DNA from: Liolophura sinensis
Taxonomy: Eukaryota; Mollusca; Polyplacophora; Chitonida; Chitonidae
Direction: 5' to 3'
DNA length: 64,000 bases
Assembly: GCF_032854445.1 (NCBI RefSeq)
Contig: NC_088306.1
Coordinates: forward strand, 23,347,764-23,411,763
Shown one piece after another: positions 1 through 64,000 of this stretch. The notes under the pieces were generated by a model, which worked only from the letters and a program-made list of their open reading frames with translations, did not search any database and was not told where the DNA came from. Within the stretch, counting starts at the first letter, position 1. The number at the start of each line of letters is the position of its first letter. The position numbers and the translations under genes are program-made.

Positions 1-360
1 GATGCTTACCAATTTTTTTAACCCATTTTGGCTGACCAATATAGCTTGTGTCAGAAGTATTTGATCAATGAGGTCGCAAGTTCAAAGCAATTAAAACGCC
101 GATTCGTTGGTGATTTCATGTCAGGAATTTTGCTAAGTCCTTGGTGAGTGCTTTGTCTTCTTTAGCCCGAGTTCCGTTATACGGAGCAATCGCAATTTGC
201 GCCTTTTGTAGCTTCCATGACAACATGTATGGAAGAGATGTCACTAAATACGCTTGAAGTAGTGCTACGACAGCTTTGTAAAACGTGCACCAGATATACA
301 ACACCCTTGAAGGTGTTATATAGGTTAAATGTTCTGGGCGGGGGAAGGGGGAGAGGAGGA
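1..360. other. No recognisable gene
   Basis: AT-rich sequence without a supportable coding region, RNA gene or clear repeat. The short open frames here on both strands show no family resemblance and partly run into the SINE that starts near 361. Confidence 0.5.
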
Positions 361-620
361 TCCGTGGCCGAGGGGTTTAGCACGCCAGCTCGACGCATTG
401 ACCTAGGAGCCTCTCACCAATGCGGTAGCTGTGAGTTCAAGTCCAGCTTATGCTGGCTTTCTGTCCGGCCGTATGTGTCAAGGTTTCGCAGCAACTTGGG
501 GATGGTCACGAGTTTCTCCCGGGCTATGCTCTGTTTCCTCCCACCATAATGCTGGCCGCCGTTGTAAAAGTGAAATATTCTTGAGTGTGGCGTAAAACAA
601 CAGTCAATTAAATAAATAAA
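361..620 (+). mobile_element. SINE family A, near full length
   Basis: A tRNA-like head is visible, with an A-box-like GGCCGAGGGGTTTAGC and a B-box-like GAGTTCAAGTCCAGC. A body follows with 'cctcccaccataatgctgg' and 'gtgaaatattcttgag', and the copy ends in an (AAATA)n tail. This is the arrangement of a tRNA-derived, LINE-mobilised SINE. The family label A is mine; no database name is assigned. Confidence 0.85.
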
Positions 621-780
621 CTGAGTCCGGTAAGTAAATCAAATCAATATATTACGCACTAGCGTACCTAGTTTTAGACGGATGAAACATATGAAACCAA
701 TTAGACTGGGAATATAAAAAAGATTATGTGTCAAAATATGGAATATATGAGATGTGTCATGTTAAGGCAATCCGTCACTT

Positions 781-834
781 TGAGTCCAGCTCATACTGGA
801 TTCCTCCCCAGTCCTACGTGGGAATATCTGCCAG
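781..834 (+). mobile_element. SINE family A fragment
   Basis: Contains only the B-box region and the start of the body ('gagtccagctcatactgg' then 'cctacgtgggaa'). Both head and tail are missing. Confidence 0.6.
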
Positions 835-2149
835 ATCATAGGATTTTGACAGAAACATGTATTTGCCTCTAGGAATGCTTTTTAGCTGAGCGAAATGTTT
901 GAACGTTTACGGTAACTGTGTTTTTAGGATAAGTTGTTATTGTGGAAATGCAAAGATATAGAATAATTTCTATGTCAAAACACACCGTGTCTTTCTGCTG
1001 TATGTTGCTATTAATAGAACAAGATGTACAGAACAAATAGCTCAGAACAGTTATATTTTATCTCTTTAACAGATAAGAAAGTAAACGTTCCATGTATAGC
1101 GCCTTCTGTCTACTGGTGTCACATTCAAGATTCTAATGACTGCATCAGGGCGCGAGGAATGCAGCGACAACTTCGGTCGACTATTTTTTTTATAGAATGG
1201 CCATGCATTTTTTTAAACCTGCAACGACCGATCTTGTGTTGAACAAATGGCGAGTTAAATTAACAAGATTTACCACTAAAGCTGTCTTCTCTCAGGTTCG
1301 CAGTCGTCACGCCGGCGTGGTGCATTCTGACCTAGCTACAATCCGTTACTATTAAAAGATTTTCGTCCCGTTTTAACATACATCTATCAAGGTGGACAAG
1401 CTTTTAAACCGTATGGGGTAGAGGTTAGAATTCTATGGCACACTACAAGAGTCCGGATAGAATTTAGAGCGGTCTGTACATATACCGAGGCAACATCACA
1501 TGGGGCTGGTTGTTGTTGATTTGATTGTACCAAATGTACACACGATACCATAGTCAAGAGTAGGCTATATAGCACATGGTATGTAGGAATGTTCTAGTTA
1601 ATCCAGCCGCATATAGGCCTATGATACAAAAAATGACATCAAATAATGTAATCTATATATAGATAGTCATGCGATATAATTAACCCAGTCGCATATAATA
1701 CCACCCCCCCCCCCCAAAAAAAATGTCAAATACTATAGCCTATATGTTTTGTTATATTTATTTGATTGGTATTTGATGCCATAACCTAGAATTTTTATCC
1801 TATGCGACTACAGTACTGGTGGCTGGAATAAGCTGGAGTGTCCTGGGCAAATCACCGCCTCTCTCCAGGTAAATGAAAAACCTCACGACGATCAGCAGCA
1901 GCTGAAGCCGGCTTTCATGATTGTCTGCTCCCAAACTTCCAAATAAATTCCCGATTGTCAAATTCTCATATCATGGAGTATATGAAGATTCGAATGGCCT
2001 TAAAATGAATTTAAAATGTCAAGGTCGCAATGATATAACAGTGTTAAAAAAAAGTATCAAACTGTAAAGAAACATGTGTAAAGAGGCTAGACTGTTTCTG
2101 TGAAATATCTTCCAAATTTCTTCAAATCAACTATATTATACAGCCCTCT
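835..2149. other. No recognisable gene; poly-C/poly-A tract
   Basis: AT-rich intergenic sequence. Around 1703-1725 a C homopolymer runs directly into an A homopolymer, and the flanks (about 1600-1630 and 1725-1810) contain imperfect inverted copies of a 'gcatataggcctat'-like motif. No coding potential is recognised. Confidence 0.45.
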
Positions 2150-2305
2150 CTATTTATTTGTGTATTTCATTGGTGTTTTGCGCCGTACTCAAGAATATTT
2201 CAGTTATACGACGGCGGCCAGAATTATGGTGGAAGGAAACCGGTCAATTCCCGGGGGGAAACCCACGACCATCCGCAGGTTACTGACAAACGTTCCCACG
2301 GCCTT
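2150..2305 (-). mobile_element. SINE family A, 5'-truncated
   Basis: On the plus strand it reads tail first ('tatttatttg'), then 'cgccgtactcaagaatattt', then the GGAAACC block, and stops at 'ttcccacggcc'. The tRNA-like head is absent. Confidence 0.8.
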
Positions 2306-2638
2306 CTATTTAAAACCAGTGACATAAACATATATGCTATAAGCCTGCAGGCCGGTGTGCAGTTTAATAACCTGACGTAAGAGTTAAATTATACGTAATA
2401 TTACTTATTTATGACCTCATGTATATGCATATTTACAGTATCATTGCAGGAATAAACCTGTCATTATTTTGTAAAGCTATATGTTTAATATGACAAAAAC
2501 GAATACCGCCATTGCACGAAACATACTTTAATTGGGGGTATGGCCAGCTAATGTATGCAAAGAAACCAGCTAAACATACATCTGGTTATTGTAACTTAAT
2601 TTGATGGAAACAGCATGAACAATATAATAGTCAGTATA

Positions 2639-2860
2639 GACCGAAATGACCTAAAGTTTCCCCCATCAAAGTGCTTTTTTTTTTTGAGGTAAATAAATGT
2701 CACAAAATATTATTTTTGGTGCTGAAACTGACAATTTTCCAGTATAATATCATGTTCCAAGCAAACCTCAAAACACCTTTCTAAAATCAGCGGAACTCTC
2801 AGAATCGGGAAAAATGGGCATGTTAGTCATGGACGAAATTTACGGTCATTTAGGGTACAT
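2639..2860. mobile_element. MITE-like element, family 2
   Basis: A roughly 220-bp block bounded by imperfect inverted termini: 'gaccgaaatgacctaa' on the left and 'tacggtcatttagggt' on the right. Related blocks occur near 25115-25300 and 29905-30075, with fragments near 58060 and 61190. There is no coding sequence, which suggests a non-autonomous DNA element. Confidence 0.55.
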
Positions 2861-3104
2861 CTATAGGCCTAATCTGACTGCATGGGTGTTAAAAGCTTGT
2901 TGATTGAAGTTAGAGACGCTGACCCGTGAATTCGTCAGTTAATAAACGTTAACTTTATAGACATATATAAATTCTCTGTTCCAGAGTGAAATGCATTTAC
3001 ATTTGTGTCAGAAATTATCTTTATTAATATTCATATCAATATTACATTGTGCATGTTCACATTTATATGTAAAACATCAATGACCTATGTACATCCGTAT
3101 GGAG

Positions 3105-3385
3105 AGAGTCTCCAGGGTTTACAATAAGGGTATATCGTTTGCCGCCTCGTTTGGTGCTCAACACTGAGCAATGAAACAGGACTGGTTGGTCCTGTGTCAG
3201 TATAATGTGACTGAGTGGGGTGTCATGTCTGGTGTCTTCGGCATGATACTTCAGTGGCGGCAGCACTTTGGCGGCGTGAACTCGCCCTGCCACAAGAAGA
3301 CATAGTAAATGTACACACATCTAATGACTCCCGTCGTCATGACTAAAAAATTGTCATTTATGACGTAAAGCCCCAAGCACATACA
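3105..3385 (+). mobile_element. SINE family B, diverged copy
   Basis: Inverted relative to the other family B copies. It ends in 'taaagccccaagcac', the complement of the 'gcttggggttta' that borders the other copies. The middle part closely matches the variant at 17751-18103 (gcaagtgg, cgaagacaccagacat-type blocks). The head is degenerate. Confidence 0.55.
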
Positions 3386-3389
3386 TACA

Positions 3390-4465
3390 TGTATACATAC
3401 AGTGAGGGTATAGACGTTACCATGCCATTTCTAGCTGTCACATGTTAGTAACTGATATAGGCTTATTGGGCATGCAAAATATTCGATGTATGGGGAAATT
3501 CCTGAGCATAGCGTTATAAGCAATAATCAAATAAATAAACAAGTAAATAAATAAATACTTGATACCTGAGAAATAATTGTGCTTGTTATAAAGGCAGCGT
3601 ACACATGTAGATGACAAAATGTAAGCATATCACAAAGTGCAAAGCTAAATTTTAGCAACAACTCAAGCTTGTTCAACTCTACGTAAACAAGGAATATCGT
3701 TCATTTTCATATCAAACTGCAACATATCCTTACACAATCCCCGGAAATTCTCGATTCTGCACGATTTGTCACGAGTGGTGTCGATATAATTGTGGTGATG
3801 GCGGAAACACCCGAGTTATTTCCGAACTGCGACTCGTAGACTATCCATCAAGCCGCTAAGCAACCGCAAGAGATTCTCCCATCAGGCGATTTCCTCTCGC
3901 ATAACATTCGAGGATGAGTCATTCCGTGCGGCAGGCCCGTGGCTGCCCAGACCTGTGGGGAAGAGTGGAAGGGGGTGGGGGACGGAACATAAAGCGTTAT
4001 AATGAAGGCCATGGGCTACAAGCTCTTAATAGCATAACAATCCAGCATGCGGATTTTACCTGGCATAATGATCTAGTTTTGCTCATTTTACAGATTTAGC
4101 CTGTAGATAGTGTTACGTGAACCGATTAACAAAATCTTTTCAGTATATTATACGTTCCAGTGCGTGGGTTACATATATTAACACGATGGAATACATATGT
4201 CGTTGAAAATGGTTGAGATCGGCGCTTATCTTATGTACCCCAGGGCTCTGTATGCGATATGTCTTATGACATAACTGACGACGTTAGGTGAAAATAATCT
4301 TTTTTTTGCAAGTCGTTTTTGGTTGAATGAAAGAGTGAATAATTGTGGATTTATGTCATGTTTGCGTTTACGCCACACTGTGTCAAGATGAGGACGTATT
4401 CCCATCACGAAACAGTATACTTTTCTAAGCACGACATTAGCAACTAACCAACCGATAAAAACCTT
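3390..4465. other. No recognisable gene
   Basis: AT-rich with a small AAATA-rich run near 3530-3560. Short open frames on both strands lack any recognised motif. Confidence 0.45.
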
Positions 4466-4469
4466 TTGT

Positions 4470-4672
4470 TGTATAAGAATATTTCACTTACACAGCTAGC
4501 ATTATGGCGGAGGAAAACCACGGCCATCCGCAAGTTGCTGGGTGACCTTCCCACGTACGGCCGGAGAGGAAGCCAGAATTATCTGGACTTGAACTCACAG
4601 CGACCGCATTGGTGAGAGGCTCCTGGGTCATTGCGTCGTGCTATCACGCTAACCTCCTCAGCCACGGAGACC
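4470..4672 (-). mobile_element. SINE family A
   Basis: Reads from 'aagaatatttcacttacac' through the B-box region ('gacttgaactcacagcgacc') to 'gccacggaga', the complement of the tRNA-like head. An internal deletion removed part of the GGGCAGAGCCC block. The A-rich tail is lost. Confidence 0.8.
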
Positions 4673-6104
4673 TTCACTGAGAAATGTAGTGGCGTGTTCA
4701 ATTTTCATGTTGTGTTACGGTTGACCCTAGTGCCGAAAAACCTTATGGTGAATGATTTACACAGCCTTTGATTTCCTAATTAATGACTTCATTAATTCTA
4801 TGGTGGTTTACTTTGAACGTTGTTTTGGAAAATTGGTCTTGCCATTATTGACCATGAACGTCCATTTTGATTGACGGGTAGTACACGAACGTCTGTTTCG
4901 ACGCTTAGATTGAAACTGATATTCAGTCAAATCTATAAGCACCACATTTGACATTCCTCACTCGTCACCTTAAATGTCATGGTCGATAATCGATCAATAC
5001 TGACTTAACTTAATTGGACTAACAGCATTATCTTATTGTTTCAAGTCTAATCATTCAATAGTATTCTGATAAAGATTACACTAGAAATATTTGAGCAAAA
5101 TCGGACAAGCGCGTGTACACTTAGAGCCGCACTTCCTATACAAATCTCTGACGCACACGAGGGGCCAAATTCCAACAAAGTTAATCACGCAAAATAGAAA
5201 TTGGAAAACACTCCACAAAAATTAGTTCATAATGCTGTCCATAATTTGTTATAATGTAACTGTCGTTATTAGGTATTATACCATCTCCTGACATAGCCAT
5301 TTATCACCCACTAACATGGCTGCAGAACAACAACTGTAAACATGATGCCGAGCATGGCGTCATTCGTTTATACTGAATCATGACGAGCGAGCGTCACTGA
5401 GGGACATCGCGCGATGTTTTCCGGAAATGTCCGAGCGAGAATATTGATCTTTGTCGTAGACTGGATGGAAGTGTTGTGATGCCATGACCCGATTCCCTTA
5501 AAGCTGTCACAATACGCCACGCGGTTAAGGCAAAACATATCACGGACTTGCGGAAACGTTGTCAACATAGATTTTTTCTCCTTCGCGGTAATCGGGTATA
5601 ATGCCAAAGCGGCTATTAGATGATCGATAGTATATGATACAGTACCAGAAGACTGGGCGCACAATGATGATTGTTGTCGACTTGCCATTTATGCAAGGCC
5701 TCGCTGTTCTAAACTGACAGAATGGCATTGGAATGCTCAGTACTGGAGGCAGTGTCAAGGCATATGTTCATACTGGGAAACAAGAGTCTGGCAGCTTAGC
5801 ACATTATAAATCATATTAAATGCGTCAGACAAAAGCACTGTTATTCAAATATGCAAATGCATTCAATTCTAAGACAAGAGGCAGGTTTCGTCAACTGCCT
5901 GCGCAATTAATATGCAGAAAATCACAGCCCGACTTGGGACTTAGTGTGGTTTTATGGGGCTCAATGTGATTCATAGAACGCTAGCTAAACTAAAGCTCTC
6001 TGCATTGGCAGTCATCATATAATTCCATTACATGCATAGAGAGCATAATGACAAGTTATTATAATCATGGACAAATGTGGTGACAGTGCAATTGCAATAT
6101 GAAC
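4673..6104. other. No recognisable gene
   Basis: Moderately AT-rich. An open frame on the minus strand (5688 to 5368, 106 codons) lies in a locally GC-richer, CpG-containing patch, but I recognise no domain and see no supporting splice structure, so it is not called as a gene. Confidence 0.4.
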
Positions 6105-6152
6105 AGAGATCGTATAGAACAGAGATCGTATAGAACAGAGATCGTATAGAAC
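6105..6152 (+). repeat. Short tandem repeat, 16-bp unit x3
   Basis: The unit agagatcgtatagaac is repeated three times in perfect register (starts at 6105, 6121 and 6137). It lies just before the assembly gap. Confidence 0.9.
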
Positions 6153-6230
6153 TGTATTATACACCAGACTGCTTGTTTATAGAGAACGTCGCGTGAGCAA
6201 CGAGATGGCAACACACCAGATACTGCCGAC

Positions 6231-6430
6231 NNNNNNNNNNNNNNNNNNNNNNNNNNNNNNNNNNNNNNNNNNNNNNNNNNNNNNNNNNNNNNNNNNNNNN
6301 NNNNNNNNNNNNNNNNNNNNNNNNNNNNNNNNNNNNNNNNNNNNNNNNNNNNNNNNNNNNNNNNNNNNNNNNNNNNNNNNNNNNNNNNNNNNNNNNNNNN
6401 NNNNNNNNNNNNNNNNNNNNNNNNNNNNNN
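6231..6430. other. Assembly gap (200 N)
   Basis: A run of exactly 200 unknown bases. The round number suggests a placeholder length, so open frames crossing it are meaningless. Confidence 0.99.
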
Positions 6431-7389
6431 CAAGGGCATTCATAAAGAAAAGACATTTGTTAATGAAATCCAAAACAAAGAAACGAAAAAATTCTTACCC
6501 TTCTACGCTCATTTTCGTGCACTATCAATCGATGGAACGAACAATCAGGGGTGTCGAATGGTCCAGTTGTATAGGCTATACTATCACTGCACACACACAG
6601 TTCTCCGTGATCTTCAGCCTGTCTCATTCACACGCACAAACACAGCAACAAAAACATTTCCATGCGGCATTACGCAAGTCCAGTGCCCGGAGAAATCCCT
6701 AGCATTTGCCGCCCTTCTCGGAGAATGACGGAGCGATTTGATGCGTGCTCCGGCTCGTGGAAAGTGCCGAAGTGCTGAGAGGTTTCAGCACTCTGACACA
6801 ACTGTCGTCTGCCTTAATCAAATATCAGGCGCGTGGCAGATGTTTGAAGAAATCATTAACAAGAGTGTAATGCCAACTCGAATATTAATCTTATAGGGGG
6901 CACATGTGTGTAATATCGGTGGTCTTCGTGCAAATAAGATGTTCATTTTTAACCTTTTTTTCTAAAGAAAATAAGTTCCTCTTATGTCTTAGATATTAAA
7001 AAACACTCTATTACTATCATCTAGATAGAAAATGAACATAGAAAAAGGGCTACATACTAAATAACGAATATGTGTAACGTGCATGTCACGGAGCAAGAGC
7101 TTAGATAGGAACCTATATAAGGCCTCAGACATGATAATATTAAAGGAGACTTAGGTCGATCAATATGCAGCGAACTGTGCAAATTTTTTCGTCGCAAATG
7201 TGCGAATTGCAAATTTATGTCCGAATGCATGGAAGAAACCTGTGACGTGCTCGTTTTAGTAGAGAATTTATTCTGATTACAAAAAAGAGTTTTATTAAGC
7301 GTCACTCTTCTTATTACGTATAGGTTTAGCCAGACAAACATTCTCCATATGGTGCGCTCGCAATTCCGGTCACCTGTATACTACTTCCA
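6431..7389. other. No recognisable gene
   Basis: AT-rich sequence with only short unsupported open frames. Confidence 0.4.
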
Positions 7390-7920
7390 GCCGTTCTGTG
7401 TCGAAGTCCACAACAGAAGCAAAAATAGTAAAAATTTTGCTGAAAATGAACCGATATGGCCCAATACTGGAATTGCTGTGCAAATTTGTCTCGTCATGTG
7501 CCATGCTTATATTTAAAATAACAAAACCGATTAGAAGAAAGTCTGCAAAACTGTTGATGTCCATTATAATACAAAACGATAATGATTTGGTTGAAAATGA
7601 ACATAACCAGCACAAAAGTCGACTTTGGCCTAAAACTCGTAATGCTAAAGGCATGCGCGGGTACAGGCACAGAGTTTCAATTCTGTCCAAAACTTGACAA
7701 TGGTGGCCATAATTTTGTTGAAAATTGATGACACAGTCCCGAACCTGGAACTCGATCTTTAACTCGCCATATAAAGCTATGTACTAAGTTTCAGTTTACA
7801 ATAACGAACCACTGGAAAATGTCAGCAAAAAACATGCGTATCTCGTCATATAATGAAGCTATTTACATAGTTTCAGTTCAGTATGATACCCGTTTGAAAA
7901 CGTAGTCAGCAGAACTGTTT
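7390..7920. repeat. Probable interspersed repeat with internal echoes
   Basis: Phrases recur in the same order at spaced positions: 'ttttgctgaaaatgaac', 'ttggttgaaaatgaac', 'tttgttgaaaattgatg', then 'gaacctggaactcgatctt', 'aagctatgtactaagtttcag' and 'gaagctatttacatagtttcag'. This modular repetition looks like an old dispersed repeat rather than a gene. The open frames on both strands (7398-7697 plus, 7690-7370 minus) have no recognised motif. Confidence 0.4.
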
Positions 7921-8447
7921 TCTGAAGAACTGAGAGGTGATAGCCGATGAGTAAACTTGTCACATACAATCTCGAACAGTGAAGTGTTGGATGTTCATTC
8001 AAATATGCTGCCAATCTATAGACATACTAGAGGTGACCCAAAATGGACGGTCCAGGTCAATATTCGCAAGACCAGTTTCCAAAACGACATTCGACACAAA
8101 CCACATAAGAACTAAGAAAGTGCATTAAGTACGAAATTAACACAGATTCATGCAAAGACAAGCAGTCACCAGTTTTCAGTGATGTGGGCAAGACGCAAGA
8201 AATGTTCTAAGCGACTGAGCGAAATCACTATTCAACTCGTGTACCAATATATATATGCTATATAGCTGTCGATAATCAAAATATGTACCGCAGTTGCGCT
8301 TTGATTGCCACTGTTCATATGTTCAAAGTGGCCATCCAATTCAAACAGGACGAATATACAGCCCCTGGACCAGTGTTACGCGGAATTACAGACAGTTATG
8401 AAGCAATATTCTACCAATTATTACACTGTAGATGTCATGCTGAAATC
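7921..8447. other. No recognisable gene
   Basis: AT-rich sequence with no recognised feature before the inverted SINE pair. Confidence 0.4.
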
Positions 8448-8449
8448 AA

Positions 8450-8640
8450 GGTCTCCGTGACCGAGGTGGTAACCACGCCAGCGTGGCGCAAGGACCAAGG
8501 AGCCGCTCGCCAATCCGATCGTTGTGAGTTCAAGTCCAGCTCATGCTGCCTTCCTCTTCGACCGTACGTGGTAAGGTCTGCAGCAAATTGCAGGTGGTCG
8601 TTGGTTTCCCCTTGCTGTGCCCGGTTTCCTCCCATCATAA
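8450..8640 (+). mobile_element. SINE family A, left arm of an inverted pair
   Basis: Complete head ('gtctccgtgaccgaggtgg'), B-box ('gagttcaagtccagctcatg') and body to 'cctcccatcataatga'. The 3' domain and tail are missing and an oppositely oriented copy follows immediately. Confidence 0.85.
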
Positions 8641-8647
8641 TGAGTTT

Positions 8648-8782
8648 CAATGAGCCCGGGGGAAACTCACAACAATCCGCAGGTTTCTGTCAGACCTTCC
8701 CACGTTTGGCAGGAGAGGAAGCCAGCATGAGCTGGACTTGAACTCACAGCGAACGAATTGGTGAGAGGCTCCTAGGTTCATG
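8648..8782 (-). mobile_element. SINE family A, right arm of an inverted pair
   Basis: Begins at 'gagcccgggggaaactcac' and runs through 'gacttgaactcacagcgaac' to 'gaggctcctaggttcatgg'. The tail side is lost, so the two copies are joined tail side to tail side. Confidence 0.8.
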
Positions 8783-9467
8783 GGGATCCAGTAGGCCTAT
8801 GATATACATATATGTATGGGTATACCATATAGCCTTCATTGAACCATGTACAAACGCAATTTAAAAAATCATTTCCTCTCTTCTAAACACTCTTTTCTTG
8901 TCGTATATTTCACCGACAGTGCCATTGTCGGCACATAAAATGAAACTGCGGAGCAAGGGAAAAATGCCATCCATTATCAAAGTTCGTTAGGCCGTTCCAT
9001 ATACATGGAAATTACAAATATTCTCATAAAATTATATGAAAAAAATTCTATATCATTACAAAAATATATGATGCAACTATACATGCATCTCATATATTGC
9101 TAATTTATGCATTAAAATATGTGTTGTAATCAACCGCTTACGGAAGTTCTCAGTACTTCTCTGGCTTGTTTCCAAGTTTTTGAGCAATTATATCATGATT
9201 ACTTTCGTGAAATTCAAACATTTGCGCCCTAGATCCGCTCTGTTGGATTTTCCCTCAAGGAAGTATTATATAAAACAAATGATGGGGAAATGAAGTTAAA
9301 AAAATTATAAATAACATGCCTGTCGCATATACATATACATCTATACTTAATGACGTATAAGCCTCGCACAACTCCCTTCATGCTCATCCTTTGATCATGG
9401 GAAGATATTCGAAAGTCCATAAAAATATATTATACCATAACTGTTAAACGGGTGTTATATAACGATT
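8783..9467. other. No recognisable gene
   Basis: Strongly AT-rich sequence (8980-9120 especially) with no supported coding region. Confidence 0.4.
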
Positions 9468-9600
9468 TTAATATTTATTTATTTAATTTATTTATTTATC
9501 TATTTTTTATGTATTTATTTGGATTTAACGGCGTGTACTCAACAGTTTTTCACATCAGTTTTATCGGTGGCAGAAACCAGAGTATCCGGATAAAACAACC
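9468..9600 (-). mobile_element. SINE family A, degenerate
   Basis: A long TTTATTTA-rich tail complement followed by 'aacggcgtgtactcaacag' and a diverged remainder of the 3' domain. The head is not detectable. Confidence 0.5.
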
Positions 9601-10152
9601 TATATTTGGCAAGTACAGTTCTGAGGAAGTTTCCTATGCAAATATGACTGACCCTTTACCATCAGAGGGAGCTTAATGTATACATGTCATGGATGGACGG
9701 CTAGTGATCTCAAGCAAACACCATCTAATATGGCCCGAATAAAGCGCCTCACAAAAAGCGCACCGTTAAGGTCTTATAACCATTGTTAATTAATGGCAGT
9801 GGAACTGCCGAGTTTTCCATGGACCTGGCTCATAAAAGTCTGTACCCCTATCTCATCTGGCTGTTCCATAGCTGTTGTTTGTTTCTTCTAGTCGTGTAAA
9901 CACGGATGTATTAACTTCATATGACTCTTTTTACAGAGTAAAAAAGTAAAGATACCAAGTATTACCTGCGCAGCAGATGTTATTTTTTTTTGCTGGCGTT
10001 CATTTGTCTGACTGCCTGTCTCTGTGTCAAACTCCACGCACATAGTTTACATGGCCAAGCACAAATCCATTCATTACATTTTATTGAGTATCCAGATCGA
10101 GATACTGGGTTAAGTAATAGCACCTAATGTACACAGACTCATTCGACAACAG
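9601..10152. other. No recognisable gene
   Basis: No coding or structural element recognised. Confidence 0.4.
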
Positions 10153-10414
10153 GACCCGTTGTGGCCTAGGGGTTAGCGTGCTAGCGCAGCAGGGTGCCCC
10201 GGGAGGCTCTAGCCCAATTTAACTGTTGTGAGTTCAAGTCCAACTCATCCTGGATTCTCTCTGGTATTAAGTGGGAAGGTCTCTCAGCAGCCTACGGATG
10301 GTCGAGGGGTTTACACCGAACAAAACCCGGTTTTCTCCCACCACATTGCTGGTGGATATAGTGAAATATTCTGGAGAACGGCGTAAAACACCAATGAAAT
10401 AAATGTAAATAAAT
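10153..10414 (+). mobile_element. SINE family A, full length
   Basis: Head 'ttgtggcctaggggttagcg', B-box 'gagttcaagtccaactc', body, 3' domain 'gtgaaatattctggagaacg' and tail 'aaataaatgtaaataaat' are all present in order. Confidence 0.85.
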
Positions 10415-11020
10415 CACAAGAGAGCAAGGAGAGGGGCGTGGTCCAGTAAAACACCAGGTGTAAGATCAATCCCAGCTTCGGGCAGTAAATTTGTCAATTT
10501 CCCCGCTCTCATGCATTGTTCATGGGGACTTAATGACAACATAAGCAACATATGGCACCAGTAGAGCCATTTTCGCAGTTTTTGTGGTCGTTAAAGGCTA
10601 CCAAGGAAAATTCGTCAGTAACTTGCCAAAGGTTTGTGGGTTTTACCCTGGGCATCGATCATATAAACGAAACATTCTTGCGTACTACAGTCAGTCAGTC
10701 TGTATTATTCAAACTGCAGGGCGATCTTGTGGTCAGCAGTCTCGATCACAGCACATATGGTTACTCGGCCAACGACGGCTCATGTTCCCTGTATTTGAAA
10801 TATGCCCTATCCAAATTCCCCCAAGAAATAGGACAATTCACAGAAAATAAATACGTCACATAAGTAAGAAATACGATTATTCAAATTGCTAAAACATCAC
10901 GAAAATGATACTATATAAGATATACTTATAAGATTATGGCATGAGGTGAATAACTAGGGATGAATATATCACATAACAAAAATCACAACTGTTCGAATTG
11001 TTAAAATATTAAAATTTGAT
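10415..11020. other. No recognisable gene
   Basis: An open frame of 103 codons (10552-10863, plus) overlaps a second one in another frame. Neither shows a recognised domain, signal or splice context. Confidence 0.4.
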
Positions 11021-11189
11021 GGTTTTCTCTACCACCCTACGTAGAAAGGTCTGGCAAAACCTGAGGATGGTCGTGGGTTTCCCTCTGGCCCTGCCCGGTT
11101 TCCTCCCTCCATAATGCTGGCAGTTGTCGTGTAAGCGCAATATTCTTGATTACCGCGTGAGACAGCAATCAAATAAATACATAAATAAA
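11021..11189 (+). mobile_element. SINE family A, 5'-truncated
   Basis: Body from 'ttctctaccaccctacgtag' through 'cctccctccataatgctggc' to an (AAATA)n tail. There is no tRNA-like head. Confidence 0.8.
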
Positions 11190-12534
11190 GAAAACATTAG
11201 AATTAATATGGCTAACTCTGTCAGTGTAGAATTTTGTGCCATCGATGAACTTATTTCAAAAAATACTTTTTAAGCCGTTTGCTGATGTGTTGTATAAATA
11301 GAAAAAAAATAAATATAAGCTTATCCGAGTATCAATACAATTTTACCATTCATATCGAAACTTGCCCTGTACTCTAAAATATAGTAAAAAAAAAAATCTA
11401 TTTTTCTTATAACTTACCGACATACGATGGGGGTCAGGCGTGTGTCTACAGCTTCAGTGGCTGTGTAGCTGCTGTGTGGGTCACTTTTGGTACTGACATG
11501 TGCATAAGTAGATGTGTGTCGTTTATAAATGATGGGGAAGTGTTGGTATAACTAAACAATTTACCATAACCCAGCGCAAGCTGAGGTTCAGACTCATGAC
11601 CGTTAAACATGTCAATTACAAACACTTATATCGAATCAGTGTAGGGGTATATAATACACAAACGGCGCAGAAACGGTATATATGCTAATTAGCTATTAGG
11701 CCTACTGCGCATTACTGAGGGAAAATTGAACAAATATCAAATTTAGTAAATTTTAAAATGTGCCGAAATAATAAATAAATAAAAACAAAAAGTATCCATG
11801 AATAACTATAATAAAAACAGAAAAAAGATAAATGAAAATATATTTGAGTAAGTAAATATATTCAGTTTGTCTTATACTGAACGTGTATGTATACATAAAT
11901 GTGACTGCTCTTTAATTCCATGCTAAAGATTTTTTATTTGTATATCTGAAAGTCAGTCATTTCAAGGGTGGAGGAGACGATCGTGCCCGAAGTAAACCAT
12001 CGACCTTTAATAAGTTCCTGGTGCACTTTCACGCGTGTCCAGTGCTTATCATCGCCAAGGTTATTATCTGTGAGCTCTTGCGATATATATGGCACCAGTC
12101 TGACCGAATATGTTGAGCATTTACGGTAGATAAATGTATATTAGTGCGTAAACAAACAGGTCAACCTTACAAACAGCGGTCAATTATATCCCGAAGTTCC
12201 TTCCGCTTTCGGCGAGCTGAGCCGGGTCTAGAACAGCGAGTGTTAGTTTTAGTGTCAAGTGACGAGTGACAGAAATGTACATCGGACTATGACGGCATCA
12301 CCATAACTGTGAATGTGTCATTATAGAATTACCGTAGTGACCCGGACAAATGCACGAATGTAAGAATACTGTCAAGTACCATGGGCCTTCAGCAATATAA
12401 AAGCATTTAATGTTTAATAATGGCAAGATGTAGTATGTCTTAAAACCTATTACAAGAAATTTTGGCACGCAGAATATTTCATACTGTGAATGCATTTCGC
12501 AGCATTATGAGATTTATAGTCAACTTGGCCGACA
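11190..12534. other. No recognisable gene
   Basis: AT-rich, with several AAATAAATA runs near 11760-11870. No supported gene. Confidence 0.4.
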
Positions 12535-13300
12535 CTTTATGTATTAAAAGCGTGTAAAATGGTGTCTTAAAAAGTCTGCAAATCTGCTAAAAACGGATGT
12601 TTAAAAATCCATTCAAAAAGTGTTAATAATAATATGTCTAAAAATTGTTTATAATTTATTAATTAATTTATTTATTTGATTAATGTTTTACTCCATGCTC
12701 AAGAATATTTCACTTATACGACGGCGGTCAGTATTATGGTGGGAGGAAACCGGCAGCGCCTTGGAGAAACCCACAACAATCCTTCTTACGTACGGCTGAA
12801 GATTTACTCAAAGCGACCGCATTGGTAGGCTCCTAGGTCATTGCGCTGCGCTGGCGTGCTACCCCGCCCCCCCCCCCCCCCCCACCCCCACCCACGCCAC
12901 GGAGGCCTCTAGAGTTTCTGTCTGAGAAGAGTGTTCAACAATCTGTTAAAAAAGTGTGTACATCACAATTTATTGAAAAAGTATATCTAAAATGTATTTA
13001 AAAAGTGTGAACATCACAACTTATTGAAAACGCATGTATAACAATCTGTTTAAAAAGTGTTTAGATCACAATTTATAGAAAAAAAGTATGTGTAACAATC
13101 TATTTAAGAAGTGTGTACATTACAATTTATTGAAAAACTATATATAACAATCTATTTAAAAATGTATAGCAGCCTGTTTTGAAAGTGTGTAAGAATCTAT
13201 TAAAAATGCTTATCAACCTGCTCAAAAACTGTGTAGGTATCTGTTTAAAAAAAGACAGTGCATAAGAATATGCTTAAAATGTGCTCGAGAATCTGTTTAA
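12535..13300 (+). repeat. Degenerate tandem array (about 50-bp period), split by a SINE
   Basis: Phrases 'aacaatctatttaaaaagtg', 'tgtacatcacaatttattga' and 'aaaaagtatatctaa' recur with a spacing of roughly 50 bases and many differences. Similar 'taaaaagt.tg' phrases occur on both sides of the SINE at 12658-12906, so the SINE inserted into an older array. Confidence 0.6.
12658..12906 (-). mobile_element. SINE family A with C-tract expansion
   Basis: Reads tail, 3' domain ('ctcaagaatatttcacttat'), body and B-box complement, to 'gccacggaggcc'. A long C homopolymer interrupts the head near 12866-12885. Confidence 0.85.
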
Positions 13301-14155
13301 CAGACAGCGCATAAATGTGCATATGTACAGCTGTAGGGTCTTCAATCCTCCACGTGCTTGCAGTGTATATTCAACGTCAGTTTCTTAAATGTCACTGTTA
13401 TTTTTATTTTATTTTTTTGCGTGTGTGTTATTTCCCGCGTCACATTTCCAAAAAAGAACTTTCTGGTTCCACTACTTCTTGCTCTGACATGGAAACTGAA
13501 TATTTGTTAGCCTTTCATGTGATTCGGATGATATTTTGACATCACTGAATCCAACAGTTGGATAAAATTCTGCGGAGGGTTAACATTTCTGAAATGCGTG
13601 TATAAGCACATTATTCATCTCTATTTTATTGGACACCGTATATGTTAATCCTTATCATTGCTAATCAAAGTAAAGCACACAAAATACTGGATCGCAAAAT
13701 CAGACAAGTTTTCATGACTACCTCATTAATTCTCCGTCATACAAGGGAGATAATTTACAAGGTCGCGAACGGGCCGCTATGTTAAGATAGGCAGAATAGG
13801 GAGGTGTGTAGAAGCAGACATTCCAACGAAACATTTAAGTCATAGTATTTAACATATATGTCTGTGTAATTTAGAAATTTCGTCGCAAAATGAACAGTAC
13901 ATCAAATGATGAGAAATGGCGGGACTCCATGACGAGATAACTCTTCGTACAGACTAAATTATCTCCCCTGATTTTACATTTTAACGATGCTTAAAACAAT
14001 TGGCACTTGTTTATCAGGATAATACGGCCAGCTGATAAAAGATTAGTTCCAGAAATACGTGTCATTTGGCTCTTTGGTTACATGTAACTTGTCACCTGAT
14101 GGGCAAAATTTAACATAACAATAACTGTTGTACTGGTACTTCCTGATCACTCAGA
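13301..14155. other. 5' flank of the first tandem gene copy, repeat-bearing
   Basis: From about 13640 the sequence resembles 18950-19300: shared phrases are 'aagcacacaaaat', 'gagaaatgg.cggactccatgac' and 'actaaattatctcccttgattt'. The duplicated genomic segment therefore starts upstream of the promoter. Paired 'aagggagataat' and 'attatctccc' motifs occur at 13744-13755 and about 13957-13970. Confidence 0.5.
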
Positions 14156-14355
14156 ACCTTTGTTTCTGACGTTGTGTTGGACGTTAACTTTGACGTCACT
14201 CTGACCTCAGTCGGTAGCGTCGTGACCTCTCGTTACCTGGAGACGTCACGTGGGCGATTGTTACTTTGTTGGCTGCTCTTTATCGAAACGTTGACGTCGT
14301 TTCAATGAAATCTTTCTAGATTTAAAGGTTTGAGCGCTTTTATTTGCTGATTTAG
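14156..14355 (+). promoter_or_regulatory. CRE-rich promoter of tandem gene copy 1
   Basis: Contains a perfect cAMP-response-element palindrome TGACGTCA at 14191-14198, a composite ACGTCACGTGGGCG with E-box CACGTG at 14247-14252, and TGACGTCG at 14292-14299. The distances of 56 and 101 bases from the first site are identical in the second gene copy. No clear TATA box at the expected place is obvious. Such sites are known targets of CREB/ATF bZIP factors and CACGTG of bHLH-Zip factors; binding here is inferred. Confidence 0.7.
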
Positions 14356-16480
14356 ATGGAGAAGCTGTACTCCTATAAGAGTAAGTAGCGTCAGTTTGCT
14401 GTTGTAATATACGTTAGATGGTAAATATGGGAAGAGAGCAGCTTTCTATAGCAATTTTACAAGTAGAAGTCAAAAACTTTCCTTTAGCTCAGGTACCAGG
14501 ATCACGAAGTTGTCTAAGACCTTGATGTTTTATGCAGTGCTCAGGAATATTTCACTTATCCTACGGTACTCAGCATTATGGTGGGAGAAACCCACGACCA
14601 TCCGCAGGTTGCTGACAGCCCTTCCCACATAGGGGTTTATTGGTATAAAGATAGCCTATACTTTTAAACTTCGATGAACAGACCCGAGATTTCTTTCAAT
14701 TCTGTTGATCGGAAGTTAAGCCTAAGTTCATGGTGAACATCATGACGCCATGACGTTCAAGGGCATTCATTTCGTACCTAAAGAGATCTTTAGTGTGTAA
14801 ATGATGAGCATTCCATGGCTCGTCATATCCGAATGGAATTTTGATAGTCTAGAAAAACAGTTACAAATTTTTATTGTCTTTTAGCACTTTCTTATCTAGG
14901 GCTTGTATCTCAAAAATAGATTTTCGACCCCATAAATTCATTAATTGTTACAACGTGTTTGGAATAACTTTCTACAACAACAATGTTATCTTGTCAACTA
15001 TTTCCTGCTCAGACTATATTCTCTTTGTGATACCGCAGGAATGGAAGATCTGGATAATGACCCCACGCCCAAAAGTAGTAGTTCCGAGGAGGACCACATA
15101 TCGACTGGGCCATTCTCAGATGAGGATATCTGGGCGGATTTCGACTCGGCCATAGAATTGGGCCATCAGCTGAGAAGACAGGATAAGCTAAGAGAACAGG
15201 GCCGAGATTACTGTGCCAAGGCTACAAGCCCCACGGTAGGGTTTGGGGGCAGTGACAGTGGAGTGGGCGCAAAAAGCTCCACAGTTGCATATGCAGACGA
15301 GAAGGTTTCTAAGGCCCCCGATAACGAAAAAGAAAAGATTTGTTCTTCAGTTAATCTGAGCAAATCCACAAAGTTTGACCAAAAAATAGAGGAAGGTGAC
15401 AATAGTCTTTCAAAATACGAGAAGGGCAAGCAGGGATATGATGGTGAAGAGGGTGAAGATTTCGGGATAAGTTTACCACAGGTGATCACCAGTGACAACA
15501 TTCCAGGACACATAAGTCTTGACGACAGCCAAGTTCAGAATGCCATTGCCACCAAAGAAAAAGTCTGCGCACAAGCTCCTCCTAACGCTAGAATCAAAGA
15601 TCCACGGTGTCCCAAGATGATCCCAAAACACGTCGCCTCTGCTTGTGCAAAGTTCACGGTCAAAGGTGAGCAAGGCCTGAAAGAAACTACCTACAACCCC
15701 GAAGAACAAAACTCCTCCGATTCCAGTGACGACCAGTCCGATGAGTCTTCTGATTTCACGGACCAAGAAAAGCCGTCCGGATTCGGAATCACGTGGTTCT
15801 GGCCGGAGACTGAGCCGGTCACCATGCCCCTGTGTAACGTGCCCAGAATGCTGGGTCTGGGCATGGACGAATGGCTGACCCCTACACACGGCTCCTATGA
15901 CATCTCAGACAGTTCGCTCAGCGACTCGGCAGACGACGAGAGAAGTGTCACGTCGAGTTCAGATAAGGAGGTATCTCCCAGAATAACCGCAACTCAACAC
16001 CAAGTGGTGGACGAAGAGGTCAGGCGTAAACGACTTGTGAGTTTGGAAAGCTCCGAGTTAAATGGCCGACAGCACATCCTCAGAGATGCACCTCAGCCTT
16101 CTGACAAGATCACATCGAAGAAGACTGTCGAAAAGAGAAAGGTCAGGATCCACCGTTCTCACGCTGAGATTCCGAACTTTGATGGAAAATGGCAGAATGA
16201 CACGCTGATTCTGGACAGGTGCACTAAAGCGTTAGCCAGAAAGAAACACCACACGACTGCCGTGGTTCATTCAATCGGTGATTCCGTAAAAGAGGACAGG
16301 AAGTCACAAGACGGCCAATCGGAAAACAGCGTCTTTGCAAATGACACATCAGCGAGGTCTTGTGTCACAGAACACAACCACAAAGGAAGAAGTTTACGTC
16401 AAGGATTGCGGCAGACAGCACGGCGGGTTAGAGAGAGGTTTCAATCTTTTGGAAAGATGTGTACAGCATGCTGCAGATAA
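14356..16480 (+). CDS. Uncharacterised acidic, Cys-tailed protein, tandem copy 1 (488 residues)
   Basis: Two coding exons are predicted: 14356-14380 (MEKLYSYK plus one base; donor gtaagt) and 15039-16480 (acceptor taccgcag). The continuous open frame starts upstream in the intron, but the conserved splice sites and the equal length of both copies favour this model. I recognise no known domain. The N-terminus is Ser/acidic (SSSSEED, FSDEDIWADFDSA). A central block has DSSDDQSDESSDFTDQEKP followed by the aromatic TWFWPETEP. A basic patch KALARKKHH follows, then an Arg-rich C-terminus RQTARRVRERF ending CTACCR, a Cys cluster that could be lipidated or bind metal. It is probably largely disordered. 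Promoter CRE sites suggest cAMP or stress induction. Function is unknown. Confidence 0.75.
14526..14629 (-). mobile_element. SINE family A fragment in intron 1 of tandem copy 1
   Basis: Tail-side part only ('ctcaggaatatttcacttat' to 'gctgacagcccttcccaca'). I see no counterpart at the matching place in copy 2, so it probably inserted after the duplication. Confidence 0.7.
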
Positions 16481-17345
16481 GTAGCAATAAGAGTTGCGCC
16501 AAACAGTGTGGGATTAAAGAGGTGTGAGAGGCAAAATATATTCAATTGGATAAGTAATCAACTACTTTGGATTGATAATAATTTTATATCATGTGTTTTC
16601 TATGTTGTAAATAAGACAAGACACAGTACTTTGAAATTCTGCCAGATTAAAGGGAAATTAAAGCGAAAATAAAGAAAAGGTAGACGTCAGTAACGGAAAC
16701 ATCGTAGACGTCGCGTGATACCTGCCCTTGAAAAGATGTTTCCATGAATCAATAACGTTACAAATTCTCAGGCCAAACAGCGGTTTGCTTTCGAGCACTA
16801 TACCATCTAAGTGTCGGTATGTCCCTTCCACACGACCCCTCCATCCACCACCCTCTTTTACACCTTGGAATCTGTATGCTTGCCGCCATATGCACCACAA
16901 TGCAATGTGCGCCTCGATCACGACGTCATTAGGAATTCCCGTTATTCATTAAAATATAGCTAATGCGGAATGACTCCACATTTGCCTAATAATATGTCAC
17001 ATAACTTCATGTACAAACGCGCGAAAGCCTAAACTCCTATACGATCATAGCCTGTATGTATGTGCACCAAATGTCTATGTCAAAACTGCAATGACTACAG
17101 TGTCAGGTGTATTTTGAGACATATATATGTGGAAGTTCTTAGATTGGCGTAAAATGTTCTGTAAATGACTACTGCCTCCTTCCTGATTGATGTTATCTGC
17201 CTGTTAGAGCTTGCCTATTTATACGTATTAATGGATTTTGGTCGTGTGTGTTCTTGGGTCATATTCATTTTTTCTTTGATGTTTTTTCTTTGTACAATTT
17301 GCCGTTTTGCACACATTCTGTTTTCGAAATAAACTGGTACAAACG
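16481..17345 (+). other. Probable 3' UTR of tandem copy 1 with poly(A) signals
   Basis: AATAAA occurs at 16668-16673 and at 17328-17333. The second sits in 'aataaactggtacaaa', and the phrase recurs after copy 2 (24709 onwards), so it is the better-supported 3' end. The stretch 16680-16930 contains two GACGTC palindromic cores and no evident gene. Confidence 0.55.
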
Positions 17346-17750
17346 CACCCGAAAGTGTTTTGTTTACTATTATTAGTTGTACAATTAAAAACAGCTTATA
17401 TAGTAACTTGTTCGACTGGAGGTTAAAATCATAGTGGAGAAAGTCTCAATCGTATGACGGTGCCTTTTTTACAAAACTTTGTATTTCAAATTTCTCATGA
17501 TCTGTCTGGGAATCGTATGTAATGGCATAATTCGACTTTGTTCAAGAGAGAAAATTTGACAACTTGATTTTTGAGGTTTTGTGAAATTGGGATCAGGTTT
17601 ATAGTGGTAGAAAGCTGGGCAGACATCCTCAACCGTAACCAGTTAGTTACCTGACAAATTTATTTTCTTAAAGTCGCAGTCAAGCCATCAGGAACTGAAT
17701 TCTAGCCCACAAGGATCTCCCTGCCCATCGACTAAATGCATGTATGTAAA
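17346..17750. other. No recognisable gene
   Basis: AT-rich spacer between the 3' end of copy 1 and a SINE. Confidence 0.4.
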
Positions 17751-18103
17751 TGTGCTCGGGGTTTTTCGTCCTACTTACAAATTTTTCGGTCATATGACGA
17801 CGAGGAGTCATTAGGTGTGTGTACATATCGTGTGCCTTCTTGTAGCAGAGCACGTCAATGCCGTCGAATTTATTGCCGCCACTTAAATACCATACCGAAG
17901 ACACCAGACATTACACCCCACCCAGTCACATTATTACTGACACTAGGCTGTTTACTTGCTCTTACTTCTCACTGCTGAGCGCCAAGCGAGAAGGCAACAA
18001 GTACCATTTTACAGCCTTTGATATGACCCGACCAGGGTTTAATACCGGATTCTATCGGCTTTGAGGTGGACGCTCTATCCATTAGGCCACCGAAGCGGTG
18101 ACA
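17751..18103 (-). mobile_element. SINE family B variant
   Basis: Begins 'gtgctcggggttttt', with 'caaatttttcggtcatatga' and 'cgacgaggagtcattagg', then a body of 'ccgaagacaccagacat' type. It ends in a tRNA-like head on the minus strand, where GGTGGCCTAATGGATAGAGC is the A-box-like part and GGTATTAAACCCTGG the B-box-like part. Confidence 0.75.
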
Positions 18104-18373
18104 AACGGCAAAAAGTAATCTTGGAGAGCCCATTGGCCCTGGTTAGAAACAAAAAAATTGAAATATTCAACACCTGGTTTTAAAAGAATTATTAATTGTT
18201 AAGTACTAAAATAACGATAGGATAAACAATTTTTTAAACAGGATTTTAATAAACAAAACCATGGATTAGGAAACACTGTAAGGCACACAAAGCACCGACA
18301 TCAGCGGTTCATGCTTATCTGGATGATTAAAACAAGGGAGGTAATTAACAAGGTCGATAGGATAGACGGTCAG
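18104..18373. other. No recognisable gene
   Basis: AT-rich. The phrase 'aacaagggaggtaattaaca' near 18332 matches the module upstream of copy 1. Confidence 0.4.
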
Positions 18374-18428
18374 AGAGTAAACCAGCATGAACTGGACTTG
18401 AACTCACAGCTAACCAACTGGAGAGCCT
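18374..18428 (-). mobile_element. SINE family A fragment
   Basis: Only the B-box side remains ('ccagcatgaactggacttg' and 'aactcacagctaacc'). Confidence 0.6.
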
Positions 18429-18719
18429 GTATGAGAATTATAGTGACTTATTTATTTTAACTCGTTTGTTAAGTGTTTGTTTCCTGTTTGTTCCAATTTT
18501 GGACAGTATCATTCTTGGCAACTGCTTCCTTGTCCCGCTACGATATGGTTGCAGAACTACCAAAGTGGTTCAACCATAGCCATTTCTTTATTATTCACTT
18601 TCTTCCTTAAAGTTGAAAAACGTTTTCATATTTGCACACATTTAACGAAATTATAGTATCGGTATCAGGAAAATGTGTTCGTTTACTTAGGAAAAGGATC
18701 CCGCAAACAAACGATCGCG

Positions 18720-20165
18720 GTGTGAATCAGTGAGAAATTTCTGGGGAAATTACAATTCATGCGGACTGAATTATCTCCCTTGGTGACACATTTTGAGGAC
18801 GAATACCCAGTATGTTGAGGGGTTATAATTCCTCATTTCTCGTGTACTTCCGGCTGTTTTATTTTTGTTTATTAGCCAGCAGTTGTAAGCAAGGGTTGGG
18901 TGGAGCAGCACTTGTAAAATCCTTATCTGAACACATTGTTGATTTTTTTTTAAACAGACACCGTACATGATAACCCGTATATATACTTATGAAAGAAAAG
19001 CACACAAAATGCCAGATCTGAATGTCATGACACTACGGTTATCCCATCAACCACACTGCTCAGCTCGGACAAGAGAAGTTGGGAAAGGGTGAACAGAGCT
19101 GGGAAATATTTTATGTAGATGAAGACATTTGAACGAAAAATTAAAATCATATTATCGGGCATGAATGTCTGTGTGGGATGAAGATGTATTCGCAGTGTGT
19201 TCACCAATGAGGAATGGTCGGACTCCACGACAAGATAACGCTTCGTTGGGAATTGATTTATCTCCCTTGATTTCACATTTTAACGATACTGAAATCAGGC
19301 GATAGATATGCACGGATGTTTAGGGTTTTCCGATGTACTTAACAATGTTTCAGTCGTATGACAACGAGTATGCTGCGGCTTTTTGTGACAGGTTCAATCC
19401 ATGCTGCAGCATATGAATGGATTAAAATTATTGTCGGACAAGATAATTAAAAACATGTAAGCTCTTGAAAAACATTGCTGTTGACTGTATCATTCTGTAC
19501 TTTAGGAATAAATGCCAATGGCCTTCGAGGCCCTCGCGTGTCGCCTGATGGATATACTTTACTATAACTAGAGCTACGTGTATGTGCATGAACACATCGT
19601 GGGCAGTCATCGGCTCTAGACAGCTAGACTCGAAGGATTTCGATTGGCCGTGTCATAACGTTGCACCAAATGGGTAGTGTTAACCGCCGGAAACTATATA
19701 TGTTAATGTAATTTGTACATTCGCAAAGAAACAATTACTGTGTGAATGAGTGAGAAATGGTCGGACTCTATGACCCGATAACTCTTCGTGCGCACTAAAT
19801 TATCTCCCTTCATTTCAAAGTTTTCACGATATGCGATTTGTGAGTGGATTACAATTTTTGTCTCACACGACAATAGGACGAGATGACAAACGGTATCCTC
19901 AAGAAAAACATGCCTCTCATTGTCTCTTTCCGTTTTCATTGTTTGCTTTATAAATACAACACAATGACTTTCAGAGCCAACGCTTGTCACGTGATGAAGA
20001 ATATTTATTATAACTTGAAGTGTTGTACATGTACATATTTCAACTCGGAACACCGCTTCAGCTGTCAACGGTTCCTAGAGAGTTAACTGGGAGGATCTCC
20101 GACAGGCCGCGTCATGAGCAGTGTTAACCGCCGGAAACTACTTATGCGCATGACATTGAGTCAAA
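18720..20165 (+). repeat. Repeated 5'-flank modules between the tandem genes
   Basis: Three related blocks (about 18722-18800, 19200-19285 and 19740-19830) share 'gtgaatgagtgagaaat', 'cggactc.atgac..gataac' and 'ttatctccctt.atttca', and also match 13905-13990 upstream of copy 1. A second motif, 'gtgttaaccgccggaaacta', occurs at about 19676 and 20127. They look like serial duplications of the gene 5' flank. Confidence 0.55.
19318..19405 (-). mobile_element. SINE family B fragment
   Basis: Contains only the conserved 3' domain ('tacttaacaatgtttcagtc' then 'gtatgacaacgag'). Confidence 0.5.
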
Positions 20166-20320
20166 GCACTAAGTTGAAAGTCTATTATACAGCTCGTAGT
20201 CAGTTTGAGATTTAGCCGTATCTCAGCTGACTCGTGATTGATATCAATCGCTAAAAGAATTCCACTTATTTTTAGATTATTTGCTGTGAAATGTAGATCC
20301 TATAACGCTAAGCATAACAA

Positions 20321-20536
20321 TATTTATTTATTTGATTGGTGTTTCACGCCGTACTCAAGAATATTTCACTTACACGACGGCGACCAGCATTATGGTGGGT
20401 GGAAACCGGGCACAGCCCGGGGGAAAGCCACGACCATCCGTAGGTTGCTGAAGGACCTTCCCACGCACGGCCGGAGAGGAAGCCAGCATGAGCTGGACAT
20501 GAACTCACAGCGACCAACTGAGCCACGGAGACCCCC
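20321..20536 (-). mobile_element. SINE family A
   Basis: Tail complement 'tatttatttatttgattgg', 3' domain, body with 'gggcacagcccgggggaaag', B-box complement and 'gagccacggagacc'. The region between B-box and A-box is shortened. Confidence 0.85.
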
Positions 20537-20838
20537 ATAACAATATCGAGATTCCGACCGATTCCATGACGTAGACCTACACGTATTCTGCGTTCGTGGA
20601 AAGTGATGGGGGTGGGAGGCATGGGGTGCAACTATTCATATTCATAAGTCTTTTTCTACAAAACTCGACGTTCTGCAGTATCGTGACGTTGTGTCACAAT
20701 TCATACACGTACGTAGTGAACCTACACCCTTTGTGACCTCCATATTCTGTTCCACAATGGATGGACTGTCGTCCGAGGTGAGTTCGTGACGACAATAGCC
20801 GAGCAGTTCCGCATGTACAAACTCCCCAACAAAGCTGT

Positions 20839-21047
20839 AACATTTTTTCTGACGTTGTCTTCGACATTATCTGTGACGTCACTCTGACCTCTGTTCATAA
20901 CGTCGTGACCTCTAGTTACCCGGAAACGTCACGTGGGCGATTGTCACATTGTTGACAGCTCTTTATCGAGACATTGACGTCGTTTCAGGAAAATCTTTCT
21001 AGATTTTGCCGGTTTTAGCGCATTTATTCGCCGATTAGATTGAGAGG
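20839..21047 (+). promoter_or_regulatory. CRE-rich promoter of tandem gene copy 2
   Basis: TGACGTCA at 20874-20881, CACGTG within ACGTCACGTGGGCG at 20930-20935, and TGACGTCG at 20975-20982. The spacings of 56 and 101 bases equal those of copy 1. The whole stretch from the first CRE to the splice donor aligns with copy 1 at a constant offset of 6683 bases. Confidence 0.7.
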
Positions 21048-24038
21048 ATGTATTCCTATAAAGGTAAGCAGCGTTAGTTTGCTGGGGAAGTGGAGAGGTT
21101 TTCTTTAATTCGGGACCCAGAGTCATGAAGCTTTCTTAGGCTTAGATCGGACGTTCTCTTCAGTTGTAGTATCATTCCTGGATTTATATTTGAACATAAA
21201 GGTTAATTTTTATTTCGGCGGAATTCCGTATAGTTGTAATATCCTTTGCTCAAATCCCGGTATAACTCAAAGTAAATTCCTTACCCTGTAAACATAGATT
21301 TCAAATAGATTCGGTGTGTGTTGCTAGAGGCTGTCAGACTATATGACTGCTGTCGAGCTACTCGTCTTTTCGTCTCTGTCTGTTCTTCGAGACTCAAGGT
21401 TTAGAGACAAGACGCTCAAACCACAGACACCGAAAACATCTCTGACCGCAACTGTAACTTTAGCCGCTATCCGACAATTTCGCACAGCATTTACGGTAAA
21501 TTCTTAGCGTTATACTGACAATGGACAGTAAAGCGTTAAAGATAATCATACAGCTGTCTTAAATTCAGGTAGAACTCCCGAACACAATCAAAAACGTTAC
21601 AGATCATTAGTACGGTATGCTAGATCTGTTTATCTTAAATGCTTACATAAGCATTTCACACTCGATGTTTCTTTCAATTTTGTTGATCGGAAGTTGGCAC
21701 TTTGGCTTAGCATACAAGACAGTTTAAAGAATCGACTCAGCTCAACTGGTCGTATAAGGTTGGTTTCTGTCGCTGATGACCATACAATTTTAAAGTGGAG
21801 AAAACATAAAAACCACATAAAGTGCAGATGAAAGAGTGCAAAAAGTTAGCTGTAAATGTGATGTTGACATCTTTTTTCAATTGTTCTTTAAAGAGACATA
21901 TTTAAAGTATATATTGTCTTTGAGTAAAATGCGGAATTTGGTCTTTTCAGCTGACAAATTTGTTCAACCTGGATTTTGATATAGTTTTAACGTATTTATA
22001 AATATTATTAAAATTCCGATTAAATGCATATATGTTTGGATATCAACAACAAATGTACATTCAAGTAAGTTTATTAGACATGCATTACATCCTTAAAAGA
22101 ATATTATTATGCAAAGACGACCTATACCAAAAAGTGGTCCCAAATACCCACCATGCATAAATATTTTCAAATACCCTCTTCTAATTGAAGAAAAAATGGC
22201 GAAAAAAATTAAAAGCCATATTTGCAAATAAGTTTTAAATTCAGTTGAATCGCGTTTTTATTTCGCGTACGCGAGCACTGAGCATGGCGCCACTTACGCC
22301 ATTCCTTGCGTATCTTAACAAATTTAAATGCATTCATGATGTACATTCTTTAACTCGTCACATCTGATTGGAAGCTTGATGGTCTACAAAAACTGTTACA
22401 AATTTTTTCTGTATTTAAGCACTTTCTCAACGAGTCTGATATCGCTTAAAGAGATTTTTTTCACATGTACATGTATCGATTTATTGTTACAGAGTGTTTG
22501 AAAAAACTTTCTACAACAACAATGTTATCTTGTCAACTATATCCTGTTCAGAATACATATATGTTTTCTCTCTTTGTGATACCACAGGAATGGAGGATCC
22601 GGATAACGGCCCCACACCCAAAAGCAGTAGTTCCGAGGAGGACCACATATCGACTGGGCCATTCTCAGATGAGGATATCTGGGCGGATTTCGACTCGGCC
22701 ATAGAATTGGGCCACCAGCTGAGGAGACAGGACAAGCTGAAAGAACAGAGCCAAGACTACAGTGGACAGGTAGCAAGCCCCACGGTAGGATTTGGGGGCT
22801 GTAACAGTGGAGTTGGCACAAAAGGCTCCACACGCGCATGCGCAGACGAGATTGTTTCTAAGGCCACCAATGACGAAAAAGAGAGGGTTTGTCCTTCAGT
22901 AAACCTGAACAAATCCACAAATTTGAAAACTGACCAAAAAACAGAGGAAGGTGTCACTAGCCTTTCAAAATTCGAAGAGTGCAGGCAGGGATATGATGGT
23001 AAAGAGGGTGAAGATTCCGGAATAAGTTTACCACAGGTGATCTCCAATGACAACATTCCACGACAGATAAGTCTTGACGACAGCCAAGTTCAGAATGCCA
23101 CTGCCACCAAAGAAAACGTCTGCGCTCAAGCTCCTCCTAAAGCTAGAATCAAAGATCCACGGTGTCCCAAGATGATCCCAAAACACGTCGCCTCTGCTTG
23201 TGCAAAGTTCACGGTCAAAGGTCAGCAAGGCCTGGAAGAAGTTACCTTCAACCCCGAAGAAGAAGGCTCCTCCGATTCCAGTGACGACCAGTCCGATGAG
23301 TCCTCTGATTTCACGGACCAAGAAAAGCCGTCCGGATTCGGAATCACGTGGTTCTGGCCGGAGACTGAGCCGGTCACCATGCCCCTGTGTAACGTGCCCA
23401 GAATACTGGGTCTGGGCATGGACGAATGGCTTACCCCTACACACGGCTCCTATGACATCTCAGACAGTTCGCTCACCGACTCGGCAGACGACGAGAGAAG
23501 TGTCACGTCGAGTTCAGATAAGGAGGTATCTCCCAGGATAACCGCAACTCAACACCAAGTGGTGAACGAAGAGGTCAGGCGTAACGGACTTGTGTGTTTG
23601 GAAAGCTCCGAGTTAAATGGCCGACAGAACATTCGCAGAGATGCGCCTCAGCCTTGTGACATATCGAAGAAGATTGTCAAGAAGGGTAACTCCAGAAACG
23701 CCAGAAACCACCGTTCTCACGCTGAGATTCCGAACTTTGATGGGAAATGGCAGAATGACACGCTGATTCTGGACAGGTGCACTAAAGCGTTAGCCAGAAA
23801 GAAACACCACACGACTGCCGTGGTTCATCCAATCGGTGATTCCGTAAAAGAGGACAGGAAGTCACAAGACGGCCAATCGGAAAACAGTGTCTTTGCAAAT
23901 GACACATCAGCGAGGTCTTGCGTCTCAGAACACAACTACACAGGAAGAAGTTTACATCAAAGATTGCGGCAGACAGCACGGCGGGTTAGAGAGAGGATTC
24001 AGTTTTTTGGAAAAATGTGCACAGCTTGCTGTCGATAA
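21048..24038 (+). CDS. Uncharacterised acidic, Cys-tailed protein, tandem copy 2 (488 residues)
   Basis: Exons 21048-21063 (MYSYK plus one base; donor gtaagc) and 22588-24038 (acceptor accacag) give 488 residues, exactly as in copy 1. The intron is 1524 bases against 658 in copy 1, and its last 250 or so bases are still similar. The first exon starts three codons later than in copy 1: copy 1's ATG aligns with ATT here, and this ATG aligns with CTG there. The same blocks are present: FSDEDIWADFDSA, TWFWPETEP, KALARKKHH and C-terminal CTACCR. Main differences are in the segment after the first 60 residues and around residues 370-395. It is probably a functional paralogue, since frame and ends are intact. 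Function is unknown. Confidence 0.75.
21064..22587 (+). other. Intron 1 of tandem copy 2
   Basis: Segments near 21664-21700 ('tttctttcaatt.tgttgatc' then 'ggaagtt') and 22330-22560 match the shorter intron of copy 1. The middle is AT-rich sequence absent from copy 1, so one intron has expanded or the other has shrunk. Confidence 0.55.
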
Positions 24039-24735
24039 GACATTCAAAATATGGGAAAAGCCTTATGGGATTGAAAATGGGTAGGAGACAAACCATAAAT
24101 AACATTGGATTAAGATCTTTGGTTCGTTGTCAGAAAAGCCATCATCATATATAGCTATATATCCGTTGTGTTTCGAGAAAAGTTTTTACGTCCACATTTT
24201 ACTATGAAACTTCATCTGCTTTTAGCGACAATAACACAATGGAAAACGAGATTAACGGGTAAACATTGCTTCAAAAGAATCATATTGAGGTTCTGCGCAA
24301 ACTGTTCTCCTATTCAGGAAAAAAAAACTCATACTGAATAAAACTTCACCGTATTTCAATGGAACAGTAACAGGGCAAATATTGTCCACCCGAAAAATCA
24401 GACAACGTTCCGGTCTTCTTCTTAACTCACATCAAACACCATAACGCAAAGAGCACTCCGGTAATGACGCATTTATGACTAATGCGGATTGGAGGACATG
24501 ATAGGACTTCATGTACAATTTCACACACGCTTCATTGGTGGTATTACAGCTCCAACAGCTTCAGAGCAAGGCCCGTTTTGACATCTTCCTATCTGTAAAT
24601 GCCGATATTAGCGCAGTGAGTGAAGTAAACAACAATTTCTTTTTTGTTTGATGTCAATTTATCTATCATTTCTTGTCAAAATATTTTTTTTTATTACTGT
24701 GCTGTTTGAATAAAACTGGTACAAAACTTAATAAG
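24039..24735 (+). other. Probable 3' UTR of tandem copy 2 with poly(A) signal
   Basis: AATAAA at 24709-24714 is followed by 'actggtacaaa', the same phrase as after copy 1. No other gene is visible here. Confidence 0.5.
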
Positions 24736-26560
24736 GTTCTTAATTCTTTTCTCTGCCACACTTCGGTAATATTGCAGCAATATCCTGGACTTCAAAAGTG
24801 TGTTAACTAATAATGCAGGGTATTAGGTCATATTATATATTTAAAATTTTGGTCAAACTCTGCAGTCCACCAATATCCAACTATAACAGCACCAGTTTTA
24901 GTTTATATTTAATATACTGGTACACAATTATTCTAGGCTAAATACAAAATGGAAGACTTGGCTTAAAGTTAAAATTGGTATCAAGTCTTGAACCAGTTTT
25001 GAACAACCGGTCCCTGGCGATCATATTTCTTGAAACAAAAGGTATACCCTAAATATTCGACCACAAAAACAGCAGTTTTGGAGAGAGGGTGAGTGGGGTC
25101 GCACTTAACAATTTTTCAGTCATATGAAGCCATTTTGGAGGCAAATAAATGCCAGGAGATATTACTTCTGGTGCTAAAGCTCACATTTTCCCAGTAGGAT
25201 ATCATCCTACCTTCCAAACACTTTTCTAAAATCAACAGAACTCCCGAATCTGGAAAAATGAACAACTTACTCATAGAAAAATATTAGGTCATTTTGGGTA
25301 ATCAGTAATCACTTACGCGCTAATGTCCACACGGACCATGTACAATACCTCAAGTTCCTGAGTTCAGTGATCCGTTGGAACCACTTGTTTAAAACTGTAA
25401 TGGTGGTTAATTTTTTTCAGCTAAAGTTAAAGTTCTTTGAGGCACTAAATAATAAAATGAACATGTATGTCACATAAATCAAAAAAAAGGCAATCAGTGA
25501 ATTTCGGCACTTCACCTGATTTACTTCAATACCTGGACTTGTTACCTCCCCTGTTCTAATTTTGTGTCGGTCAGGTCAAAAGTCTGGACTACTCGCTAGT
25601 TTCAGCTGGCCACAGACCCCCATTAATTTTCCATAAGCGACAATGTTAACTTAAGCGCTGTAGCTCAGCCCCAAACATTCCGTGGCCAATAAGCTTTGGT
25701 GCATGCCGGCAGCTGGGAGGGGTGCCTAGCAACGCCAAGGGGACTTCATACGCAGCCTCATCACCATCTATCTCCTTGTGTCCTCTCGCCCAGAATTTGA
25801 TACTTTCATCATTAAAACTCACACCTTCCCAAAGCTTAGACAATTCCATCATTTTGATACCAAGCATGCACCAAAAACGTCAGGCTGGCGGCAAAAAAAA
25901 AAGGAATTTACATCCTAAAATACACAGAATTACATCCCGAAAAACGGAAGGTGTAATGGGGGTCTGTGGCCAGCTGTTATTCCAAATGCGACTGAGCTGT
26001 TAGTGGGCCAAATTATCTCCCCTGTTCTGCTATAGGATTTAAGGTTTTGTGTTCTGATCAGGGCAGTGTAGGTGGCAGTGTGATGTAGGAAACTGTTTTT
26101 GATATGAAGTTAAAATTTGTAACAGGCCTCCTGATGAGGAAATGCTGCATACTAAACACTGAACAAACCAACAGGATCTGTTGGCTGTATAAACTGTAGA
26201 TAAATACACCCTTTAATGAATAATGTAAACTCAAGCAAAGTTTTATACATACTAGTATATTTACAATTTTGTACTGACCCTTTTATCACACAATCTACAT
26301 TTTTATACATCGTTTTGTTTATGACTGAAAAGGTCTGTTCTTCGTGAATCTTTACAAAAACTTTTATGATAAAAAATATGTGTTATGAGAATATCAAAAT
26401 TACAGCATTATGAGAAACGGGATGTTCAATAGTTTTGAGTGATAATACAATTTTCAGCCCACAAGAGAAGAGCTGATTCAGACTGTCCTTTGTAACGTTG
26501 CTCTGTAGGAAGTCTTACAGAAAAAATGTCAATAAGTTTGAGTGCCCAGTGCACATCTGG
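24736..26560. other. Intergenic between tandem copy 2 and PCID2 3' end
   Basis: Contains a SINE family B fragment near 25085-25128, a MITE family 2 relative (about 25115-25300) and 'ttatctccc' motifs near 26010. ATTAAA on the minus strand near 26213 could be the PCID2 poly(A) signal. No coding region is supported; the overlapping open frames at 25646-26003 show no family. Confidence 0.45.
25115..25300. mobile_element. MITE-like element, family 2 (diverged)
   Basis: Shares 'gaggcaaataaatg', 'ggtgctaaagctcac', 'ccttccaaacacttttctaa' and 'aaaatgaacaacttactcat' with 2639-2860, and ends 'aggtcattttgggta'. Confidence 0.5.
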
Positions 26561-26566
26561 ATAACA

Positions 26567-26768
26567 TCATCATGACAATATCATCACGACAATATCATCA
26601 TGACAATATCATTATGACAATATCATCATGACAATATCATCGTGACAATATCATTATGACAATATCATCATGACAATATCATTATGACAATATCATCATG
26701 ACAATATCATCATGACTATCATCACGACAATATCATCATGACAATATCATCACGACAATATCATCATG
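26567..26768 (+). repeat. Minisatellite, 14-bp unit, about 14 copies
   Basis: The unit tcatcatgacaata carries c/t variants (tcatcacgacaata, tcattatgacaata). On the minus strand it starts right at the PCID2 stop codon, so it forms the beginning of that gene's 3' UTR. Confidence 0.9.
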
Positions 26769-29700
26769 GAAATGGATTTTGCTTGCTGACAACAAGCTTC
26801 TGGTGGGTGTGAGAAATATAGCCTTTGATCTTGTTCTGAAAAACCAAAGAAAAAAGAAAGAAAACATGGTTAATGAAGTGTGCTGAGAACAGATTTTCAG
26901 TGATTATACCAGCAGTAGCTATTGGGAGTTCAAATTATGGCACAATCCACACAGAAATATCTGTTCCTTTCAGTACATAGCGAAAACACACCAGGTGAAA
27001 TACCCACAAGTTCTTCATAGATAAATGTAATATTTCCTAACGAGTACAGAATTATCACATTTGTTATTACACTTTACATTACTGATCTTTGACCCATATC
27101 TTGTTTTATTTAATCATACATATCTCCTACATTATTGTGCCACGTTTTCGCAAATATTTTTGGCCTGTCTGTTTTTCATTTCCATCCCGTAACTCTTCCA
27201 ACTGGATGCGTACATATAAAGTTTTACATATTTAACAATTCTTTTTATTCTGTTTGGTTGTTTGGGCAAAAATCTAAATCATTTTCATCGCTGTCTCAAT
27301 GACATATGCATGCATTATTAACAGCAAAAGTCCTATTTTCTTTAGACTTACATCATAGATAAGGTTTGCCAAGATACACTGGACTTCATCATTGTCAACA
27401 TCGTCTTCCTGAAACCGAAAGAAAGATGCCCCCTGAATCCTACAATTTAATATATATGCACATATTTTCGAAACAGAAGTATGTAAATTCAGAAAAAAAT
27501 CGGATTCTCCAACACATGTAATACTAATTCAAGTACCCTAGTTCTTCAACCTTTTCGCATATGAAAGAGCAATTTTCAATGCCATATATGCCCATTCTTA
27601 ATCAGATTCTGGAGACAAAACTAAATTTCTAGGATTGGCGAGTTTCAGGGCTCCACAAAAAGTGTAACTTTATCACTCTACACAGAATAATGCCTTCAGA
27701 ATATGTCCGAATAAACACCTTGCAAACATGCACAAAGGTTGATTAATTACAGTAGGCTTATAATTTCCTTTTACATGTACATGTATTTAAGTTTTATAAC
27801 CTCACAGCCAGGTATTTTGTCTGCTGCCTTGATCATGATCACTGCACAGAATATGCCCGAATAAACACCTTGCAAACATGCACAAAGGTTGATTAATTAC
27901 AGTAGGCTTATAATTTCCTTTTAAATGTACATGTATTTAAGTTTTATAACCTCACAGCCAGGTATTTTGTCTGCTGTCTCGATCATGATCACTGCACAGA
28001 ATATGCCCGAATAAACACCTTGCAAACATGCACAAAGGTTGATTAATTACAGTAGGCTTATAATTTCCTTTTACATGTATATGTATTTAAGTTTTATAAC
28101 CTCACAGCCAGGTATTTTGTCTGCTGCCTTGATCATGATCACTGCACAGAATATGCCTGAATAAACACCTTGCAAACATGCACAAAGGTTGATTAATTAC
28201 AGCAGGCTTATTCTTTCCACTTATATGTACATGTATTTAAGTTTTATAACCTCACAGCCAGGTATTTTGTCTGCTGCCTTGATCATGATCACTGCACAGA
28301 ATATGCCCGAATAAACACCTTGCAAACATGCACAAAGGTTGATTAATTACAGTAGGCTTATTCTTTCCTTTTAAATGTACATGTATTTAAGTTTTATAAC
28401 CTCACAGCCAGGTATTTTGTCTGCTGCCTTGATCATGATCACTGCACAGAATATGCCCGAATAAACACCTTGCAAACATGCACAAAGGTTGATTAATTAC
28501 AGTAGGCTTATACTTTCCACTTAAATGTACATGTATTTAAGTTTTATAACCTCACAGCCAGGTATTTTGTCTGCTGCCTTGATCATGATCACTGCACAGA
28601 ATATGCCCGAATAAACACCTTGCAAACATGCAAAAAGGTCAAGAAATTACAGTAACAACAAGAATTTGCGTTTTGGTAGATTTGCCAACATCAGGGCTTC
28701 ATATGTTTTAGTGTTGGCAGAGACATGTCCTCAAGATGTGCTTAAAACAACATATAAAAAGGTTGAAGAAACAGGGTAGCCTACCGTTGGGATTATATCC
28801 CGAGCAAACTTACCTCTAACATTTTTAGAGCAGCAGTGAAGGCTTTCACAGGTAATTGATGAGTTTTCAGTATTAGGTACCTGAAAATAAAAAGGTAAGA
28901 CCTGTCCTTACTTGCTCTACTCCATGAGCGGGATTTCAATCCCAAACCTAAAAGAAAAACAATTGATAAAATTGTGAAATACATTTTTAGAAAAGCGTCA
29001 TCGATCTTTAGATGCATCTTCTCTGTGTTAGATCTTGTGTTCGGCTAGCTCAGGAAGGCTACTGCTTTCACTGTATAGGGGAAAGAGGTTGATGTTGTAT
29101 TGGGCAATACTTTTCATTTATTTGATTTATTTATGGATTTGATTATTGTTTAACACCATACTTAAGATTCTTTCACATTTATATGTATGATGTCAGTTTT
29201 ATGATTGGAGTAAACCACCAACCTTTGGCAAGATGCTGACAAACTTTCCCACATGTGATTTACAGATATGCACACCATATTGGTGGCAGACAGGTGATCT
29301 TCAACAAGCATTAGGCTGCACAAATAACAGCACGAAGGTCATCGATCGACTACGTCTAAAGCTGGGTTTGAACTTGCACCTTGTGTGTCCTAGCGATGGA
29401 AACAAAAGTGCTTTTAACCACCAGACCAAGGACATTTCTTTCATATTTCTCAAAAAGGATCCTCTTTTTCTTGAAAATATAATTCAGACTATGAAATTCT
29501 GGCATTACCTTAGAGAGAAAGAAAACCATACAAGGTCACATATATCATATGCCAACACTGTATTTCTGTCACACTCCTATAGGATACCAATATTATGATT
29601 ATAGGTAATCATCACATTGAAGATCTTTTATTTTTGTTCTAATCTTAGTGTTTTGTTCTGACCTTCCAAACTACTTACACTTTTTTGAACAGATTTCTGT

Positions 29701-32700
29701 AGGCGATGATTTTCAGTTTTTCCAAAATGAGATAGATTCCAGATCTGATGAAAAATGCTTCATTTTCCTGCATAGCTTGATTCAAAAGGAGTAAATTACC
29801 AGAGCTGAAATATAAAAAAGTTAACAGAATTGACAAAAATATGATTTAAAGAAAATGACATGATACATAGATATGATAAATTCTATACAATAAAATTATC
29901 CTCAACCTACTCTAATGACCATGAATTTCGTCCATGATTAACTTGCCCATTTTTTCTGATTGTGAGAGTTCTACAGATTTTAGAAAGGTGTTTTGAGGTT
30001 TGCTTGAAACATGGCACGATATTTGCTTCTAAAAATGCACTTTTGTGGGCGAAATTTAATGTAATTTAGGGTACTCTTCCATTCTCATGTCTTCGTTAAT
30101 TATTAAAGAGAAAAAAGTGCAAGTACATGTAAGAATCAGTATAAAGAGAGTGAAAACTGTAAATACCTTATTATCCCTTTCTTTTTACATTTTTTTCGCT
30201 GTATTATTATTATGTATTATACTTTATAGCCTTTGTTGTTGATGATGTGTTGTGTCAGAGCAACTTTTTTCTGGCTTCGGTGCATTGTATTTATTTATTT
30301 TTGTTGATTGGTGTTTCATGCCGTACTCAAGAATATTTCACTTATATGGCAACAGCCTGGGGGAAACCCATGACCATCCGCAAGTTGCTGGCAGACCTTC
30401 CCATGTACAAACAGAGAAGGCAGGCAGCAAGAGCTGGACTTGAACTCACTGCGAACACATTGGTGAGAGACACATCGGTCTTTGCGTCGCACTGACGTGC
30501 TAACCACCTCGGTCACGGAGGTTCCTACACTGTATTTGATGTCAGATTTGCTTTACATGAGTGCAGTTTACAAAAGCTTTGTTCAAAACTGATCACAGGG
30601 AGGAGAACCTTTTCCGTCAAAATCAGCTGAAATTTCTTCTACCGGTTAACCCACATTAGCATAATGATTAGTTTTGGTCACCTTGGTAACAGATTGGATA
30701 CTTTGCATATCTTGATTTCCCTTAAAATCAGCTCAAAATTCTCATCCTCATAAACAACCAATACAACCCACGATAATCAAAACATTTGACTGCATTAACC
30801 TTAAATCCTGAACCTTTTCCTATATGAATGAGCAACTATCAGTGCAATTAATCCACATTTTTAAGCTGATTTTGGTGACAAAACTACATTGGTCACCTTG
30901 CAATAAACACCTTGCAGACATGCAAAAATGTTAAAGAATTACAGTATTAAAAGAGTCAAAAACTGGAAAAGAAGTACCAGTAACAAATACAAGTGACCTC
31001 ATCCACCAACGAGAATGACAAATTTCAACAAAAATAAAATTTTCTTCCACCTGGAAAATAAACCGGTTTTCAGAAAAAGGATGAGCAAAAGACACATGTA
31101 TAAATGGATTATAGCATGATGTATGAAATAATATGTTCTACAGGGTGTCCCAGAAGTCGCGCACCACCCAGAGTGGTGTGTTGCCCCATCTCTTCCAAAC
31201 ATAAAAACCAATTCAATTCTCTCTTGTACTGTTAATTTATTAGCCATAATTAACTCTGAAAAAGGGAAAAAAATTTTAAATCAGTATTAAATCTGAAACA
31301 CAGAAGAAAAGAGTGAGTAAGTGAGTGCTCGGGGTTTAACGTCGTACTTAATTTTTCTGTCATGTGACGACAAGGAATCCTTAGAATGCATGTAATGTGC
31401 CTCCTTGTTGCAGGACGGATTTCCACTGCTCTTTCATCTAGTGCTGCTCACAGACATCTTACCAAAGGCAAGTAAGCCGCTCGCCCGAGCCATTATACTG
31501 GTACAGGTCAGCCAGTCGTTGCACTCTCCCTTTCATGCTTAACGCCAAGCGAGGAAGTTACAACTTCCTCTTTTAAGGTCTTAGGTGTGACTCGACCCAG
31601 GATTGACCCTGGATCTACCACTCAAGAAGCGGACGCTCTACCATTCTATATTAACAACATCCAACATACCTGACAGCTTTTGCCACTCCAGCAAACTCCA
31701 TTAAGTCATATTTCTGCAGGACCTCAACTTTCGGCATGTGACCCTATCCCAGCAAAAGGAAGACACAATGCAGTCATCCATCAAACAGACAAAACTGAGT
31801 ATCACAGCAACAGATAAAAAGAACAGTATTTCACTTTTAGTTTGAGTTGTAAAAATGCACTTTCAGAAGTTAAAAAAAAAGACATAAAATAATACTATTA
31901 ATTCCCACATACAAGTTTTTCTGATAAGATATCAATAAAACTTCATATCTTAAGTGGCCCTACAAGGCAGATAAATCATGTAAAACGATGCAAAATGCGT
32001 CACTTGTAAAATGCTAAACTTTTTGTTTACTGTCTCTTTTTTTTTCTTTGTTTTGCATATACAAGTTTTATCACACTTATGTACAAGTTTTATCACACTT
32101 ATGTACAAGTTTTATCACACTTATGTACAAGTTTTATCATATATATTCATATCATATATTCAGCTGATGAAATCACAGTGTCACGATCAAACCATTGCTT
32201 CTGAAAGGTAACCGACACATTCGTGAAGAGCAAGTTATCTCATGTAAACTTCATGTATGATCACCTGAAACATTAACATGTGACCTCACTGACCTCCCCA
32301 AATGCAAAACTGTGTCAGTTAAATCTCCACTGTGGGAGAAAGTGCATGGCCAAGGCACAAGGACAAATTGACACAATTTTATCATAGTTATTGCCGTAAA
32401 AGGAATTGAGACGAAACTGATACCATTTCACTGTTTCTGGATGGGCCTTCACATAGTTAGCACACTTTTACAGGGAAGTAAAAATAAACATTCAACTCTA
32501 AACTGAAACTAGAAAAAATATCAGGTGATGAGGACTCACTAATTATTAACCCATCAAAACTCACCAGTAACATTTTGACAGGTAGCAGACAGATTAGAAT
32601 GAGTCTCTTGTTCTTTTTGCTGGCACGGTGACATCTCTCAAAGGCAAACGAGAGACACGTTTCAGCTGCAATGAAAAAAAAAGGTCTTGGCTTATTAAAC

Positions 32701-35700
32701 AAAGGTGAACAACATAAACAGATAAACAAGGTTACATCTGTGCAAGTCGAGAAATTGGGCCTCAGATTTGCCTCCGAGTGAGTGAGTGAGTGCTTGGGGT
32801 TTAACGTCGTACTCAACAATTTTTCAGTCGTATGACGACGAAGGAATCATTAGGGTGCATGTACGTGTAATGTGCCTCCTTGTAGCAGGACGGATTTCCA
32901 CCGCTCTTTTATTTAGTGCTGCTTCACCGAGACGACTTACCGAAGATTTGCCTCCGAACTGAAGTGTGAAGCAGAACAGATTGGAGTGAGTGCTTGGGGT
33001 TTAATGTAGTACTTAACAATTTTTCAGTTGTATTACCATGAAGGAATCGTTAAACTGTGTGTAATGTGGGTCTTTGTTGCAGGACAGATTTCCACCGCTC
33101 TTTTATCTAGTGCTGCTTCACTGAGACAACTTACCAAAAGGCAAGTAAGCTGCCCTGCCCGAGCCATTATACTCATACGGGTCAACCAGTCAATGCACTA
33201 TTCCCTTCATGCCAAACACCAAGGGAGGAAGTTACAACTTCCTCTTTTAAAGTCTTAGGTGTCACTCGTCCCAGGATTGATCCTGAATCTACCGCTCTCA
33301 AAGCAAGAACAGATTGGATAATACTGCCACAGAGACACTTTAAATTGTTGATACACTATAAATTTCTGCACTGTTCTGCACTACATTTTGCATCTAGTTA
33401 AAATATATCAGAAGTTTGTTTGTTTTGGATTAAACTGAAAACTGCTGAAAGAAATAGTCATGCTAGGTTGATTTTTGATATGTTGTAGAGAAAAGTGCAA
33501 GCTGGGTGTGGTGGTATGGCATTGTACCACGTAAAATTTAGGGGATATATACTTTTGAAGTTGACAAATTTACTACATAAATAGTAAGGAAACCTATGGA
33601 GGACAGTACGTCACTGAGAATAAACGGAACTGCTGTGTGTGAATTCTAAAACTACCAGAAACTTAGCCCCAAAAATCCGGTCTGAGGATGGCTTGTATTT
33701 ACTGATACACTGGCAATTCTTAGACTAAACGAAACCTGTAAATCTTCAACCTTTTCAATCAATAAAGCACTCTTTGCAGTGAAATTTATGAACACTCATA
33801 TTATGAAAATGACACCATAATGATATCACTTGTGTCACTAAAGATGCATAAATCATAAAACTGTGCAAATTATCTCTCTACAGACCAATTCAAAATATCG
33901 GTCGTAAAGGCGACTGAAAAGGTTGAAGATTTAGGGCATGGACCTGATTATGACTTTGTTTCAACACTTAGGTACCTTGTCAGCAAGGATCATTGTGTGT
34001 GTGATTCACAATACCTAACTCCTATTAGTATATGCTCAATTCATGGCCTGAGACATTTGCACATGTTTCGCGGCCACTGGCGCCAACCTTTGTCTGATAA
34101 ATCTTATGAAATACAGGCATGCTCTGTGCGCAAAAACAATAGCTTCACATGTAAAATGTTACTGTGATATGCAGGTGTGAGTTAGGCACAAAAGAGATAT
34201 ATCCTGGAACTGCCACTGGTATACGCCACAGAACAAGATAAAAGTTGTCTAAAAGATCATGAAGCTTGCATGTCTGAAGGCTCTGTTACACCACATGAAT
34301 TTCACTAAGGACATCATCTTGGCTGTGAACTAGACCTTACCAAATATTAAACTTTCATTAAGAAAATCCACAATGCTGCAGAGGTAGAGGAATGCATACT
34401 AGTGAAACTTCTGTATCTATTTGTTGGTGTTTTACACTGTACTCAAGAATATTTCACTTATATGACGGCGGCCAGCATTATGGTGGGAGGAAACTAGGCA
34501 AAGACCAAGGCAAACCCACAACCATCCGCAGGCTGCTGCCTGATCTTCTCACGTACGGTCAGAGAGGAAGCCAGCATGAGCCAGACTTGAACTCACAGCG
34601 ACCGCATTAGTGAGAGTCTTATGAGTTACTGCACCGTGCTGGTACTGTCCTGTGCTGCGCTCGCACTGTTTTGCACTGTGCTGGCGCATACTAGAAAAAG
34701 ACTGCACACATCTTCAAATGAGCAAATACATGTACATACCCCTTTCGAAGTCACTGTCAAACATGGCCTTCCTACCAACGTAGTATCTGAAGACAAACAA
34801 TACAATGTAGTATGTTTATTTACTTAATTAGTTATATGATTGATATTTCATGCAGCACTCGACATTAATGGGAGAAAGACAAGCCGATGGAAAATCAGTT
34901 TCACGACGGGTGCACATACATTTTTCCGGCAAGCACATAGACAAAAGCACTTTCAACAAGTTGATGGTAAGCACATAGACAAAAGCACTTTCAACAAGTT
35001 GATGGCAAGCTCATAGACAAAAGCACTTTCAACAAGTTGATGGCAAGCTCATAGACAAAAGCACTTTCAACAAGTTGATGGCAAGCTCATAGACAAAAGC
35101 ACTTTCAAAAAGTTGAGAGCAAGCTAACAGACAACAGCACTTTCAATAAGTTGATGGCAAGCTCATAGACAAAAAGCACTTTCAACAAGTTGATGGCAGG
35201 TTCATAGACAAAAGCACTTTCAACAAGTTGATGGCAAGCTCATAGACAAAAGCACTTTCAACAAGTTGATGGCAAGCTCAAAGACAAAACCACTTTCAAC
35301 AAGTTGATGGCAAGCTCAATGACAAAAGCACTTTCAACAAGTTGATGGCAAGCTCAATGACAAAAGCACTTTCAACAAGTTGATGGCAAGCTCATAGACA
35401 AAAGCACTTTCAACAAGTTGATGGCAAGCTCATAGACTAAAGCACTTTCAACAAGTTGATGGCAAGCTCATAGACAAAAGCACTTTCAACAAGTTGATGG
35501 CAAGCTCATAGACTAAAGCACTTTCAACAAGTTGATGGCAAGCTCATAGACAAAAGCACTTTCAACAAGTTGATGGCAAGCTCATAGACAAAAGCACTTT
35601 CAAAAAGTTGATGGCAGGTTCATAGACAAAAGCACTTTCAAAAAGTTGAGAGCAAGCTAACAGACAACAGCACTTTCAATAAGTTGATGGCAAGCTCATA

Positions 35701-38700
35701 GACAAAAAGCACTTTCAACAAGTTGATGGCAGGTTCATAGACAAAAGCACTTTCAACAAGTTGATGGCAAGCTCATAGACAAAAGCACTTTCAACAAGTT
35801 GATGGCAAGCTCAAAGACAAAACCACTTTCAACAAGTTGATGGCAAGCTCAATGACAAAAGCACTTTCAACAAGTTGATGGCAAGCTCAATGACAAAAGC
35901 ACTTTCAACAAGTTGATGGCAAGCTCATAGACAAAAGCACTTTCAACAAGTTGATGGAAAGCTCATAGACTAAAGCACTTTCAACAAGTTGATGGCAAGC
36001 TCATAGACAAAAGCACTTTCAACAAGTTGATGGCAAGCTCATAGACTAAAGCACTTTCAACAAGTTGATGGCAAGCTCATAGACAAAAGCACTTTCAACA
36101 AGTTGATGGCAAGCTCATAGACAAAAGCACTTTCAAAAAGTTGATGGCAGGTTCATAGACAAAAGCACTTTCAACAAGTTGATGGCAAGCTCATAGACAA
36201 AAGCACTTTCAAAAAGTTGAGAGCAAGCCAACAGACAACAGCACTTTCAATAAGTTGATGGCAAGCTCATAGACAAAAGCACTTTCAAAAAGTTGATGGC
36301 AAGCTCATAGACAAAAGCACTTTCAAAAAGATGATGGCAAGCTCATAGACAAAAGCACTTTCAAAAAGTTGAGAGCAAACTAACAGACAACAGCACTTTC
36401 AAAAAGTTGATGGCAAGCTCATAGACAAAAGCACCTTCAACAAGTTGATGGCAAGCTCAAAGACAAAACCACTTTCAACAAGTTGATGGCAAGCTCATAG
36501 ACTAAAGCACTTTCAACAAGTTGATGGCAAGCTCATAGACAAAAGCACTTTCAACAAGTTGATGGCAAGCTCATAGACAAAAGCACTTTCAACAAGTTGA
36601 TGGCAAGCTCATGGACAAAAGCACTTTCAAAAAGTTGATGGCAGGTTCATAGACAAAAGCACTTTCAACAAGTTGATGGCAGGTTCATAGACAAAAGCAC
36701 TTTCAAAAAGTTGATGGCAAGCTCAATGACAAAAGCACTTTCAACAAGTTGATGGCAAGCTCATAGACAAAAGCACTTTCAACAAGTTGATGGCAAGCTC
36801 ATAGACAAAAGCACTTTCAACAAGTTGATGGCAGGTTCATAGACAAAAGCACTTTCAACAAGTTGATGGCAAGCTCAAAGACAAAACCACTTTCAACAAG
36901 TTGATGGCAAGCTCAATGACAAAAGCACTTTCAAAAAGTTGATGGCAAGCTCATAGACAAAAGCACTTTCAACAAGTTGATGGCAGGTTCATAGACAAAA
37001 GCACTTTCAACAAGTTGATGGCAAGCTCATAGACAAAAGCACTTTCAACAAGTTGATGGCAAGCTCAAAGACAAAACCACTTTCAACAAGTTGATGGCAA
37101 GCTCAATGATGAGCACTTTCAACAAGTTGATGGCAGGTTCATAGACAAAAGCACTTTCAACAAGTTGATGGCAAGCTCATAGACAAAAGCACTTTCAACA
37201 AGTTGATGGCAAGCTCAAAGACAAAACCACTTTCAACAAGTTGATGGCAAGCTCAATGACAAAAGCACTTTCAACAAGTTGATGGCAAGCTCAATGACAA
37301 AAGCACTTTCAACAAGTTGATGGCAAGCTCATAGACAAAAGCACTTTCAACAAGTTGATGGCAAGCTCATAGACAAAAGCACTTTCAACAAGTTGATGGC
37401 AAGCTCATAGACTAAAGCACTTTCAACAAGTTGATGGCAAGCTCATAGACAAAAGCACTTTCAACAAGTTGATGGCAAGCTCATAGACAAAAGCACTTTC
37501 AACAAGTTGATGGCAAGCTCATAGACAAAAGCACTTTCAAAAAGTTGATGGCAGGTTCATAGACAAAAGCACTTTCAACAAGTTGATGGCAAGCTCATAG
37601 ACAAAAGCACTTTCAAAAAGTTGAGAGCAAGCCAACAGACAACAGCACTTTCAATAAGTTGATGGCAAGCTCAAAGACAAAACCACTTTCAAAAAGTTGA
37701 TGGCAAGCTCATAGACAAAAGCACTTTCAAAAAGTTGATGGCAGGTTCATAGACAAAAGCACTTTCAACAAGTTGATGGCAGGTTCATAGACAAAAGCAC
37801 TTTCAAAAAGTTGATGGCAAGCTCAATGACAAAAGCACTTTCAACAAGTTGATGGCAAGCTCATAGACAAAAGCACTTTCAACAAGTTGATGGCAAGCTC
37901 ATAGACAAAAGCACTTTCAACAAGTTGATGGCAGGTTCATAGACAAAAGCACTTTCAACAAGTTGATGGCAAGCTCAAAGACAAAACCACTTTCAACAAG
38001 TTGATGGCAAGCTCAATGACAAAAGCACTTTCAAAAAGTTGATGGCAAGCTCATAGACAAAAGCACTTTCAACAAGTTGATGGCAGGTTCATAGACAAAA
38101 GCACTTTCAACAAGTTGATGGCAAGCTCAATGACAAAAGCACTTTCAACAAGTTGATGGCAAGCTCATAGACAAAAGCACTTTCAACAAGTTGATGGCAA
38201 GCTCATAGACAAAAGCACTTTCAACAAGTTGATGGCAAGCTCATAGACTAAAGCACTTTCAACAAGTTGATGGCAAGCTCATAGACAAAAGCACTTTCAA
38301 CAAGTTGATGGCAAGCTCATAGACAAAAGCACTTTCAACAAGTTGATGGCAAGCTCATAGACAAAAGCACTTTCAAAAAGTTGATGGCAGGTTCATAGAC
38401 AAAAGCACTTTCAACAAGTTGATGGCAAGCTCATAGACAAAAGCACTTTCAAAAAGTTGAGAGCAAGCCAACAGACAACAGCACTTTCAATAAGTTGATG
38501 GCAAGCTCAAAGACAAAACCACTTTCAAAAAGTTGATGGCAAGCTCATAGACAAAAGCACTTTCAAAAAGTTGATGGCAGGTTCATAGACAAAAGCACTT
38601 TCAATAAGTTGTTGGCAAGCTCAATGACAAAAGCACTTTCAACAAGTTGATGGCAAGCTCATAGACAAAAGCACTTTCAACAAGTTGATGGCAAGCTCAT

Positions 38701-41700
38701 AGACAAAAGCACTTTCAACAAGTTGATGGCAAGCTCATAGACAAAAGCACTTTCAACAAGTTGATGGCAAGCTCAATGACGAGCACTTTAAACAAGTTGA
38801 TGAGACTTTATTACACATGGTTTTATTTATTTATTTATTTGATTGGTGTTTTACCCATACTCATACTTGTAATATTTTACTTATACAACAGCAACCAGTA
38901 TTATAATGGGAGGAAATCTGGCAGTGCCCATGGCAAACCCCCAACTATCTGTAGGTTGCTGGGACATACATTTTTTTTGTTAAGTAAGAAAACATAAAAC
39001 ATGCAAAAGATATTAAAGATTAGCATTTTTCAAGTGACACATTTTGCTTGATTCAGTTGAAATATAGTGCCACTTAGGAGTTTTTGTTCATTTTATTTCT
39101 GATGATAATTTGAATGCTGGATTCAGAAGTGTAAATTTAAGGACTTTATTAAGTACCCCAATTCCTCAATCTTTTCGCATATGAAAGTACAACTATCAAT
39201 GCAATTTAAACACACTTTTAATTTGATTTTGGAGACAAAACTACATTGGTTGGATTGGCGAACTTCAGAGCTTCACAAAAAGTGTAATTTTATCACTCTT
39301 AGAATTTGCTACAACGAACACCTTACAAACATTTGAAAAGGTTGAAGAATGGGAGACTCTAGGATGAGCTACACAGAAGGCCCAAATGACAGTAGAATGC
39401 ATCGTTTTCTTCTGTGACGTTGCAATGCGTGCGTACTTCGCACAGGTTTTATGAGCACACACACAGACAATTGTGACGTAATAAAGGAAAGTGAGTTGAC
39501 ACCTTTGGACCGTCTTGATACAGGCAGGAATGAGTTTTAAGAGTTCCCCTTTAAAATACTTCTGAATGGTGGTGGTCAGAGTGAGGACCCACCAAACCCA
39601 CCCCACTCCCGCCACAAAAAATGAAAAATAAACAAAGAAAAAAAAAGAACAATATTAAAATAAATAGTACGAAATATACAGTGTGTTCTTTGTGGGACAA
39701 TTTCCATTTGCAACAAGATGGAGCAACCCCCGCTGAACTTTCCTAGAGTTTTCACAGTCAACGTTTTTCACAGATCGCGAGGCTGTTGTTTTCATCAGCA
39801 TATTCATACTCATTCTTACTATTAGGAATATTTATTTATTTGATTGGTGTTTTACGCCACACTCAAGAATACTACACTTATATGAAGCCAGCCAGCATTA
39901 TGGTGGGAAGATACAAGGCAGAGCTTGGGGGTAGGTAAGAATGCTTTGAATTCATTAAATCTAAAAAGTTTACAACATACAGCAAAAATACAGCATATAT
40001 TCTTCCTAACAGGTTAGTGACTGTTAGTCAGACTTATTTTTTACACTGTTTACCTGTAAGTGATAAGCTGTGATAAGCTAAAAGAAAATCTGTCTTTGTC
40101 ACTCTGACTCATGTCAATGGCTCTGATCAATGGTTTACAAAGGTGCAATTTGTTTATCTGTAAACAAAGAAACAAACAACGTATCTGGTTACATACACTT
40201 TCAAATCTGGGGAGACAGAGTTACACATATCTTACATTTACATTTTCTATGAATCTGCAATTTACAAGACAAATTTCAACCATACAATGAGGTTGCGAGT
40301 TCAAATCTAGCTCTTGCTGGTTTTTATGTCAGGAGGTCTGTCAGGTACATGTACCTTTGTTGGGCACAACCCAATCCTATCAGAAAAATAAAGGTAGGCT
40401 GCACAGAAGATTTCATATGCATGTTCTTGGGTGACAGTTCAGAAAATGGTTCATTCATTAGCTTAATATTTAGGAGTCACATGGTTTTCTAAATTCATTC
40501 ATCTTTAAATACATATATAAGCCTACAGCAACATATATGCGAGTCATAATATGGAAATTCTGCTATATCATCTCTTTAACCTGGCAACCTCAATATTCCA
40601 CCACCAGCTATTAATTACTCCCCTTAGCCAGCGAAGGTCCCCCACATCAAATACACAAAGGAATTAATTTTAACCTTGGGAATCTGGTTGATTTGCCATA
40701 CCTACAAAAATATATACAGAAAGACATTATCCTTATAATTAACAATCAAACAATTCTCCATTGGCCATTCATCACTTACCTTGAAGTATATCTTGAACAG
40801 CTGATTGACCAAATTTAACATGCCCCATTTCTTGGTGTCCTCCATAGCTGAACGACTACAAAAAGAAAGGACAGATAAATCATGGTCTACTGAACTACTG
40901 TATAATGTGTTACAATCAAGGTACTGTGAGATCTGTGTGTATTTACTGGAGTAAGAACTGCTGTGTTGATTTTCCAACAAATTCTTCAGTACTTAGTCTA
41001 AGCAACTACAAAGTTCATATTAGCGAAATTTTTTTCCAGATTACTCATGCAATTTAGCCCACTTCACATCTTCCCCTCTGTGGCCTTAAGCCATAATCAT
41101 TCACTCATTCTCTGCATGGTACCTGGCCTTCTGACACCAGACAACAACCTGCTGATGATCATGGGTTTCCCCCCCGGGATCTGGTTGGTCTCCTCCCCTC
41201 GTAATGCTGGCCAACGCTGTACAAGTGAAATATTCTTGAGTACAAGTTGTAAAACACCAATCAAATAATTAAAAATAAATAAACAGCCTCATGGCCACCC
41301 CTTACTGAGCCAGTCTTAACAGTAAACATTCCACGACGCACTCATTTAATACTGCCTACCAAATGTTTTAAGCTTTTTAAGTCGTGGATGTATCCAAAGC
41401 ACGATAGCATTTGTTCATTAAATTGTTGATTAATACCACACTTTGACAGTGGTCAGAAAAACTACGTAGAAAGTTGCAGTTTTTAGATTTTCATGATGTC
41501 ATGATCTGTACAAATGTTCCCCTATGTAAGTATGTACTTGTCACTGGCACAAACTCTGAAGCATCCCATCAACAAGTCTGCTGCCTTCTCCAGTCTCTCC
41601 CCAGCTTTCCCCCGCCCCTTGTGAACAGCCTGAATATCCGCCTACAAGAAAGACAGCCCTTCATTGAGGTGTTCATCATAATGAAGCTTGATACACATAC

Positions 41701-44700
41701 TACATATGCTTTTTTTTTGTAAAAAAAAACCAACAAAAAACCTGAACTTTAATGTGTCACAACTAAGTTACACAACAATTTCAGAGAATGGTACATTATA
41801 CTGTATTTTTCAAGACACATTTAGCTTGACTCTCATGGTCCATTATACTGTATTTTTCCAGACACACATTTAGCTTGACTCTCATGGTACATTATATTGT
41901 ATTTTTCAAGAGACACATTTAGCTTGACTTTCATGGTCCACTATACTGTATTTTTCAAGAGACACATTTAGCTTGACTCTCATGGTACATTATACTGTAT
42001 TTTTCAAGAGACACATTTAGCTTGACTCTCATGGTACATTATATTGTATTTTTCAAGAGACACATTTAGCTTGACTTTCATGGTCCACTATACTGTATTT
42101 TTCAAGAGACACATTTAGCTTGACTCTCATGGTACATTATACTGTATTTTTCAAGAGACACATTTAGCTTGACTCTCATGGTACATTATACTGTATTTTT
42201 CAAAGAGACACATTTAGCTTGACTCTCATGGTACATTATACTGTATTTTTCAAGAGACACATTTAGCTTGACTCTCATGGTACATTATACTGTATTTTTC
42301 AAGAGACACATTTAGCTTGACTCTCATGGTACATTATATTGTATTTTTCAAGAGACACATTTAGCTTGACTCTCATGGCACATTATACTGTATTTTTCAA
42401 GAGACACATTTAGCTTGACTCTCATGGCACATTATACTGTATTTTTCAAGAGACACATTTAGCTTGACTCTCATGGCACATTATACTGTATTTTTCAAGA
42501 GACACATTTAGCTTGACTCTCATGGCACATTATACTGTATTTTTCAAGAGACACATTTAGCTTGACTCTCATGGTACATTATACTGTATTTTTCAAGAGA
42601 CACATTTAGCTTGACTCTCACGGTACATTATACTGTATTTTTCAAGAGACACATTTAGCTTGACTCTCATGGTCCAAATCCATCAAATATTAGGGCCATT
42701 TAAAAATTCTGTGTGCTGTTTGATAAACTTCTCATCCAAAAACTTCAGAAGTATATATGCTTTAGAACTTGCATCTTTACAGACTTACAAACGTTTAGAT
42801 GAAATACAGTTTATTAACGTCTAAACTACGCAATGGCGGTTGTTAGGCTGGAAAACACAGAAAACTGACGGAGTCATCCTTACACTGGCAGCAAAAGAGC
42901 GGAGATCTCGACAGACTGCGTACAGGACGGGTAACGCCCAGTTCTCATCCTTCTGATTCTGGAAAGCTCGGGTGAAAACTGTGAGATGTGTTAAAGAAAC
43001 AAGTGCAAGTATGCAGACAGATCGAAAGATGCACATACAAGGGTCGCTGGTAAAAACTCACTGGTCGTTTGGTTTATTACATGATGACTTGTGTTATAGA
43101 GAAAGCAACCAAACAGCTGACTGACTGACAAAGCAGACAAAACAATGACAGAGTAATAGGAAATGTTGACATGGTCAGGTTTCTACTGTGATTCTATTTA
43201 TTTACTTAATTATTTGATTGGTGTGTTATATTGTACTCAAAACTTAAGAAACGGCACCCAGCATTATGGTGGGAAGAAACCCATAACCATTCACTAGTTG
43301 CTGGAAGACCTTCCAGTGTGTGGCCAAAGAGAATGCCAGCATGCAGTGATTCTATCTCAAGTCATACATGATAGGAAAAGGATATTGTGTGAGGAGTGAT
43401 TGACAGCCGTAAGCCTCGATGAAGTCATGATTACTGACGGCCCAACAGCACCTGAAATGGACAAACATCACAGAAACATGAGGTCAGCTGTATATAAATC
43501 TTTCTTTTTGGAGGTTTATAGTATGTTTTTTTTCATTAGCATCTAAACTGCAAAATGGCATGGTGGGTTGCCTTGTATAAACTGTCTGGAAAGACTAGGC
43601 CTGGTTATACTCCTGCTAGCATGCCAATATCTGTCAATGTGAGCACAAAAATCTTCTGTGATCTGCACACTTATTTCAGAAACTCCTTATTTTAATAGTA
43701 AGTGTCTACAATTTTCAAGAAAGTATAGAATAATGGTTAAACAGGACACATTAATGGTTTAGCGCCAGATTTTTTCTCCTATTTTCTGCATTTCTACAAT
43801 ATTACAAACAGTGTCAGTAATGTGATCGCGAGAGATCCAGCTCATGCTGGCTTCCTCTCGTGGGTGGTATGACAGCAACCTGCACATGCTTGTGGGTTTC
43901 CCCTTGGGTCTGCCCAATTTCCTCTCACCATGATGTTGGCCACCATCATTTAAGTGAAATATTCTTGAGCATGATGTTAAACACAAATCAAATAAATAAA
44001 TAAATAAATAAACATTATTACATAGCATGTTTAATAGCAGATCAGAGATGTTTGCCTGTACCTTAAATGTGCGGCGACCAGTTCGTCCAGAGGTGGTTCA
44101 AACACCCTCTCACAGTGAGGCTCTGGCTTCTCCAGCTGTAGGCGATGATTGGCAATGTGTGGATGGGAAAACGACAACAGGTTCTGCAATGTACACTAAA
44201 CATGTCACTCAAACACAAGGTAAATATGAATATATTATTATATTACATTTATTTAAATGTTCTTTAAATAAAAAGATTTTACTCCGTTTTATGGAATGTT
44301 GAGTGGTTGCAAGCAGGACACTGCCTACTGTTTAAAGGTGCTTTTAATTCAGTCACTATGATTTGCACGATGTAGGTTCAAACCTGGCCTTGGGCAGGGA
44401 ACATTCAACAACTAACAGGGCTTAAGCGAGTTCCTCTTTTATGGACATTTTCATGGTTGCAGGAAGTTGTGGGAATACTATAGCGATTCTTAGTCTATGC
44501 TTACATCAGACATGTCAGAGTTGCGCGAATGCAGTGTGTTGTCAGTAAAAAGATATACCACTTTCATTTCTGAATAATTAATTTTCTTAAAAAACAGTTT
44601 GAGCCGAAGCAGATTTTGGCAGTAGCGGCAGAATAGGGTAACTCATTTCAAGCAATGCAGTTGCTAGAGTTACGGTGTGAAACAGCCCCAAATGTGTCAG

Positions 44701-45928
44701 GATTTACACGCAATGAATATTTACGGCTGTTGAAACACGTATTAAATCTTCCCTCACATAAATCGATGTGAACTAAATGTTCTTACAAATGAACTTACCT
44801 GTTCTTAGGTTGGTCGAACCTAAAAATAGATCATGACGTTAGTCACGCGATCGATGTGACTACTCATAATGCCATTCAAGAGGGATAATCCTTGGACTTT
44901 GCAATACATCTGTTTGCATTCAGACTGATAAAGGGCATGACCTCAAAGTCAGTCTTGTTAAAGTAGAAAGATGGAGGCAGACTCACCAGTTATAACATAG
45001 ACTTTAGAGCATGTGGATATTTTTCATGAAAAGATGTGACTGCCATGGGCCCATTAGGTCAGTCAATTACTTATGGTTGACATTGATTTATACCAGGCAT
45101 GTGAACAGCAGTAAATGTTCCTAACCATAAATCTGACAAATCTGAGGATGTTTCAAACCTTATCTCTCACAACTGCCTTGCGAGACTAAGAAAGAATTAC
45201 TACACACTGCAACTAAGATTGGTGCATTCTGTTTGTTACACTTCACTTACGGCTGCTTTCTCTCCATCTTTCTCAGCAAAGGCATCAGCCACCTGAGAGT
45301 AAAGACAAAGCAAAGGACATTATAACATGTGGCACTATACTGCAATAAAACCTAAAATTGACCATTCAAGTCGTATTCGTTTCGAGAACATTGCAGAATC
45401 AACGACAAGCAGACAGTACAAAAAAAAAACAAAAAAAAAAAACAACATAAATACATAAAATACTCCAGTCCCTTTCTTAAATTACGGTGACTGGACAGAC
45501 TTCATATTTCCTTACATCTGTCAATCCTCTTCGGCCGTACGTGAGGTCTGCGCCACCAACCTGCGGATGGTCGTGAGTTTCCTTTCCCACATCCCCCACT
45601 CCGTCTCTGTCCCCTATCCTTCCACTATAATGCTGACCGCCGTCGTGAAATATCTTAATTTCGGCGTAAAACACTAATCAAATAAATAAATTAATTAAAT
45701 GTTAATGTTTACGTCACGAAAACTGATCACTCCGTGAAACGGTCATCACTCTCCAATGTAAAGCATCCTTTACGATTCCGAAAATCATCACAAACTTGTG
45801 TTACAATTTCAACTGACAGCGAATAAAGTTTAAAGGAAATGAGATCGTCGCTAATTTCTTATCACCGATGTAAAAAAAGTCAGAAAACTTACACTCTGTA
45901 AATAGCTATTTAGACTCATGTGCGCCAT
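26764..45928 (-). CDS. PCID2: PCID2, PCI-domain subunit of the TREX-2 mRNA export complex
   Basis: Fifteen exons on the minus strand join to 1191 nt (396 residues): 45928-45893, 45292-45251, 44183-44062, 43451-43386, 42980-42884, 41641-41538, 40855-40780, 40157-40054, 34786-34740, 32665-32565, 31743-31670, 29804-29679, 28880-28814, 27408-27352, 26835-26764. Reading phase is kept throughout and peptides match the animal family: MAH start, [97 protein letters not shown] and [11 protein letters not shown]. The human protein is about 399 residues. PCID2 (yeast Thp1) works with GANP, DSS1, ENY2 and centrin at the nuclear pore in mRNA export; the C-terminal PCI/winged-helix half contacts nucleic acid and partners. 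Intron 4 is AT-AC. The last codon abuts a minisatellite. Confidence 0.95.
27535..27755. mobile_element. MITE-like element, family 1
   Basis: Left end 'gttcttcaaccttttcgcat', right end 'cacaaaggttgattaattac', which are imperfect inverted termini. The interior has 'ggagacaaaacta', 'ggattggcgagtttcagg' and 'gtgtaactttatcactct', shared with 30795-30945, 39156-39354 and 46393-46603. Confidence 0.6.
27695..28655 (+). repeat. Satellite, 150-bp unit, about 6.4 copies (PCID2 intron 13)
   Basis: The marker actgcacaga recurs at 27841, 27991, 28141, 28291, 28441 and 28591, exactly 150 bases apart. Units differ by only a few bases. Each contains the palindromic-looking tacatgtacatgta and the 'gaataaacaccttgcaaac' end of MITE family 1. 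Confidence 0.95.
29117..29262 (-). mobile_element. SINE family A, degenerate
   Basis: Tail complement with TTTATTTA runs, 'tgtttaacaccatacttaag' and 'gctgacaaactttcccacat' are still recognisable. The rest is eroded. Confidence 0.55.
29905..30075. mobile_element. MITE-like element, family 2
   Basis: Opposite orientation to 2639-2860: 'aatttcgtccatgattaac', 'tagaaaggtgttttgaggtt', ending 'gtaatttagggtac'. Confidence 0.5.
30288..30523 (-). mobile_element. SINE family A, near full length
   Basis: Tail complement 'tatttatttatttttgttga', 3' domain, body with 'cctgggggaaacccatgacc', B-box complement 'gagctggacttgaactcac' and 'ctcggtcacggagg'. It lies in PCID2 intron 11. Confidence 0.85.
30795..30945. 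mobile_element. MITE-like element, family 1, internally deleted
   Basis: Left part 'aatcctgaaccttttcctat' and right part 'aataaacaccttgcagacat' and 'ttaaagaattacag'. The central 'cttcacaaaaagtgtaa' segment is missing. Confidence 0.5.
31312..31650 (-). mobile_element. SINE family B, full length
   Basis: Starts with gagtgagtaagtgagtg, then 'taacgtcgtacttaattttt' and the body. It ends with a minus-strand tRNA-like head (GGTAGAGCGTCCGCTTCTTG, then GGGTCAATCCTGGGTCG). Its head end lies about 20 bases from the splice donor of PCID2 exon 11. Confidence 0.85.
32776..32943 (-). mobile_element. SINE family B, 5'-truncated, with target-site duplication
   Basis: The gagtgagtgagtgagtg tail, 3' domain and part of the body are present; the tRNA-like head is missing. 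It is flanked by the 14-base direct repeat agatttgcctccga (32764-32777 and 32944-32957). Confidence 0.85.
32984..33305 (-). mobile_element. SINE family B, full length, with target-site duplication
   Basis: Complete from gtgagtgcttggggttt to the tRNA-like head complement ('cccaggattgatcctgaatc'). It is flanked by the 13-base repeat agaacagattgga (32973-32985 and 33306-33318). Confidence 0.88.
33740..33932. mobile_element. MITE-like element with 17-bp perfect terminal inverted repeats
   Basis: The termini aaatcttcaaccttttc (33740-33756) and gaaaaggttgaagattt (33916-33932) are exact reverse complements. The element is 193 bases with no coding sequence and is the clearest pair of ends of family 1. 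It lies in PCID2 intron 9. Confidence 0.75.
34414..34650 (-). mobile_element. SINE family A
   Basis: 3' domain 'tactcaagaatatttcactt', body with 'ggtgggaggaaactaggc', B-box complement, and a degenerate A-box side. It lies about 90 bases downstream (in transcription terms) of PCID2 exon 9. Confidence 0.8.
34811..34886 (-). mobile_element. SINE family A fragment, degenerate
   Basis: Tail complement 'tatttacttaattagttat' and 'gatatttcatgcagcactcg' followed by 'atgggagaaag'. Confidence 0.4.
34930..38803 (+). repeat. Minisatellite, 38-bp unit, about 102 copies (PCID2 intron 8)
   Basis: Units have the form 'aagttgatggcaagctcat' plus 'agacaaaagcactttcaac'. Recurrent variants (gagagcaagc..acagacaac, aaagacaaaacc, gactaaagc, ggcaggttcat) reappear in the same order. 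The rare gagagcaag variant recurs at offsets of 14 units (35111 and 35644) and exactly 22 units or 836 bases (37621 and 38457), which shows higher-order duplication. Confidence 0.95.
38819..38968 (-). mobile_element. SINE family A, 5'-truncated
   Basis: Tail complement 'tatttatttatttatttgat', then 3' domain and body to 'gtaggttgctggg'. It sits 16 bases from the end of the 38-bp array. Confidence 0.8.
39156..39354. mobile_element. MITE-like element, family 1
   Basis: Left end 'attcctcaatcttttcgcat', right end 'gaaaaggttgaagaat'. The interior matches 27535-27755 ('ggagacaaaactacattgg', 'ttggcgaacttcagagcttc', 'aaaaagtgtaattttatcac'). Confidence 0.65.
39357..39570. repeat. Dispersed repeat, copy 1 (PCID2 intron 8)
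   Basis: Matches 59805-60000 in order: 'gctacacagaaggcccaaat', 'ttctgtgacgttgcaatgcg', 'gttttatgagcacacacac', 'aattgtgacgtaataaagg' and 'tttggaccgtcttgatacag'. It is not related to the SINE or MITE families defined here. Confidence 0.6.
39829..39935 (-). mobile_element. SINE family A, tail-side fragment
   Basis: Tail complement 'tatttatttgattggtgttt', 'acgccacactcaagaatact', 'cagcattatggtgggaag'. Confidence 0.75.
40283..40350 (+). mobile_element. SINE family A head fragment
   Basis: B-box-like 'gcgagttcaaatctagctct' and the start of the body only. Confidence 0.5.
41140..41282 (+). mobile_element. SINE family A, 5'-truncated
   Basis: 'caacctgctgatgatcatgg', 'gtaatgctggccaacgctgt', 'gtgaaatattcttgagtac' and an A-rich tail. 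It lies in PCID2 intron 6. Confidence 0.75.
41790..42675 (+). repeat. Minisatellite, 49-bp unit, about 18 copies (PCID2 intron 5)
   Basis: The unit begins tggtacattatactgtattt and ends agcttgactctca. The motif ctgtattttt recurs at exactly 49 bases over most of the array. A variant (ctttcatggtccacta) recurs three units apart near 41929 and 42076. Confidence 0.93.
42981..43385 (-). other. PCID2: U12-type AT-AC intron (PCID2 intron 4)
   Basis: On the minus strand the intron starts ATATCCTTTT, the U12-type 5' splice-site consensus, and ends TCTCAC. The branch-site-like TTTCTTTAAC lies about 10 bases before the 3' end. These ends restore the reading phase and join CQSLLTQ to VFTRAFQ, as expected from the family. 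No GT donor gives a family-consistent join. Confidence 0.85.
43193..43342 (-). mobile_element. SINE family A inside the AT-AC intron
   Basis: 'tatttacttaattatttgat' tail complement, 'cagcattatggtgggaagaa', 'tggaagaccttccagtgtg'. The head is absent. Confidence 0.7.
43806..44012 (+). mobile_element. SINE family A, partial head
   Basis: 'gatccagctcatgctggctt', body, 'gtgaaatattcttgagcatg' and a long (AAAT)n tail. It ends about 50 bases from PCID2 exon 3. Confidence 0.8.
44799..44819 (-). other. PCID2: Candidate 21-nt poison microexon in PCID2 intron 2
   Basis: On the minus strand 'ctatttttag' precedes GTTCGACCAACCTAAGAACAG, which is followed by gtaagt. Both splice sites look strong, and 'gactaac' upstream could be a branch site. 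Inclusion after exon 2 would read Val-Arg-Pro-Thr-stop. The family has no residues at this place, so the canonical message skips it. Confidence 0.3.
45524..45699 (+). mobile_element. SINE family A, 5'-truncated
   Basis: 'ctcttcggccgtacgtgagg', 'cactataatgctgaccgccg', 'ggcgtaaaacactaatcaaa' and a tail. It lies in PCID2 intron 1. Confidence 0.8.
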
Positions 45929-46390
45929 GCTTATTATTCCTCGGACTGTCTCGGCCAATCAAAAATAAAGAACTCTACAAACTCGTACATTTATCTGGGT
46001 TCTTTAATTCAATTAACAATGTACGAGTGGCAATAATCCTATGTTTTTCAAATATTTAAAACTTACCTAGACTGTTTCGATTCCTTTGTTGATTGTCCTG
46101 TGGCTGTGCATCACGAAGATCACGTGATAGCAGCCTTGCTGAGTGTAGAACATGTATTACTTATTGACACATTAAATTAAATGTGCATGTTTATTGTACG
46201 TTCCAGTTCACTTTATAACTTCTTAAGGATTTCAAAAATGGAGGTATCTATCAACATACTGTTATACGTACCCATTTTTATTTTGCATGTAGGCCTACTG
46301 GGTACAGGTTGTCGCGTTAAGACTTCATACGTATAATCTGAAAATAAAAAGTACACGACGAGGTTTCTGTGTTATGTATGCTAGATATAC
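45929..46390 (-). promoter_or_regulatory. PCID2: PCID2 promoter / 5' UTR region
   Basis: A CCAAT pentamer lies near 45954 and a TCACGTGA palindrome at 46120-46127. A strong minus-strand donor-like AG|GTAAGT near 46064 suggests a non-coding first exon. Transcription start sites cannot be placed from sequence alone. Confidence 0.45.
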
Positions 46391-46392
46391 TG

Positions 46393-46603
46393 TAATTCTT
46401 CAACTTTTTTTCCTGATTGCAAGGTGTTTATTCAAGAATATTTTGAAAGCATCGTGCTGTATAGACTCATAAAATTATACTTTTTTGTGAAGTATTGAAA
46501 TTGGCCAATACAACCAATGTAGCTTTGTCTCCAAAATCAAATAAAAATGTGCAATATTTTGTTGTTCTTCCATAGTGTTCATAAACGAAAAGGTTGAGGA
46601 ATT
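46393..46603. mobile_element. MITE-like element, family 1
   Basis: Ends 'gtaattcttcaacttttttt' and 'gaaaaggttgaggaattagg'; interior 'ggccaatacaaccaatgtag', 'tttgtctccaaaatcaaata'. It is opposite in orientation to 39156-39354 and borders the 35-bp array. Confidence 0.65.
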
Positions 46604-46615
46604 AGGGCAAAACAA

Positions 46616-47976
46616 AGCACACTCATCAGCATGGTCAGGTGTAATGACAAACCACAGTCATCAACATGGTCGGGTGTAATGACAAACCACACTCTACAAC
46701 ATAGTCAGGTGTAATGACAAACCACACTCATCAACATGGTCGGGTGTAATGACAAACCACAGTCATCAATATGGTCAGGTGTAATTACAAACCACACTCA
46801 TCAACACGGTCAAGTGTAATGACAAACCACAGTCATCAACATGGTCAGGTGTAATGACAAACCACACTCATCAACATGGTCGGGTGTAATGACAAATCAC
46901 ACTCATCAGCATGGTCAGGTGTAATGACAAACCACAGTCATCAACATGGTCGGGTGTAATGACAAAGCACACTCATCAGCATGGTCAGGTGTAATGACAA
47001 ACCACAGTCATCAACATGGTCAGGTGTGATGACAAACCCCACCCATCAGCATGGTCAAGTGTAATGACAAACCACACTCATCAGCATGGTCAGGTGTAAT
47101 GACAAACCACAGTCATCAACATGGTCAGGTTTAATGACAAACCACACTCATCAACATGGTCAAGTTTAATAACAAACCACACTCATCAACATGGTCAAGT
47201 TTAATGACAAACCACAGTCATCAGCATGGTCAGGTGTAATGACAAACCACAGTCATCAACATGGTCGGGTGTGATGACAAACCACACTCTACAACATAGT
47301 CAGGTGTAATGACAAACCACACTCATCAACATGGTCGGGTGTAATGACAAACCACAGTCATCAATATGGTCAGGTGTAATTACAAACCACACTCATCAAC
47401 ACGGTCAAGTGCAATGACAAACCACACTCATCAACATGGTCGGGTGTAATGACAAATCACACTCATCAGCATGGTCAGGTGTAATGACAAACCACAGTCA
47501 TCAACATGGCCGGGTGTAATGACAAACCACACTCATCAGCATGGTCAGGTGTAATGACAAACCACAGTCATCAACATGGTCAGGTGTGATGACAAACCAC
47601 ACCCATCAGCATGGTCAAGTGTAATGACAAACCACACTCATCAGCATGGTCAGGTGTAATGACAAACCACAGTCATCAACATGGCCAGGTTTAATGACAA
47701 ACCACACTCATCAACATGGTCAAGTTTAATGACAAACCACAGTCATCAGCATGGTCAGGTGTAATGACAAACCACACTCATCAACATGGTCAGGTGTAAT
47801 GACAAACCACACCCATCAACATGGTCCAGTTTAATGACAAACCACAGTCATCAGCATGGTCGGGTGTAATGAAAAACCACACTCATCAACATGGTCAGGT
47901 GCAATGACAAACCACACTCATCAACATGGTCAGGTGTAATGACAAACCACACTCATCAGCGTGGTCAGGTGTAATG
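46616..47976 (+). repeat. Minisatellite, 35-bp unit, about 39 copies, between divergent PCID2 and CCNC
   Basis: Units read roughly 'actcatcaacatggtcaggt' then 'gtaatgacaaaccac'. A rare variant, actctacaacatagt, recurs at 46691 and 47286, exactly 595 bases or 17 units apart, with the same neighbours, so a 17-unit block was duplicated. Most units contain the E-box CAGGTG or the variant CGGGTG/CAAGTG. Confidence 0.95.
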
Positions 47977-48420
47977 TATTCTCCTATGCAACAAACATGA
48001 AATATAACAAAATCCAATTCAAACATGTGGATCTATAGCTTGGACATATGTAGGCCTATAGTACCGGTATACATACTTTCTTCTATTTATTTAAATGTGC
48101 GTATACTGTAACATAGGCGGAGGAAACAAGGAGGGGGTCTGAGGGGTGATGGGGGGCTGATATTGAAATCGGGAGACTAAGGCATACTAAGGCTGCATCA
48201 GCCACTCCCCCCCTCCCCCCTCATCCCAGACCAATTCCATCACGTTCCGCCGCCGCTCATATTGTCTGCGTTCCTTACTAACGTATGTGAGGGGAAAAGT
48301 AGGTCACGTGAGAAGATGCCGTTTTCGATATGTGAAAGACACAGGGATTTCGAGAATTTCCACCCGGTTGCCTGCTGATAATATTATTGAATTTGAGTGA
48401 TTTCCCCGAATGCAGACATA
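47977..48420 (+). promoter_or_regulatory. CCNC: CCNC promoter / 5' UTR region
   Basis: TCACGTGA lies at 48304-48311, about 110 bases before the start codon. A C-rich/G-rich stretch occurs at 48115-48260. No TATA box is evident at a convincing distance, which is usual for a housekeeping gene. Confidence 0.45.
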
Positions 48421-51400
48421 ATGGCTGGAAACTTTTGGCAAAGCTCACATTAGTAAGTACATCTTCAATGTACCTGAACAGTTAAATATCTCTTATTATT
48501 ACCCATGTTCGATTATCAATGAACCGCTATTTGATAGGAATTATAATGTGATCAGTTTTCGTTACCCGGTTTGTCTGCTTGGTCTTTGACTTTTCGGGGA
48601 GTTGTAAAGCTGGATCACTGTGTACATCACGTTGCCAATGATATGACATCAGTTCATTTGCAGAATCTGCTTTTCACAATGAGCATCTGAAATGTGGGTT
48701 AAAGAGAAACAATGGGCAGCAAACTCAAGCTTTATAACTCCCGATAAAGGCAACACAGATGCACTGCTGTAGCTCTTCTACTGATAGGATGATGGACAGA
48801 GAGGTACAGAGTGAAAGCTAACAGATTTTGTAATATGGATCGAAAGTTAGAGACCAGGTGATCTCCTTAGTAAAAAACAGCCTGGGTGAAGAAAACGGTC
48901 CTCCCAACGTTATTGCTTAGAAAAATGCCTATTTTTTAGTCACTGTCAAGGATGTTGTATCTGATGGATTTGTTGAATATTTTGAGATAGTCTGAGTATT
49001 TCTGCAGAGCTTTCTTGATGTTATTTTGTACAACTAGGCCTTACTGGTCGCTAGTCATGCATGTTAATTTGTCTCTGATTGAATTGTGTTCAATATGTCT
49101 TACAGTCAACAGTGGGTATTGGACAAACAAGATATACAGAGATTCAGACAACATGATCTCAAAGTCTTGACAGAGGAGGAGTACCAGAAAATCATGATAT
49201 TTTTCGCTAATTGTGAGTACTTGTATTCATGTACTTGTGTTATGATGTAAATAATAAGTTATTCGTTACTTATGTCCACTGTCCATTAAATGTTTTTTAA
49301 TAATAAGGCCTGAATTGAACTGAATTGAATTGATCTTGTCTAAGTCACATAATGTCTAAGCCCTTGTATTATTATAGATTGTAACTAGTTTGAATAGGTG
49401 TTTTACACAAAAATAACCAGTCTTTCTAAGTCAACACCTATTTTATTTGTGTTTTGCGAGCAACAAACACTAAAAAAAAAATCAAAAAATGGACCAAAAA
49501 TAAAATTCCAAATCAACGTTTTTATTTTGTTTGATCTTAAGTTAATGCTTTTTTTGTGATTTTGTGTTTTTTTAAATACTTTTTGGTCATACATATATGT
49601 CTTTTAAGGCAATAATTTGAGAGATAGTCCACATTTCTAACAAGTTGTGATTTTTCAGTTTTATTTTTGCACCCTCCTCCAGTATTAAGAAAAGATTGAT
49701 TCTGCCTAGAGAACAAAACTTTTAATTGGTGTGGCCTAAGTCTCACTAAGATTTCTATTAAGTGTTTGCAATTCTGCTACTATATTCCAGTTATTCAGGC
49801 TTTAGGAGAACAGCTGAAAGTTCGTCAGCAAGTTATAGCAACAGCTACGGTTTATTTCAAAAGGTTTTATTCCAGGTGAGTTTAATGTCAGTTCTAATGA
49901 TATCAGTTTGTTGCCATGACAAAACTCAGCTATCCATGGATGAATGTGCTAGTCTTGATTGGTAATGAATAAGTCAGCTTTTGAAACTTAAGGTTTTGGT
50001 TCATTCCCATCCTCAGACATAGAATTGTCAAGTTTTTGCTTTTGAGGCCAGTATAGGGTCAACATCAGTAGGGGAGTTTCATATTCCAACTCTTTTGTTG
50101 ATTAACATAAAAACAGTCCTTCTTTGTCACATGACTTGTGAAATATGTTAGGCAGCCCTTGTTTACATCTCTTCACCTTTATCATCATGTTCCAGAATCA
50201 AAAAATGACACCTCTGTAGGAACTTCTCAAGTTCACAGATGTTCAACTCCTCAATTTTCTCCATAGTTCCATTGGTCTCTACCCACGACAGTTGTTGTAT
50301 GAATGAAATATTCATGAAACACCAGTTCATCAACGAATGAGTGAATTGCTCTTTTTATATTTGCGCAGGTAAAATATTCAATGTTTTACATCCGTTAGGT
50401 TTCCTCCACTTTTCCCAATGTTAGATGACTTCAGTACTGAGCATGATGTCGTCTAAATAACATTTGTTAATTTCTTTAAAAGAATAGATAAAAAAATCAT
50501 TTTTTGAGATGATATGGACAACAAATGTGAAGAAAAGTTAAAAAAAAAAAGAAAAACAGCTTAAAAATTAAATTTTTTTCTTCTGTTTAACAGGAATTCC
50601 CTCAAGTGTATCGACCCCTGGCTGATGGCACCAACATGTATCTTTCTCGCATCTAAAGTTGAGGTTAGTAGAAATCAGTTTAATGCAGTCAATTTAGCTG
50701 TTTCATAATGCAATGTGAAAATTAATTGAAGTAACTCACATCTATGTGTGATACTGTTATAACATTGAAGGGCGGTGGGGTGAGTGTTCATAGAAATGCT
50801 TTAGTACTTGGGAAGGTCTGACAGCAACCTGCAGATGGTTGTGGGTTTCCCCCAAGCTGTGCCCGGTTTCCTCCCACTATAATGCTGGCCACCGCCGTAT
50901 AAGTGAAATATTCTTGAGTACGGCGTAAAACACCAACCAAATAAATAAATAAGTAATACTTGTTACAAGTTCAGCAGGCATCCTGTTGTTGTTACTATGA
51001 GACAAACCACTGTAGCCTGAATTTATGAGGTTCTATGAAGGAAGCCTCTCAGATGAAAACTTACACCATGGTCAAGCATTTCATGATATATAGCACAGTT
51101 TGAGCACATCTAAAGTGTCCGGAGAAAACAAAATCTTCAGAAGTTTGCATACAATTTGCCTAATGAGAGATAAAAACCTTCCTGATGTTATGTTGGATGA
51201 GGCTCAGGTAGGGCAATGTGAATGGATGATCTCAGAAGTGTTCCAAGGTAAAAATGGATTTTTTTTTTGTAGCTGTTCAGTGATGTTAATGTAATTCACT
51301 CTCGTAAGACGTACGTGTAGCTGTAAGCAACAATAACTTTGTGTTAGTACAATCCTGCAAGATTTTCCTGAAAGACATTGAAACTCTTCAAAATGACTAG

Positions 51401-54400
51401 TTTAGAAACTCAAATCAGAGATACATTTATCTGTATTTTCTATGAACTGATCAATCACTGAACCTTTCTTTTAAAAAGCAGCGTCTTATGAACTGAAGTA
51501 GTTCTTTGATGTCAGGAATTGCTTTAATGTTTAAATAGCCTAAATTAAAGAGGCTATACCAAAGATTTTTTGCAAAAAAATTGCTCATCTCAAATCTAAT
51601 TGATCTTTTGCAGTCATATTAGAATAGCCCAAATAATTACCTTTCACGCAATTGTCTGTTCAGGTGTTGCCTTTCAAAATCGGTAACGAACTTACTGAAT
51701 TTTATAAAGCAGGTTGCCTAATGACTTTTTCAAACTTAAGTATCATTTAACGCTATAAATATTATAGATATAAATCTGATATGTAATACTAAAAGGCGGT
51801 GAAGTGGGCTATTCTTGATAAATACTGCTGATTTGATTTGATGAGTGAATATGGATCTATTTGCTGAAAATCTCCTGTACTATAGCCTCAGGAATCATTG
51901 TATTATGTGATTGTATATTTTGGTTTCAGGAGTTCGGTGTTATTTCAAACAGTAGGCTTATCACAACATGTCAGTCTGTGGGTAGGTTATCAGGCTTAAT
52001 TAAAAATGCGCTGTCTTAATCACATAGTGCGACTTAATGTTAAACTGCCCTTTGGTGCTAACACTTAAGCCTTTCTGACTAGAAATTAATGAAGTTAAAA
52101 AAAAAAAAACCCTAAAAAGTGGATCTGGGACTACTATATACAATAATCCCAGGATATATGAACCAGTGAGAATGAAGCAAAATGTATCACTTGAAAAACA
52201 ACTTGTAAACATTAAGGTAAAATAGCAGTAACAGCTTTTCAAGACTGTCAGCTATTCCATTTTCTATGATGAATAAATATGAAAAAGCTGCATGGTACAA
52301 GGATTTACTACCTGTATTCATTCTTTCTCTTTTTATCATTTGCAGTTAAAGGGAAGTTTTCTCATGCCTACAGCCAGGAATATCCGTACAGAATACAGAA
52401 TGTCCTAGAGTGTGAATTCTACCTCTTAGAAATGATGGTACGTTTCTAACTGTAGCACTGTTGATCTTCCCTTTCACCCGAGAATATTGAATATCTGTCT
52501 TCGCAAATTTGCAAGAGCCATTCTTTATGTAGTCTCCTTAGCGAGCTGGAATAAGAATGTAACCATTGTCAGTATAAACTTTCATTTTCAGACTTTTTCC
52601 TCGAAATTTAGCATATTCTGCACTCATTTTTGTCTTTCATTGAAAATTCCAAATCAAATCAGATATATTCCAAACATTAGTGAGTAGAATGCAATTTCAG
52701 AGTGCTATGTATATGTAGATTCCGTGCTGTCACACCTTCTGGGACCTTTTGGGTTGACAGTAGGCTGTCAAGTGCTCATAGGGCTATTTACCCAGTCTTA
52801 AATTTGTCTTCCAACAAATATGACGTTCAAGTCTGTATGTGAAAGTTTGTCAGTAACTTAAAATGCCGGCCATTGTATGAGTGAAAGATTTAAACTGTTA
52901 GTAATAACCATTTTTCAGGATTAAAATTGTTAAATTACAAGCCTGGAAATAAGGAACAGGACCTGGACAGTGTTCTGCATAAAACAGTATTGTAACATTG
53001 GCACACTGTTCAGTACGGGGACAAAACTGCCATACAAACAGTATTGTAACATTGGCCTGCTGTTCAGTATGGGGACAAAACTGCCATACAAACAATATTG
53101 TAACATTGGCCTACTGTTCAGTATGGGACAAAACTGCCATGTATACAACATTGTAACTTTTTATTAAAATGATGTAGCTGGAACATTTGCCAGTTATGTC
53201 CTGCACCAACTTAAAAATTATTTCCAGGCTTGAAATGAGTCACCAAAATGTCATATATTCCAGAAATTAATCAATCGATTAGTATATTGATAAGCCTGGT
53301 AGTGCGGCCCTAAACCTGTGTGTGTCTGTTATATGATGACAGGACTGCTGCCTGGTGCTCTACCATCCTTATAGACCCCTCCTGCAGTACGTGGCAGACC
53401 TGGGCGGAGATGACAGTCTGTTACCTCATGCCTGGTGAGACATGGTTTGAAAATACTTTGTAGCTCATCTTATGAAGTAAGGAGAGGTATTGTTAGAGGG
53501 CGATCATATTGTGTAGCTGTCCAGAAGTTTTTGGCCAATCATAGGGGTGCAGTGACCACCCGTAGTACACAGATAGACAATTATCTGTAGCGATTTGCAT
53601 ATAAAACTAAGGAAGTCTTTACCTCATAGCTCAGCATTTTGCTCAGTTATTATCAGGGTTGCAGTTGGCTCCCATAGTACATGGATTGCCAGATGCAGTT
53701 CATGATTTGCGTATTTAAGACCTCCGTGGCAAAGTTGTGCATTAACTCCCCAGAGTGTCTTTGCCACCACAGTGATTTACAACTCCATAACATACGAAGT
53801 CACAGCTTTGCAAGCCTTATTCATACCATAAACAGTCAGAGTTGTGACAGTCTAATAATTTTGGTCTTTCTTGTTGATTTAAAAAGAAAATCTGTTCAAA
53901 GAAGATCATTTTCATCACTGACTAGTTGAGACTTTATACAAGTACTTTGAATAAAGTGCGTGAAATTCTCGTCAGCAATAAGTATAAAAATATTTAGACA
54001 AATAAAGTATTGTGTTATTTTACAATCAGTGAACTCTGCAGCTTATAATAGCATGTATTACCCACTATCCACCTGCTGATTATGTTGCTTATCAGTGAAA
54101 TTATTCTTTGACATTTTTCAGGCGTATTGTGAACGATAGTCTCCGTACAGATGTCTGTCTCATGTTTCCCCCTTATTTAACAGCTCTCGGTGAGTATTTC
54201 ACACCTGTTGTTAAACAGCCCTTGAGGCGAGGCTTGCTTATAGCTTTTAGTGGGATTTATCTACCACTTTTGAAATTGTTTTGAAAATTACTCGAGGACT
54301 TGGATTATGTGTGACATTTAGAATTTGTTTCATACTGAGGTCAAAGTTCAAGGTGACTGAAATGTTGTGCACGTGCTAAAAAGCTTGTTACAAAGTTTCC

Positions 54401-57205
54401 AAGCACACTTGTTCAGCGTAGTGGCTGTCATGGCATAAACAGTGGTAATGGTAATAGACACAGATTCATAGGGATCTGTCACAACCTGTCTTTTGTCCAG
54501 TTGAGATAAAACCATGGTAACCAGATTATCATTACAGACTTGGTCCACTGTATACCTGAGTAAACCTGAGTAATCACAGCGCTAATTGAGATACCTGTCA
54601 AATGTTTAATTCCCATTGATACCTGTTGTTTTTGCTTCTACACCAATCAGGTAATTTATTTATTTATTTGATTGGGGTGTTATGCCGTACTCAAGAATAT
54701 TTCAGTTATATGATGGCTGCCAGCACTATGGTTGGAAGAAACCAGACAAAGCCTGCTGGAAACCCCCAACCATCCACAGGTTGCTGCCAGAACTTCCCAT
54801 GTACAGCCGGAGAGGAAGCCAACACGAGCTGGACTTGAACTCAAAGCGACCGCATTGTTGCAAGGCTCCTGGCTCATTGCGCCATGCTGGCATACTAACC
54901 ACTTTGATTATTTGATCAAGTAATAAACACATCGTTATTATTATCATGCCATTATCATTACAACACCGTCAATCATTACAGCACAGTTATCATGACCACA
55001 CCATCAATCATTACTGCACCGTTATACGTGTCACTCCATTGTCATTTATATGTCATGATCATTATCACACTATTATCATTAGCAAACCATGATCATTATT
55101 ACACCATTATCATTACTGCACCATTATCATTGTCATGACATTATCATTGCCGCACTACTACCACACCATGCTCATTATTGTACCATTATCATTACTGCAC
55201 CATTATCATTATCATTTGATTATCATTACCACACCATGAGCATTGTCACACCATTATCATTACTGCACCACTATCATTATCACACCATTGTCATTACCAA
55301 ACCATTATCATGATTACACCTTCATCACGATAACTCCTGTGCTCTGTTTCCAGCCTGCCTTCATATAGCGTGTGTTATTCACCAGAAGGATGCCAAGCAG
55401 TGGTTCGCAGAATTATCCGTGGATATGGACAAGGTATGTCACATATACCTGCATCTTCAGCTCAGATTATGTTGTTCTCCTTAAGTTCTTGTTTTAACCC
55501 TTGGCCATTTTGACTGGAGTCACGTTGTTGTTGTCTCCAGCTTCCTGTGTGTTGATCACACGATCCTTGTTACCAAGATATCTCAAGAAAGATTTCACCC
55601 AATCCAATCAAACTGTCTGGCCGTAAGTGGGAAGGCATGCCAGTACCCTGCGGATGGATGTGTTTCCCCTCTGGGTTCTGCCCCGTTTCCTCCAACCATA
55701 ATGTTGGCCGTCGTCGTATAAGTGGAATATTCTAGAGCACGGCGTAAGACACCATTAAAATAAATGAATACATGTAAATCAAATCGCTGCGTAAGGATAA
55801 CATGCAGAACACTACTGAATTTAGACTCGATTGATGGATAATTTTGGTGGCCATCTTATGTTGAATGCACTGAAATTCAAAACTTGCTTGTATTTCACAT
55901 ACAGTCAAAGTGACTACCTCAGAACTTGTTACTTGTACATGTATGTGTCATTGATGTACTGTGAGACTTTAAAATTGTCTTCTGACCTATAAAGTCTCTT
56001 AATTTAGAAAATTTTGACTAAACCAAACTGTCATATTTGTCAACAGTCTTAAGTGTACATCCAGTGGTCAAAATGTTTGGTCATTCATTCATTCCTGTGA
56101 GCTCAAAATCAGACAGAAAAATTAGGCAGACCTCAAGTAAAGGTCAGGTCGTCACAAAGATGAGTTTGTGTCATACAGATATAATTTTAGACCAGTGAAT
56201 TAGTGATTATGGTGTTTTACCCACCTCTGTATTGTTTACTGATTCTATAACTGGTATTTATTTACATTTCAAACCTATAAGTCATATAGGATGACCTCCG
56301 TTTTTTGTCAAGGTCATCACTCCGAAGAGCTCAAATGATCAGACATTTTGATACCTAACATCATAGCACGTACCCAAAATTAAGAATTATTTACATTTCA
56401 CTTGAACAACCTGCAGGTGGCTCTGCTCTGTTTCCTCTCACCATAATGCTGGTTGCCGATGTATAAGTGAAATATTCTTGAGTATGGCGTAAAACACCAC
56501 TAAAAAGTATATGAATAATTTCACTTGAAAATGTGGAGATGTGACTGTTGGTAAGAAGCATTTAGTTAACTTTTTGTATCACCATGTGTGGAAGGTTTTT
56601 CCACAACCGTGAGGTCTTCAAGTGATTAACTTTTGTGTTTGAGCCTGACCACAAACAAGAGCAAGCCAAGAAGTTGTTTTGTGTAGGGTTGTGCTTCCGT
56701 GAACATGAAGTTGCGTTCGTGTTGCTTTATGCTATTACATAATGCATTTGTTAGTGTTTTCACGCCCTATGTACTAACAACTGCAGTCTTACTACACTGT
56801 CAATTCACCCCAGCTGTAAGTCTTTCTCTGATGCGTTGAGAATGGGACATGTTCCATTCACTCTGCATAAATGCAGGCATTAAACACCCACACATTAAAC
56901 ACAGTTCATGGAAACACCCAGGTCTTTTTATGTAATTCCCATTCTTGGAAGAATTAACGGATCGCGTGTCCATGGAAACAGGCTGTAGTAGCGTTGTTCT
57001 CAGTAATATGTGATATGTTTTTCTTTTTTTCAGGGTTTTCATATGCTATGCTTGCGACATAATCGTTTTTGTATTATTTCAGATTCTAGAAATAACCCGA
57101 CAGATTTTGGCTCTTTATGAAATGTGGAAGAATTATGAAGAAAAGAAGGACATTTTAGGCATTCTAGAAAAAATGCCAAAGCCGAGAACCAATCCATCTA
57201 GGTAA
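48421..57205 (+). CDS. CCNC: Cyclin C, Mediator kinase-module cyclin
   Basis: Ten exons join in phase to 801 nt (266 residues): 48421-48452, 49106-49212, 49791-49875, 50594-50663, 51930-51981, 52346-52437, 53343-53434, 54122-54189, 55354-55433, 57083-57205. All introns have GT-AG ends. Family signatures are MAGNFWQSSHY at the start, RQQVIATATVYFKRFY and MAPTC.FLASKVEEFGV (first cyclin box), LECEFYLLE, YHPYRPLLQYV, RIVNDS.RTD and KDAKQWFAELSVDMDKILEI (second cyclin box), then MPKPR. Cyclin C binds CDK8/CDK19 and, with MED12 and MED13, forms the nuclear kinase module that tunes RNA polymerase II transcription; in other animals it also acts at mitochondria under stress. The end is either AGG TAA here, or a donor AG|gtaacc leading to an unseen exon; human cyclin C is 283 residues and the fly's about 267. 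Confidence 0.95.
50801..50953 (+). mobile_element. SINE family A, 5'-truncated
   Basis: 'gtacttgggaaggtctgaca', 'ccaagctgtgcccggtttcc', 'gtgaaatattcttgagtacg' and an (AAATA)n tail. It lies in CCNC intron 4. Confidence 0.85.
52984..53157 (+). repeat. Tandem repeat, 54-bp unit x3 (CCNC intron 6)
   Basis: The unit starts acagtattgtaacattgg and ends gacaaaactgccatacaa; the third copy is slightly shorter. 54 is a multiple of three, which explains the open frames on both strands here. Confidence 0.9.
54652..54905 (-). mobile_element. SINE family A, near full length
   Basis: Tail complement 'tatttatttatttgattggg', 3' domain, body with 'gctggaaacccccaaccatc', B-box complement and 'ctggcatactaaccacttt'. 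It lies in CCNC intron 8. Confidence 0.85.
54930..55335 (+). repeat. Low-complexity ATTATCATTACACC-rich tract (CCNC intron 8)
   Basis: Irregular repetition of 'ccattatcattactgcacc', 'cattatcattatcacacc' and similar phrases. It ends only about 20 bases before CCNC exon 9. Confidence 0.85.
55611..55772 (+). mobile_element. SINE family A, 5'-truncated
   Basis: 'ggccgtaagtgggaaggcat', 'ccaaccataatgttggccgt', 'cacggcgtaagacaccatta' and an A-rich tail. It lies in CCNC intron 9. Confidence 0.8.
56406..56502 (+). mobile_element. SINE family A, tail-side fragment
   Basis: 'caacctgcaggtggctctgc', 'tcaccataatgctggttgcc', 'gtgaaatattcttgagtatg', 'gcgtaaaacaccac'. Confidence 0.75.
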
Positions 57206-57494
57206 CCATGACAACTATAAAAAAAGTAGGACATCAGAAGTATTTCGTTGGAGGAGGTCAATTCACGTTTCCTGATGACCTGGCAACAGCCATTGATGGC
57301 CGAGGAGACAGTGTTTTTCTGTGACGCATGCTTAGTGGTACAGTACTGTCTTGGCTGCTAACGTAGTCACTAGAGCACCATGTTGCTGCATTGAAGTGCT
57401 GTGTGCCAGCTCACGATGGTTAAAAACAACACATATTGTAAACAGTATTGTAATCAATCTGATAGCCCTCGTTGGTCGAAGCAGTTACAGTGGC

Positions 57495-58005
57495 GCTTTC
57501 AGAATGTACGTGATATATATATACCAAAGCCATGATTTCCAAAAAGAAATTACAAAGGCACTTTCAGAATGTGTATGATATATCCAGCAAAGCCATGATT
57601 TCCACAAAGAAATTACAACTTTCAGAATGTGTATGATACATCCAGCAAATCCATGATTTCCACGGAGAAATTACAAAGGCACTTTCAGAATGTGTCTGAT
57701 ATATCCAGCAAAGCCATGATTTCCACAAATTACAAAGGCACTTTCAGAATGTGTATGATACATCAAGCAAAGCCATGATTTCCACAGAGAAATTACAAAG
57801 GCACTTTCAGAATGTGTCTGATATATCCAGCAAAGCCATGATTTCCACAGAGAAATTACAAAGGCACTTTCAGAACACATATGATGTATCCAGCAAAGCC
57901 ATGATTTCCACAGAGAAATTACAAAGGCACTTTCAGAATGTGTATGATACATCCAGCAAAGCCATGATTTCCACGGAGAAATTACAAAGGCACTTTCAGA
58001 ATAAG
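57495..58005 (+). repeat. Minisatellite, 63-bp unit, about 8 copies, downstream of CCNC
   Basis: The unit is built from 'tgtatgatacatccagcaaa', 'gccatgatttccacagagaa' and 'attacaaaggcactttcaga'; some copies are shortened. 63 is 21 codons, so both strands stay open across several units. It may lie in the CCNC 3' UTR: an AATAAA follows at 58110-58115. Confidence 0.92.
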
Positions 58006-58844
58006 TTCCGGAACTAAAATTGAAAGTTTTGGCACCACAAGAAATATTTTAACATGTTTTATTTGCCTCCAATATGGGGCGAAATTTTAGGTCACTTATC
58101 ATTTACTGTAATAAAACAACTTTGATCTAGTTTGTGTGTTTCCCCGAAAGCTTACGGCAGAATTCAGTCACGTGTGTGTATATGATATCATGGATGTGCA
58201 GGGCCTAAGTACTGTTTGACAAGTGTGTAGTTTGAGCAGTGGTACAAATATGGAATGTTGTTAAATCGTCTCTCATGTGCGTGTGGATGAAGTGTAAATT
58301 GCATGCTGGATTTCCAGGCGTCTTAATTGTCTGCAGAAGCCCTGAGTTTCCGCCTCATTATGAAATTGTCTCGACATAGACATGCATAACACAAGGTATA
58401 GCACTTCCTATGTTCACATGGACAGAGGTATTTGTCATTATTTTGGTATTTTGCCTGGAAATACAGAGTCATGTAGTCTCCAGTTACATGTAATTGAAAA
58501 GAGGTTAATAAAAAAAATATCCATCACACTTAGGGCTGGCAAGAAGAAGAAAAAAATACCCATAAACCTGACTGGACTGAAAAAAAGAGACATTATTGAG
58601 TGTGGTAAAGCACTAATTGAATACGTAAATCAATCGCCAGGAATTGAACTTGTGTGTTGTAAGCTGAATTAAACCTTAAATTACATGGGCTAGATATATT
58701 CTCCGTGGAATGCAGCAATATCACAGTTGTTCCGGATTCTGTCGTCTCTTTTTTTTTTTTTATTTATCATGAATAAAATTCTTCATGATATTTAATTATG
58801 CCCAGTAGTATTTATTTTCCCTCAAAGGGAGATTTGGTGTTTGT
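58006..58844. other. No recognisable gene; MITE family 2 fragment
   Basis: A fragment resembling one end of MITE family 2 lies near 58060-58105. The 96-codon open frame at 58382-58672 has a Lys-rich stretch but no recognised domain. Confidence 0.4.
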
Positions 58845-59175
58845 TCAAGTATATTATGAAGGCATTGTCCTGTGTACACTGATAATATTATACTTGTTGT
58901 AAATCCCTGAGAGTGACCAATGTAGCATTGTCCCCAAAATCAAATTCAAACTGCAGAAATTGCATTTGATTGGTGTTTTACGCTGTACTGAAGAATATTT
59001 CACTTAGGCCTATACGTCGGCAGCCAGCATTATGGTGGGAGGAAACCAGACAGAGCCCGGTGGGAGCCACGACCATCTGCAGGTTGCTTGCAGACCTTTC
59101 CACGTACGGCCAGAGAGGAAACCAGGAAACTGAATTTGAAAGTTGCTCCTTCATATGTGAAAATGTTGAGGAATT
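58845..59175. mobile_element. MITE family 1 interrupted by a SINE
   Basis: The left part ('gtttgttcaagtatattatg', 'accaatgtagcattgtcccc', 'aaaatcaaattcaaactgc') and the right part ('gaaagttgctccttcatatg', 'gaaaatgttgaggaattaag') match the continuous copy at 46393-46603 on either side of the SINE at 58963-59126. Confidence 0.7.
58963..59126 (-). mobile_element. SINE family A nested in a MITE
   Basis: 'atttgattggtgttttacgc', 'tgaagaatatttcacttagg', 'cagcattatggtgggaggaa', 'cacgtacggccagagaggaa'. The head is missing. Confidence 0.82.
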
Positions 59176-59489
59176 AAGATTATATAGAGATTGCGTAGAT
59201 TAGCTGTTTTTGTCGAAAAAGACTTTGTTTTCCACGAATCATCATAGGCGAGTATCAACTAATGCCAAATTAAAAACTGGATATTTCACACCGGGCACAC
59301 AGTTGAAATGGTTTTCTCCACTCGTAAACCAAACCGTCTGCGTAAAAACGGATTTATTTGGTTCATTTGATTGGAATTTCCTGTCTAGTACGATTACACT
59401 GACTGATGGTTGAGGAATATTTGGATATGTTATATTCATGGCTATAGGGTCATATACTCCACATTAAATATTCCTCAGCTACATGTAGC

Positions 59490-59573
59490 AGTCAGTGTAC
59501 TACTTTATGTTGTACTCCAGAATATCTCACTTCTGCGACTGCGGCCAGCATTATATATGGTCGGTGGAAACAA
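59490..59573 (-). mobile_element. SINE family A fragment
   Basis: 'tactccagaatatctcactt', 'gcggccagcattata' and 'ggtcggtggaaac' only. Confidence 0.55.
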
Positions 59574-59804
59574 TCAAAAACGAAAAATTCGGAAGAAGGC
59601 CCCCTACAGCATTAAAAACCTATCCGTTAAATGAATTTATTAAATTCACATATTGAGAGAGGGAGAGAAATGAATAACTCTAATAGTATATAAGCCTACA
59701 GACAAATGTTTTATTTATACAATATTCACAAATAAGACGAATGCAGCGGATTCCGTAGTTAAGATAAAAACAATGCGTTGTTAAGTTTAAAACAACGAGG
59801 GACT

Positions 59805-60000
59805 CGTGAACAAGCTACACAGAAAGTCCAAATTACAGTTTCTGTGACGTAGCAGTGCGTTTGCACTTCATATATGTTTTATGAGCACACGTACACCGAT
59901 AATTGTGACGTAATACAGGAAGGAACAAACGAGTTCAGATCTTTGGACCGTCTTGGAAGAGGCAGGAAGGAGTTTACGAGCTCCCCATTAATACCATATG
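59805..60000. repeat. Dispersed repeat, copy 2
   Basis: Collinear with 39357-39570: 'agctacacagaaagtccaaa', 'ttctgtgacgtagcagtgcg', 'tgttttatgagcacacgtac', 'ataattgtgacgtaatacag', 'ctttggaccgtcttggaaga' and 'ggcaggaaggagttt'. Confidence 0.6.
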
Positions 60001-63000
60001 ATCTGTATACATACGTAAGAGACTGATCACCGAAGCGATTTGTTGAAATGGAAAAAGAGAAAATCTGGCGCAAAATCCACCCCATATAAAAGAAGGGAGA
60101 ATACTCTAACCTATGTGGGGCTATCACAAGGCAAAAATACCCGGAATGTAAACTGAGAGAAAAAAGGTGGAAAAATATACAATTTGGCAGAAAATAGATT
60201 TGTATGAAAAATTAATCGTACAAAACTTTTATGAGAGTAAAAAACAAGCCCACAGGATAGCAGAGAGGATGTCTTTAAAGTAGATAGTATAAAAATGTGG
60301 TGGGAAAATACAGAACTGAAAAAAGGCAGTAAATGTTTTGTTCAAACCCTATAATTTGTCCACTGAAAATGGAAGTTTCCATAAATAGTAATACTGGCCA
60401 CTACATGGTCAATCTCACCTAACTAAGCTCACTACAGATTTATACTATTTTTTCACATATAACACACAACACTACAATGAATGATGGCTCTTAGTTTTAG
60501 AATCTAAAATTTTGAAGTAAACTGAACAACTAACATACTGCTTCCGAGTAGCATGTATATACTAAATGACGGCCCTTAACTTAAAAATCTAAAATTTGGG
60601 AGTAAAATAAACCTTACATGAGGGAAATGCAGAATTTATATTCATATGTAACTGTAATGCTAAATATGTGATTGATTACTACGAACAATATTGACTAGGA
60701 CTCTAAACTAGATACACACATTCATTATCCTTATCGAAGCGCCTCTCAATTTCGAGTTTTAGGCTTTCAGTACAATTATCTGTCTGCAGGCTGTTACTCC
60801 CAATAACAATTATGGTGCCGATGGATACCTACCTCCCTTGAAAAGAATAACCACGTATTTGACATGTATTGAAAATGCACATGCAAGTCTGTGAATTTCT
60901 GCAGACAAACAGTTGTGAAAGCTGCATTTTTGACATGTATACCGTACAAGTACCACAAAAAGCGGGAGCAAAATACAAAAATTCATTTGTACAATTTGCA
61001 TGCAGGAATTCAAATCATAAACATACATTTACAAAGGCTTTTGCGAGAGGCCGCGATTGATACATACATTAAGCCAAGCAGATCCAGGACCCTGCCCCAA
61101 CCAAACTTACTTTATAAAAGAAAGTTGAGTGTAACGCTGTAACTATCATGAGGACATGTTTAAGTAGTTGAATCAACTTACCAGACTGTATTTGACATAA
61201 ATTACTATTTTAGACTTACATTTTTTCCAGTGTTATATTATCCCATCTTCCAAACAAACCCCAGAATACTCCCAGCAAAAATGAGCAACTTAGTTATGAC
61301 TGTCAAATATGGTGTGTTGCCATAGTTACAATCAAACTGCTCGCAGTCTGTAATAGTTTCATGGAACAGGGTCCTGGAAGCATCGGCCAGAGCATTGGCC
61401 GCCTGGGCAATAAATCTAATTTTTTAAATAAGTGCAAGTTTCTGGAAGTTGAAATACATTTGTTCAAGACCTACAACTGTGTTGTAGCAGCTCAATTTCT
61501 TGCGTTCAGCAATGACATAATTTGTTTTAACATTGAAAAATGACTCTGAGATTTCTGTCACTTCTACTTGCTATTCTTGGGACCTGTACCACCCACCCAA
61601 TGTAGAGTAAATTTATTGTAACTACATGTTCAATGGCAGCATACTTGTCTTCAGCATGTGTTGCCATGGTAATTACAATCAAAATTACCATACAACATCT
61701 TTGTGGAATGTGGAGACAGTTAAACAGTTCAGTAAGTTTAGAAGAATACATTTACTGTAAAAATTTATGTTTCCTCTCTTTTTTTTTACTAAACCTATTA
61801 TGGTAATATCTGTGTTACGAATCTTTCAGGGCAGAAGGGGAGATAGCACTGTATCTTTTACTTTACAAACTCTGCAATGCGTGAAAATATGAATATTAGA
61901 CAGAACTCCCCTACCATACATATACATAAACTTGCATGTGCACTACCATCAAGACTGAAAGCATTTTTGTCTACATGTAAACAAAAGAAAAAAACAAATG
62001 CACCATACAGTGTCATCAAATGATTTATATGCTGTACATACCACAATACAGCATTACCTATATTATAGTGAGATTACAAACTTATTCATTTATTAAAGCA
62101 GTATATTACAATGAAAGCCATCTTAAGCTGGTTTCTTTTTTCTTTTCAGTTTTTCTCTTGAGGTGCAGCGCAACGAATTAATATTGGTTTGAGCCCAGTT
62201 GTTCAAAAATGTATTGAGATGAAAACTCCTATAGCTTGGATGAAACTTGTACTTGATATACATGTACATATAGTATTGGGGTGAGACTCTCAAGTCCGAT
62301 TTCTAACTTAATTACTTTATACATTTTTTAACAATGGACTCATCATGTACAATACATTATACATGTAGGTGTCACAAGGTACAGAACTGAGCACAGAAAT
62401 GACAAGTTACAGATTACACTGAAAAAAAACGACACTTTTCTTTTGTTTGTTTTTGTCTTTTACCAAATTATACACTTTTTGAATCCTCAGCAGCCCAACA
62501 TTTAGAAAACATTCCATTTTATTTGTGATATCTTTCAGCATACTTTACGTGTTATGGTTTTCTTACTAACACAGGCATGACAGTTCAAAGACAAAGCACT
62601 GATAAAATTTCACATGAAATTTAAAAAAAAAAAAGGTTTTTTTTGTACATGTATTCTTCTATAAATTTTAAGAAACTATTTCAAAGTTTAAAGAACAACA
62701 CAAAATCTGTTCAGTAACTACAAGAGTTGACTACTTTCTCAAATCTCACATCTTAAAAAGAGTCAACATACATCTACATTCATTTTGAGAAGTTTTGGTC
62801 TTCAAATCAGAATGTATGTTTAAGTTTTGTGATGTCACTCAAACTATTCTGGCAGACTTTTTCAATTAGAAATGTGAAAATTTAAGTAATAATGCTCTTC
62901 TACGAAAACAAACTAAATTCAGGTCACGGGAGTCAAATAATTATCAAACATGTCAGATGTAATTAAATCCATAATGTTACACTCTGACAGCTTCTAACAT

Positions 63001-64000
63001 TTCCATCGTTACCAAGATGTCGCACATTGTCAACTTTAAACCTGATCTCTAAGAAGTAATTGGTATTTCATACATGGCAAATGGAAATAATTAACACTGA
63101 CTATCCAAGTGTTAACTTTCACGCAGATGTATAAATGCGAATATTTCTCATCATGCAAATATGAAGTGTGCCAAATACATGTACGGGTACTATGTATTTT
63201 TCCATACATGTATGTTCTTTCACCAAATACCAAAAGTTTGTATGTTTATATATTGGTGTATTCAATACTGGCACTATGCACCCACATTCAACTGTCGGAC
63301 ATCAAGAGCATGCAATCCAAGGTTGATATGAGGAAAATGCGATACAGTATCCAATATGACCAAAGCTGCAAGCACCAAAGTTGAGCCAATGCTGTGAGTA
63401 TACAATCTGAAAACCCATCAGCATGCAATGTGTACAATGTACATGTACCTAGATGTAAAACCTTCTACAACTTGAACCTGGCTAATTCACCCTTATGACT
63501 CGCTACATGTATCGCTACACTGGGCTACTCTAATTTGGAGGAAAAGGAAAAATACAAAGTTAAGAGCACCATACTGTAGCACATACAAATGATCACATGA
63601 CACAAGATCTTCCCCAATATCCAAGATGGCTGACATTGTAGGAAAGGAATTGGCAATCCAATATTATATTGGTGTCAAAAATAAGCAGCATTTCAATCGA
63701 GGCTACAAAAAGCAGGATCATTCAATTGGCAAACATTAAAACAGCCTTCTCAAGTTTTACATGTAATAATAAAAAAAGATAAAAATATGGCCTTTCAGTT
63801 TAACAATTTGTATGAAGAAAAAACAGACAGGCACATTGCAATTATATTAAACCCAGCAGCATATGGAACATGGAATATAGCTTTCCCCGATACTGTCATT
63901 CAGTTCAGGTCATTTCAACAATATCATCACTTCAATAAAATAAAGAAAAAAAAAACAAACCCCAGAAGCAATGACTCGAAACCTTGGTTCGCACTTGATT
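60001..64000. other. AT-rich sequence without a recognisable gene
   Basis: Only short open frames on both strands. A MITE family 2 fragment lies near 61190-61310 ('ttccagtgttatattatccc', 'cttccaaacaaaccccagaa'). Many 'tacatgtac' motifs occur. The long homogeneous texture could be the 3' UTR or an intron of a gene beyond the window; that is a guess. Confidence 0.4.

Follow-up and report, generated by a model that had tools for sequence, protein, structure and literature searches.

Introduction

The vertebrate protein R7BP carries twin C-terminal cysteines that are palmitoylated, and a nearby polybasic nuclear localization signal governs its shuttling between membrane and nucleus, as described in excerpts of PMC2048962. 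In molluscs, excerpts of PMC2546398 present ApC/EBP of Aplysia as an immediate early gene and a downstream target of ApCREB1. Here we describe a tandem gene pair from a chiton, located in a 64 kb window (the whole stretch of DNA that was analyzed). Both copies have a CRE or clustered half-sites near the start, as in CREB/ATF-type promoters, and their products, like that of a distant paralogue, end in cysteines beside a basic stretch (MCTACCR, MCMGRCQ).

Gene models of the two copies

The original prediction of a tandem pair with both copies intact was confirmed. The copies lie on the same (forward) strand, with a start-to-start spacing of 6683 bases at the promoter and 7549-7558 bases at exon 2, and share the anticipated splice sites: each of the two introns has a GT donor and an AG acceptor. 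The splicing of both copies is a predicted gene model, in which copy 1 consists of exon 1 (14356..14380, modelled as coding MEKLYSYK with an uncertain start), a GT-AG intron (14381..15038) and the coding part of exon 2 including the stop (15039..16480). Copy 2 is modelled likewise, with exon 1 at 21048..21063 (MYSYK, start uncertain), a GT-AG intron (21064..22587) that is longer than that of copy 1, and the coding part of exon 2 with its stop at 22588..24038. Each model yields the foreseen 488 residues and a single terminal stop. This equality is partly a coincidence, because the exon-1 ATGs are out of register (MEKLYSYK vs. MYSYK, copy 2 having ATT at the position of the copy 1 ATG) and insertions and deletions happen to cancel. 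The ATG in exon 2 (at 15041 and 22590) is a good alternative start in both copies. Exon 1 could be a leader rather than coding, since the genes of two family members on C10 (see below) appear to begin in exon 2; the aligned exon-1 stretch has no ATG in either of them.

As had been proposed, the copies share a promoter/exon-1 segment (about 83% identity) and coding sequence (92% identity in exon-2 coding DNA). The common 3' end held up weakly, with a 3' UTR identity of 53.5% against a mean of 44% and a maximum of 48% in 10 shuffles. Probable poly(A) signals are found at 17328..17333 (copy 1) and 24709..24714 (copy 2), both on the forward strand, and CTGGTACAAA stands immediately 3' of AATAAA in both copies. 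The window holds 128 stop-to-stop ORFs of at least 70 residues, and no neighbouring gene could be named because none of the ten scanned in Pfam reached the curated cut-off. One of the ten, at 57700-58014, gave 16 sub-threshold Pfam matches, the best with an E of 9e-6.

The gene family and searches for relatives

The 609 Mb genome carries at least five loci of the family. Besides the tandem pair, C10 has an intact paralogue that is distant (24% protein identity), and two further loci, one on C10 and one on C12, are broken relics. A degenerate pattern of the N-terminal motif, searched with up to three mismatches allowed, matched five times in the 609 Mb, every time without mismatch and at a family locus, while the reversed control pattern gave no match. 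The N-terminal block DIWADF(D/E)SAIEL is kept in all five loci; the C12 relic reads IWADFE, and copies 1 and 2, the C10 paralogue and the C10 relic read IWADFD. The three intact members have in common a middle block and, at the C-terminus, a basic amphipathic helix that ends in MCxxxC. The earlier interpretation stood as regards an unrecognised protein family, but it had overlooked that the family has at least five loci and a CRE-rich promoter footprint.

Consistent with the claim that no family is recognised, Pfam returned no families for either copy at E up to 10, and nothing at this limit for the C10 protein or two relic pieces. Searches of the PDB with copy 1, with a profile of three sequences and with each of the two end motifs gave nothing, and the C10 protein had one match there at chance level (E 1.5). 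The 11 pattern stretches in IMG/VR and 69 in GTDB genomes included no relatives, so there is no sign of a viral or bacterial origin. Rfam was empty at gathering score over 13000-25200, hence without an iron-responsive element at that threshold, which was looked for because an iron-responsive chiton genome has been reported, and the string WFWPETEP was absent from the literature searched. The family is apparently undescribed.

Other identities were considered and rejected. PPP1R15 (GADD34/CReP) had been suggested by a KVRI with a later W together with the CRE-rich promoter; its PP1-binding C-terminal domain (PF10488) has no Pfam match in the copies or the C10 protein, and the single PF10488 match found in the genome sits on C6, not at the tandem pair. 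In the BH3 consensus, hydrophobic and Gly positions precede the Asp; these are missing from QLRRQDKLRE, a BH3-like stretch picked by eye. Prenylated CaaX or Rab-type proteins end in CaaX, CC or CXC, and the termini here are ACCR and GRCQ.

Proposed function and the conserved protein blocks

We tentatively propose that these genes form a CRE-promoter-driven family of inducible, membrane-tethered, mostly disordered adaptors, and infer their regulation, membrane anchoring and partner from sequence. Transcription would be switched on by bZIP (CREB/ATF) factors. The C-terminal helix would rest on the membrane, fixed there by palmitoylation of its cysteines, and non-acylated protein could possibly shuttle to the nucleus via basic patches. 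The acidic-aromatic DIWADFDSAIELG would dock a single conserved partner, for which the ear domains of clathrin adaptors are one candidate, and the middle of the chain would act as a flexible tether.

The N-terminal conserved block (DEDIWADFDSAIELGHQLRRQDKLRE in copy 1, 15119..15196; 22668..22745 in copy 2) has the W-x-x-F followed by an acidic residue that is typical of adaptor-ear ligands. Against docking to ear domains, WxxF is short and arises by chance, and the conserved block exceeds the length of an ear-binding peptide. The middle conserved block occupies 15740..15877 in copy 1, where it contains FGITWFWPETEP, and 23298..23435 in copy 2. Both the C-terminal Cys cluster and WFWPETEP, originally singled out as distinctive, are conserved, but the latter block has shrunk to FGI..W....P..N.P......G.DE in the distant paralogue. 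The family proteins are probably mostly disordered, as all three intact ones fall on the disordered side in charge-hydropathy analysis. AlphaFold2 gave a mean pLDDT of 36, with low-confidence helices at residues 27-59 and 436-478; this is weak evidence of disorder because the input consisted of two near-identical sequences only, and the model is too poor for a fold search.

A rather doubtful alternative is that the product is a nuclear regulator. In this view the N-terminal acidic-aromatic block would serve as a helix for transactivation or co-regulator binding, and the protein would reach the nucleus or DNA through its basic C-terminus and patches. The acidic block with its W and F does fall in a helix predicted at low confidence, and basic stretches occur in copy 1 (KKTVEKRKVRIHR) and in the C10 protein (QRKGRRKNRRNV); however, Pfam finds no DNA-binding domain, and besides net charge the features common to the C-termini are amphipathicity and two cysteines.

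The shared promoter

The promoter block of copy 1 (14160..14323, forward strand) holds a full CRE, TGACGTCA, at 14191-14198 and the family footprint GTTACCTGGAGACGTCACGTGGGCGATTGT at 14232-14261; in copy 2 (20843..21006, forward strand) the CRE is at 20874-20881 and the footprint at 20915-20944. The octamer TGACGTCA is by itself not unusual, occurring twice in the window with 0.76 expected (17 of 100 shuffles reach two). When 260-base windows were moved in steps of 10 over the 64 kb, at least five TGACG/CGTCA half-sites were counted in 38 of 6374, every one of which overlaps one of the two promoter blocks. Across the five promoters the counts are 6, 5, 3, 6 and 6 in 245-270 bases each, with any full CRE scored as two. 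A promoter with clustered CREB/ATF-type half-sites is common to the family.

A whole-genome pattern scan for the footprint with ACGTCAC, allowing up to three mismatches, gave four matches, all without mismatch and each upstream of a family member, and control patterns gave none. Since the pattern was built from four of those promoters, its presence there is by construction, and the informative part of the scan is that the genome has no other match. The broken C12 copy has ACGTCGC as the half-site of its footprint. The distance from footprint to exon 2 is about 0.8-1 kb in three members and 1.6 kb in copy 2.

These promoters might instead mark an ATF-type stress-response gene (ATF4/ATF6/XBP1) rather than one under cAMP-CREB control, which would be compatible with either function of the product. 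The clustered TGACG/CGTCA half-sites would suit such a switch, as would the promoter core ACGTCACGTGGG, present in both window copies, in which a CRE half-site is mixed with CACGTG. However, the CACGTG part is missing from both C10 members, which share ACGTCAC alone with the window copies, and the lone PPP1R15-type match on C6 offers no link to that pathway. We regard a stress switch as unlikely.

The C-terminal helix and cysteines

The basic amphipathic helix and MCTACCR together span 16388..16477 in copy 1 and 23946..24035 in copy 2. Alignment of the last 60 residues of copy 2 with those of the C10 protein scored 68, which none of 2000 shuffles reached. In all three intact proteins the hydrophobic moment over 18 residues reaches its maximum for the full chain at the C-terminus (shuffle p 0.014, 0.009 and 0.004 for the best tail window, window choice uncorrected), with a net charge of +5 to +6 across 18 residues. 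The amphipathicity of the N-terminal segment was not significant (shuffle p 0.16, 0.17 and 0.30). MCTACCR or MCMGRCQ directly follows the segment of highest moment, and within the tail residues CTACC/CMGRC the cysteines at positions 1 and 5 do not vary among the three.

The cysteines could alternatively bind metal or have no role, and a role as a calmodulin site or as a nuclear signal would suit the basic helix equally well. That it serves as a binding site for calmodulin or another helix acceptor, instead of a membrane anchor, agrees with its amphipathic periodicity and charge but leaves the invariant cysteines right after it unexplained, and appears distinctly improbable.

Selection and divergence

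Between the exon-2 coding sequences of the two copies, dN/dS was 0.51 (95% interval 0.36-0.84). For DIWADFDSAIELG, comparison of copy 1 with the C10 paralogue gave 6 synonymous changes in 7.8 sites and 1 nonsynonymous change in 31.2 sites, the latter being a mutation-path average between two Leu codons, with identical residues. The N-terminal motif is under constraint relative to this paralogue, which has come close to saturation at synonymous sites. That the genes are dying, functionless duplicates with frames open only through youth is very unlikely: two of the five loci are already broken and dN/dS is only moderately below 1, but its interval stays below 1, the N-terminal block is strongly constrained and the promoter is kept in both copies.

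A single permutation test for gene conversion between the copies gave 18 of 5000, and 34 of 2000 shuffles produced an identical tract as long as the longest one that the copies share (101 bases). Codon-level constraint may be an alternative account of this identity.

Significance and comparison with known systems

Taken together, this well-bounded and apparently undescribed family offers two motifs and, in its CRE cluster, a mode of regulation that can be tested. Should CREB induce it, mollusc nervous or stress responses would be a place to look for it as a new effector. The published RNA-seq of Liolophura japonica covers digestive gland, foot, gill, gonad and heart, a list without nervous tissue (PMC11068029). 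A bolder version of the adaptor proposal is improbable as a whole: that these are mollusc-restricted, CREB-inducible, membrane-tethered disordered adaptors with a long-conserved promoter footprint of their own and with DIWADFDSAIELG as a new motif for partner binding, retained while the remainder of the protein turned over, promoter and motif having travelled together through duplications old enough for 24% identity. At present it is one among many uncharacterised, probably disordered animal protein families, anatomised better than most.

Like NECAP 1, a WxxF endocytic accessory protein, the chiton proteins have a W-x-x-F with an acidic residue after it, in the form IWADFD and within acidic sequence; unlike in NECAP 1, the motif is N-terminal, lies within a longer conserved block reaching ELG..LR..DK, and belongs to a protein with no Pfam domain. 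With ApC/EBP of Aplysia, as presented in the excerpts of PMC2546398, the genes share a CRE-type promoter in a mollusc, whereas their product has no bZIP or other domain in Pfam and CREB induction is here a candidate mode of control. R7BP (RGS7BP), compared by description only, is SNARE-like according to the excerpts of PMC2048962, whereas the chiton protein looks disordered and has no Pfam family. Both have cysteines next to a polybasic stretch at the C-terminus; in the chiton protein this stretch is a basic amphipathic segment that leads into MCTACCR or MCMGRCQ.

A tandem pair of intact genes

The two same-strand genes of the original prediction are present in the sequence as described, and each model translates to 488 residues with one terminal stop. 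Exon 1 of copy 1 (14356-14380) is joined to exon 2 at 15039-16480, and exon 1 of copy 2 (21048-21063) to exon 2 at 22588-24038, with GTAAGT/GTAAGC donors and CAG acceptors. A repeat search, independent of these models, recovered a 164 nt promoter block (86%, spacing 6683 between the copies) and three exon-2 blocks (88-96%, spacing 7549-7558). The long BLASTN similarity between the copies ends at the stop codon. Coding parts have a GC content of 50%, introns and 3' flanks one of 36.5%. A shared 3' end had also been proposed, and this stood only in part: AATAAA followed by CTGGTACAAA is found in both copies, at 17328 and 24709, but the 3' UTRs are only weakly alike (53.5% identity; mean 44% and maximum 48% in 10 shuffles).

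Downstream of copy 2 lie a 14-base-period array (26526-26801) and a 150-base-period tandem array (27547-28746, copies 63-97% like the reference). Elsewhere in the window, a run lying within ~6180-6700 translates as X and represents a gap or a withheld stretch. A repetitive open frame at 57700-58014 gives several sub-threshold Pfam matches, of which the best, to a ZFHX3-type zinc finger, has E 9e-6 and falls short of its cut-off; they probably stem from internal repeats.

A family of at least five loci

We searched the genome (609,464,459 bases, 632 contigs; the window is C12:23347764-23411763) in six frames with copy 1. Besides the pair, this revealed a broken copy in four pieces, 5.9 Mb away on the same contig, and two places on contig C10. 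One of these (C10 12173381-12174958) holds an intact frame of 526 residues; the other (C10 12185102) is a relic with three TGA and one TAG inside the match and the first stop at residue 156, and a match to the C-terminus was looked for at this locus and not found. The spliced model of the broken C12 copy runs into its first stop at residue 147, and the copy has TGA in place of the first Cys in the tail of copy 1. Part of the stretch interrupting this copy is 79% like window 17752-17846, and the stretch therefore looks like a dispersed repeat. When up to 3 mismatches were tolerated, a degenerate pattern built on DIWADF(D/E)SAIEL matched the five family loci, each with 0 mismatches, and nowhere else in the genome; the reversed control gave 0 matches. 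Genome searches are lower bounds and the assembly has gaps, so the family comprises at least five loci, and there may be others that are more distant.

A 69-base tandem repeat (10.4 copies, 90%) adjoins the broken copy, at 1463-2182 in the local coordinates of L009, the surrounding stretch of C12; it is open in two minus-strand frames and one plus-strand frame. On contig C99 (8348-102844), seven COX1 matches follow one another on the same strand at intervals of ~15.5 kb, and contig C632 holds an eighth; the probable cause is a mitochondrial concatemer that the assembly left unresolved.

Copy 1 and the intact C10 protein are 24% identical overall, and three blocks stand out. In shuffle statistics on preselected end segments, uncorrected for that choice, the N-terminal block of copy 1 scored 107 against C10 (shuffled maximum 53, 0/2000) and the C-terminal block of copy 2 scored 68 (maximum 43, 0/2000). 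The middle block FGI..W....P..N.P......G.DE, likewise with blocks preselected, scored 72 between copy 1 and C10 (maximum 61, 0/2000), and comparison of the whole middle gave 75 (8/2000 shuffles). Within the N-terminal block, a 13-residue core is identical between copy 1 and C10 with 6 of 7.8 synonymous sites different; in the last 30 residues, 16.5/21.2 synonymous and 28.5/68.8 nonsynonymous sites differ.

Start codon

Exon 1 reads MEK(L/V)YSYK, with in-frame continuation, in copy 1 and the broken C12 copy. Copy 2 has ATT at the position of this ATG, and its model uses an ATG three codons on. Neither C10 member has an ATG in the aligned ~65 bases before the donor (GC, not GT, in the relic), and their proteins appear to start within exon 2. 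A length of 488 residues therefore presupposes a plausible but putative start in exon 1. In both window copies the exon-2 ATG, once spliced, is preceded by a purine at -3 and followed by G at +4, and starting there would give 479 (copy 1) and 482 (copy 2) residues.

A conserved promoter

All five family promoters can be aligned. A full CRE, TGACGTCA, is located at 14191 in copy 1 and 20874 in copy 2, and alone this is unremarkable in 64 kb (17/100 shuffles). The unexpected feature is how the half-sites cluster. With a full CRE counted as two, TGACG/CGTCA occurs 6, 5, 3, 6 and 6 times within 245-270 bases of the five promoters; a scan of the 64 kb in 6374 windows of 260 bases found five or more in just 38, and every one of these overlaps the two promoter blocks. 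Genome-wide, the footprint GTTACYNGGNNACGTCACNNGGGYGATTGT, a pattern derived from the same four promoters that it matches, was found four times with up to 3 mismatches allowed, each time with 0 mismatches and upstream of a family member; its control pattern gave 0 matches. The fifth promoter, of the broken C12 copy, has the half-site ACGTCGC and was not recovered at 3 mismatches. Since the footprint occurs only upstream of members, it is probably not a dispersed repeat. Its persistence in duplicates at 24% protein identity points to regulation as a defining property of the family.

Between exons 1 and 2 of the broken copy (L009 5478-5844) we observed a 41-base tandem repeat of 9 copies whose unit contains TGACGTCA; it supplies seven perfect CREs to an intron-like region of this dead gene. 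An element of ~75 bases (GATAACTCTTCGT..TAAATTATCTCCCTTGATTT) is found upstream of both copies, once for copy 1 (13910-13982) and twice for copy 2 (19208-19280 and 19751-19823), and also upstream of the broken copy (84%).

Divergence between the copies

Between copies 1 and 2, dS is 0.138 and dN 0.070 (ratio 0.51, bootstrap 0.36-0.84, 500 replicates). Synonymous differences per site are 0.26 in codons 1-130, 0.057 in 131-460 and 0.36 in 461-484, the boundaries having been set with the profile in view. When the sequence was divided into eight blocks, 18 of 5000 permutations were as uneven. Nonsynonymous divergence is also lower in the middle tract (0.054) than in codons 1-130 (0.111), but it is 0.038 in the last 24 codons. 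This pattern fits interlocus gene conversion affecting the middle of exon 2, although codon-level constraint may also account for it.

Protein properties and proposed role

No family was found for the proteins in Pfam at E up to 10, and a PDB sequence search gave nothing above chance. AlphaFold2 returned a mean pLDDT of 36, which from so thin an alignment (two sequences) is no proof of disorder, and weak helices at 27-59, 163-175, 196-199, 382-402 and 436-478. Charge-hydropathy placed all three intact proteins on the disordered side, and in all three the top hydrophobic moment is in the C-terminal segment; the amphipathicity of the N-terminal helix was not significant. The tail is M-C-x3-C plus one final residue. 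Prenylation signals take the form CaaX or CC/CXC, and the tail fits neither.

A peptide string of the window proteins was found in no paper in open-access text, and the libraries searched contained no matching family. The family appears undescribed, though its genes may well have model names in the species' published gene set. The kind of thing is ordinary: a duplicated gene, a probably disordered protein and a conserved promoter.

We favour a CREB/ATF-regulated, membrane-tethered disordered adaptor. Its promoter would be induced through CREB/ATF, and a mollusc parallel is offered by Aplysia, for which CRE-driven effectors are described (PMC2546398). The weakest step is docking of a partner: IWADFD is a candidate site because peptides of the WxxF type, as in NECAP 1, bind the AP-2 alpha-ear (PMC3794858). 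The C-terminus could anchor the protein to the membrane in a mode modelled on R7BP, which has palmitoylated C-terminal cysteines near a polybasic signal and translocates to the nucleus when not palmitoylated (PMC2048962).
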